In this document: positions 1 through 41,418 of the stretch, one piece after another | How the letters are laid out: each line of letters begins with the position of its first letter | How positions within the stretch are numbered: the first letter of the stretch is position 1 | Origin: Sphingobacteriales bacterium | GTDB lineage: Bacteria > Bacteroidota > Bacteroidia > Chitinophagales > CAIOSU01 | NCBI GenBank assembly: GCA_027486795.1 | Contig: JAIXOI010000054.1 | Location: 1-41,418 of the forward strand | Length of the DNA stretch: 41,418 bases | Direction: 5' to 3' | Program-made: the position numbers and the translations under genes | Notes under the pieces: model-generated | What the model was told of the DNA's origin: nothing | Databases searched by the model: none | Seen by the model: only the letters and a program-made list of their open reading frames with translations

Positions 1-126
1 CTCCACCAATACTTGCCCGACCGCACTGATGACAAACTCGGTTTCCTATGGGAAGTACTCATCGTCATCAGCCTAATCCTCCTTATCCGCTGGTTAGATA
101 AGCGAGCCGTTGCAAAAGATAAATAG
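1..126 (+). CDS. C-terminal end of a membrane protein (partial)
   Basis: Frame 1 is open from the window edge to a TAG at 124-126 and gives 41 residues. The fragment has a charged start (around YLPDRTDDK), one strongly hydrophobic helix (VLIVISLILLIRW) and a basic tail (DKRAVAKDK). That is the shape of the last membrane segment and cytoplasmic tail of an integral membrane protein. The rest lies outside the window, so no family can be assigned. It is followed after about 15 bases by a palindromic intergenic repeat. Confidence 0.5.
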   Translation, partial: LHQYLPDRTDDKLGFLWEVLIVISLILLIRWLDKRAVAKDK

Positions 127-140
127 CAATAAAACATAGC

Positions 141-181
141 ACTTCCCTCCTAGAAAGGAGGGGTAGGGGTGGTGTAATTCG
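141..181. repeat. Palindromic extragenic repeat (CCCTCC...GGAGGGG type)
   Basis: CCTCC and GGAGG around a TAGAAA loop form a small hairpin, followed by GGGTAGGGGTGGTGTA. The same beginning and end recur at 7169-7255, where extra sequence sits in the loop, and related GGAGGGG...GGGGGTGG pieces recur in 2521-2862. The dispersal suggests a REP-like element lying between convergent genes. Confidence 0.55.
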
Positions 182-232
182 GAGCATTAAATTTAACACA
201 AACTAGAACCTAAATACCGAGGCAAACAAGAA

Positions 233-475
233 CTACGAAATAGAATTCCGCACCCGTTGCGTATAGTTGCGCATAGCGGTGCGCACATCGGTGCCGTTTT
301 CGGCCACATCCTTCAATATCTCAATGGCAGCTATGGCGTGCGTAAGCTGCTCGCCTTCGTCGCTGCCTTCAATTGCTATGGCAGGGGTTTCCTCGTTCAA
401 TATAGCCTCCTCGGCAGCGGTAAGCTGTTCTAGGGTGTAGGTTTCTACTAGTAGTTTTATAACCGGTAGTTTCAT
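233..475 (-). CDS. DUF6952-like small conserved protein
   Basis: This 80-residue acidic protein begins MKLPVIK and ends with an alternating basic/hydrophobic tail (MRNYTQRVRNSI). Both ends, and an AIEILKD-like central helix, match my memory of the DUF6952 family, a small Bacteroidota protein often found beside thioredoxin. No enzyme motif, signal peptide or membrane segment is visible. Its ATG lies one base beyond the stop codon of the thioredoxin gene, so the two are almost certainly one transcript read in the order thioredoxin, DUF6952. The function is unknown. The neighbour suggests a link to thiol redox or peroxide handling, which is inference only. The family assignment is from recall, not a search. 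Confidence 0.75.
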   Translation of the reverse strand: MKLPVIKLLVETYTLEQLTAAEEAILNEETPAIAIEGSDEGEQLTHAIAAIEILKDVAENGTDVRTAMRNYTQRVRNSIS

Positions 476-476
476 C

Positions 477-794
477 TCAGTTCAGTTTATCAATCATACC
501 GGTTACATAATCCTCTTTGCTGGTGCTGGCGCCTTCCACCAATTCCCCGTTTTTAAACACGGCTATAAAAGGCAGATTATCCACATTCGCCAACTTGCGG
601 GCATTCGGGCTTTTCTCGGCATTTACTTCCACGAAAACTACCCCTGCAAAGCGCTCGTCATCGCTTAGGCGCTTGAATTTTGGCGTAAACAATCGGCAGC
701 TACCACACCAGTCGGCATAGTACTTTACAATTACTTTCTCGTTATCCTTTAACAATGCATCAAAATCGGCATCGGTAGCAGTTATTACGCTCAT
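477..794 (-). CDS. Thioredoxin family protein
   Basis: A 105-residue single-domain thioredoxin with the active site WCGSC (Cys30, Cys33 from the chosen start) preceded by YYADW, and the cis-proline segment NLPFIAVF later. The G-S pair between the cysteines differs from the classical G-P, which usually changes redox potential. It probably acts as a cytoplasmic disulfide reductase. The frame is open upstream for 27 more residues, but that extension is cysteine- and aromatic-rich and unlike thioredoxin, so I start at MSVITATD, where family homology would begin. It is the first gene of a two-gene unit with the DUF6952-like gene, which starts one base after its stop. Confidence 0.93.
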   Translation of the reverse strand: MSVITATDADFDALLKDNEKVIVKYYADWCGSCRLFTPKFKRLSDDERFAGVVFVEVNAEKSPNARKLANVDNLPFIAVFKNGELVEGASTSKEDYVTGMIDKLN

Positions 795-889
795 GGTAGG
801 GAAGTGTGTTTGTTCTAAAAAAGCATAACACCCGTGGGCATTACAAGGTTCAAAAATAAAGATTTGAGATGACAAACTATGTAAGTCCC

Positions 890-985
890 TCTCCCTATGG
901 GAGAGGTTAGGTGAGGGCTACGAAACACTAATCAATCAGCACATCCAAGCCACCATTTTCAAATTTTCAAATTGCCTAATTTCCA
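890..985. repeat. Spacer with AATTT-word repeats and GAGAGG hairpin
   Basis: Between the helicase and thioredoxin genes lies CCCTCTCCCTATGGGAGAGG, a short hairpin, followed by TTTTCAAATTTTCAAATTGCC and TTTCCAAATTAGAAATT. The second part belongs to the AATTTG word family also found at 7125-7155, 11915-11940, 12875-12900 and 30377-30466. No gene is visible. Confidence 0.5.
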
Positions 986-987
986 AA

Positions 988-2301
988 TTAGAAATTCGCC
1001 TTCAGCGCCTGCTCAATGCGGCGACTATTGTTCATGTTTTGGTAAAACTCCACCACCATGGGGCGCACAAAAATGTCGCGTGGCGTTAGCGGACGGCGCA
1101 GCACCAGACCCTCTAGCGTAGTGCAGCGGCTCAACGCCACGTATACCTGCCCTGCCGCAAAAGCCCCGTTGCCGAGGTCGATTATCACTTTATGGAACGT
1201 AAGGCCCTGGCTCTTGTGAATGGTTATGCCCCAAGCCAACTTCACCGGAAACTGCGTAAACGTGCCCACAATTTGCTCCTTAATGGCACTCTTTAGGTTG
1301 TCGTAGTCGTAGCGGGTGTTGTCCCAAGTTACGGTGGTTACTTTTTGCTCCTTGCCCTCAATCTCAATTAGCAGCTCCTCGTTGTTTATGGCCAATATTT
1401 TGCCAATGCTGCCGTTTACCCACTTCTTCTCTAGGTCGTTTTTTACCATCATTACCTGCGCGCCCACCTTCAGTTTTAGGTCCATTTCGGTAGGCATCAA
1501 ATCGGGCGGGAAAATGCCCGTGGTTTTGCCCGTAAGCGTGCGCTCTTGCTCGTTCAAACTGGCCAGTTTAAAGTCATTGGTTTGCTGGGCGGCTTGGCGC
1601 GTGGCGCACAGCGTAATGTACATATCATCGTCAATGGGCGAACCAATGGCGCGGCGGTTCAGTTCCTCCATCGAGTCCTCGTCCATTTCATTGTTGCGTA
1701 TGCGGTTCAGCAGGTTCACAAAGCGCTCATCTTGCTGGCGGTACACTGTTGTCAATTCAATGTTCACGGGGTCCAGCTCTTTGTAAGCCGCACTGCTAAA
1801 GAAGAAAGGCGTATCGTAGTGCTCGCGCAGCAGTGGCCAATCGCTTTGGGTTACCACTGGCTCTAGCTGAAACAAATCGCCCACCAGCAGCACCTGCACC
1901 CCGCCGAAAGCTGCCCGTGGGTTATCCCTCACCGCCCGAAGGGTGCTATCAATGGCATCCATCAAGTCGGCGCGCACCATGCTCACTTCGTCTATTATCA
2001 GTAGGTCCATTTTCTGCATTATCTTGGCCTTGTTGCCACGTATGCGGCTATGGTCAAGACGGTTGTCGCCGGGCGGCAAGGGGCCAAATGGCAACTGGAA
2101 AAACGAGTGAATGGTAGCCCCCTTTACGTTCAATGCCGCCACGCCCGTAGGCGCCACCAGTACCACGCGCTTGGCAGTGCTCAGGGCCACATCGCGTATA
2201 AAGGTACTCTTACCCGTGCCTGCTTTACCCGTTAGGAAAAGCGACCCCACCGTTTGGTCAACTATCTGCCTGGCTTGCTGCTGTAGCGTGTTTTCGTGCA
2301 T
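988..2301 (-). CDS. Pif1/RecD2-like superfamily 1 DNA helicase
   Basis: A 437-residue AAA-type helicase. The Walker A motif is GKAGTGKST at residues 25-33, then APTGVAAL (motif Ia) and Walker B with LLIIDEVSM around D104-E105. The glutamine motif GDLFQLEPV follows. The C-terminal UvrD-like half carries GITIHKSQG and YVALSRCT, motifs V and VI of Pif1-type enzymes. The family unwinds DNA 5' to 3' and works on replication and repair intermediates and G-quadruplexes. It is about the length of the compact bacterial Pif1 proteins, with no added nuclease or HRDC domain. It stands alone, with a repeat-rich spacer upstream, so no operon context helps. Confidence 0.92.
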   Translation of the reverse strand: MHENTLQQQARQIVDQTVGSLFLTGKAGTGKSTFIRDVALSTAKRVVLVAPTGVAALNVKGATIHSFFQLPFGPLPPGDNRLDHSRIRGNKAKIMQKMDLLIIDEVSMVRADLMDAIDSTLRAVRDNPRAAFGGVQVLLVGDLFQLEPVVTQSDWPLLREHYDTPFFFSSAAYKELDPVNIELTTVYRQQDERFVNLLNRIRNNEMDEDSMEELNRRAIGSPIDDDMYITLCATRQAAQQTNDFKLASLNEQERTLTGKTTGIFPPDLMPTEMDLKLKVGAQVMMVKNDLEKKWVNGSIGKILAINNEELLIEIEGKEQKVTTVTWDNTRYDYDNLKSAIKEQIVGTFTQFPVKLAWGITIHKSQGLTFHKVIIDLGNGAFAAGQVYVALSRCTTLEGLVLRRPLTPRDIFVRPMVVEFYQNMNNSRRIEQALKANF

Positions 2302-2347
2302 AATGGTAAAGTTACGGGTTATTGGTTGATTGGTTATTGGTTGATTG

Positions 2348-2405
2348 TTATTTGCTTGCCTCGCCTTGGGCGAGGGTTATTTGCTTGCCTCGACTTGGGC
2401 GAGGG
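2348..2405. repeat. Tandem 29-bp repeat with hairpin (2 copies)
   Basis: Units 2348-2376 and 2377-2405 differ at one base. Each holds an inverted repeat CCTCGCC/GGCGAGG (or CCTCGAC/GGCGAGG) with a TTG loop. A perfect inverted copy of the first unit is at 38586-38614, 36 kb away. Confidence 0.8.
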
Positions 2406-2423
2406 TTATTGGTGCTTTTTCCG

Positions 2424-2727
2424 TGGACTGTGGACTTTCGACCCTCGTTTGAAACGAGGCAAGCTATTGACTGCGAAGCATAGTTTTGTCGTCCACGAAT
2501 GCTTATTTGATGCGGGTTGTGTTGCGTGCAACCACCCCCAACCCCCTCCTTTTGCCAATCGCGCCATGCCGTTCGAAGGAGGGGAGCTGTCGACTTCTCT
2601 ATTTAACTCAGGTTTAATGCTAAGGGTTGATTTTTGCCATGGACTGTGGACCATCGACCCTCGTTTGAAACGAGGCAAGCTATGGACTGCACAGCGAGTT
2701 TTGTCGTCCACGAATGCTTATTTGATG
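2424..2727. repeat. Direct repeat pair of about 88 bp
   Basis: The copies are 2424-2512 and 2640-2727. They share TGGACTGTGGAC, CGACCCTCGTTTGAAACGAG, GCAAGCTAT and a CGTCCACGAATGCTTATTTGATG end, with scattered substitutions. The 127 bases between them contain another repeat block and no gene. Confidence 0.75.
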
Positions 2728-2798
2728 AGGCTTTGCGGCTGTTATTTTGTCGAAATGCTGGTAGCTCCCCTCCTTCGCCGAGCTTAGAGCGTTTTTGG

Positions 2799-2862
2799 AA
2801 AAAGGAGGGGCTGGGGGTGGTTAGCGCGGGAAAAAGGAGGGGTTGGGGGTGGTTAGCGCGGG
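2799..2862. repeat. Tandem 32-bp repeat (2 copies)
   Basis: AAAAAGGAGGGG(C/T)TGG... followed by GGGTGGTTAGCGCGGG occurs at 2799-2830 and 2831-2862 with one base difference. The G-rich strand could also form G-quadruplex-like structures. The complement occurs near 2527-2550. Confidence 0.75.
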
Positions 2863-2990
2863 CAGTTTTGTCGTGCAGGAAGTGAGGTTTGGCGCAGCTT
2901 GCAGCGCCACTTGCCATTGGTTGGCGCTGGTGCCGCCTTTGGCATTATCGGCTGTTTAAAATGTAAATGGCTGTAAATGAGTTGGTTATG

Positions 2991-3245
2991 TGGGTGTTGG
3001 TTGTAATGGGTTGGGGGAGAGGGAGTTAGGGCTTAGCTATGCCCAATATCTGCATACTCAAAAAAGGCACAAGTTGAAAAACTTGCGCCAGATTGGGGGA
3101 AAGTTCCAACTACACAAATTAATTAGTAAAGGGATTTCTGTTGTAAATGATTCATTGTTTATATTGCACGCTGTTGCCTATTATATGTCTCCGTTGAGGC
3201 AAAGAGTTAGCATGATCTGACAGCATTAAAGGAAGATGTAATTAA
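2991..3245. other. Leader region of the DGxQR/HEPN cassette with hairpin
   Basis: No convincing gene lies here. A reading frame at 2990-3220 has no recognisable content. A strong hairpin lies at 3066-3089: GGCACAAGTT, GAAA loop, AACTTGCGCC. Base composition becomes AT-rich from about 3115 and stays so through 5746, which suggests the left end of the foreign cassette lies here. Any promoter for the cassette must be in this stretch, but I cannot point to a convincing -33/-7 pair. Confidence 0.45.
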
Positions 3246-4517
3246 ATGAAATTGGACTCAATGTACAAACTGAAAGTGTTAGACAGCAAAACTCTTGACG
3301 ACAGAGAATGGATGCTTTGCAAAGGAAAACTTACCGACTATCTGGGAAGTTTAAAAAAGGACTTTTACAATTTTTCTATTCAAAGAAAAATTGTAAAGAA
3401 TCAATACTTAGATACGTTGGTTACAACAGTTAAACAAGGCGACCCAATACCCTTGATCACCCTAACCTATAATGAAGTAGGACTTCAACCAGTTGTTGGG
3501 GCAGATGTAAATATCGACATGAATAATGTTGAAATATTAGACGGACTTCAAAGAACATTTCGTCTATGGGCACATAACACGTTAGTTAAAGAATTTGAAA
3601 GTAAAAAAGTCGAGCAACCTACACAATTTGCGAAGATGATAAAAGAAGAATATCCGATTTTTTTTGATACGGGTATTCTTTCATTAACTAAAATAAAGAA
3701 CTTCTATGCCGAAAATGAATTTACACAGATAAAGGAGGCTTTCAAAGATTTTGATGTCTATTTCATTGTTTGGGTCAACCTTCCACCTAAAAAAGTAATT
3801 CACAAAATGCTTGTGCTTAATGCGGGTCAACGAAGCGTAAGTAAAACTCATCAATTTGAACTTCTCTTTCTTTATCTGTGGGAGGATTTACAAAAAGAAG
3901 AACTTGGTATTAACCTTTACAGAGAGAAAGATAGTGTAGCGAATAAAGTAAAAAGTGGGGAAAGGATTGCAGGTGATTATATGTTCACCTCTGTAATTGT
4001 TGGTTTGCGTTCATATCTTGAGAAAAAGCCGCTCCGTGTATCAATTGGTGACTTGGATGTTTCTGAACTAGGTCAAGAAGAAAGCTCAAGCGGAATAAAT
4101 GAAGAAATATTTAGTGCGGATTTTATTCGATCATTTTTAGCGCATATTAAAGAAATTGATGAAGCTATTATTGCTAAAGAAGGAGAACATGGAAGGAAAT
4201 GGTTTGTAAAGGACACAACTCTATCAGGCATTTTAGCTGGACTGGGACAATTTGTGCAAATTAATGAAAACTCGAATATTGACAGTATAAAGCACATTAC
4301 GACTGCGGGTTTTGAGGAACTTCTACAAAAATCACAAGAAGTTGGTTTCAGGCTAACGGAATTTGAAGAGCAATATAATATATTGTCAAGCAGGTCAGTG
4401 AATATTGGAAATTTCATTAGGAAAGTTGTAATGAACTATACCATAGCTCTGCTCAAAGGAGAGCAGCCGACATGGCAGGATGTATTCACAACTAACCTTA
4501 AAAAGGATGGGATATGA
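3246..4517 (+). CDS. DGxQR-motif ParB/DUF262-DndB-like protein
   Basis: A 423-residue protein without signal peptide or membrane segments. It has two motifs spaced as in the DGQHR/DUF262 class of the ParB-like superfamily (DndB, GmrSD and SspE N-termini): VEILDGLQRTFRL with D99-G100-L101-Q102-R103, and MLVLNAGQRSVS with N192-R196, corresponding to the FxxxNxxGxxLS step. In that superfamily the motif binds or hydrolyses nucleotides and often senses DNA modification. The remaining 200 residues, helical and charged, are unrecognised, and no HNH/DUF1524 nuclease domain follows, unlike GmrSD. The gene is AT-rich relative to its neighbours and ends in an ATGA overlap with the next gene, so the two products are probably coupled. 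A defence role is inferred from motif class, gene pairing and composition. Confidence 0.6.
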   Translation: MKLDSMYKLKVLDSKTLDDREWMLCKGKLTDYLGSLKKDFYNFSIQRKIVKNQYLDTLVTTVKQGDPIPLITLTYNEVGLQPVVGADVNIDMNNVEILDGLQRTFRLWAHNTLVKEFESKKVEQPTQFAKMIKEEYPIFFDTGILSLTKIKNFYAENEFTQIKEAFKDFDVYFIVWVNLPPKKVIHKMLVLNAGQRSVSKTHQFELLFLYLWEDLQKEELGINLYREKDSVANKVKSGERIAGDYMFTSVIVGLRSYLEKKPLRVSIGDLDVSELGQEESSSGINEEIFSADFIRSFLAHIKEIDEAIIAKEGEHGRKWFVKDTTLSGILAGLGQFVQINENSNIDSIKHITTAGFEELLQKSQEVGFRLTEFEEQYNILSSRSVNIGNFIRKVVMNYTIALLKGEQPTWQDVFTTNLKKDGI

Positions 4518-5746
4518 GAGGAGGTGTGATATTAAAAAATTTATACAAGCTCATCCATCAGCATTATTTACTTGATATAGCGGATTTTGATTTTCAGGTT
4601 GATGATGATTTCTGGAATAACGATGAAATAATTGATGAGTTAGTTAAACATCCAACAATAATTGCTTTACCGAACATTTTACATTTGTTAGAAGTCTTTA
4701 GAGAGGTCAAAACAGGTACTAACTTTTTAACGGATGAATATACACCGCTTAATAATGTCGAATTATTAAATTTCTCCGAAGATAATTTTAGAAAGCGTAA
4801 TAGAGCCTTCAGCTACTCTGATACTCAATTTGGTTATTTGGCATTGAAGAAACTTTCCAAAATAAATCCAATTTCTTCAATTGACTCCACATCTCAAGAT
4901 TACAGAACTTTAATAGATTACATTGCTACGGCTATTAGTAAAGGTGAAAATCAGAAAGTAACCAACTTGTTTAATCATATTCAAAATTCGCATGTGGATT
5001 GGGGGATATTGATTCATAAGTTTGATCATCCGCACAATTCATTGAGTATTTATTCATATCTCTACTATAGAGAACTTCTTCAAGGCGGTAAAATTGAATT
5101 GGATTCAAGATTAAAATATACTTTCGCCCACGGCGCAACAACTGTCTTTTCAGGAACAACGAACTACGAACAGTATTTTGAGGTCTTTGATATTGTTAAT
5201 GAGCTTAATAATTCAATGGATACGATTACACGATTCTTAAAACTTTATCACATTTTAGAATATTTAGTTTACAGAGCTGAGTTGGTTAAAATTGAAATTA
5301 AAGCAAGGGTAAATAGGACATTTATTAGAGAAATTCATGGCTTTACAGGCAAGGGTCAATCAGATAAAGAATTTGAAATTTTCAAAAAGAATTTCAAAGA
5401 AATTTTCAAAGAAGAGATTGCCGCTGGCGCCTTTCAACTAAATCCATTGACAAATCAAGAGGGTGCATTCTTAAAGGCGTATTGGGGAATAGAAATTTCG
5501 GATACAAATCAAATTAATCACAGAGATGCTATTAGTATTTCAACGCTAATTTATAGATTGAGAAATAGCATTGTACATAATAAGGAAAGTGAATTTCACA
5601 TAACAACCACAAATCCTGATGATTACATTGATGTTCTTGACCTGATTAAAAAATTTATTCAAATATTGGAAAACCAAGTTTTTAACAAAATCTCCAGTAA
5701 CGCTGATTCAATAAGATATAGAAGCAACCATATAGAGCTCTATTAA
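4514..5746 (+). CDS. HEPN-motif protein, candidate ribonuclease partner
   Basis: A 410-residue soluble protein, mostly helical by eye, with no overall family I recognise. Near the C-terminus it has YRLRNSIVHNKE, a clean R-N-x3-H motif (R350, N351, H355), the catalytic signature of HEPN RNases, closest in style to Apea-like HEPN domains. Its helices before R350 and after (DYIDVLDLIKKFIQILEN) fit the four-helix HEPN core. The ATG overlaps the stop of the upstream gene as ATGA, and a GGAGG lies just inside the frame, so a GTG at 4526 is a less likely alternative start. HEPN proteins in conflict systems cut RNA when a partner senses invasion. Here the DGxQR protein would be the sensor (inference). 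Like its partner it is AT-rich. Confidence 0.6.
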   Translation: MRGGVILKNLYKLIHQHYLLDIADFDFQVDDDFWNNDEIIDELVKHPTIIALPNILHLLEVFREVKTGTNFLTDEYTPLNNVELLNFSEDNFRKRNRAFSYSDTQFGYLALKKLSKINPISSIDSTSQDYRTLIDYIATAISKGENQKVTNLFNHIQNSHVDWGILIHKFDHPHNSLSIYSYLYYRELLQGGKIELDSRLKYTFAHGATTVFSGTTNYEQYFEVFDIVNELNNSMDTITRFLKLYHILEYLVYRAELVKIEIKARVNRTFIREIHGFTGKGQSDKEFEIFKKNFKEIFKEEIAAGAFQLNPLTNQEGAFLKAYWGIEISDTNQINHRDAISISTLIYRLRNSIVHNKESEFHITTTNPDDYIDVLDLIKKFIQILENQVFNKISSNADSIRYRSNHIELY

Positions 5747-5761
5747 GTTGTTTATTATCCC

Positions 5762-5915
5762 CCTTTAGTGCAAGTTTTTAACTTGTGCCTACCATGCGCA
5801 AATCTTATCCCACTCTCTCGCGCGGAAGTTCCTCTTCCGTGCGCGGGAACTTAGTTCCAACCTTTAATGCGCGGGAACCAAGTTCCAACGGCACGAAAGT
5901 AACTTTCGCGCTAGT
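5762..5915. repeat. Array of small hairpins downstream of the cassette
   Basis: At least four short inverted repeats follow one another: CAAGTT-TTT-AACTTG (5771-5785), GGAAG-TTCCT-CTTCC, GGAAC-TTA-GTTCC, GGAAC-CAA-GTTCC, and GAAAGT-AA-CTTTC near the end. The first resembles the hairpin at 3066-3089 on the other side of the two-gene cassette. They lie between convergent genes and could act as terminators or as REP-like elements. Confidence 0.6.
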
Positions 5916-5935
5916 ATAACTCAAACTGCCTCTTG

Positions 5936-7114
5936 TTACACCACCGCCACAAACAACTTATTCTCCTTACCCTGCAGCGCATACAGCGAGGCGAAGCCCA
6001 CTTCGGCAATGAGGTATTTGGCGCGCGGAGAGGTGTATTGCTCAATGGTTTCTTTAATGTCTAGCAAGGCCAGTTCGGTTTCGTGGGTGTAGCGTATGTA
6101 TAGGCGCAGCGTGAAGTCGGTGTGCAGCTCGTGCAGGCCGTGGCCGTTGGCTGCAATGTTTTGGTGCAGTTTTTTGTACTCGTAGCGGTATTGGTGGCTC
6201 AGTGCCGCCACATCGCTTAGTACGGCCGCACCGGTAGGGTAGCTGCCGGCCCCCTTGCCCACCAGCAGTTGCTTACCCGAGAAAGCCCCTTCAATTTCTA
6301 CGGCATTGTATTCGTTATCAATGTTTACCAAGTTGCTCTCGTGGCCCACCAAGCGCGGCAGCACATAGGCTTGCAGTTGGTTGCCGTGCTGGGCGGCATA
6401 GGCCACCAGCTTTATGCGCTGGCCCTTGAGGGCGGCATGTTCAATATCGAAAGCCGAGATGTTTTGTATGCCCAGGTTGAGCACCGCTTCGGGCTTAAAT
6501 ATTACCCCAAAGGCATGCACTACCAGCAGCACCAGTTTGTATTTAGGGTCGAAGCCCGCCACATCGAGCCACGGGTCTATTTCGGCAAAGCCCAGCTCTT
6601 GCGCTTGCGCTAGGGCGGTGTGGTAGTCAAGCCCATCTTTGTCCATGCGCGTGAGGATGTAGTTGCTGCTGCCATTGATAATGCCGCTAATGCTGCGCAG
6701 GGTTTCGGTATCGTAGTACTCCTCTAGGTTGCGAATGATGGGTATGCTGCCCGCACAAGCGCCCTCGTATAATAAGGCTACGCCCTTATCTTGTTGCAAC
6801 TGGAACAGGGTGCTAAAGTGCTCTGCCAACAGCTTCTTATTGGCCGACACCACATGCAGACCGCGCTGCATGGCGGTGCGCACTATATCGAGCGCATCTT
6901 CGGCATTATCAACCAACTCTACAATGGCTTGTATATCGCTGCGGCCCAGTATTTCGTGCCTATCAAAAGAGAAATGATCGAGGGCTATTTTGCGCGGTTT
7001 GTGGCGGTCTTTTACGCCAATTTTCTGTATGCCGGCCTTAAAGCCGTGGCTTTGCCCCAAAGCATCGTAGAGGCCCTGCCCCACGCATCCAAATCCGAAA
7101 AGTGCTATATCCAT
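5936..7114 (-). CDS. hom: Homoserine dehydrogenase
   Basis: A 392-residue NAD(P)-dependent enzyme that reduces aspartate semialdehyde to homoserine, the branch point to methionine and threonine. The N-terminal Rossmann motif is GFGCVGQG. VSANKKLLAEH and the substrate-domain signature INGSSNYILTRM, followed by AQELGFAEIDPWLDVAGFD, are classic for the family. There is no aspartate kinase domain fused to it, so it is monofunctional. The last 80 residues might be a reduced ACT-like regulatory domain, which I cannot confirm. It is the last gene of the minus-strand set metY, osmC-like, metX, hom, supplying the substrate of MetX. The 200-base gap to metX is filled with repeats. Confidence 0.93.
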   Translation of the reverse strand: MDIALFGFGCVGQGLYDALGQSHGFKAGIQKIGVKDRHKPRKIALDHFSFDRHEILGRSDIQAIVELVDNAEDALDIVRTAMQRGLHVVSANKKLLAEHFSTLFQLQQDKGVALLYEGACAGSIPIIRNLEEYYDTETLRSISGIINGSSNYILTRMDKDGLDYHTALAQAQELGFAEIDPWLDVAGFDPKYKLVLLVVHAFGVIFKPEAVLNLGIQNISAFDIEHAALKGQRIKLVAYAAQHGNQLQAYVLPRLVGHESNLVNIDNEYNAVEIEGAFSGKQLLVGKGAGSYPTGAAVLSDVAALSHQYRYEYKKLHQNIAANGHGLHELHTDFTLRLYIRYTHETELALLDIKETIEQYTSPRAKYLIAEVGFASLYALQGKENKLFVAVV

Positions 7115-7124
7115 TTTTTAATTT

Positions 7125-7255
7125 GAAAATTTGAAAGTGTGCTAATTTGGAAATGGTTTTTATTGAAATCTACATGATACTTCCCTCCTAGAAAGAGCCT
7201 GTCCTGAGTCTCGTTTTAAACGAGATCGAAGGAAGGGGTAGGGGAGGTGTAGTTC
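7125..7255. repeat. Repeat spacer hom/metX, with a REP inside a REP
   Basis: AATTTGAAAATTTGAAAG words are followed by an element that starts like the 141-181 repeat (ACTTCCCTCCTAGAAAG) and ends like it (GGGGTAGGGGAGGTGTAG). Between the halves sits GCCTGTCCTGAGTCTCG with TTTTAAACGAGATCGAAGG, which contains the palindrome TCTCGTTTTAAACGAGA. It looks as if one repeat was inserted into another. Confidence 0.55.
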
Positions 7256-7314
7256 GTTGCGATAAACCTAATGATTGCTAAGTTTAAGTTCGAGCAATAA
7301 CTTGCAACTACTCC

Positions 7315-8376
7315 TCAATCGTACTTCGTACCTCGTACCTCGTAAATCGGCACATCTTGATACTTAATAACAAACTCCTCCAACAGCCCGCTCAATGCTT
7401 CAAACTCCAGCAAAAAGCCATCGTGCCCATAAATGGACGTGATGCTGCGGTGGGTGCCGTTAGGTACCTGCTTGGCAATAAACTCCTGCTCATGCGGCGG
7501 AAAAAGCAAATCGCTGGTTATGCTCACGGCTAAAATGGGCGTGGTAATGGTTTGTAATACCTCGGCCACCTCGCCACCTCTGCCACGGCTGATGTCGTGG
7601 CTATCCATAGCTTTACTAAGCGTGTAGTAGCTGTAAGCATTAAACCGTTTGGCCAATTTTTCGCCTTGGTAGCGCTGGTAGCTGCTGGCTTTGTAGCCAT
7701 CAATCTTATCAGATGTATCCAGTTGCGCCAAATGGTAGGTATCGTATGAGCGATAGGATAGCATGGCAATGGCGCGGGCCACTTTTAGGCCATTCAAACC
7801 CGCATCGGCAGTACTATTGTTCCAGGTAGGGTCTTGCTCAATGGCAAAGCGTTGGCTCTCGTTAAACGCTATTCCCCACGGCGAATGCCTAGCGCTGGTG
7901 GCTATCACGGCCGCTTGGGCAAACACACCCGGCTCGCGCACCAGCCACTCCAACAACTGATGGCCGCCCAGCGAACCAGCGATGCCCAAGTGGATGCGCC
8001 CAATGCCCAAATGCTGGCGCAGCAGCACATGCGCTGCTACCATATCTTTAACCGTAACCAACGGAAAGGTATGGTAGTATGGCTCAAAGGTTTCGGGGTT
8101 GATGCTCAGTGGCCCCGTGGTACCGTAGCATGAGCCCAGAATATTGGCACACACAATAAAGTACTTTTCTGGGTCGATGAATTTGCCCGGACCCACCAAG
8201 CCGCTCCACCAATCGGCGGCATCGGCGTTGGCGGTAAGGGCATGGCAAATCCATACCACATTGTCCTTAGCGGGGCTCAAGGTGCCATAGGTATGATAAA
8301 CCACTTCGGGCCGGTGCAGCGTTTCACCGCTCTCCAGCCTAAGGGTATGGGGTATTGTGAAGGTATGTTCTGCCAT
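7315..8376 (-). CDS. metX: Homoserine O-acetyltransferase (MetX)
   Basis: A 353-residue alpha/beta hydrolase-fold acyltransferase that acylates homoserine for direct sulfhydrylation. The nucleophile elbow is GIAGSLGGHQLLEW with Ser135, and Asp289 (SITSDLLFPP) and His318 (YGHDGFLLE) complete the triad. Early motifs CHALTANADAADWW and GSCYGTTGPLS are family signatures. The product is used by MetY, encoded two genes upstream on the same strand, and the substrate comes from Hom just downstream. The final residues YEVRGTKYD are encoded by the intergenic repeat words TACGAGGTACGAGGTACGAAG, so the natural C-terminus has been replaced or extended by a repeat. Acetyl rather than succinyl specificity is assumed from the pairing with MetY. 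Confidence 0.93.
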   Translation of the reverse strand: MAEHTFTIPHTLRLESGETLHRPEVVYHTYGTLSPAKDNVVWICHALTANADAADWWSGLVGPGKFIDPEKYFIVCANILGSCYGTTGPLSINPETFEPYYHTFPLVTVKDMVAAHVLLRQHLGIGRIHLGIAGSLGGHQLLEWLVREPGVFAQAAVIATSARHSPWGIAFNESQRFAIEQDPTWNNSTADAGLNGLKVARAIAMLSYRSYDTYHLAQLDTSDKIDGYKASSYQRYQGEKLAKRFNAYSYYTLSKAMDSHDISRGRGGEVAEVLQTITTPILAVSITSDLLFPPHEQEFIAKQVPNGTHRSITSIYGHDGFLLEFEALSGLLEEFVIKYQDVPIYEVRGTKYD

Positions 8377-8389
8377 AGGGATTGTTTAT

Positions 8390-8495
8390 GTACCAATTAA
8401 CCAATATACCGATGTACCAATTGTTTTAACTTTTGAGTTGGTTCAAGCTTAAAAGTTAATCGGTACATTGGTACATCTGCACATCGGTACATTAG
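8390..8495. repeat. Inverted arrays of GTACC/GGTAC words (metX/osmC spacer)
   Basis: On the plus strand TGTACCAATTAACCAATATACCGATGTACCAATT comes first in pieces, and AATCGGTACATTGGTACATC, TGCACATCGGTACATTAG follow. The second arm is largely the reverse complement of the first, so a long imperfect hairpin with a roughly 30-base loop can form. The osmC-like stop codon lies in the edge of the array. Confidence 0.65.
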
Positions 8496-9019
8496 TTTAA
8501 TATTTCCGCAGTTTGCCTAATCTCAACCGTTCCGGTTACCTTCACTGGGTTTACCAGCGTATCCAACACGGGGCAGTGGCTTTCTACGGTAGCTATCAAA
8601 GCCTCGATAACGGCTCTGGGAGCTGGGCTTTCGATAACCGTATGGTATTCAATTTCGCGGAAACCTGCCGGCACGCCTTCCTTCAGGCCAAACATACCGT
8701 GTAGGTCCAATGGGCCTTTCACGTCCACCTTCACTGCCGTAAGCGGAATGCCTTGCACGGCGGCAAAGGCCGCATACAATATCTCTTGGCAAGCGCCCAA
8801 CGAGGCTAAAAGGTACTCCACTGGGTTAGGTGCCAAATCGGTGCCACCCAAATTTTCAGGCTCATCAATAGTAAAATTGAACTGGCGGGCGCGGGCCTTT
8901 GTCAATACGCCATTAACCCAAGCCGTTTTTACGCTAAAAGTAGCATGGGCATTTTTTGGGTCATTTTGAATGCCACCTATGGTTTGCAATAGGGCAGCTT
9001 TTACTTTTTCTGTTGACAT
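8492..9019 (-). CDS. OsmC family peroxide reductase-like protein
   Basis: A 175-residue OsmC/Ohr-fold protein. Two redox cysteines are at the family positions: Cys77 in LASLGACQEIL and Cys149 in ESHCPVLDTL. RxFxFxIDEP and GGTDLAPNPVEYLLASLG are typical of the OsmC branch rather than of Ohr. Members reduce organic hydroperoxides using thiols. In this operon, between metX and metY, it may protect sulfhydrylation chemistry or act on a sulfur compound. OsmC-like genes are often found with sulfur metabolism genes, but the exact substrate is not readable from sequence. Spacers on both sides are inverted GTACAT-word repeats. Confidence 0.88.
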   Translation of the reverse strand: MSTEKVKAALLQTIGGIQNDPKNAHATFSVKTAWVNGVLTKARARQFNFTIDEPENLGGTDLAPNPVEYLLASLGACQEILYAAFAAVQGIPLTAVKVDVKGPLDLHGMFGLKEGVPAGFREIEYHTVIESPAPRAVIEALIATVESHCPVLDTLVNPVKVTGTVEIRQTAEILN

Positions 9020-9039
9020 GGTTATTTATTTGGTGTGTT

Positions 9040-9128
9040 AATTATGTACCAATGTGCTGATGTACCTATGTACCAATTAATAAATAGGCCACTCATCGGT
9101 ACATCTGCACATTGGTATATCGGTAAAT
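9040..9128. repeat. Inverted arrays of GTACC/GGTAC words (osmC/metY spacer)
   Basis: ATGTACCAATGTGCTGATG and TACCTATGTACCAATTAAT are followed after about 15 bases by ATCGGTACATCTGCACATTGG and TATATCGGTAAATT, an imperfect reverse complement. The layout and words match 8390-8495, showing a repeated element in successive spacers of one operon. Confidence 0.65.
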
Positions 9129-9132
9129 TTAT

Positions 9133-10557
<1,425 letters not shown>

Positions 10558-10577
10558 TTATGCTTTACGTTGCACGT

Positions 10578-10634
10578 TTACATACACCAATACCTATCCG
10601 GCTGCCGGGGTGGACAACAACAGCACATCATCAT
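10578..10634 (-). CDS. Poly-cysteine leader peptide upstream of metY
   Basis: An 18-codon frame, MMMCCCCPPRQPDRYWCM then TAA. Three ATG codons are followed by TGC TGT TGT TGT, and the frame ends with TGT ATG. It is too short for the usual gene finders. Its position, four Cys codons in a row, immediate stop and a terminator 24 bases later match the classical layout of an amino-acid attenuator. A ribosome stalled for lack of Cys-tRNA would prevent the terminator from forming and let metY and the following genes be read. Poly-cysteine leaders with such a role are known in mycobacteria. The Met codons at both ends may add methionine sensing (speculative). Confidence 0.72.
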   Translation of the reverse strand: MMMCCCCPPRQPDRYWCM

Positions 10635-10639
10635 GGTTT

Positions 10640-10731
10640 GGGTGTATTGGTTCATTGGTTATTGGTTATTGGTTATTGGTTACGTTATTAATTGGTACAT
10701 CAGCACATCAGCACATCAGCACATCAATAAA
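10640..10731. repeat. GGTTATT and ACATCAGC word arrays
   Basis: TTCATTGGTTATTGGTTATT with further copies is followed by GGTACATCAGCACATCAGCA with more CACATC units, so two word families stand side by side. This spacer must hold the promoter of the metY leader if the unit is separately transcribed, but no clear Bacteroidota promoter is visible in it. Confidence 0.6.
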
Positions 10732-11889
10732 TTAGTATTTAGCTAGGCTAGTATCTACCTCATCGGCGTAGGCCAAAATGCCGCCTTTTAGGTTGTATAG
10801 GTTATCAAAACCAAACTGGCTTTCAAGCAACCGAACGGCATTGGCGCTGCGGGCACCGCTGCGGCAATGGATGATTACTTGTTTGCCTTTGGCTATGCGC
10901 TCTGCGTTGGCTGGCACTGTTGCCAATGGAATTAGTTCGGCACCTAAGTTTGCTAGGTTTGCAATGTCATATTCATACTCTTCGCGCACGTCAATCAATT
11001 GAAAATCGGCACCTTTGTCTTTCAAAGCCTTCAATTCGGTTACGGATATTTCTTTCACGGTATTGTCTTTTTTAGCGGTTTCTACAGCTGGTTTTTCAAT
11101 ACCACAAAATTGCTCATAATCAATGAGTTTTTCAATCTTCGGTGCGTTCGGGTCTTTTTTGAATTTGAGGGTACGGCTCTCAAAGCTTAGCGCATCAAAC
11201 AAGTACAATTTACCAATCAATGGCTCGCCAATGCCCGTAATTACTTTAATTACTTCGCTAGCTTGGAGGCTGCCAACTATGCCCGGCAATACACCCAGCA
11301 CACCACCTTCGGCGCAGCTAGGCACCAGGCCTGGTGGCGGTGGGGTAGGGTATAGGTCGCGGTAATTGGGGCCAAACGTGCCATCGGCATTTTTGTAATT
11401 GAACACCGTTACCTGCCCATCGAAACGGAAGATAGAGGCGTACACATTGGTTTTGCCCAACAACACGGCCGCATCATTTACTAAGTAGCGGGTAGGGAAG
11501 TTATCGGTGCCGTCGGCTACTAGGTCGTAGTCTTTCAAAATATCCAATGCATTGCTGCTGTGCAATTGCAGGTTGTATGTGTTTATGGTAATGTAAGGGT
11601 TCAGGGCACGCAACCTATCGGCAGCGGCATCCACCTTCGGGCGACCCACATCGCCAACACCAAACAGCACTTGGCGCTGCAAGTTGCTATCGTCTACCTT
11701 GTCAAAATCGACAATACCGATGGTGCCCACACCAGCAGCGGCCAAGTATAACAATACCGGGCTGCCCAGGCCACCAGTGCCAACTACCAGCACCTTGGCT
11801 TCTTTCAATTTGCGCTGCCCCTCCATACCAAATTCTGGTATAATGATGTGGCGGCTATAGCGTTCTAGTTCTTGCTTTGAAAATGACAT
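10732..11889 (-). CDS. moeZ: MoeZ-like adenylyltransferase with rhodanese domain
   Basis: A 385-residue ThiF/MoeB-type E1-like enzyme fused to a rhodanese. The ATP loop is VVGTGGLGSP (residues 36-43), with DFDKVDDSNLQRQ, the DGTDNFPTR aspartate and PPPPGLVPSCAEGGVLG containing Cys192, a segment strikingly like mycobacterial MoeZ. The rhodanese occupies about 280-385 with active-site Cys342 in HCRSGARS. No paired CxxC zinc motifs are seen. It would adenylate the C-terminal glycine of the CysO-like carrier and then convert it to thiocarboxylate using sulfur from its rhodanese cysteine. The carrier gene is next upstream, supporting this. It may also serve molybdopterin or thiamin sulfur transfer. 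Confidence 0.9.
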   Translation of the reverse strand: MSFSKQELERYSRHIIIPEFGMEGQRKLKEAKVLVVGTGGLGSPVLLYLAAAGVGTIGIVDFDKVDDSNLQRQVLFGVGDVGRPKVDAAADRLRALNPYITINTYNLQLHSSNALDILKDYDLVADGTDNFPTRYLVNDAAVLLGKTNVYASIFRFDGQVTVFNYKNADGTFGPNYRDLYPTPPPPGLVPSCAEGGVLGVLPGIVGSLQASEVIKVITGIGEPLIGKLYLFDALSFESRTLKFKKDPNAPKIEKLIDYEQFCGIEKPAVETAKKDNTVKEISVTELKALKDKGADFQLIDVREEYEYDIANLANLGAELIPLATVPANAERIAKGKQVIIHCRSGARSANAVRLLESQFGFDNLYNLKGGILAYADEVDTSLAKY

Positions 11890-11914
11890 TTTGTTACGAG
11901 TTTGTCTGAATCAG

Positions 11915-11998
11915 AATTTTCAAAATTTGAGAATTACAGAATCAGGTAATTTTATTAAATATCCAATAAGCACATAGGTATATTAGCACATCGGTACA
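11915..11998. repeat. Spacer words between moeZ-like and cysO-like genes
   Basis: AATTTTCAAAATTTGAGAATT (an inverted AATTT word pair) is followed by AAGCACATAGGTATATTAGC and ACATCGGTACATT, belonging to the GTACAT family. No terminator is visible, so moeZ and cysO are likely cotranscribed. Confidence 0.5.
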
Positions 11999-12277
11999 TT
12001 AAATACATCCACCTGCTATTGCTGGCACTATACTTATTATGGTTCCACTCTCTACAAGCGTTGCGTTGTTGTCAAGGTCTTTTATATCGTCTTCGCCAAC
12101 AAACACTTTGATAAATTGACGCACTTGGCCATTATCGTCAAATAGGTGGCCTTTTACGCCGGGGTAGGCAGTAGTCAATTCATTCAATGCTTCGCCCACG
12201 TTGCCCGAAGTTGCCTGAAAACTGCTCTGGTTGTCGGTAAACTTACGAAGCGGGGTAGGTATGATAATTTTTGCCAT
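11999..12277 (-). CDS. cysO: CysO-like sulfur carrier protein (ubiquitin fold) with GGCI tail
   Basis: A 92-residue MoaD/ThiS-type beta-grasp protein. It resembles mycobacterial CysO along its length (IIIPTPLRKFT, FIKVFVGEDDI, ISIVPAIAGG). Family function: the C-terminal Gly-Gly is activated to a thiocarboxylate, attacked by O-phosphoserine through CysM, and the cysteine is released by a JAMM peptidase. All three partners are neighbouring genes. Here the protein does not end at Gly-Gly but continues with Cys-Ile, so it must be trimmed before use, as for the Gly-Gly-Cys-Phe tail of QbsE cut by QbsD. The Mec-like gene just upstream is the obvious processing enzyme. Confidence 0.9.
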   Translation of the reverse strand: MAKIIIPTPLRKFTDNQSSFQATSGNVGEALNELTTAYPGVKGHLFDDNGQVRQFIKVFVGEDDIKDLDNNATLVESGTIISIVPAIAGGCI

Positions 12278-12359
12278 TGTTGTTTGGTTATAGGTTAATC
12301 TGTTACTGGTTATTGGTTAGTATGGTTTGTCCTCTCTCATTTGATATCTGACATCTATC

Positions 12360-12824
12360 TCATTGGTTAAAGCTCGATAGGAACACATCCACATCAAACG
12401 GGTTGTTTTGGTTTATTACGGTCTCTTGTTCAAACCTGCCTTGATCGTTCAGTTTCCAAGAAAGTACGGCAGCAGTTTTGGCCTTCTTTACCGATACAAT
12501 AATGTATGAGAAGTAAGGCAAGGCTTGACGCAAATCGTGCTCGCTAGGTATGGCCGCATGCTCAGGGTGGCTGTGGTATACGCCTAGTAGCGTCAAACCG
12601 TTTTCGTCGGCATACTGCTCGGCTTTCATATAGTCAATGGCCGAAATTTCGAACCGGCGCTCGCGGTTTTCTTCCTTGGTATTTACTACCGGTATCGCCT
12701 CAGTAACAGTGCGCTTATCATCATCGCTACCATAAAAAAAGCCGCAGCACTCATGCGGATAAGTACTCTCTGCATCTTTAATGATCACTTTTCGTGCATC
12801 CTCAGTAAGTATTAGTTTGCTCAT
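12360..12824 (-). CDS. mec: Mec-like JAMM (M67) metallopeptidase
   Basis: A 154-residue single-domain MPN+/JAMM zinc peptidase. The motif is complete: Glu in YPHECCGF, then HSHPEHAAIPSEHD, which is H-x-H-P-x6-S-x2-D. In the CysO pathway Mec hydrolyses the CysO-cysteine amide to free cysteine. Because the CysO-like protein here carries Cys-Ile beyond Gly-Gly, this enzyme may also mature the carrier. It lies between the cysM-like and cysO-like genes, and the surrounding spacers are short repeats with no obvious terminator. Catalytic residues look intact, so an active enzyme is expected. Confidence 0.92.
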   Translation of the reverse strand: MSKLILTEDARKVIIKDAESTYPHECCGFFYGSDDDKRTVTEAIPVVNTKEENRERRFEISAIDYMKAEQYADENGLTLLGVYHSHPEHAAIPSEHDLRQALPYFSYIIVSVKKAKTAAVLSWKLNDQGRFEQETVINQNNPFDVDVFLSSFNQ

Positions 12825-12829
12825 CTTTT

Positions 12830-12984
12830 AGTTTCGGGTTACGAGTTACGAGTTGCGGGTTGAATTGATTCAAAATTTAAAATTGAAAATTCAAAATTGC
12901 AGTTCGTTCCAATTTTTTCAAGTTATAAGTTATGTTCCTATTCTGCCGTTAGGCATCTTGTGTCTTGTGTCTTGTGTCTTGTGT
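12830..12984. repeat. Three word families in the mec/cysM spacer
   Basis: GGGTTACGAGTTACGAGTTG is followed by TTCAAAATTTAAAATTGAAA with TTCAAAATTGC and, at 12958-12984, by TTGTGTCTTGTGTCTTGTGT. The last word family recurs at 24182-24210 ahead of dnaX. No gene or terminator. Confidence 0.6.
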
Positions 12985-13908
12985 CTATATTTTTAACTCC
13001 GGATAATTGCTGCCGTGGTCAGGGAAAACCGTTACCACAACGCCGCTATCCAATTCATTTGCCACTCTTATAGCACCCACCAAATTGGCCGCCGATGATG
13101 GACTTAATAGCAATCCATCTTTCAAAGCCACTTCTTTTATTAATGCATAAGCCTCTTCGGTGCTCACCTCCAAGTTGCGGTCGGCTAAGGTAGGGTCGTA
13201 TATTTTAGGCACTTTAGCAGTTTCCAAGTGTTTCCAACCTTCCAAAGCGTGCATCGCAAAATCTGGTTGCAAAGAAATTACCTCAATATTGGGGTTGTTC
13301 TCTTTCAATCGGCGAGCGGTACCTGTGAATGTGCCAGTTGTGCCTAGTCCGGTAACAAAGTGGGTTATCTTACCACGGGTTTGGTCAAATATTTCACGGC
13401 CAGTGCTATAGTAGTGCGCCTTCCAGTTGTTTTCGTTGCTATATTGGTCGGCATAATAGTATAGCTCTGGGTTGTTTTGATATAATTCCAGTGCATATTC
13501 CTGTGCGCCATCGGTGCCTTCAAATCGGCTGGTTTCAATAATGTTTACACCATGTGCTTTAAGAGCGTTTTTCTTTTGGTTGCTTGCGTTGGCTGGCAGG
13601 GCTAAAGTCACTTGCAATCCAAGTGCTGCGCCAATTGCGCCATACGCCACGCCAGTATTGCCACTGCTGGCATCCAACAGGTGAATATGCTCATCAATTT
13701 TACCAGAGGCTACCGCTTCTTTTATGATATTGAAAGCAGGGCGAGCCTTTACACTATTGCCCAGCTGGTACCATTCCAGTTTAGCGTAGATGGTAACACC
13801 CGGTTTACTAAAAGTTCCGTTCAACGGAAACAGAGGGGTGTTTCCGATGAACGGTTCCAATGAAAAAACCCGATTCAGTAAACTCGATTTCGATTCTTTG
13901 ATGAGCAT
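12985..13908 (-). CDS. cysM: CysM-like PLP-dependent cysteine synthase
   Basis: A 307-residue fold-type II PLP enzyme. The lysine that binds PLP is K54 in LGNSVKARPA, the phosphate/substrate loop is SSGNTG (82-86), and the glycine-rich PLP loop is GLGTTGTFTG. The family makes cysteine from an activated serine. Its position next to cysO-, mec- and moeZ-like genes argues that it uses O-phosphoserine and CysO thiocarboxylate rather than O-acetylserine and free sulfide, though specificity residues cannot be verified by eye. Second gene of the unit led by the peroxiredoxin gene and the six-Cys leader. Confidence 0.9.
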   Translation of the reverse strand: MLIKESKSSLLNRVFSLEPFIGNTPLFPLNGTFSKPGVTIYAKLEWYQLGNSVKARPAFNIIKEAVASGKIDEHIHLLDASSGNTGVAYGAIGAALGLQVTLALPANASNQKKNALKAHGVNIIETSRFEGTDGAQEYALELYQNNPELYYYADQYSNENNWKAHYYSTGREIFDQTRGKITHFVTGLGTTGTFTGTARRLKENNPNIEVISLQPDFAMHALEGWKHLETAKVPKIYDPTLADRNLEVSTEEAYALIKEVALKDGLLLSPSSAANLVGAIRVANELDSGVVVTVFPDHGSNYPELKI

Positions 13909-13914
13909 GTTTTT

Positions 13915-14172
13915 TTAAATTTCGATTTACGAAGTACGATTTACGATTTACGATTGCAGTAAAAAGTACCTATTTTCTTTCTTTCCTAATTTGTTCATTC
14001 GTACCTCGTACTTTGTACATTTTTTAGTTTGATAAGGATCCAGGCCCAGTATCCTTGCGAACCAGCAAGACCCGAATCCCTCTCAATCCGACATTTTTCA
14101 GTAACGATTTACGATTTGCGAACTACGATTTAACAATTCTAAAACTTAAACTCATCCGTACATCGTCCCTCG
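13915..14172. repeat. TTACGA-word arrays with an unassigned hairpin element
   Basis: ATTTACGAAGTACGATTTAC (13922 on) is followed by GTACCTCGTACTTTGTAC near 14000, partly its inverse, and again by GATTTACGATTTGCGAACTA near 14105. In the middle, 14033-14093, is a GC-richer stretch. On the minus strand it holds CTTGC-TGGTTC-GCAAG and a near-palindrome GGATACTGGGCCTGGATCC. It is 125 bases upstream of the cysM-like start. I do not recognise it as a known riboswitch. Confidence 0.45.
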
Positions 14173-14175
14173 CAC

Positions 14176-14844
14176 TTATGAAAGCTCTTTTTTGCTTAAG
14201 TAAAAGTCCACTTTCTCGTAGGTGGTGTTAGCTAGTCGCTCTTCAACTTCTAACAAGGTTTTTGGCGGTGGCACAATTACTTTATCGCCTGGGCGCCAGT
14301 TTGCTGGCAAGGCTACGCTGTATTTATCTGCCGTTTGAAGGGCTTCAATTACGCGCTTAATTTCATCAAGGTTCCGGCCAATATTCAACGGGTAATAGAT
14401 AATGGCACGGATAACGTTCTTTGGGTCGATAACAAACACCGCACGAACGGTGGCGGTTTGGCTCTCGCCTGGGTGAATCAAACCATATAGCTGTGCCACT
14501 TTTGTATCTAAGTCTGCCACAATCGGAAAATCAAGATATACACCAGTTTTTTCTCTTACGTTTTGCACCCAAGCCACATGGCTGTGTATGCTATCAATGC
14601 TCACACCAATCAAATTGGTGTTGCGGGCGGCAAAGAACTCCTTTTCGCGTGCAAACTCAATCAACTCTGTGGTGCAAACTGGTGTAAAATCGGCAGGGTG
14701 AGAGAATAGTATCGTGTATTTATCTTTCTTGAAATCATAAAAATTCAAGTTACCCACGGTGGTAATGGCAGTAAAGTTTGGGGCGGCATCGCCAATGCGA
14801 GGGATGCCGTTTTGCACTATTGGGTTTTCGGTTACTGTTGACAT
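14176..14844 (-). CDS. 1-Cys peroxiredoxin (Prx6 type)
   Basis: A 222-residue peroxiredoxin. The peroxidatic cysteine is Cys57 in HPADFTPVCTTE and it is the only cysteine in the whole protein, so the enzyme is strictly 1-Cys. The length and the long C-terminal arm (VALPANWRPGDKVIVPPP) are those of the Prx6 group, about 220 residues. It reduces peroxides and must be recycled by an outside thiol. It is the first structural gene after the six-cysteine leader and terminator and is followed by the cysM/mec/cysO/moeZ-like genes, tying peroxide defence to cysteine supply. No signal peptide, so cytoplasmic. Confidence 0.95.
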   Translation of the reverse strand: MSTVTENPIVQNGIPRIGDAAPNFTAITTVGNLNFYDFKKDKYTILFSHPADFTPVCTTELIEFAREKEFFAARNTNLIGVSIDSIHSHVAWVQNVREKTGVYLDFPIVADLDTKVAQLYGLIHPGESQTATVRAVFVIDPKNVIRAIIYYPLNIGRNLDEIKRVIEALQTADKYSVALPANWRPGDKVIVPPPKTLLEVEERLANTTYEKVDFYLSKKELS

Positions 14845-14904
14845 GGTGTTTCGTTTTATGGTCGGCGTTTGATGGCCTCGGTTGTTTAATTTGGTAATAG
14901 GTAA

Positions 14905-14941
14905 AATGAAAAAAGCCCTTCCGTTTCGGCGGAAGGGCTTT
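14905..14941 (-). terminator. Intrinsic terminator in the prx leader (attenuator)
   Basis: A perfect 12-bp stem, AAAGCCCTTCCG with CGGAAGGGCTTT (14912-14923 with 14930-14941), has a six-base loop and TTTTTTCATTTT after it on the minus strand. It is 38 bases past the stop of the poly-Cys leader and about 65 before the prx start. GGCGGA plus GGG inside the leader frame (15001-15012) can pair with CCC and TCCGCC of the first arm and loop (14928-14938), a plausible antiterminator. Confidence 0.82.
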
Positions 14942-14979
14942 GTATAGCTTATCGTGTTCGGATGTATCTTTCTACAAGA

Positions 14980-15045
14980 CTACCTACACAAATACAACGC
15001 ACCCTGTCCGCCTGCGGCGAAACAACAGCAGCAACAACACATCAT
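14980..15045 (-). CDS. Poly-cysteine leader peptide upstream of prx-cysM-mec-cysO-moeZ
   Basis: A 21-codon frame starting ATG ATG and then six cysteine codons in a row (TGT TGT TGC TGC TGT TGT). It continues FAAGGQG and ends LYLCR before TAG. Mixed TGT and TGC codons argue against a simple triplet-repeat accident. Next come 38 bases and a strong intrinsic terminator, then prx and four genes of carrier-bound cysteine synthesis. This is the expected layout of a cysteine-sensing attenuator: with Cys-tRNA scarce the ribosome stalls in the Cys run and the antiterminator forms. It shares the ATGATG start, Cys block and a Tyr-x-Cys ending with the metY leader. Confidence 0.78.
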   Translation of the reverse strand: MMCCCCCCFAAGGQGALYLCR

Positions 15046-15092
15046 GTTGTTCATTGCTTGGGTCATATTGGTGGTAGTATTCATTTCGGTTG

Positions 15093-15123
15093 CTAATCTA
15101 TGGTATAATAACCCAATTGTCAA
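15093..15123 (-). promoter_or_regulatory. Possible Bacteroidota-type promoter of the prx leader
   Basis: On the minus strand a TTG at 15123-15121 is followed after 20 bases by TAGATTAG (15100-15093), five of six defined positions of the Bacteroidota -7 box TAnnTTTG. The start of transcription would be near 15085, giving about 40 bases before the leader ATG. Weak by itself, and supported mainly by position. Confidence 0.35.
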
Positions 15124-15177
15124 TTTTTAGTTCGCCAATTAGTGTTAAATAATTGTGGGTGGTAGGTCTTAGGGGTT

Positions 15178-15862
15178 GATAATGAGGGAGAAAAGTTTAA
15201 AGTTTCAAAATGACACTTAAGCTCAACTCAGTTTCTTTTAAGCTTTTTTTATCCTTTATAACAGTTAATGTGGATATTCCTCTTTTGGGTATTTTATTCT
15301 TATATATGCATCTGTGTGTAAAAAGTATGTATTATGGCTGAATTAGGCAATAAAAGTGAAATTTTAGTAAACGAAGTTTTAGAGGCTTTGTACGCAATTG
15401 AGGTAAGAAAGACTCAATATACCACAGAGAAGAATGTTGAAAATGTAGTTTCAAAGGCACTTCATTCAAGCTTTAACCATCTCAAGCAACAATATAATAT
15501 TGGTGGATATTTAGGATTAAAAGTAGATATAGATTTAGGTGACGGTCAAGTAGGTATTGAAGTTAAACTTGCGAAGGATTTGAACACGTCAGGTATCCAA
15601 CGTTTGTTTGGACAAGTATTATATTATTCCCGCAGGGTTTACAGAAAAAACTTGATTGTTTTAATTGTTGGAACAGATAAACAACAAACCCAGGTGATCA
15701 AAGAAGTGCAGTCAATAATCATGGAGCAAGGAATACAATACTACTATTTGAAAGTTAAGCAATGATGGAACTTAGTTTTTGCAGGATAGTTGGAGTTCCT
15801 TATTAAGCGCTATTTAGAGGTAATTTTAATTGTTTAATTATCGATAATGAGGGAGAAAAGTT
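15178..15862. mobile_element. Single-gene cassette between 20-bp perfect direct repeats
   Basis: GATAATGAGGGAGAAAAGTT occurs at 15178-15197 and again, identical, at 15843-15862. The bases outside the match differ. Between the copies is an AT-rich 645-base segment with one plus-strand gene of PD-(D/E)XK type. The arrangement resembles a site duplicated on insertion, or attL/attR, of a minimal cassette. There is no transposase or integrase inside, so mobilisation would need outside enzymes. Confidence 0.55.
15334..15765 (+). CDS. Small PD-(D/E)XK nuclease-like protein
   Basis: A 143-residue soluble protein. A beta-hairpin VDIDLGDGQVGIEVKLAK gives D65 or D67 and E76-x-K78, the spacing of the PD-(D/E)XK nuclease core, and IQRLFGQVLYYSRRVY supplies the Q-containing helix that follows the core in many members. 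An N-terminal helix NEVLEAL could give the extra acidic residue. It ends with alternating strand-helix-strand. I cannot name a family. It could be a restriction-type nuclease or an inactive fold relative. Alone, AT-rich, and bracketed by direct repeats, it reads as recently acquired; no methyltransferase or immunity gene is beside it. Confidence 0.6.
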   Translation: MAELGNKSEILVNEVLEALYAIEVRKTQYTTEKNVENVVSKALHSSFNHLKQQYNIGGYLGLKVDIDLGDGQVGIEVKLAKDLNTSGIQRLFGQVLYYSRRVYRKNLIVLIVGTDKQQTQVIKEVQSIIMEQGIQYYYLKVKQ

Positions 15863-15926
15863 GCGTTTTATGTTTAGCACTTAATCCTATGTTTTAACAA
15901 TCAAGATAGTGTCCGCATTAATCTAT

Positions 15927-17774
15927 CTAATAAACCACTACCTTTTGATTGTAAACGTTGCCTTTGCCATCATTGCCTTGTAGCACATATATACCTGCTG
16001 GTGTAGTATCTGGTACCATTAGCATGTTGCAGTTGGTGCAAGTATTAACCAATCGGCCAGATAAATCATAAAGCGTTGCATCAATGCTTGCCGAAAGCTG
16101 TATGGCCTTACCAGCATTAATCGGGTTGGGGTAAACGGTAAGCTTTTCGCTGCTAACCAAATTGATACCAGTAGTAGTTTCAAAATAATCGCTTGCTACA
16201 TATCTTTTGGTTGCAAACCAAAACCAATCGGGATTGGTGGTAACATAAGCAATCATCTCGTTGGTATTAAATTCCACTTTGCTCATGGTCCGTTTCCACA
16301 AATCCGCCTGTCCATCAAGCCAAAGTACATTGGTGTAGTAATTTGAGTCGAGCGATAAGGTAACAATTGACGAATCTGCAGAAAAACTAATATCCATATC
16401 TGGACGTAAATCATCCAGGCTCAATTGGTTATCGAAATACGGATAAAAGCGATACGTTTGAAAAGTATATGCCTGTTTTATGCCAAAAATCAAGGTGTTG
16501 TCGTGCTTCCAAGCTCCTAGTAAAAATTTACTTGTGTCATTAGAATACATGGGATGGCTGCCACCAATGTTACCATAAACAATACCGGTATCAATTTCGG
16601 CAACAGAGTTGGCGTATCTGTTTTGTAGCAAAATACCTCCATTGCCCATACCTGCACTATGGGCCATTTTATTGTATAGTCCTTTTTGGTAGGTGGTTAT
16701 CGAGTCGGCAATACTTTGTGTAAATACTTTGTAACCAGTTCTTGGATTTGCTCTGCAACCTCCATTGTCCCAAAATGATTTGATGATTTTGGTCCCATCG
16801 GTAAGCAAATATTGAATATCGTGTGCATTGTTTACCCAAACAGAGTCGTCAGACTGATGGCCCGTGTGGTTTTGCTTTGAGTTTTGCCTAACCGAGTCTA
16901 TTTCCCAGCTGTTGCCAACTAGGTTCACAGTTAACTCAAACTCTGCATCCACATTTCGATTATATATACCAAGTTTCAGGGTATTAGCATTTGTTTTTAT
17001 GGCAGCAATAGAGTTTGGGTGAAAGTAATCTGCAATGCCGTCAATAGTATCGAGGGTGGTGAAGCTGCAAGTGCTTTTGGTGAGGTTGCTCAAACTAATG
17101 CCCCAAGTAGTATCGGCAGCTCGCCAATGCAGCACGGTATCCAATTGTGGCGAGAGACAAACTATTGACGGAAAGGATATACCCAATGAATCTTCGGAGC
17201 CCAAGGTTGCATAGCCCAGGCCATCGGGCATCAGATAAAACTCATGCGGGTCACTTATTATCCACGATTTGATGATTTCAAATTTACGATTACAAACGAA
17301 TGCTTTGTTGGGCTGGCTATTGTTATTGTGTGATGTAAGCCATGTTAAGAGCTGTTCTTCGGGCCAATACCTAAAATTCCAGATGGGTAAAACACCTTCG
17401 TCGGGCACTAATCTAATAGCTGCGGGTATTTTTTCGTAAGCATCGAATACCAACATCATTTCTTCAGATAAGTAAGCCGATTGCGTTGCCCAAAGCCCAT
17501 ATCTTAAGCCAGTTTCGGCCATTGCCTGGTTGTTGTATACCATTGCATACGGAAATAGGATGTTGTTGGAGTCGGGTGGCAGAGGCTCGAATATGCGCTG
17601 GGCCACGGCCGCTTGATGCCCTAGGCAGGCAACCAGCACGATAAGCATGAACCTTTTGGCTTGAAGTAATATATTTAATTGAGATACAATTGCATTATTA
17701 GCAACCAGCCGTCTGGCGCTCGGTGTTCCTTTTCCCAGTGGCATTGGGTTGGGGAACAAACTTAAATCGTCCAT
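15927..17774 (-). CDS. Secreted protein with T9SS C-terminal sorting domain
   Basis: Up to 615 residues. The last 70, from LTVYPNPINAGKAIQL through LYDLSGRLV to GIYVLQ and KVVVY, are a type A T9SS sorting domain, which targets the protein across the outer membrane. The body has several Trp- and Asp-rich segments that recur loosely (HSWxx, YDxx), suggestive of a beta-propeller, but I assign no family. A signal sequence, MLIVLVACLGHQAAVAQ, starts at Met43 (17648), and the 42 residues before it look non-coding, so the real start may be 17648 (573 residues), though Met43 alone gives no basic N-region. The gene is alone. Confidence 0.85.
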   Translation of the reverse strand: MDDLSLFPNPMPLGKGTPSARRLVANNAIVSQLNILLQAKRFMLIVLVACLGHQAAVAQRIFEPLPPDSNNILFPYAMVYNNQAMAETGLRYGLWATQSAYLSEEMMLVFDAYEKIPAAIRLVPDEGVLPIWNFRYWPEEQLLTWLTSHNNNSQPNKAFVCNRKFEIIKSWIISDPHEFYLMPDGLGYATLGSEDSLGISFPSIVCLSPQLDTVLHWRAADTTWGISLSNLTKSTCSFTTLDTIDGIADYFHPNSIAAIKTNANTLKLGIYNRNVDAEFELTVNLVGNSWEIDSVRQNSKQNHTGHQSDDSVWVNNAHDIQYLLTDGTKIIKSFWDNGGCRANPRTGYKVFTQSIADSITTYQKGLYNKMAHSAGMGNGGILLQNRYANSVAEIDTGIVYGNIGGSHPMYSNDTSKFLLGAWKHDNTLIFGIKQAYTFQTYRFYPYFDNQLSLDDLRPDMDISFSADSSIVTLSLDSNYYTNVLWLDGQADLWKRTMSKVEFNTNEMIAYVTTNPDWFWFATKRYVASDYFETTTGINLVSSEKLTVYPNPINAGKAIQLSASIDATLYDLSGRLVNTCTNCNMLMVPDTTPAGIYVLQGNDGKGNVYNQKVVVY

Positions 17775-18008
17775 AGTAATATTGAAGTATCAAAGGTACT
17801 ATTGGCTGTGCTAAGTAACGGGTTGGGTGGATTAAAATTAGGTTAAAGTTATTGGTCTTAAGTTGTTGATAGTCAGTATTTTAAAATGGTCATTGTCTAT
17901 TATTTTGTTCTTTGTTTTTGTATCTTAATTTAGCTTATTATTATCAGCTTGATTAATACTTTGGTACAGTTAATGAATTTTTATTTTTGCTATCGGAAAT
18001 ACGCGATG

Positions 18009-18605
18009 CTACTCGTCTCGTTGCGACCAATTTTCATACAATTGGCTCATCGTTTCCAAGGGCAACTGAGGAGTAGCATATAGTTCGGCATTAATGCGCT
18101 GCCTCATCGCTTCAAAAACGCTAATAGCGCATGCCACAGATATATTCAAGCTCTGTACCATTCCTTGCATGGGTATAATGAAGTTGCCGTCGGTATATTT
18201 CAATATCTCCGGTGATAATCCTAGTCTTTCGTTGCCAAATAGCAGGGCTACCGACCCAGTTAGCTCAAGGTCGTAAAGGCTTACTGAATCTTGGCTTAGG
18301 TGCGTAGCATATACCTTATTGTACTTAACTTTTACGGCTTGCATACATTCATCAATGTTCTCAAATGTATGTATACCAACCCATTTTTTTGCACCAGCCG
18401 AGCTTCGCTTGCCTAGTTTAATTATGGGTGGTGTTAGCGTATTTACCACGTATATCTCCATTATACCGATGGCATCGCAGCTACGCAATACTGCCGAAAC
18501 GTTGTGTGGGTCATGAACGTCTTCGAGCACAACGGTAATATTGGGTTGCCGCTGCGATAAAACTTTCCGCATTTTCTGCTGTCGTATACTTAGTTGGTCT
18601 TCCAT
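18009..18605 (-). CDS. trmH: tRNA (guanosine-2'-O-)-methyltransferase TrmH
   Basis: A 198-residue SPOUT (knotted) methyltransferase. The three family motifs are present: VHDPHNVSAVLRSCDA, LLFGNERLGLS and IPMQGMVQSLNISVA. The N-terminal helical RQQKMRKVLSQRQ and the length point to TrmH, which 2'-O-methylates G18 in the D-loop of tRNA, rather than to RlmB, which has an extra N-terminal L30-like domain. The gene is divergent from the AsmA-like gene; 49 bases separate their starts, so both promoters must be there. Confidence 0.93.
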   Translation of the reverse strand: MEDQLSIRQQKMRKVLSQRQPNITVVLEDVHDPHNVSAVLRSCDAIGIMEIYVVNTLTPPIIKLGKRSSAGAKKWVGIHTFENIDECMQAVKVKYNKVYATHLSQDSVSLYDLELTGSVALLFGNERLGLSPEILKYTDGNFIIPMQGMVQSLNISVACAISVFEAMRQRINAELYATPQLPLETMSQLYENWSQRDE

Positions 18606-18654
18606 TCGTTTGTAAAACTAAACAGAATGGTATCTTTATAAAAATTATTCTACT

Positions 18655-21336
18655 ATGCTACGTAAGGTCCTATTAGGCTTATTGGTTGTTATTGTGTTGT
18701 TAGTGGGTGCATTGGCGGCCATTCCTTTTCTTTTTAAAGACGAACTTTTGGCATTTGCCAAAACCCAGATCAATACTTACTTAACTGCCAAAGTTGATTT
18801 TAATGAGTTTGACGTTTCTATTTTTAAAGATTTCCCTAACATCAGCCTATCTCTTGGCGATGTATCGGTAATTAACGGTGCCCCTTTTGAAGGCGATACT
18901 TTAGCGGGTATAAAGGATGTAACCGTGAGCTTGGATGTTATGAGCGTTATTAAAGGCGAGCAATACGTTATTCGCAACGTGGCCCTTACCGAACCGCGCA
19001 TAAAGGTAAAGGTGTTGAAAGACGGTACGGCTAACTACGACATAATGAAGCCTTCGGATACCGTGGATACCACCACTAGTGGCGCAACACCTGCTATCGA
19101 AATTAATGGCTACAGTATTACCAAAGGTTATATAGTATACGACGACCGTGCGGGCGATATGTATGCCGAAATTGTTGACCTTGACCATACTGGCAAGGGC
19201 GATTTTGCCCAGGAGATAGTAGACCTAGCCACAACCACCAGCATTAAATCGTTGACCGTGAAAACGGGAGGCGTGGCTTATTTAAGCAAGGCCGAACTGG
19301 AGGCCAAACTGGACTTAAACCTTGACTTGCCAAACAGTAAATACACGTTTAAAGAAAACACGGTTCGCCTTAATCAATTGGAGTTGGCCTTTAATGGTTG
19401 GTTGCAGTTGTTGGAGAACGATGCCATGGATATGGATTTGAGCTTTGCAGCCAAGAAAACGGAGTTTAAGAATATACTCTCATTGTTGCCTGCTATTTAC
19501 GCCAAAGATTTTGAAAGCGTAAAAACCACTGGCAGCCTTGCCTTGGATGGCTATGCCAAAGGAAAATTGGTGGGCGAAACGTACCCGGCCTTTGCCTTGA
19601 ACTTAAAGGTAGGCAACGCTAGTTTCCAATATCCTGATTTGCCAGTGGGCGTGAGCGCAATAAACATTGATGCCAGCGTAAAAGGCCCAGGAGGCGATTT
19701 GGATAGGATTGTAATTGATGTGCCTAAGTTTGACTTTGTAGCGGGTGCTGATCCTTTTAAAATGAAGATTAATGTGCGTACCCCGATATCGGACCCGAAT
19801 ATTGATGCTAGCCTAAAAGGTAAAATCAATTTAGACAACGTAAAGAACTTCTATCCAATGGCACAAGGCGAAACCCTAAGTGGCTTATTGGATATGGATG
19901 TATCGGCCAAAGGTAAATTGAGCGCTATTGAGCAAGAGCAGTACCAAAATTTTGATGCCAAGGGCATTGTTGCCATTACCAACTTGCGCTACGCTAGCCC
20001 CGATGTGCCGCAGCCCGTTTCAATAGATGCATTGAACATGACTTTTAGCCCGCAAGTGGTAACGCTGGATAAGTTGGTAGCCAAAATAGGCCGTAGCGAT
20101 TTTGATGTAGTAGGTCGCTTGGATAATTTGTTGAACTACCTGTTTGCAGGCGACGTGCTAAAAGGCAGCATGACCCTAAACTCAAAACTCATTGACTTGA
20201 ACGAGTTTATGACCGAGGAGAGCACCACCACGGCTTCTACCACGGCTACTGAAGGTGGTTCGGCTACTACTGTTGAAACTTCTGGTGCCGATGTGCCCGC
20301 AAATATCGATTTTACTTTTGTGGCCAACATGGCTCGTGTTATTTACGATAACATTGAAATAAAAGGAGCCAGTGGCAAGATTACCGTTAAAAATGAAACC
20401 ATCACTATTACTGATTTGAAAGCCAATATATTGGATGGCGACTTGGCTTTGGATGGCACTTATTCTACCTTCCAAACCGAAAGGCCAGCACTCGATTTTA
20501 AACTCAAGTTCGCTAATGTAGATATACAACAAGCATTTAAAACCTTTAACACGGTAGAGAAAATTATGCCCATTGCTGACCAGATTAGTGGCAAATTTAC
20601 TACTGCCTTCGATATGAAAGGCTTTCTTGGAGATGACCTATCGCCGGATTTGAATACCTTACTGGGCGAAGGTACCGTTGAGCTGAACAATGCCAAACTA
20701 ACCGGCAACAAAGTGATGAATAACCTTGCCGATAAATTTAAACTACCGCAATTGAAATCGATTGATATACCAAAATCGTGGACGATTGTAAAGTTGGTGA
20801 ACGGGAAGATATTTGTAGAGCCATTTGAATTTAAGATGCAAGATATAGCCATGAACATATCAGGCTCGCACAGCCTGTTGAACGTAATGGACTATGGTAT
20901 ATTAATGGATGTGCCAAGCAACAAAATGGGCCCTGCCAAAGGTATGGTAGATGGGTTACTGGCACAATCGCCACTGCCAGGCATTACGCCATCTTCCTTG
21001 CCCGATGTATTGCGCTTTAAAGTAGGGCTAACAGGCGATATGGCCAATCCGAAGATTGACGTTAAACTACTGGGCAAAGGCGGTTCATCTAGCCCGGTTA
21101 AAGATTTGGTAAACGACCAAGTAGATAAGGCCAAAGAAGAGTTTAACAAGCAGAAAGAAGATGCTTTGAAACAGGCGAACGATGCCAAACTAAAAGCAGA
21201 GGCTGAAGCTAAGAAACAAGCCGAGGAGGCGAAGCGCAAAGCTGAAGAAGCGGCCAACAAAGCGGTAGACGATGCCAAAAAGAAAGCAAAAGAAGAGGCC
21301 GACAAGATAAAGAACCAGATTAAGAAGCCTTGGTAA
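18655..21336 (+). CDS. AsmA-like inner-membrane/periplasmic protein
   Basis: An 893-residue protein that begins with a single signal-anchor helix (LLGLLVVIVLLVGALAAIPF), followed by ISLSLGDVSVINGAPFEGDT and VIRNVALTEPRIKVKVLKDG, the AsmA N-terminal pattern. Long repetitive beta-strand regions fill the middle, including a threonine/serine-rich linker near residues 522-545. The AsmA C-terminal domain (LNDL-like, GITPSSLPDVLRFKVGLTGD) lies near 730-800. It ends with about 75 residues of Lys/Glu/Ala coiled coil (KAEAEAKKQAEEAKRKAEE). AsmA proteins bridge the periplasm and are linked to lipid transport and outer-membrane assembly. The coiled-coil tail is seen in Bacteroidota members. Confidence 0.9.
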   Translation: MLRKVLLGLLVVIVLLVGALAAIPFLFKDELLAFAKTQINTYLTAKVDFNEFDVSIFKDFPNISLSLGDVSVINGAPFEGDTLAGIKDVTVSLDVMSVIKGEQYVIRNVALTEPRIKVKVLKDGTANYDIMKPSDTVDTTTSGATPAIEINGYSITKGYIVYDDRAGDMYAEIVDLDHTGKGDFAQEIVDLATTTSIKSLTVKTGGVAYLSKAELEAKLDLNLDLPNSKYTFKENTVRLNQLELAFNGWLQLLENDAMDMDLSFAAKKTEFKNILSLLPAIYAKDFESVKTTGSLALDGYAKGKLVGETYPAFALNLKVGNASFQYPDLPVGVSAINIDASVKGPGGDLDRIVIDVPKFDFVAGADPFKMKINVRTPISDPNIDASLKGKINLDNVKNFYPMAQGETLSGLLDMDVSAKGKLSAIEQEQYQNFDAKGIVAITNLRYASPDVPQPVSIDALNMTFSPQVVTLDKLVAKIGRSDFDVVGRLDNLLNYLFAGDVLKGSMTLNSKLIDLNEFMTEESTTTASTTATEGGSATTVETSGADVPANIDFTFVANMARVIYDNIEIKGASGKITVKNETITITDLKANILDGDLALDGTYSTFQTERPALDFKLKFANVDIQQAFKTFNTVEKIMPIADQISGKFTTAFDMKGFLGDDLSPDLNTLLGEGTVELNNAKLTGNKVMNNLADKFKLPQLKSIDIPKSWTIVKLVNGKIFVEPFEFKMQDIAMNISGSHSLLNVMDYGILMDVPSNKMGPAKGMVDGLLAQSPLPGITPSSLPDVLRFKVGLTGDMANPKIDVKLLGKGGSSSPVKDLVNDQVDKAKEEFNKQKEDALKQANDAKLKAEAEAKKQAEEAKRKAEEAANKAVDDAKKKAKEEADKIKNQIKKPW

Positions 21337-21361
21337 GCTATCTGCTTGCGAGCCATAAAAC

Positions 21362-21395
21362 AAAAATGCCACGGCTCAGCAGCCGTGGCATTTTT
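21362..21395. terminator. Bidirectional intrinsic terminator
   Basis: A perfect 15-bp stem (AAAAATGCCACGGCT with AGCCGTGGCATTTTT) around a CAGC loop, with A- and T-runs at both ends, lies between the convergent AsmA-like and small membrane protein genes and can serve both. Confidence 0.9.
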
Positions 21396-21430
21396 TATAT
21401 TGATTAACACAGCTTTTGCTGTGATAAATA

Positions 21431-21607
21431 TTATTGAAACAGGAATGCGAATATATACTGGTACTGTATATCGCCGAAATGGATGTTGTACGACGATAAG
21501 CTAGGGTACTCTGCCATTACAGCTTTGGTAAAAGCAATGGCCCAACTACCCACAACGGCAAGTATAACGTAAATGTAAGTGGGGGTTTGTTTCAAATGCT
21601 TTTTCAT
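21431..21607 (-). CDS. Small single-helix membrane protein
   Basis: A 58-residue protein if read from MKKHLKQTPTYIY at 21607; the frame is open seven codons further. Basic N-terminus, one hydrophobic helix (IYVILAVVGSWAIAFTKAV) and an aromatic C-terminal part (FGDIQYQYIFAFLF). I know no family. It is supported by a clean start, a terminator on its 3' side and a minus-strand neighbour, but could be spurious. Confidence 0.45.
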   Translation of the reverse strand: MKKHLKQTPTYIYVILAVVGSWAIAFTKAVMAEYPSLSSYNIHFGDIQYQYIFAFLFQ

Positions 21608-21657
21608 GACTTGGAGGTTTATCTTCACTAAACGGTTTAATATACCAAATAGTTGCC

Positions 21658-22059
21658 TTACTGTGAAATATTAAATTTTAAGGGAATTACGTATTCAACA
21701 CTAACTTGCTTTCCCTCTTGAGTGCCAGGAGCCCAATCTTTCATTTTACTGATGTGCTTTACCGCCGCATCATCAATAATTTTATGGCCTGAGGTTCTTG
21801 CAATACTTACATCAGTAACCTTACCCTCCTTATCTATAATGAACTTAACATAGACGTCGCCCACCAAGCTTTTCCTTACTGCAGATTTGGGGTATTTAAT
21901 TGCACTAAGGTACTCCATAAGAGCATCCTGCCCAACGGGATATTCAGGCATGGTCTCTTTTCTAGTGTAGGTAGAGTCAGATTCTCCAGCATTTTCTTGT
22001 GCGAAACTAGCAGTTAAGCAAGTAAACAGTATAGAAGCAATAAGCAAAAATGTCTTCAC
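21658..22059 (-). CDS. Secreted TonB C-terminal domain protein
   Basis: A 133-residue protein with a signal peptide (MKTFLLIASILFTCLTASFAQ) followed by a TonB C-terminal domain at about 40-133: MPEYPVGQDALMEYLSAIKYP, VYVKFIIDKEGKVTDVSI, WAPGTQEGKQVSVEYVIPLKF. Canonical TonB has an inner-membrane anchor and proline-rich linker, and both are missing, so it is a free periplasmic version, common in Bacteroidota, that may bind outer-membrane transporters or peptidoglycan. Its start is 8 bases after the phnW stop, and it could be cotranscribed with it. A link to phosphonate uptake is speculation. Confidence 0.88.
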   Translation of the reverse strand: MKTFLLIASILFTCLTASFAQENAGESDSTYTRKETMPEYPVGQDALMEYLSAIKYPKSAVRKSLVGDVYVKFIIDKEGKVTDVSIARTSGHKIIDDAAVKHISKMKDWAPGTQEGKQVSVEYVIPLKFNISQ

Positions 22060-22066
22060 AGTATAG

Positions 22067-23194
22067 TTATTTCAAGCTTACGCCCATTTCCAACAATACG
22101 TCTTTAATTGCTCCCAACAAACCACGGATATCCACTTCGGTTATGTGGCCAATGTTGCCAATACGGAAACAATCTACTTGGCTCAATTTACCAGGGTAGA
22201 TAACGTAATCCATACTATTTAATAGCTCATAGAATTTCTTGAAATCGAAGTTCGCGTCTTCAGGGTACAGGAATGAGCTAATGATGTAGCCTTGCTTTTC
22301 AGGCGATAAGTATTCTTTAAAGCCCAAATCGCGCATGCCAGCCACCAGTAAATTGTAGTTTTTCTGATAGCGCGCACTGCGGCCAATTACACCACCTTCG
22401 GCAGTATGCTCTTGCACCGCTTGCCAAAAGGCCAAAATGGTGTGCGTAGGCGGCGTAAAACGGAACTGGCCATTTTGCTCCAAACCTTCCCATTGGGCGT
22501 ATAGGTCGAGGCTAAGGCTGCGCGCATTACCTTTGCAGGCGTTCAGCGCATCCTTTTGAATAATAGAGAAGCTAAAGCCCGGCACACCTTCAATACATTT
22601 GTTTGAAGAAGATACCAGAAAGTCGATTTGATTAGCGGCTATATTTGTAGGTACTGCACCAAAGCTACTCATGGCATCCACTATATAGGTTTTGCCGTGT
22701 TTTTTCACCACTTCGCCAATAGCTTTTATAGGGTTGAAAATACCGCTGGTGGTTTCGCAATGCACCACTACTGCATGCGTAATGCTTGGGTTTTGCTGCA
22801 ACGTGCTATCAATATCTTCCAAAGAAGGATACTCATCCTCGGCATATTTCAACACGGTTTTGGTAATACCATGCACATCAGCCATTTTAGCGATACGGTC
22901 GCCATAAGCACCATTGATAATGACCAACAAGTGGCCACCCACCTTAGGCAGGGCCGAAGAGATAACCGACTCGACACCAAAAGTGCCCGAGCCCTGCATC
23001 AACACGGCTTCATAGCCTTGGGCTTGGCTTACCTCGCCCATCACTAACAAGCCATTGCGCACTTGTTTCACGGTATTGATAAACTCAATATCGCGAGAGC
23101 CCAAGTCGCGAAGCATGGCTTGCTTCACGGTCATGCTAGTGGTTAGCGGGCCAGGCGTAAACAGTAATTTATCTTTGGTTAGGGTCGTTTCCAT
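22067..23194 (-). CDS. phnW: 2-aminoethylphosphonate-pyruvate transaminase
   Basis: A 375-residue class V aminotransferase. The PLP lysine is K199 in SSSNKCIEGVPGFSF, and D173 in YIVDAMSSFGA is the PLP-ring partner. LLFTPGPLTTSMTVKQAML and LGSRDIEFINTV match PhnW. It moves the amino group of 2-aminoethylphosphonate to pyruvate, giving phosphonoacetaldehyde and alanine. The next gene downstream of it in the operon sense upstream, at 23256, is phosphonatase-like, the next catabolic step, so the pair degrades aminoethylphosphonate or, working in reverse, could make it for phosphonolipids. The rest of a phosphonate pathway is not in the window. Confidence 0.92.
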   Translation of the reverse strand: METTLTKDKLLFTPGPLTTSMTVKQAMLRDLGSRDIEFINTVKQVRNGLLVMGEVSQAQGYEAVLMQGSGTFGVESVISSALPKVGGHLLVIINGAYGDRIAKMADVHGITKTVLKYAEDEYPSLEDIDSTLQQNPSITHAVVVHCETTSGIFNPIKAIGEVVKKHGKTYIVDAMSSFGAVPTNIAANQIDFLVSSSNKCIEGVPGFSFSIIQKDALNACKGNARSLSLDLYAQWEGLEQNGQFRFTPPTHTILAFWQAVQEHTAEGGVIGRSARYQKNYNLLVAGMRDLGFKEYLSPEKQGYIISSFLYPEDANFDFKKFYELLNSMDYVIYPGKLSQVDCFRIGNIGHITEVDIRGLLGAIKDVLLEMGVSLK

Positions 23195-23255
23195 GCGGTT
23201 TGGTTGATTGGTTATTAGTTGATTGGTTAAGTAGTTATTGGTTAATTCGTTAAAA

Positions 23256-23954
23256 CTAATCTACCAATACTCCTGCAACCAACGCAGGTACTTCATTGAT
23301 GCTGTTCAATATATGCGTATGCGGGTGCGCTTCCAACTCGGCACGGGTGCAGGCACCGCTCAACACGCCAATATTGTAAGCAGTCTGGCTGTTGTAGCCT
23401 TCGTTTAAGTCGGCAGGGGTATCGCCTACTTTAGCTACGGCTTTCGGGTCGGTAATGCCAAATGCAGCCATGGCTTTTTGTATCATGTATGCAGCTGGGC
23501 GACCTTGTGGCACTTCGTCGCTGGCTACGCTAATGTCAATCAAGCCATCACGTTCCCAACCTAGGCGCTCAATAATAGTATCGATAATATCACGGCTGAA
23601 ACCACTATCAATAGCCACTTTAATGTCCGCAGCCTTCAGTGCACGGAACACATCACTGGCACCTTCAATTTCCTTTACACGCGGGTCGTTTTTGTAGAAA
23701 TTGATAGTTTCGCTCAAAAATACATCGTGTAGCTCATTTACATATTCCTCCGTAATCGTGCTATGGTCAGTCAATTTGCTTTCCAAAACCAAACGAATGG
23801 CTAGCGGTTTCTGCAAGCCCATTACAGCATTAATGTCGTCGCGGGTAATGGGTAAGCCAGTGCTTTTCAAGGCTGCTTGAAAACAGATATTCACATCATC
23901 ATTGTCATGCACGGTGGTACCGGCCATGTCGAACATTACCATTTGTATTTTCAT
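23256..23954 (-). CDS. Phosphonatase-like HAD hydrolase (PhnX-related)
   Basis: A 232-residue HAD-fold enzyme. The nucleophile is D9 in MVMFDMAGTTV, the pattern of phosphonatases (D-x-A-G-T) rather than D-x-D. The cap carries MGLQK with K49, lined up with the Schiff-base lysine of PhnX (MGLLK), and AKVGDTPADLNEG gives the acidic metal motif. It should hydrolyse phosphonoacetaldehyde to acetaldehyde and phosphate, or act on a related phosphonate as in the PhnX-like subfamily (TIGR03351 by recall). Its place 61 bases before phnW supports phosphonoacetaldehyde as substrate. Confidence 0.85.
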   Translation of the reverse strand: MKIQMVMFDMAGTTVHDNDDVNICFQAALKSTGLPITRDDINAVMGLQKPLAIRLVLESKLTDHSTITEEYVNELHDVFLSETINFYKNDPRVKEIEGASDVFRALKAADIKVAIDSGFSRDIIDTIIERLGWERDGLIDISVASDEVPQGRPAAYMIQKAMAAFGITDPKAVAKVGDTPADLNEGYNSQTAYNIGVLSGACTRAELEAHPHTHILNSINEVPALVAGVLVD

Positions 23955-23974
23955 TGGAAGGAGGGTTTGTTAGT

Positions 23975-24215
23975 TGTGTGGCAAAGATAAGTAAGTCCAT
24001 GGTCGATAGTCCAAAGTCCATGGTAAAAATAATGAACACTTAACAGTAATTACCCACATGCTGCCTTGGATTCAAATTTGTCGTATCCAATATTGGCATT
24101 TTGTGCCGAGGGCGTTGCCCACGGCAATTAGTATGGTGCCCCTTTGGGGCGTTAGAATCTAATTCCCGTTTTTTAAACTCTTGCATCTTGTGTCTTGAAT
24201 CTTGTGTCTAAAATT
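23975..24215. repeat. Repeats upstream of dnaX
   Basis: TCCATGGTCGATAGTCCAAAG with TCCATGG (23997-24023) is a word inverted pair of the same kind as GGACTGTGGAC at 2424. GAGGGCGTTGCCCACGGC with GTGCCCCTTTGGGGCGTT (24108-24152) makes two small hairpins. TTGCATCTTGTGTCTTGAAT with CTTGTGTC lies at 24180-24210. The dnaX promoter must lie in or around these. Confidence 0.6.
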
Positions 24216-24232
24216 GATTAATTTTGCACCTA

Positions 24233-26035
24233 ATGGAGCAATATGTGGTATCGGCGCGGAAATACCGCCCGAGGAAGTTTGAGGAAGTAGTAGGGCAGGA
24301 GGGTGTAACCAACACACTCAAAAATGCCATACGCAGTGGGCATTTGGCTCATGCGCTACTATTTTGTGGCCCGCGCGGTGTGGGCAAAACTACCTGTGCC
24401 CGTATTCTTGCCCAAATGATAAACTCTACCCAAGAGGTAGATAACTTCGACCCGAAAAGCGAAAAGGCCCTTGACGAGAGCTTTAACGTATATGAGCTAG
24501 ATGCGGCATCCAACAACTCCGTTGACGATATACGCACGCTTGTTGACCAAGTGCGCATACCGCCACAAGGCGCTAAATACAAAGTGTATATCATTGATGA
24601 GGTGCACATGCTCTCTACGGCTGCTTTCAACGCGTTCCTAAAAACGCTGGAAGAGCCGCCCGGTTATGCCATCTTTATATTGGCAACTACCGAGAAGCAT
24701 AAGATTATCCCTACCATTCTTTCGCGTTGCCAGATTTACGATTTCAATCGCATCACCATTGACGATACGGTGAAGCATTTGGAAGGCATTTGCCAAACCG
24801 AAAACATCACGGCCGACCCTAATTCCCTGCACATTATTGCTCAGAAAGCCGATGGCGCCCTGCGCGATGCACTTTCATTATTTGATAGGTTGGTGGATTA
24901 TAGCACCCGCCAACTGACGTATGATAGTGTGCTGGTTAATTTGAACATACTTGATTACGATTACTATTTCCGCATAACCGACCAATTGCTTACACAAGAC
25001 CTAACAGGCCTGATGTTGAGCTTTGATGAAATTATAAGGAAAGGTTTTGAAGGAGATATGTTCATCGGCGGATTGGCCGATCATTTCCGTAACCTTATGG
25101 TAGCCCGCGACCCTGAAACGATTAAAGTGCTTGAGGTAAGCGGTATTTTGAAAGACCGCTACCACCAGCAAGGCATTTTGATACCGATGGGCTTTTTGCT
25201 TAATGCCCTGAATTTGGCCGCACAATGCGAGGTGAGTTTTAAAACCAGCCGAAACAAGCGCCTGCATGTAGAGCTGGCGATAATGAAGATGTGCTACTTG
25301 CCAACCGCAATGCAACTTGCCTCAAACGGCGAGGCCACAAAAAAAAACTCTAGTACTGAGCAAGTAGCGCCTCAACCCGCTGCGCAAAAGCTTGCTAACC
25401 AGCCACAAACAATAGCTGCTAATGCTCCCGTTGCAGCTCCTGAGGCGGTTAATCCTGTTTCGGCACCAGAAACCAAGCAACCATCAACAGAGGCAACCAA
25501 ACCGGTCTCAACATCAACACCAACACAAGCCAGGCAAATGCCTACCAGCGGTGGCATGGGCGTAGGTGGCGGTATCACCGGTTTTAGTTTATCATCAGCC
25601 AAACAAAACAAACCCGAAGCCCTTAAGAAGGAAGAAGAGGATGAGAGCATTCCGTTAGAAGTAATTGATGAAACCAAACTGGCGGCGGCTTGGGCTGCTT
25701 TCAAAGCAAAATTGGGCAGCGATAATAAGTTGAGCATGCAAAGTTTGTTGGAGCGCAGTGGATACAGGCTGCAAGAGGGTAAGGTAAAAGTGGTGCTGGG
25801 CAATACCGTAGAGCGCGACTTATTTGAGGGTGAGCGCATGGCCTTCCGCGATTTTATAATGGCCCATATGACCGTGCAGCGATTAGTGGTCGAAGTAGAG
25901 GTAGACAGAAGCCTTGCCGAAGCCAACGCCCCGCGCAAGGCTTTTAGTAGTAAAGAAAAACTGGCCCTCATGGCGGAAAAGAATCCCGCTATTTTGAAAT
26001 TAAAAGATAACTTAGACTTGAAATTCGACCTGTAA
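24233..26035 (+). CDS. dnaX: DNA polymerase III subunit gamma/tau
   Basis: A 600-residue clamp-loader ATPase, read from the ATG at 24233 (a TTG nine bases earlier is open but unneeded). Walker A is GPRGVGKTT, Walker B is VYIIDEVHML, then the sensor pattern EEPPGYAIFILATTEKHKI and the arginine-finger ILSRCQ. After the collar, a Pro/Ala/Thr-rich linker (about 373-440) leads to the tau-specific domain (LAAAWAAFKAKLG, LERSGYRL). The zinc module between Walker A and LDAASNNS normally has four cysteines; here that stretch has none. At codons 369-372 there is an A9 run suited to slippage, with a stop in the shifted frame. The M16 gene follows 11 bases later. Confidence 0.95.
   Translation: MEQYVVSARKYRPRKFEEVVGQEGVTNTLKNAIRSGHLAHALLFCGPRGVGKTTCARILAQMINSTQEVDNFDPKSEKALDESFNVYELDAASNNSVDDIRTLVDQVRIPPQGAKYKVYIIDEVHMLSTAAFNAFLKTLEEPPGYAIFILATTEKHKIIPTILSRCQIYDFNRITIDDTVKHLEGICQTENITADPNSLHIIAQKADGALRDALSLFDRLVDYSTRQLTYDSVLVNLNILDYDYYFRITDQLLTQDLTGLMLSFDEIIRKGFEGDMFIGGLADHFRNLMVARDPETIKVLEVSGILKDRYHQQGILIPMGFLLNALNLAAQCEVSFKTSRNKRLHVELAIMKMCYLPTAMQLASNGEATKKNSSTEQVAPQPAAQKLANQPQTIAANAPVAAPEAVNPVSAPETKQPSTEATKPVSTSTPTQARQMPTSGGMGVGGGITGFSLSSAKQNKPEALKKEEEDESIPLEVIDETKLAAAWAAFKAKLGSDNKLSMQSLLERSGYRLQEGKVKVVLGNTVERDLFEGERMAFRDFIMAHMTVQRLVVEVEVDRSLAEANAPRKAFSSKEKLALMAEKNPAILKLKDNLDLKFDL
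25339..25353 (+). promoter_or_regulatory. A9 slippage site at the gamma/tau boundary of dnaX
   Basis: Nine A residues (25339-25347) span ACA AAA AAA AAC (Thr369-Asn372). A -1 shift reads AAA CTC TAG and stops at 25351-25353, giving a protein of about 373 residues that ends right after the clamp-loader core. A +1 shift also stops after a few codons. Thermus thermophilus dnaX makes gamma by transcriptional slippage at such an A9 tract. Here this is inferred from position and sequence. Confidence 0.6.
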
Positions 26036-26046
26036 TACTACCCAAT

Positions 26047-28980
26047 ATGAAACCCAATGCGCTCCGTTTATTGTTGTTATTGTTGTTACCTGCTTTGTTT
26101 GCCATTGGTTGTGGCGACAAGGAAACAACCGCTGTTGAATCGAAATACAAATACGAATCGGTGCCCAACGACCCATTGGATGCCCGCATTTATACTTTAG
26201 ACAATGGTTTGAAAGTATACCTTACCGTAAATGCCAAAGAACCTAGGGTGCAAACCTACATAGCCGTTCGCGCCGGTTCAAAATCAGACCCGAAAGAAAC
26301 TACCGGTTTGGCGCACTACCTAGAGCACATGGTGTTTAAGGGTACGCACAAAATGGGAACCATCGATTGGGAAGCAGAGAAAGTGGTACTAGACCAAATA
26401 AGTGCTTTATATGAGCAGCACCGCCAAACTGCCGACCCAGAGCAGAAAAAAGCCCTTTACCACCAAATTGATAGCCTGTCGCATGAGGCTTCTAAATTTG
26501 CCGTGCCAAACGAATACGATAAAATGATTTCATCGTTGGGTGCTATCGGAACCAACGCTTACACTTGGGTTGAGCAAACCGTTTACGTAAACGATATACC
26601 TAGCAACGAGTTGGAAAAATGGATGATGGTAGAGTCGGAGCGTTTCCAAACGTTGGTGTTGCGCTTGTTCCATACCGAGTTAGAGACGGTTTACGAAGAG
26701 TTTAACCGTAGTGAGGATAGCGATACCCGCAAATCGTGGCAGGAAATGCACAAAGGGTTGTTCCCGAACCACCCTTATGGTACACAAACCACCATTGGCG
26801 AAGGCGAGCACCTGAAGAACCCGAGCATGGTGAACATACACAACTACTTTGATAAGTACTATGTGCCCAACAATATGGCTATTTGCCTTTCTGGCGATTT
26901 AGACCCTGACAAAACTATTGCCATGATTGACCAGTACTTTGGCAAATGGCAAAAGAAAGATGTTGAGCCTTTCTCGTTTACCAAAGATGAGCCATTGGCC
27001 AAATCTACAGAAGTAACAGTAACGGGTGTGCAGCCGGAGCACGTGCGCGTGGGTTACCGATTGGATGGTGCCGGCACTAAAGATGCCATCATGGGCAAAC
27101 TGTTGGGCGAAGTGTTGAGCAATGGACAGGCGGGCTTAATTGACTTAAACCTTAACCAAAAGCAAACCGTATTGGATGCTTCGGCAGGAATTGTGGAAAT
27201 GGTGGATTACAGCGCGTTTACCTTGTATGGTCAGCCCCGCGAAGGGCAGAGTTTGCAGCAAGTAAAAGATTCGTTGGTAGCGCAAATTGAATTGGTAAAA
27301 CAAGGGCAGTTTGATGATTGGTTGATTGATGCATGCATCAAAAACTTAAAGCTGAACCGTATGCGCGAACTGGAAAGCAACAGCAGCCGCGCCGATTACT
27401 TTGTAGATGCCTTTATCCGTGGAGCCAATTGGAGCGACTATATTTTTGAGTTGGACGAAATGTCGAAAATAAAAAAGCAGGATTTGGTAGATTGGACCAA
27501 AGCCAAGTTTGGCAATAACTATGTAGCCGTGTATAAAAACTTCGGCGAAGACCCTAACCGCCACAAGGTTGAGAAGCCGGTAATTACCCCAGTGGTTATG
27601 AACCGCGATACGGCATCTGCGTTTTATAACCACTTTGACACCATAGCTTCAGATAGGTTAGCAGCCCAGTTTTTGGAATATGATAAGCTAATAACTGAAA
27701 CAACGCCTGGCAATGGTATACCGGTGAGCTACATAGCCAACGATGTGAATGGCCTTTTTAGCCTGTACTATATTTTTGATATGGGTACTGATAACGACCA
27801 GAAATTGGGTTTGGCTATTGAGTATTTGCCCTACTTAGGTACCGATAAGTTTACTGCACAAGACCTACAAAAGGAGTTTTTTAAACTTGGTTTGAGTTTT
27901 GATGTATTTACGAGCCGAGATAGGGTGTATGTTACCTTGAGTGGCTTGGATGAGTCGTTTACTGACGGCGTTAAACTGTTTGAGCACATTTTGTCATCGG
28001 TGCAGCCCGACGATAAGGCCCTTGCCGACCAAATTGATGGTGAATTGAAAAAGCGCTCGGATAACAAAAAGAACAAAGGAGCAATATTGAACGGGGGCAT
28101 GGTAAATTATGCCAAGTATGGTTCCATTTCGCCATTCACCCGCAATTTGAGCACCGCCGATTTGAAACAACTGAAAGGCATTGAGTTAACCGAAAAGTTG
28201 AAAGGACTAATTGGTTTCAAGCACCGCATGTTTTACTACGGTACCCAAAAGCCAGCTACGGTAGTAGAGGTACTAAAGCAATATCATAAATCGCCTGCTA
28301 CTTTGGCCGACTATCCAAAACCGATTGTTTACCCCGAACTGGAGATAAACAAAAACCAGGTTTACTTTGTAAATTATGACATGAAGCAGGCCGAGCTTTA
28401 TTTGATTACCAAAGGTCCTAAGTTTGATAAAACCTTAATGCCGTTTACCAATATTTTCAATGAGTACTTCGGTTCAGGTTTGTCGTCAATCGTTTTTCAA
28501 GAAATACGCGAGGCTAAGGCTTTGGCTTACTCAGCTTATTCCTATGTAAGTGTGCCGCGCTTGAATACCGAGTCGCATTACATTGCCGCATACATTGGTA
28601 CGCAAGCCGATAAATTGGGAGATGCAACCGGTGCTATGATGTTATTGATGAACGATATGCCGCAAGTGGATGCCCAGTTTAAAGGCGCCAAAGATGCCGC
28701 ATTGAAAAAGATTGAGAGCACGCGCACAACAGGCGCTAACATCTATTGGAGCCGTGAAGGTGCCCGCAACCGTGGGGTTGAATATGACCTAAACAAAGAA
28801 ATTTATGATGCCATACGCAACATGGATGTGGCAGCACTGAAAAACTTTTTTGATGCCAACATAAAGGGTAAAAACTATACTTTCTTAGTTTTGGGTAACA
28901 AAAAGGACATCGACTTTAACGTGCTCAAGCAATTGGGCCCAGTTAAGGAGTTGAAATTGGAAGAGATTTTTGGATACTAA
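26047..28980 (+). CDS. M16 family metallopeptidase lipoprotein
   Basis: A 977-residue insulinase-type zinc protease with two M16 halves. The N-terminus is a lipoprotein signal (LLLLLLPALFAIGCG with the lipobox cysteine at residue 22), so it is membrane-anchored in the periplasm or on the surface. The zinc motif is the inverted HxxEH form, GLAHYLEHMVFKG with H90, E93 and H94; ETVYEEFNRSED supplies the distal glutamate. Later segments (WxxYFGSGLSSIVFQEIREAKALAYSAYS) form the second, substrate-binding half with the R/Y pair usual in these proteases. It probably degrades peptides. It starts 11 bases after dnaX and may share its transcript. Confidence 0.93.
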   Translation: MKPNALRLLLLLLLPALFAIGCGDKETTAVESKYKYESVPNDPLDARIYTLDNGLKVYLTVNAKEPRVQTYIAVRAGSKSDPKETTGLAHYLEHMVFKGTHKMGTIDWEAEKVVLDQISALYEQHRQTADPEQKKALYHQIDSLSHEASKFAVPNEYDKMISSLGAIGTNAYTWVEQTVYVNDIPSNELEKWMMVESERFQTLVLRLFHTELETVYEEFNRSEDSDTRKSWQEMHKGLFPNHPYGTQTTIGEGEHLKNPSMVNIHNYFDKYYVPNNMAICLSGDLDPDKTIAMIDQYFGKWQKKDVEPFSFTKDEPLAKSTEVTVTGVQPEHVRVGYRLDGAGTKDAIMGKLLGEVLSNGQAGLIDLNLNQKQTVLDASAGIVEMVDYSAFTLYGQPREGQSLQQVKDSLVAQIELVKQGQFDDWLIDACIKNLKLNRMRELESNSSRADYFVDAFIRGANWSDYIFELDEMSKIKKQDLVDWTKAKFGNNYVAVYKNFGEDPNRHKVEKPVITPVVMNRDTASAFYNHFDTIASDRLAAQFLEYDKLITETTPGNGIPVSYIANDVNGLFSLYYIFDMGTDNDQKLGLAIEYLPYLGTDKFTAQDLQKEFFKLGLSFDVFTSRDRVYVTLSGLDESFTDGVKLFEHILSSVQPDDKALADQIDGELKKRSDNKKNKGAILNGGMVNYAKYGSISPFTRNLSTADLKQLKGIELTEKLKGLIGFKHRMFYYGTQKPATVVEVLKQYHKSPATLADYPKPIVYPELEINKNQVYFVNYDMKQAELYLITKGPKFDKTLMPFTNIFNEYFGSGLSSIVFQEIREAKALAYSAYSYVSVPRLNTESHYIAAYIGTQADKLGDATGAMMLLMNDMPQVDAQFKGAKDAALKKIESTRTTGANIYWSREGARNRGVEYDLNKEIYDAIRNMDVAALKNFFDANIKGKNYTFLVLGNKKDIDFNVLKQLGPVKELKLEEIFGY

Positions 28981-29119
28981 ACAATTTACGAGGTACGATT
29001 TACGAATTACGATTGTGGTTTGGAATCTGTGCCAAAAGCATTTTGTGATTTTTTAAATAATTCAATCGTACCTCGTACGTCGTAAATCGTACTTAATATT
29101 AGATACTAAAAACTAGACT
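28981..29119. repeat. Inverted TTACGA/TCGTAA word arrays (M16/E2 spacer)
   Basis: TTTACGAGGTACGATTTACG with AATTACGATT (28985-29015) is followed after about 48 bases by CAATCGTACCTCGTACGTCG with TAAATCGTACTTA (29064-29095). The arms are near reverse complements, so a long hairpin can form on the transcript. Confidence 0.7.
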
Positions 29120-30376
29120 ATGGCTGAAGTGATTCGAATGCCGCGCATGAGCGATACGATGGAAGAAGGGGTGATAGTGGCTTGGCACAAAAAGGTGGGC
29201 GACAATGTAAAGTCGGGCGATCTATTGGCCGAAGTGGAAACCGATAAAGCGACCATGGAGCTAGAAAGCTACCAAGAAGGTGTGCTATTGTACATTGGCG
29301 TTGAAGCTGGCGCGGCAGTGCAGGTAAATGGTATTTTGGCTATCGTGGGTAAAAAAGGCGAAGACTACAAACCATTGTTAGGCTCGGAAAAGGGTAACGA
29401 TGCCAAGGAGGCTAAGGAGGAGGCTAAACCAGCGGCACAGCAAGAAGATAAGCCTCAAGAAGAAGCGAAACCTGAGCCAATAGCACCAGAGCCAGTGGCC
29501 GATGATAGCCGCTTGAAAATATCGCCTTTGGCCCGCAAAATAGCCGAGGATAAAGGGATAAGCGTAAGCGATCTAAAAGGTAGTGGCGATGATGGACGTA
29601 TTGTGAAACGTGATGTGGAACAATACCAACCAGCCGCCAAAAAAGCCGAACCCGCGCAGCAATCGGTGCAACTGCCTGCTGTGGTAGGAGTGGAAAGTTA
29701 TGATGAGGTAACGGTATCGCAAATGCGCAAAACCATAGCCAAGCGCTTGGGCGAAAGCAAATTCAGTGCCCCCCACTTTTACCTTACTATGGAGATAAAC
29801 ATGGATAAGGCCACCGCTGCCCGCGAAGGGTTGAATGCTTTCTCACCAGTAAAGATTTCGTTTAACGATTTAGTATTGAAAGCCGCTGCTGCTGCTTTGC
29901 GTCGCCACCCGAAAGTAAACAGCTCTTGGTTGGGCGATAAAATACGTTACAACCACCACATCCATATTGGTGTAGCCGTGGCCGTTGAGGAAGGATTGTT
30001 GGTGCCAGTTATCCGTTTTGCCGATAACAAAGGTCTATCTCACATTGCTGCCGAAGTAAGGGAACTTGCTGGCAAAGCAAAAGACAAAAAACTACAACCC
30101 TCCGAAATGCAGGGCAATACCTTCACCATCTCCAATTTGGGTATGTTTGGTATTGAGGAGTTTACAGCCATTATCAATCCACCCGATGCCTGTATATTGG
30201 CCGTTGGCGGTATCAATAAGCGCTTGGTAATGGACGATGATGGTGAGCTGCGCAATGAGCTTATTATGAAAGTTACCCTATCTTGCGATCACCGTGTAGT
30301 GGATGGTGCCACAGGTGCTCAGTTCCTTCAAACCTTCAAGTCGTTGTTGGAAGACCCAGTGAAGATGCTTGTTTAA
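29120..30376 (+). CDS. Dihydrolipoamide acetyltransferase (2-oxoacid dehydrogenase E2)
   Basis: A 418-residue E2 with one lipoyl domain (about 1-77, lipoyl lysine K43 in VETDKATMEL), an acidic/Ala-Pro-Glu linker, an E3-binding domain (KISPLARKIAEDKGI to VKRDVE, about 130-170) and the catalytic domain from about 190. The acyltransfer site is His391-x3-Asp395 in SCDHRVVDG. It is the core of a 2-oxoacid dehydrogenase complex, most simply pyruvate dehydrogenase (the E2 in Bacteroidota reads much like this), but branched-chain or oxoglutarate use cannot be excluded. E1 and E3 genes are not in the window. Confidence 0.92.
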   Translation: MAEVIRMPRMSDTMEEGVIVAWHKKVGDNVKSGDLLAEVETDKATMELESYQEGVLLYIGVEAGAAVQVNGILAIVGKKGEDYKPLLGSEKGNDAKEAKEEAKPAAQQEDKPQEEAKPEPIAPEPVADDSRLKISPLARKIAEDKGISVSDLKGSGDDGRIVKRDVEQYQPAAKKAEPAQQSVQLPAVVGVESYDEVTVSQMRKTIAKRLGESKFSAPHFYLTMEINMDKATAAREGLNAFSPVKISFNDLVLKAAAAALRRHPKVNSSWLGDKIRYNHHIHIGVAVAVEEGLLVPVIRFADNKGLSHIAAEVRELAGKAKDKKLQPSEMQGNTFTISNLGMFGIEEFTAIINPPDACILAVGGINKRLVMDDDGELRNELIMKVTLSCDHRVVDGATGAQFLQTFKSLLEDPVKMLV

Positions 30377-30466
30377 TTTGAAAATTTGAAAATGTGCGAA
30401 TTTGAAAATGACTTTTTTAATGTCTTTTCATTTCCAAATTATCAAATTACCTCATTTTCAAATTGA
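30377..30466. repeat. Inverted AATTTGAAAA word arrays (E2/MPE spacer)
   Basis: AATTTGAAAATTTGAAAATG and TGCGAATTTGAAAATGAC are followed by CATTTCCAAATTATCAAATT and ACCTCATTTTCAAATTGACC, the inverse. The array sits between convergent genes and may also terminate both transcripts. Confidence 0.65.
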
Positions 30467-30467
30467 C

Positions 30468-31706
30468 CTATTCTTTCACCAACGTCATTACCGTAATCTC
30501 GGGTAATATACCTATTCGGCCCGGGAAGCCCAGGTAACCAAAGCCACGGTTTACGTAAATGTATTGTTTGCCTTTTTGGTACAAGCCAGCCCATTGCTTG
30601 TAAATATACTGTGCTGGGCTCCAGCGTACTTTGCCCCATTCAATACCAAACTGTGCACCATGCGTGTGGCCAGCAAAAGTGATGTCGATGTCTTCAAAGT
30701 CGCGTATTTTGGCATCCCAGAAAGTGGGGTCGTGAGATAGTAATAGTTTTACGGGCGCCTCGCAGCCTTTGTAGGCTTTGTCTAGGTCGCCATAAGTATG
30801 GAAACTCTTGGTGCCGCTGCAATTCTGCACACCAATAAGCGCTATTCGTTGTCCATCTTTTTCAAGGTAAACGTGCTCATCCCAAAGCAAGCGCCAACCC
30901 ATATCTCCATGTGCCTTTTTAAGGTTTTCAATGTTCTGCAGTTTAGCTTCTTTCGAATCCCAACCTACATAGTCGCCATAATCATGGTTGCCAAATACCG
31001 AGTATTTGCCCATTTTGGCATTCATTTGCCCAAAAACCGATACATAGGGCAATACCTCTTCGGTAATATTGTTTACTAGGTCGCCGGTAAAGAAAAGCAA
31101 ATCGGCATTTTCTTTATTTACCATATCCACGGCAAGTTTCAACGGGTTAGCCGAAGGGAAACTACCAGCATGTATATCCGATAGTTGAACAATTTTCAAC
31201 CCATTAAATGCATCGGGCAGGTTGGGCAAGGTAATTTTTATGCGGTGAATCGTATAATCGTGTGCGCCTTTAAATATACCCCACATGCCAGCTATCAGTG
31301 GCACGGTAGCGACCACAATACCTGTTTGGCTTAAAAATTTAGCCCTGCTTATATTGGTAGGCCCACCATCTGCAGGAGCAGAAACCATAGAAGCTATCCA
31401 TCGGATAAACCGCTGGAAATCGTCAATAATCAAGAATACGATGATAAACAACTTGCCCAAAAAAGCGAGAGCAATTATACTGAAAACGATTGACCGTAAA
31501 CCGTTGGGCCAATCTCTTACTGAGTATATAAAGTTGGATAGAATAGTGGCTACGGTAATGAACGTAAAACTCCAGAAAATGATGTAGCCAATGCGCTTGG
31601 CATTATCCGAACTATCACGCAGAGAAGTTTTTACCGCCTGAAAGGCGTACAAATCGGCAGCCAAAAGCAGAACGGTAACTATAAGAAATATCAATTCTTT
31701 TCTCAT
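30468..31706 (-). CDS. Membrane-bound metallophosphoesterase
   Basis: A 412-residue protein with about four hydrophobic N-terminal segments (about 5-150) followed by a calcineurin-like phosphoesterase domain: VQLSDIHAGSF, LLFFTGDLVNN, VFGNHDYGDY, LLLSHDPTF and FAGHTHGAQFG are the five metal-binding motifs. Such proteins act at the inner-membrane face on phospholipid or nucleotide phosphoesters. Related YkuE/YpbG-type members are seen widely. Substrate unknown. Convergent with the E2 gene across a repeat spacer, and divergent from the M1 aminopeptidase gene. Confidence 0.9.
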   Translation of the reverse strand: MRKELIFLIVTVLLLAADLYAFQAVKTSLRDSSDNAKRIGYIIFWSFTFITVATILSNFIYSVRDWPNGLRSIVFSIIALAFLGKLFIIVFLIIDDFQRFIRWIASMVSAPADGGPTNISRAKFLSQTGIVVATVPLIAGMWGIFKGAHDYTIHRIKITLPNLPDAFNGLKIVQLSDIHAGSFPSANPLKLAVDMVNKENADLLFFTGDLVNNITEEVLPYVSVFGQMNAKMGKYSVFGNHDYGDYVGWDSKEAKLQNIENLKKAHGDMGWRLLWDEHVYLEKDGQRIALIGVQNCSGTKSFHTYGDLDKAYKGCEAPVKLLLSHDPTFWDAKIRDFEDIDITFAGHTHGAQFGIEWGKVRWSPAQYIYKQWAGLYQKGKQYIYVNRGFGYLGFPGRIGILPEITVMTLVKE

Positions 31707-31817
31707 GGACGAATAACCCTGTCTGGTATAAAAATGTTCGGTGTGGTGTAAAACTATCGTATTTTTGTTGCACCAACTGAAAAATTGGATGAACCCGAAT
31801 ACAAACCTGACGAACGG

Positions 31818-33461
31818 ATGAGAAAAATATTGTTGAGCTTCATTTTAATGGTAGCTGCTATTTTCAGCTATGCACAGACTTTTACCAAAGGCGATACCCT
31901 ACGTGGTATGCTTACCCCGCTGCGCACTTGCTACGATGTGCAATATTACGACCTTGATGTAAAGGTCGATATTGCTAATAAGTACCTATCTGGCTCCACA
32001 TTGTTCAAGTTCAAGGCTACGCAAAGTTTCAGTCGTTTGCAGTTCGATTTGTTTGAAAATATGCAGGTTGATGCTGTGGTTTACCATGGCGATACCTTAC
32101 CTTTTACCCGCGAGTTCAATGCTGTTTTCGTTGATTTCAAATCACCGATAACCAGCGGCGCTATGGATAGCTTTAAGGTTTGTTACCAAGGCACGCCAAT
32201 CGCCGCCAAATTGCCACCATGGGATGGTGGCCTGGTGTGGCGTACCGATAAAAACGGCGACCCGTTTGTGGGCGTAGCTTGCGAAGGGATAGGTGCCAGC
32301 CTTTGGTGGCCCAATAAAGACCACCTGAGCGACGAGCCCGATAGTATGATGATTCGTGTTACGGTGCCAAAGGGTTTAACGGATGTTTCCAACGGGCGAT
32401 TGCGCCAAACGGTTGAGGTAGATTCGGCTTGGACCCGCTTTGATTGGTTTGTGGCAAACCCCATCAACAACTACAATGTAACAGTGAACATTGCCAAATA
32501 CGCGCACTTTCACGACATACATCTCAATACTACTGGCGACACGCTGGATTTGGATTATTACGTGTTGCCCTACAACTTGGAGAAGGCCAAGCTGCACTTT
32601 GTACAAGCCAAACCCATGATGAAATGCTTTGAGCAATATATGGGCAACTACCCGTTTTACGAAGATGGCTTTAAGCTAGTAGAAACGCCTTACTTGGGCA
32701 TGGAGCACCAAGGGGCTATAGCGTATGGCAATAATTACAAATCGGGATATAATGGCGCCGATTATTCCCGCATTGGCCTAAAGTTCGATTATATCATCAT
32801 CCACGAAACTGGCCACGAATGGTGGGGCAATAACGTTAGCATGAAAGATATAGCCGATATGTGGATTCATGAGGGCTTTTGTACTTATTCAGAAGCCATT
32901 TATGTGGAGTGCATGTTTGGCTATGATACCGCCATGGCTTACGTAAATGCCAAGAAACCAAGCATCGATAACGAGGAGCCCATCATTGGCATATACAACG
33001 TGAACCACGAAGGAGCCGGCGATATGTACAACAAGGGTATGCTGATGCTGAATACCCTGCGTAGCGTGGTAAACGACGACAAACTTTGGTGGGACATTAT
33101 ACGCGGTATTCAGCAAGAGTTTGGCAAAAAGACCACCACTACCGAAGAAATTGTTGTCTATATAAACCAGCGCACCAACCAAGACTTAACCTACTTTTTC
33201 GATCAGTACTTGCGCTATCGAAACATACCTGAGTTTGAGTACCAGCTTACCAAGAAAAAGAAGAAACTGACCCTACGCTACCGTTGGGTGGCCGATGTTA
33301 AAGACTTCCGCATGCCGATAAAAGTATTGGTAGCCCCCAGTAAATACGAGTTTATTAACCCCACCACCGAGTGGCAAGAAACCATACTCAATTACAAGAA
33401 AACGGCCGACTTTAGTGTAGCCGAGAATTTATTTTATGTAAGGGTTGTAGAGGTGCAGTAA
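31818..33461 (+). CDS. M1 family aminopeptidase
   Basis: A 547-residue gluzincin. A signal peptide (MRKILLSFILMVAAIFSYAQ) at the chosen ATG makes it periplasmic or secreted; a TTG 33 bases earlier is open but would spoil the signal. The catalytic motif is H329-ETG-H333 with E352 19 residues later (HEXXH-x18-E), in IIIHETGHEWWGNN and IHEGFCTY. The exopeptidase loop GMEHQGAIAY replaces the usual GAMEN. Residues 20-190 are the beta-sandwich N-domain. It removes N-terminal amino acids from peptides. It lacks the long C-terminal ARM domain, as in short M1 enzymes. Confidence 0.93.
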   Translation: MRKILLSFILMVAAIFSYAQTFTKGDTLRGMLTPLRTCYDVQYYDLDVKVDIANKYLSGSTLFKFKATQSFSRLQFDLFENMQVDAVVYHGDTLPFTREFNAVFVDFKSPITSGAMDSFKVCYQGTPIAAKLPPWDGGLVWRTDKNGDPFVGVACEGIGASLWWPNKDHLSDEPDSMMIRVTVPKGLTDVSNGRLRQTVEVDSAWTRFDWFVANPINNYNVTVNIAKYAHFHDIHLNTTGDTLDLDYYVLPYNLEKAKLHFVQAKPMMKCFEQYMGNYPFYEDGFKLVETPYLGMEHQGAIAYGNNYKSGYNGADYSRIGLKFDYIIIHETGHEWWGNNVSMKDIADMWIHEGFCTYSEAIYVECMFGYDTAMAYVNAKKPSIDNEEPIIGIYNVNHEGAGDMYNKGMLMLNTLRSVVNDDKLWWDIIRGIQQEFGKKTTTTEEIVVYINQRTNQDLTYFFDQYLRYRNIPEFEYQLTKKKKKLTLRYRWVADVKDFRMPIKVLVAPSKYEFINPTTEWQETILNYKKTADFSVAENLFYVRVVEVQ

Positions 33462-33569
33462 TTATGCCTTTATGCGCATTGCGTATCATTTCCATTGCGG
33501 TTACTAGCTAAGGGAACTCCTAATATTTACGAATAAGGAAAGGGTAAAAGCACAAAAGACACATTTTTC

Positions 33570-33606
33570 ATGGGCAACCTCGTTACATACGAGGCTGCCC
33601 ATTTTT
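33570..33606 (+). terminator. Intrinsic terminator after the M1 gene
   Basis: Stem ATGGGCA-A-CCTCGT with ACGAGG-C-TGCCCAT around a TACAT loop, followed by TTTTTATTG on the plus strand, about 110 bases past the M1 stop. Confidence 0.8.
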
Positions 33607-33694
33607 ATTGCCATAAGCGTCGGAAACGAAAAACTTTTTGATAGAACATACGTAAAAGAACGTAGCCAACTCCAACTCTAAAAAGAATCTTAAA

Positions 33695-36163
33695 GTGGAT
33701 ATTAAGTTCAACAAAGGTTTTTCCGATAAAAAGGAACAAAGCATTCAGCGCATTTTCGTAATAGGCTGCATGGTATATGTCAGCATCGGTTTTGCATACC
33801 AGATTACCGAAATAAAAGTAAACGACCCATTCTGGTTGCGTTTTTTGGTAGGCACTATAGGCCTTATGGGCCTTATCATGACCCGCTTATCAACTTACTT
33901 TCAGCAGTATTTTTCTACGGTATTGCTCATGACCATGTTCATTTGCAACCTCCATTTTTACTATCTGCTGTATATCAACGATTTTGATGCCAACTTCCGC
34001 ATATCGCTCCTCGTTGTCGTCATTACCACTATCATGTTCATCAACTCCAAGAGGCTTCACTTGGCTTACAACCTGTTTACGGTGCTGGCTTATGCTGGGT
34101 TGATGTTGTATACCGGTAGGGTCGATCATGATATACTGTTGCTTGGTCTGCTCATTTTTGTGGTGTTGCTGTTTGGCTACATGAAAAACAGCGACCGCAT
34201 GGAGGCTTTCCGTTTGGTAAACGAAAACCAGATTTTACTGAATACAGTAAACAACAATATCTACAACGGCATTTTTCGCATCAATACCCAGTTTAGACTG
34301 CTGTATGCAAACGATTACCTGGCGCGCATGCTGGGCTATGCTGTTACCGAAGACAGGCAAATTGTGGAGGAAATAAAGCGGGTGTTTCAAAACCATAAGC
34401 AAATAAACCTCCGTTTGGAAGCACTCGAATCGATTAAGGACATGGAAGTGTCTTTCCTCAGAAAAGACGGTACCGAGTTTTGGGGCTTGGTAAATATGTC
34501 GCCCATTGTTGCCGAAGACGAAGTTCCCTACTATGATGGCACTATACTTGATATAACCGATAAAAAGATAGCCGAAAACGAGCTGATGCTGTTTAGCGCT
34601 GCTATTGACCATACACCCACTGGCGTGGTAATGACCGACCGCTGGGGCAAAATAACTTACGCCAACCCTTATTTTACCAAACTTACCGGATACAATATTG
34701 ACGAAATACTGGGTACCAAAATTGAACGCTATGGCGTAGTAAACGATACCGAAAGTGCTGCCACTTGGGGGCGCTTAATTAGTGGTTCGGTTTGGAAGGG
34801 CGAATTGAATTTCAGAAACAAATTAGGCAAGGTGCTTACCGAACTTACCAGCGTGGCACCCATTAGGAACGAAAAAGGCGATATACAGAACATTGTTATC
34901 CTTACGGAGGATATAACCGAACGCAAACATGCCGAAATAGCCACGCTAGAGGCTAAAGAGAAAGCCGAAGAGGCTACTCGTGCCAAAGAGCAGTTTCTTT
35001 CTACTATGAGCCATGAGCTCAGAACGCCTATGAACTCGGTTATTGGTATCAGTAATATTTTGCTCGATGAAAACCCAAGGCCCGACCAGGTGGAGAATTT
35101 GAACATCCTCAAGTTTTCGGCTATTAATTTGTTAGCTATTATCAACGATATTTTGGACCTTTCCAAAATAGAAGCCGGGAAGATGGAATTTTTGAGGGAA
35201 GATTTTGATTTACATTATACGCTCATTAATATCAAAAGGGCCCATGCCTTTAAGGCTGAAGAGAAGGGCATCAAAATTTCGTTGCAAGTTGACGAGAACC
35301 TACCCAATATTCTGAAAGGCGATGCGCACCGATTGAATCAAGTACTCAACAACCTGGTATCGAATGCGGTGAAGTTTACGGAGCAGGGCACCGTAAACCT
35401 GCACGTGGGCATTGATGCGGAAACCGACGAAGAGGTAAAGCTTAAAATTACGGTAGCTGATACTGGAATAGGTATACCGGGCGATAAATTGGAGTATATT
35501 TTCCAAAGTTTCGGGCAAGCATCGGCCGAAACGGCGCAAAAATATGGCGGAACGGGCCTGGGCTTGGCCATTACTCAAAAACTGGTGCTGCTGCAAGGTG
35601 GCGACATACAAGTGAGCAGCAAACTTGGCAAAGGCACTACCTTTACCGTTGGCCTAACTTATGAGCGTGGCAATGCCTTATACCGAAACGAAAAACCATT
35701 ACTGCCAGCCGAAAGCAGCAAGTTGGATAATGTGCGAATACTATTGGTTGACGATAACGTGATAAACCAAAAAGTGGCCATTAAATTCTTGAGCCGTTGG
35801 AAAGCTCAGGTTACTACGGCCAACAATGGACAAGAAGCCATTGACAAACACTTGGCGGGCGATTTCGATTTGATACTGATGGACCTTCAAATGCCAGTAA
35901 TGGATGGCTTAGAGGCCACTGCACTGATACGTAAAATGGATGAACCGATAAAAGCCAAAGTGCCCATTATAGCCCTTACCGCTGCTGCTATGAACCAAGA
36001 GCGCGAGCAGGCACTTAAGCTGGGCGTAAACGATTATGTATGCAAGCCGTTTGTGCCCGAAGAGTTATACGACAAGCTAGTTAAATTCTCGTTGAAGAGC
36101 AAAGAGCAGCGCATGCTGCTAGCCAATACACCCAAAGTGGATAAGGTGAAAAAGCGGGGGTAA
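33695..36163 (+). CDS. Hybrid sensor histidine kinase/response regulator
   Basis: An 822-residue membrane hybrid kinase read from a GTG. About six hydrophobic helices occupy residues 20-165. Two PAS domains follow (about 185-295 and 300-415; YANDYLARMLGYAV and YANPYFTKLTGYN). HisKA carries the phosphorylated H440 in MSHELRTPMNSVIG, the ATPase domain has NAVKFTEQG and YGGTGLGLAI, and a C-terminal REC domain (about 680-800) has the phosphate acceptor D730 in LMDLQMPVMDG with KPF. It lacks a C-terminal Hpt or DNA-binding domain, so output must pass through other proteins. Signal unknown. Confidence 0.93.
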   Translation: MDIKFNKGFSDKKEQSIQRIFVIGCMVYVSIGFAYQITEIKVNDPFWLRFLVGTIGLMGLIMTRLSTYFQQYFSTVLLMTMFICNLHFYYLLYINDFDANFRISLLVVVITTIMFINSKRLHLAYNLFTVLAYAGLMLYTGRVDHDILLLGLLIFVVLLFGYMKNSDRMEAFRLVNENQILLNTVNNNIYNGIFRINTQFRLLYANDYLARMLGYAVTEDRQIVEEIKRVFQNHKQINLRLEALESIKDMEVSFLRKDGTEFWGLVNMSPIVAEDEVPYYDGTILDITDKKIAENELMLFSAAIDHTPTGVVMTDRWGKITYANPYFTKLTGYNIDEILGTKIERYGVVNDTESAATWGRLISGSVWKGELNFRNKLGKVLTELTSVAPIRNEKGDIQNIVILTEDITERKHAEIATLEAKEKAEEATRAKEQFLSTMSHELRTPMNSVIGISNILLDENPRPDQVENLNILKFSAINLLAIINDILDLSKIEAGKMEFLREDFDLHYTLINIKRAHAFKAEEKGIKISLQVDENLPNILKGDAHRLNQVLNNLVSNAVKFTEQGTVNLHVGIDAETDEEVKLKITVADTGIGIPGDKLEYIFQSFGQASAETAQKYGGTGLGLAITQKLVLLQGGDIQVSSKLGKGTTFTVGLTYERGNALYRNEKPLLPAESSKLDNVRILLVDDNVINQKVAIKFLSRWKAQVTTANNGQEAIDKHLAGDFDLILMDLQMPVMDGLEATALIRKMDEPIKAKVPIIALTAAAMNQEREQALKLGVNDYVCKPFVPEELYDKLVKFSLKSKEQRMLLANTPKVDKVKKRG

Positions 36164-36255
36164 TTTCCTCATTGTGACATTTATCAAAATCAGCTCATAT
36201 TAACAATTGCAGTCAAAAGGTTTGCCTAACTTAGTAATAATTAAAGGCTAGCTAA

Positions 36256-36639
36256 TTGGACGGTAATAAGTTGATTGTCTTTTTCCGAGTTATTATAGCG
36301 CTAGTATGGCTGGTAAATGGTCTGTTTTGTAAATTGCTGAATCTTGTGCCGCGGCATCAGCAAATAGTAGGCGAAATTCTCGGCAATGTGTATGCGCCTA
36401 TCCTTACTAAGCTTATTGGAGTTTCCGAAATTGGAATGGCTATTTGGATATTGAGCGGTATCAAACCTCGGTTTGTCGCTTATGTTCAAGTAGTAATTAT
36501 AATTACCATGAACATTTTAGAATTTATTCTTGTGCCCGAACTATTACTTTGGGGTAGATTGAATGGACTGTTTGCCTTTATGTTTGTGTTGCTAATTGTC
36601 TATTACGAGTATTCTCGAACCCAAACATTAAAGGCCTAA
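36256..36639 (+). CDS. DoxX-like membrane protein
   Basis: A 127-residue four-helix membrane protein, read from TTG. Segments VIIALVWLVNGLFCKLL, ILTKLIGVSEIGMAIWIL, YVQVVIIITMNILEFILV and GLFAFMFVLLIVYY are spaced like DoxX/DUF417 family members, with the GxSExGMAxWIL pattern typical of DoxX. The function is unknown; family links to quinone or redox chemistry are indirect. Its stop overlaps the ATG of the DUF2071-like gene by one base, so it is the first gene of a four-gene operon. Confidence 0.8.
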   Translation: MDGNKLIVFFRVIIALVWLVNGLFCKLLNLVPRHQQIVGEILGNVYAPILTKLIGVSEIGMAIWILSGIKPRFVAYVQVVIIITMNILEFILVPELLLWGRLNGLFAFMFVLLIVYYEYSRTQTLKA

Positions 36640-37379
36640 TGTCATTTCTAAAGAACCATCCATTTGCTGTGGAGGCATATTTTAAACGGTCAACGGTATT
36701 TACGTTTGCCGTGCATAAGGAGCAGCTACAATCGCTTATTCCCGAGTGCTTGCAACTGGATACCTTTAATGATACTTATGCTTTTGTGGCATTGGCTATG
36801 GTAGAAACACAAAACTTAAGGCCCAAAGGGTTTCCCAAATTTATGGGCAGTAATTTTTACCTGATGGGGCTTCGCATATTTGTTCGTTACATCAACAATC
36901 AAGGCAAACGCTTACGTGGTCTTTACATCATCCAATCGGTTACCGATAAAAAGAAGATGGAGTTAATAGGTAACATCTTTACCCATTACAATTATACCAC
37001 TATTGATGTAACTGAAACTAGGGTTGGCGATTTGGTGAAAGTTAACTCTGTAGATTCTGATATCGATGTTGAATGGCAATACTTGCAAGAAGATGAAGCC
37101 CAAATACCATCAGGATCGCCGTTTGCTGAGTGGTCCGATGCGCGTCGGTTTTCCGGCCCATTGCCTTTTACATTTACTTACGATGCTTATAAAAAGGAAG
37201 TATTAATAATTGAAGGCGTGCGACAACATTGGAAACCACAGCCTATCAAGGTCAATAAAATTCATGTGTCATTCCTGCCAGCACTTGGCCTATCGGGTTA
37301 TCGGTTAGCCAGTGCCTTCGTAGTGGAAGATGTACCATACTATTGGAAAAAAGGAAAAATAGAGCAATGGAAAGTGTAA
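36639..37379 (+). CDS. DUF2071-like protein
   Basis: A 246-residue soluble protein of the YqjF/DUF2071 type (acetoacetate decarboxylase-like fold): FAVHKEQLQSLIPECLQLDT, AFVALAMVETQNLRP and GMRIFVRY-like GLRIFVRYI are its marks. Members have no settled function; the fold binds small hydrophobic molecules. One-base overlap with the DoxX-like gene before it, and the methyltransferase ATG at 37367 lies inside its 3' end, so translation is coupled along the operon. Confidence 0.82.
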   Translation: MSFLKNHPFAVEAYFKRSTVFTFAVHKEQLQSLIPECLQLDTFNDTYAFVALAMVETQNLRPKGFPKFMGSNFYLMGLRIFVRYINNQGKRLRGLYIIQSVTDKKKMELIGNIFTHYNYTTIDVTETRVGDLVKVNSVDSDIDVEWQYLQEDEAQIPSGSPFAEWSDARRFSGPLPFTFTYDAYKKEVLIIEGVRQHWKPQPIKVNKIHVSFLPALGLSGYRLASAFVVEDVPYYWKKGKIEQWKV

Positions 37380-38131
37380 GGAGGCCGTTTCAAGGCATCG
37401 GCAATGTGGTGCGGTTCAACTGGCACTTTTATGTGGTTGCTTTGGCTACACTTGTTGTTTTGGCAATTACTGCAATTGTTACCTCCGGTTGGCTTCAAGC
37501 GATTATCCTTGTGGCATTTTTAGGTGTATGTTTGCTAACTACCGTATCCCTTGCTGTTACCTACTGGGTCTATGATTTATCAAGCCTGTATAGGATGAAC
37601 TGGCTAAATAGCATAAACATAGCCAGTGGCGATGTGTTAGTGAATATTAATGCTGGATTTGATGAAACCAGTGCGTTGTTGCGCCATAAATACCCGAAAG
37701 CAAAACTTACGGTGCTCGATTTTTACGACCCCATCAAGCATACGGAAGTTTCAATAAAAAGGGCTCGCAAGGATTATCCGCCTTACCCAGGAACAGTTAG
37801 CGTAACAACCACCAAATTGCCATTTGCAGACGCTTCGGTTAATTGCTTTTTAGCTACCTTGGCCGCTCACGAAATTAGGGATAATGCAGAGCGGATAGAT
37901 TTTTTGGTGGAAGTGCATCGAATATTAAAAGGCGATGGCAAGGTAGTATTAACCGAGCATTTACGCGATACGGCCAATTTTATGGCATACAATTTTGGGG
38001 CATTTCATTTCCATTCAAGGGCAACTTGGTTGGGTAGCTTTAAAGCCGCAGGTTTTACCTTGCAACAAGAAATTAAAAGCACTCCTTTTATATCCACCTT
38101 TATACTCTGTAAAAATGGAACTACATCTTAA
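37367..38131 (+). CDS. Membrane-anchored SAM-dependent methyltransferase
   Basis: A 254-residue protein from the ATG at 37367, 13 bases before the upstream stop; a TTG at 37343 is also open. Two hydrophobic helices at about 20-70 (YVVALATLVVLAITAI; ILVAFLGVCLLTTVSLAV) are followed by a Rossmann methyltransferase: SGDVLVNINAGF (motif I, weakened), KLTVLDFYD, LPFADASVNCFLATLAAHEI (motif III-like) and LKGDGKVVLTEHL. It resembles UbiE-type enzymes. Membrane anchoring suggests a lipid or quinone substrate. The glycine-poor motif I is unusual. Confidence 0.75.
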   Translation: MESVRRPFQGIGNVVRFNWHFYVVALATLVVLAITAIVTSGWLQAIILVAFLGVCLLTTVSLAVTYWVYDLSSLYRMNWLNSINIASGDVLVNINAGFDETSALLRHKYPKAKLTVLDFYDPIKHTEVSIKRARKDYPPYPGTVSVTTTKLPFADASVNCFLATLAAHEIRDNAERIDFLVEVHRILKGDGKVVLTEHLRDTANFMAYNFGAFHFHSRATWLGSFKAAGFTLQQEIKSTPFISTFILCKNGTTS

Positions 38132-38510
38132 AGTTATTGGCGTATTGCTGGTGTTGCTGGCCATGATGCACGTTATTTTCCCTCGCTATTTTGATTGGAA
38201 ATCACAATTGAGTGGGCTCAGCCTCATCAATAGGCAAATGATGTATGTGCATACTTTCTTTATAGCATTGGTGGTGCTACTGATGGGCGTTCTTTGTTTC
38301 ACCTCTGCTAATGAGTTGGTTAATAATGCTTTGGGTAAAAAAATATGTTTTGGACTGTTTGTTTTTTGGTTTGCCCGGTTGGTCATACAGTTCTTTGGTT
38401 ACTCCTCGGAGTTGTGGAAAGGCAAGACTTTTGAAACCACAGTGCATGTGGTGTTTACTTTCCTTTGGGTTTATTTGAGCGGGGTATTTTTATGGATAAG
38501 TATCCATTAA
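38115..38510 (+). CDS. Four-helix membrane protein
   Basis: A 131-residue protein starting at the ATG inside the methyltransferase 3' end (17-base overlap). Four hydrophobic segments: LKVIGVLLVLLAMMHVIF, VHTFFIALVVLLMGVLCF, ICFGLFVFWFARLVIQFF and VHVVFTFLWVYLSGVFLW. No family recognised. It ends the DoxX-like/DUF2071/methyltransferase/membrane-protein operon; a terminator follows at 38530. Confidence 0.75.
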   Translation: MELHLKVIGVLLVLLAMMHVIFPRYFDWKSQLSGLSLINRQMMYVHTFFIALVVLLMGVLCFTSANELVNNALGKKICFGLFVFWFARLVIQFFGYSSELWKGKTFETTVHVVFTFLWVYLSGVFLWISIH

Positions 38511-38529
38511 AGGCATTAGTCACCAAATA

Positions 38530-38561
38530 AAAACGACCCCAGAAATTTCTGGGGCCGTTTT
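38530..38561. terminator. Intrinsic terminator after the four-gene operon
   Basis: AAAACG-A-CCCCAGAAA pairs with TTTCTGGGG-C-CGTTTT and is followed by GTTTTA on the plus strand. The A-run on the other side lets it also serve the converging ahcY gene. Confidence 0.85.
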
Positions 38562-38585
38562 GTTTTATTCGTAGTTACCAATTAA

Positions 38586-38614
38586 CCCTCGCCCAAGGCG
38601 AGGCAAGCAAATAA
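38586..38614. repeat. Inverted copy of the 2348-2376 repeat
   Basis: CCCTCGCCCAAGGCGAGG with CAAGCAAATAA is the exact reverse complement of the 29-base unit at 2348-2376. It is flanked by GGTTAATTGGTAACTAC- and AACCAATTAAC-type words as at the other locus. Confidence 0.85.
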
Positions 38615-38640
38615 CCAATTAACAACTAATCAATCAACTA

Positions 38641-39951
38641 TTAGTAGCGGTAGTACTCTGGCTTGTAAGGGCCGGCAACCGGTACGCCAATGTATTCGGC
38701 TTGGTCGTCGCGAAGGGTTTCCAACTCAACACCAATTTTAGCTAGGTGCAAGCGGGCAACCATTTCGTCCAAGTGCTTAGGCAATACGTAAACGTCGTTG
38801 CCGTAGTTTTCGCTGTTTTTCCAAAGCTCAAGTTGTGCCAAAGTTTGGTTGGTAAATGAGTTACTCATCACAAACGATGGGTGGCCGGTAGCGCAACCAA
38901 GGTTTACCAAGCGGCCTTCAGCCAACAACAGAATGTCTTTTCCGTCGATGGTGTACTTGTCTACTTGTGGCTTAATGTTGATGTGAGTGTTGCCATAGTG
39001 TTTTTTCAACCAAGCAACGTCAATCTCATTATCAAAGTGGCCAATGTTACAAACAATGGCTTTGTCTTTCATCAATTTAAAGTGCTCCGCACGGATGATG
39101 TCCTTGTTGCCTGTAGCAGTTACCACTATATCGGCTTGAGGTACTGCTTTTGCCATAGGTTGCACAGCAAAACCGTCCATAGCAGCTTGTAAGGCGCAAA
39201 TCGGGTCAATTTCGGTAACAATAACACGGGCACCGGCACCGCGCAACGAAGCGGCAGAACCTTTACCTACGTCGCCATAACCAGCAACAACAGCTACTTT
39301 ACCAGCCATCATTACGTCAGTAGCACGGCGAATAGAATCTACCAAAGACTCTTTGCAACCATATTTGTTATCAAATTTCGATTTAGTAACCGAATCGTTG
39401 ATGTTGATAGCAGGCATTGGTAAGGTACCTTTTTTAACGCGCTCGTATAAGCGGTGCACACCAGTAGTGGTTTCTTCGCTGATACCACGGATGCCTTTTA
39501 CCAATTCAGGGTAACGGTCAAGTACCATGTTGGTCAAATCGCCACCGTCGTCCAAAATCATGTTCAATGGCTGGTTGTCTTCGCCAAAAAACAAAGTTTG
39601 CTCAATGCACCAATCAAACTCTTCTTCGCTTAGGCCTTTCCAAGCGTATACCGCAACACCGGCAGCAGCAATAGCAGCGGCAGCGTGGTCTTGAGTTGAG
39701 AAAATATTGCAGCTACTCCAAGTTACTTCAGCACCAAGCTCTACCAATGTTTCAATCAACACGGCAGTTTGAATAGTCATATGCAAGCAACCAGCAACAC
39801 GCGCACCTTTCAAAGGTTTTTCTTTGCCATACTGCTCACGCAAAGCCATCAAACCTGGCATTTCAGCTTCAGCCAATTCAATTTCTTTACGACCCCATTC
39901 GGCCAAAGAAATGTCTTTTACTTTGTACTTAAGTTTAGTAGTTTCCAACAC
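38641..39951 (-). CDS. ahcY: Adenosylhomocysteinase
   Basis: A 436-residue NAD-dependent enzyme, read from GTG at 39951; the frame is open to a TTG at 39993, but the usual N-terminus ([14 protein letters not shown]) begins just after the [31 protein letters not shown] and the NAD fold [20 protein letters not shown] are highly conserved, as is the C-terminal YxxYKPxxYRY end ([13 protein letters not shown]). It splits S-adenosylhomocysteine to homocysteine and adenosine, recycling the product of methyltransferases such as the one encoded just before. It stands alone with a terminator beyond it. Confidence 0.96.
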
Positions 39952-40065
39952 GGTATATTGTTTAGTTTCTAAAATCGTTTGCAAAGCTACCAAATAGGAT
40001 GCTGGAAAGCAACCATTTGGGGTTAAGTAATTGGTATTTAGTAAATAGCCAATTGTTATGGGTTC

Positions 40066-40107
40066 CCAAAAAAGCGGAAGCCTTGGCTACTGCTAACCAA
40101 GGCTTCC
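40066..40107 (-). terminator. Intrinsic terminator of the surface-protein gene
   Basis: An 11-bp stem GGAAGCCTTGG with CCAAGGCTTCC (40076-40086 with 40097-40107) followed on the minus strand by GCTTTTTTGGG. It lies 25 bases past the stop of the repetitive gene. Confidence 0.85.
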
Positions 40108-40131
40108 AACAAGTGGCAGTATTATTTAACT

Positions 40132-41418
40132 TTAGTTTAGCACATCTAGCACTGCGTTACCTTTAATATCTACTGTAGCGCCATTGGCTATGTTAATGGT
40201 TTTGCAAGTTGCATTGCCATTATAAAGTGGCGAAGAGGTAACAATTTGCGGATACCTTGGCCTTCCGGCAGGTATTACAGCATTGGTATTATCTCCAGGT
40301 ACACAGTTGCTCCAGTTGGCAGGGTTGTACCAATCGGTGCTTACGTTGCCATTCCAGGTTGATGAAGCTAAATTGCTCTGCACCGAGACCGTTACGCAGT
40401 TTGAAGTAACATTGCTACAGGCATTGCCCGTTTGCGAAACAACTACCCTATAATACCTGGCTGCGGTAAACGTACCGGTAGTATAGCTGGTTGAGTTGGT
40501 GCCAACATTCGTAAAGCTGCCGCCACAACCTGTGGTCGATTCTTGCCACTGGTAGCTAAAAGTGCCTACACCGCCTGTAGCCGCAACGGTAAGGGTATAG
40601 GTACCGTTGTAGCAAGCTGCCCCAGCTATTGGTTGAGTGCTAATGGTAGGGTCAGCAGTAATAATTACTGAGGTTTCGCTGCCATCGGCTAAGTTGCAAC
40701 CCGATACACTTGCGTTGTAAACCGGACGATAGTAATAAGTATTAGCTGAACTTGGCACATCTGGGGATGTGACAGTGGTGCCTGCACCTCCTGGCGTAAT
40801 GGCCCTAACCCAAGTTACCGAACCACCAGAACCACCGCTTACTGTTGCCGAGAAAGTTACGCTGGCACCTAAGCACTGAGTAGTTGATGAAACGGTATTG
40901 GTAGCCCAAGTTGGGTCGGCCAACACAGTTACTGTTGTTTCAGTGCCATCGGCAAGGTTACAACCTGATACTGTTGGGTTGTAAACCGGACGGTAGTAAT
41001 AGGTAGTTGCACTTGGTGGTATATCAGGAGACGTAACCGCCGTACCTGCACCTCCCGGGGTGGTTGACCGCACCCAGCTTACAGTGCCGCCCGAGCCACC
41101 GCTAACGGTAGCTGAGAACGTAACCGAACCGCCGTTACAGATTGTACTCGGCGAAACGGTGTTGGTAGCCCAAGTGGGGTCGGCCACTACAGTTACGGTA
41201 GCTTCCGCGCCATCGGCAAGGTTACAGCCAGATACTGTACCTGTGTATACCGGACGATAGTAGTAAGTACCCGCAGATGGAGGAGTATTGGGCGAAGTAA
41301 CGGTTGTACCCGCGCCACCTGGGGTAGTTGCCCGCGCCCAGCTTACGATGCCGCCAGAGCCACCGCTTATGGTAGCTGAGAATGTAACCGAACCGCCGTT
41401 ACAGATTGTACTCGGCGA
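40132..41418 (-). CDS. Repetitive secreted/surface protein (C-terminal part)
   Basis: The frame runs through the window edge (428 residues here). A GTG at 41187 is only internal; the reading frame continues before it with the same repeat. Three 88-residue repeats lead (TFSATVSGGSGG, GCNLADG, YYYRPVYN), probably Ig-like beta-domains with paired cysteines. They are followed by a variant Ig-like block (TYTLTVAATGGVGTFSYQWQ) and a final domain of STWNGNVSTDWYNPANWSN type common in Bacteroidota surface proteins. It ends at DIKGNAVLDVLN without the usual T9SS sorting domain, so it may be truncated or use another anchor. A large adhesin-like protein is likely. Confidence 0.82.
   Translation of the reverse strand, partial: SPSTICNGGSVTFSATISGGSGGIVSWARATTPGGAGTTVTSPNTPPSAGTYYYRPVYTGTVSGCNLADGAEATVTVVADPTWATNTVSPSTICNGGSVTFSATVSGGSGGTVSWVRSTTPGGAGTAVTSPDIPPSATTYYYRPVYNPTVSGCNLADGTETTVTVLADPTWATNTVSSTTQCLGASVTFSATVSGGSGGSVTWVRAITPGGAGTTVTSPDVPSSANTYYYRPVYNASVSGCNLADGSETSVIITADPTISTQPIAGAACYNGTYTLTVAATGGVGTFSYQWQESTTGCGGSFTNVGTNSTSYTTGTFTAARYYRVVVSQTGNACSNVTSNCVTVSVQSNLASSTWNGNVSTDWYNPANWSNCVPGDNTNAVIPAGRPRYPQIVTSSPLYNGNATCKTINIANGATVDIKGNAVLDVLN
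40640..41418 (-). repeat. 264-bp tandem repeats in the surface-protein gene
   Basis: Repeat period 264 bases (88 codons): units begin at 41418, 41154 and 40890 on the minus strand with SPSTICNGG, SPSTICNGG and SSTTQCLGA. The first two are almost identical at the DNA level (CGCCGAGTACAATCTGTAAC shared), the third more diverged. This points to recent duplication or gene conversion, and at least one further unit beyond the window. Confidence 0.8.

Follow-up and report, generated by a model that had tools for sequence, protein, structure and literature searches.

The window, which is the whole 41,418-nucleotide stretch of DNA that was analyzed, very probably contains a real cysteine attenuator in which a short open reading frame with a run of six Cys codons is followed by an intrinsic terminator and by the genes of a predicted cysteine synthesis unit. 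Judged from its sequence, the element is viewed with considerable confidence as a cysteine-responsive transcription attenuator that is mediated by the ribosome. The preliminary description of this DNA had proposed a cysteine-sensing attenuator at this site, and the proposal is supported by the leader, the terminator, the target genes and a competing pairing in the prx leader, and by retention of the arrangement in the genus. That account was of one leader only; another Cys leader, located ahead of metY and likewise followed by a terminator, went unlisted there. The coordinates of both leaders and of the genes behind them are collected in Table 1.

Table 1. Positions of the leader elements and downstream genes in the window.
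Feature	Position	Strand	Remarks
Putative promoter of leader 1	15123..15093	minus	TTG at 15123-15121, 20 nt, TAGATTAG at 15100-15093
Leader ORF 1, MNTTTNMTQAMNNMMCCCCCCFAAGGQGALYLCR	15084..14980	minus	34 codons and TAG; no indel inside in 4 genus genomes
Six Cys codons of leader 1	15039..15022	minus	six Cys in 4/4 genus genomes
Segment 1, UUCGCC	15021..15016	minus	can pair with segment 2 (small hairpin UUCGCC-GCA-GGCGGA)
Segment 2, GGCGGACAGGG, predicted antiterminator strand	15012..15002	minus	invariant in 4 genomes; pairs with terminator arm
Intrinsic terminator 1	14941..14909	minus	12-bp stem, 6-nt loop, 6 T
prx, 1-Cys-type peroxiredoxin	14844..14176	minus	PF00578, PF10417; NF009668 over cut-off
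cysM-like cysteine synthase	13908..12985	minus	PF00291; TIGR01138 best but under cut-off
mec-like JAB peptidase	12824..12360	minus	PF14464
cysO-like ubiquitin-fold sulfur carrier	12277..11999	minus	PF02597; SAMP1 model under cut-off
moeZ-like ThiF and rhodanese protein	11889..10732	minus	PF00899, PF00581; MoeZ model under cut-off
Leader ORF 2, MNQYTQTMMMCCCCPPRQPDRYWCM	10655..10578	minus	25 codons and TAA; Cys codons 10625-10614
Intrinsic terminator 2, AAACCCAGCCGG...CCGAGCTGGGTTTTT	10554..10522	minus	A-U pair replaced by G-C in relatives
metY, O-acetylhomoserine sulfhydrylase	10458..9133	minus	TIGR01326 over cut-off

The preliminary description placed the start of leader 1 at a tandem ATGATG. 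Re-reading of the coordinates located these codons at 15045-15040 on the minus strand and recovered the 21-codon frame that begins with Met-Met, its TAG stop at 14982-14980 and the Cys run TGT TGT TGC TGC TGT TGT at 15039-15022. Although the 21-codon frame exists, it extends further in the 5′ direction to an ATG at 15084, giving 34 codons that begin MNTTTNMTQAMNNMM. The 34-codon frame is free of indels in four genomes of the genus, whereas indels of 1 nt and 4 nt flank it closely on the upstream and the downstream side, respectively; thus, translation of leader 1 probably starts at 15084 and not at 15045. The promoter form of Bacteroidota includes an upstream TTG with its spacing. The promoter-like block ahead of leader 1 is close to this form, TTG...TAnnTTTG, and is largely kept in 4/4 genus genomes; the TAnnTTTG consensus is that given in an extract of a published study (PMC9723704). 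The AUG at 15084 is positioned 8 nt downstream of the conserved -10-like box. As the promoter-like block ends so close to the AUG, the message of leader 1 may be nearly leaderless.

The terminator behind leader 1 was recovered as first described: 38 nt (14979-14942) separate the stop codon from a perfect 12-bp hairpin, AAAGCCCTTCCG-CCGAAA-CGGAAGGGCTTT, which is followed by six T residues. In four genus genomes arm 1 of the hairpin (segment 3) is invariant and arm 2 differs at few sites, with G-U pairs kept. The pairing proposed between arm 1 and the GGCGGA and GGG stretches of leader 1 also was borne out, the duplex having an energy of -20.4 kcal/mol where shuffled sequences averaged -12.3 kcal/mol (300 shuffles, p=0.003; 200 shuffles, p=0.010). 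A duplex of the post-Cys segment with arm 1 and the loop beat shuffles in 4/4 prx leaders of the genus (p=0.003 each), these leaders being close relatives. Although this part of the folding check stood, equilibrium folding did not reproduce the prx switch. With arm 4 unmade, leader 1 formed about 9.8 pairs between segments 2 and 3 in all four ribosome states, including that with the ribosome at the stop codon. When leader 2 was folded with a blocked ribosome footprint and arm 4 unmade, 7 such pairs were present in the stalled state vs. 0 with the ribosome at the stop codon. Pairing between segments 1 and 2 of leader 1 amounted to 5.3 expected pairs in the full-length fold and to none before arm 4 was made. 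Once arm 4 was present, the 3:4 pairing won in every ribosome state of both leaders. As equilibrium folds favor 3:4 in every state when arm 4 exists, a switch would have to rest on timing.

The working of the switch, from where transcription begins through translation and stalling to the timing and direction of the response, is inferred to be as follows. RNA polymerase would begin a short way ahead of leader ORF 1, with a ribosome behind it. With ample Cys-tRNA, the ribosome would pass the six Cys codons, segment 2 would not be free to hold arm 1, and the 12-bp terminator would form and stop transcription before prx. With scarce Cys-tRNA, the ribosome would stall on the Cys codons and cover segment 1; segment 2 (GGCGGACAGGG) would then pair with arm 1 (CCCUUCCGCC), the terminator would be blocked, and the cysteine synthesis unit would be transcribed. 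Leader 2 and its own terminator are predicted to act in the same way on metY.

Leader 2 starts 76 nt past moeZ, and the two leaders are 4.4 kb apart. It was found in 4/4 genus genomes with a contig that covers the site, and its internal indels are in multiples of three. An antiterminator pairing exists in leader 2 that is no better than shuffles in four genus members (p 0.29-0.42; p 0.36 for the leader of the window). If metY also is read from the upstream promoter, a single unit would hold two Cys attenuators. The genes behind leader 1 were placed by Pfam and NCBIfam profiles in the families that make up a prx-cysM-mec-cysO-moeZ unit, in agreement with the preliminary description, and from these families the genes behind both leaders are predicted to make cysteine. 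The CysO-like carrier of the window ends in AGGCI, and those of the relatives L161, L162, and L163 have the ends AGGSC, AGGC, and AGGCC. These carriers possess extra residues, including Cys, past the Gly-Gly pair, unlike the mycobacterial CysO protein which has a bare GG end. The assignment of the window to Bacteroidota rests on the best matches of metY to named members of the phylum.

With up to one mismatch permitted, the pattern ATGTGYTGYTGYTG was matched twice in the window vs. 0.15 expected, and each match was exact. In the whole 3.9 Mb genome ATG(TGY)4 occurs at exactly two places, which are the two leaders of the window. The genome contains 59 TGY4 places, four of which are accounted for by the two leaders. 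No short intergenic ORF was recognized by the criteria used at any of the remaining 55 (47 distinct runs), a few of which are at contig ends where the context is cut; both window leaders qualify as short intergenic ORFs when judged in the same way. In a search of five genus genomes, the prx-type leader was present in G000, G001, G003, and G004, which is 4/4 of those holding the site. As cysM was not found in G002 in this search, the prx-leader site of that genome probably is not assembled. The metY leader was present in G000, G001, G002, and G004; in G003 the contig stops short of the site. In G003 (L007/L161) no prx gene intervenes between the Cys leader and cysM, the leader is kept, and the intervening stretch is without a long ORF. 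Lack of conservation of the Cys run or terminator in relatives, which the preliminary description had named as evidence that would count against an attenuator, is contradicted by the retention of both in the genus.

A search of other Bacteroidota for frames with Cys runs, as suggested in the preliminary description, yielded similar leaders before genes for metY, sulfite reductase, cysH, cysM, and OsmC. In 40 genomes, including that of the window, ATG(TGY)4 was found at 25 places in 17 genomes vs. 2 for the reversed-pattern control; our sorting assigned 12 of the places to noise and 13 to leaders that precede a sulfur or thiol gene. The longer pattern ATG(TGY)5 occurred at 37 places in 35 genomes when 392 genomes of the phylum were searched (control, 2) and at 49 places in 45 genomes among 347 genomes of the order (control, 1). 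The 49 places in the order comprised 14 noise matches and 35 leaders before sulfur- or thiol-related genes, namely metY (11), sulfite reductase (10), cysH (5), OsmC (3), prx (2), cysM (2), a metX-like gene (1), and DUF4395 (1). Ten target proteins were checked by Pfam and five more by Pfam or NCBIfam, and the other labels were given from similarity assessed by eye; Pfam identifies the metX-like target no further than as an alpha/beta hydrolase. Further targets of Cys leaders were SfnG, PhyH, and DUF4395 followed by metY (L043), and the longest runs reached ten Cys codons (L231). In five genomes of one genus (L032-L036), poly-Cys ORFs with Cys before the stop codon are located ~80 nt ahead of a PhyH dioxygenase gene; no terminator was seen at these PhyH loci. 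At twelve loci of family f38 (L041-L053 except L044), a DUF4395 gene is preceded by a poly-Cys leader and a strong terminator, and our guess is that the family represents a Chlorobium relative (best match L073, 60%). Family f18 was read as Saprospiraceae from metY best matches.

A competing pairing between leader and terminator was assessed across a wider set. Removal of near-duplicates reduced 96 candidates to 55, of which 54 were tested and one was too short. Own leader/terminator pairs reached p<0.05 in 26/54 cases vs. 10/162 for mismatched pairs (Mann-Whitney p=4e-11), with 200 shuffles per matched pair and 100 per mismatched pair; the remaining 28 of the 54 leaders did not reach this level. 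At least three of the 54 entries (L099, L171, and L175), which were kept, probably are not real leader-terminator pairs. Among the leaders of family f38, 5/6 were no better than shuffles.

The best 80 named metY loci were inspected for a short ORF with at least four Cys in eight codons within 400 nt upstream. Such leaders were found at 27 loci, all of which were among the 69 loci not labeled cyanobacterial or proteobacterial; 42/69 were without one. Controls among the best 80 loci gave 0/69 on the opposite strand, 1/68 downstream, and 0/11 at cyanobacterial or proteobacterial loci, and shuffled sequences gave 1/400. The same test applied to other residues at these 80 loci produced 47/80 for Leu-rich and 14/80 for Ser-rich ORFs compared to 27/80 for Cys; Leu and Ser each have six codons and Cys has two. 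The leader-bearing taxa include Mucilaginibacter, Pedobacter, Pontibacter, Hymenobacter, Thermonema, Haliscomenobacter, and Bernardetia. When 32 named metY Cys-leader candidates were scanned for a hairpin that precedes a T-run and has an energy of -7 kcal/mol or lower, a procedure that misses weak T-runs, five terminators were called, of which that at L119 was convincing and those at L067, L086, L087, and L099 were judged spurious. For most named metY leaders the scan thus revealed no intrinsic terminator, and the mechanism therefore is not uniform in the phylum. In many metY leaders from elsewhere in Bacteroidota, Cys is the last residue or nearly so. Within the order, a strand-aware count placed a Cys leader at 4/13 metY loci, three of the 13 being more distant (51-53% identity).

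Matches to the SAM-I riboswitch (RF00162) were present in 50 of the 69 named metY loci scanned (among the best 80) and were just upstream of metY in 49; L090, in which the riboswitch is 1.7 kb away, was left out, as were the minus-strand matches at L037, L145, and L185. The riboswitch accompanied 26 of the 27 named leader-bearing metY loci in this set, the exception being L119 which, like the window, has a terminator and no SAM-I match. Among 51 SAM-bearing loci (49 named and two unnamed), a leader with at least four Cys in eight codons followed in 27 and one with at least three in 33. In 27 of these 33 the leader AUG is 5-15 nt past the last base of the aptamer, most often 7. This composite of riboswitch and leader, examples of which are L057, L060, L070, L072, L094, and L117, is mostly without an intrinsic terminator. 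For a control set, a draw of 60 class genomes supplied 57 SAM riboswitches that had not been selected by gene; one sub-threshold match was left out. Leaders with at least three Cys were found in 5/6 cases before metY, in 2/51 before other genes, and in 0/34 before genes that we take to be metH-like from a sequence motif, one of which (L334) was checked by Pfam. At two loci of genome G107 (L337 and L348), a SAM riboswitch precedes a Cys-rich short ORF with no metY behind. Although in many relatives the Cys leader of metY is immediately preceded by the riboswitch, RF00162 was not found in the window, and a SAM riboswitch at the window's metY was rejected. The single SAM riboswitch found in the window's genome precedes a homocysteine S-methyltransferase gene (L334, by Pfam). 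No Rfam family, the T-box included, matched the window at the gathering score; two weak matches (E values of 1 and 1.8) were far under the cut-offs and were discarded as candidate elements.

Sulfite reductase was detected at threshold in 35/148 genomes of the order. At least one Cys leader preceded the gene at 17 of the 35 loci and two leaders in series at 8/35, vs. none on the opposite strand. The 35 loci include L227, which looks gene-internal, and L249, which has no upstream DNA, and 18/35 are without a leader. In the double arrangements inspected ahead of sulfite reductase, a separate terminator usually accompanies each leader. Loci with double leaders are L189/L196, L190, L191, L192/L197, L207, L208, L218, L219, L224, L228, L232, L235, L240, and L245. 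Genomes G000-G003 had no sulfite reductase at threshold, although metY was found in G000 and G001 and cysM in G000, G001, and G003.

The hairpin might be incidental if attenuation were coupled to Rho or to translation, as has been proposed for poly-Cys attenuation in mycobacteria, with a stalled ribosome shielding the RNA. Actinobacteria carry poly-Cys ORFs without terminators ahead of cys operons, according to an extract of one report (PMC1262725), for most named metY leaders among the best 80 loci no intrinsic terminator was seen either, many of these leaders having Cys at or near the stop codon, and Rho is encoded in the genome of the window. However, both window leaders have strong terminators with T-runs that members of the genus retain, and in leader 1 the terminator arm is matched by segment 2, so that this type of mechanism is considered unlikely for the window. 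A function of the poly-Cys peptide itself, for example in metal binding or in redox or copper sensing by the nascent chain, is less probable still. By eye, no sequence outside the Cys run is shared between the window leaders or between families, and the targets mostly serve sulfur assimilation, whereas the prospect that runs of up to ten Cys (L231) could bind metals and the presence of prx and OsmC among the targets, which hints at redox, speak for the peptide. Copper sensing by a nascent protein reportedly has been described and also was counted in favor of this view.

The arrangement in leader 1 could in principle result from a Cys run that arose by chance next to a terminator belonging to another gene, a view to which the 12 noise matches among the 25 ATG(TGY)4 places lend some weight. 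However, the next long upstream ORF in the same direction ends at 15927 and the ORF at 15334-15765 is on the other strand; conservation, the controls, and the occurrence of the two matches at two sulfur genes of one genome also oppose coincidence, the probability of which is negligible. A chance Cys run was ruled out by the reversed-pattern, opposite-strand, and downstream controls, and the assignment of terminator 1 to an upstream gene was rejected because no long ORF is close by in that direction. Ribosome-mediated attenuation of transcription in response to cysteine thus is the favored interpretation of the window.

In the phylum more broadly, two forms of Cys leader appear to be in use: one with a terminator and an antiterminator, and one with a riboswitch and a Cys run near the stop codon without an intrinsic terminator. 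The riboswitch form perhaps is Rho-dependent. There is an even chance that many Bacteroidota run much of their sulfur economy via poly-Cys leaders, with metY governed by a two-input SAM/cysteine gate, with tandem attenuators at sulfite reductase that multiply the response, and with the lineage of the window using terminators and no metY riboswitch. If the two-input gate is true, SAM would set translation of the leader and cysteine would set stalling, and metY would be open only when both are low. The composite at metY, together with the double leaders at sulfite reductase, would show a single RNA that integrates SAM and cysteine.

The classical attenuators of amino acid biosynthesis are the trp, his, and leu leaders of enteric bacteria. 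The window shares with these a short ORF that contains the regulated codons, an intrinsic terminator, a competing antiterminator (in leader 1), and biosynthetic genes downstream. It differs in that the amino acid is cysteine, the phylum is another, segment 2 is inside the ORF in leader 1, and the start codon probably is near the 5′ end of the RNA. Tandem attenuators with two leader ORFs in series are said to precede Salmonella mgtCBR. The mgtCBR leaders sense signals other than Cys, whereas both members of a tandem pair ahead of sulfite reductase contain Cys codons and usually have their own terminators. Leaderless poly-Cys leaders reportedly feature in the title of a 2020 article by Canestrari et al. 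Poly-Cys leaders are positioned ahead of cys/cbs operons in Mycobacterium, Propionibacterium, and Bifidobacterium, with no conserved terminator hairpin according to an extract of the relevant study (PMC1262725). The window resembles these actinobacterial leaders in having an ORF with a Cys run before cysteine genes and, as predicted here, a start codon near the transcription start, but differs in that each of its leaders has a terminator and one of them an antiterminator. The actinobacterial leaders are matched more closely by those metY leaders elsewhere in Bacteroidota in which a terminator is missing than by the window leaders.

Attenuators in Bacteroidetes/Chlorobi are said to be listed by Lopatovskaya et al. 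in a paper of 2010. The uORFC-8-2 motif ahead of cysS in Rhodobacterales has two Cys codons in an upstream ORF and an intrinsic terminator, as stated in an extract of the source (PMC8632094). Cys codons and a terminator therefore are shared with the window, whereas the target of uORFC-8-2 is a tRNA synthetase and the phylum is different. For Flavobacterium psychrophilum, leader-peptide attenuation has been proposed ahead of amino acid operons; these candidates and the window both concern leader peptides of Bacteroidota, the amino acid being unnamed in the extract of that work (PMC9723704). The preliminary description regarded Bacteroidota as a group in which no such attenuator was known. For cysteine this view stands within open-access full text, in which no report was found and from which subscription literature mostly falls outside; for leader-peptide attenuation in general it does not, in light of the proposal in a flavobacterium in the extract mentioned (PMC9723704). 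Thus, the kind of attenuator is already known, and the cysteine variant appears to be new for Bacteroidota within the open-access full text searched, and it provides a concrete and testable predicted cysteine switch and a role for short ORFs ahead of sulfur genes in this phylum.
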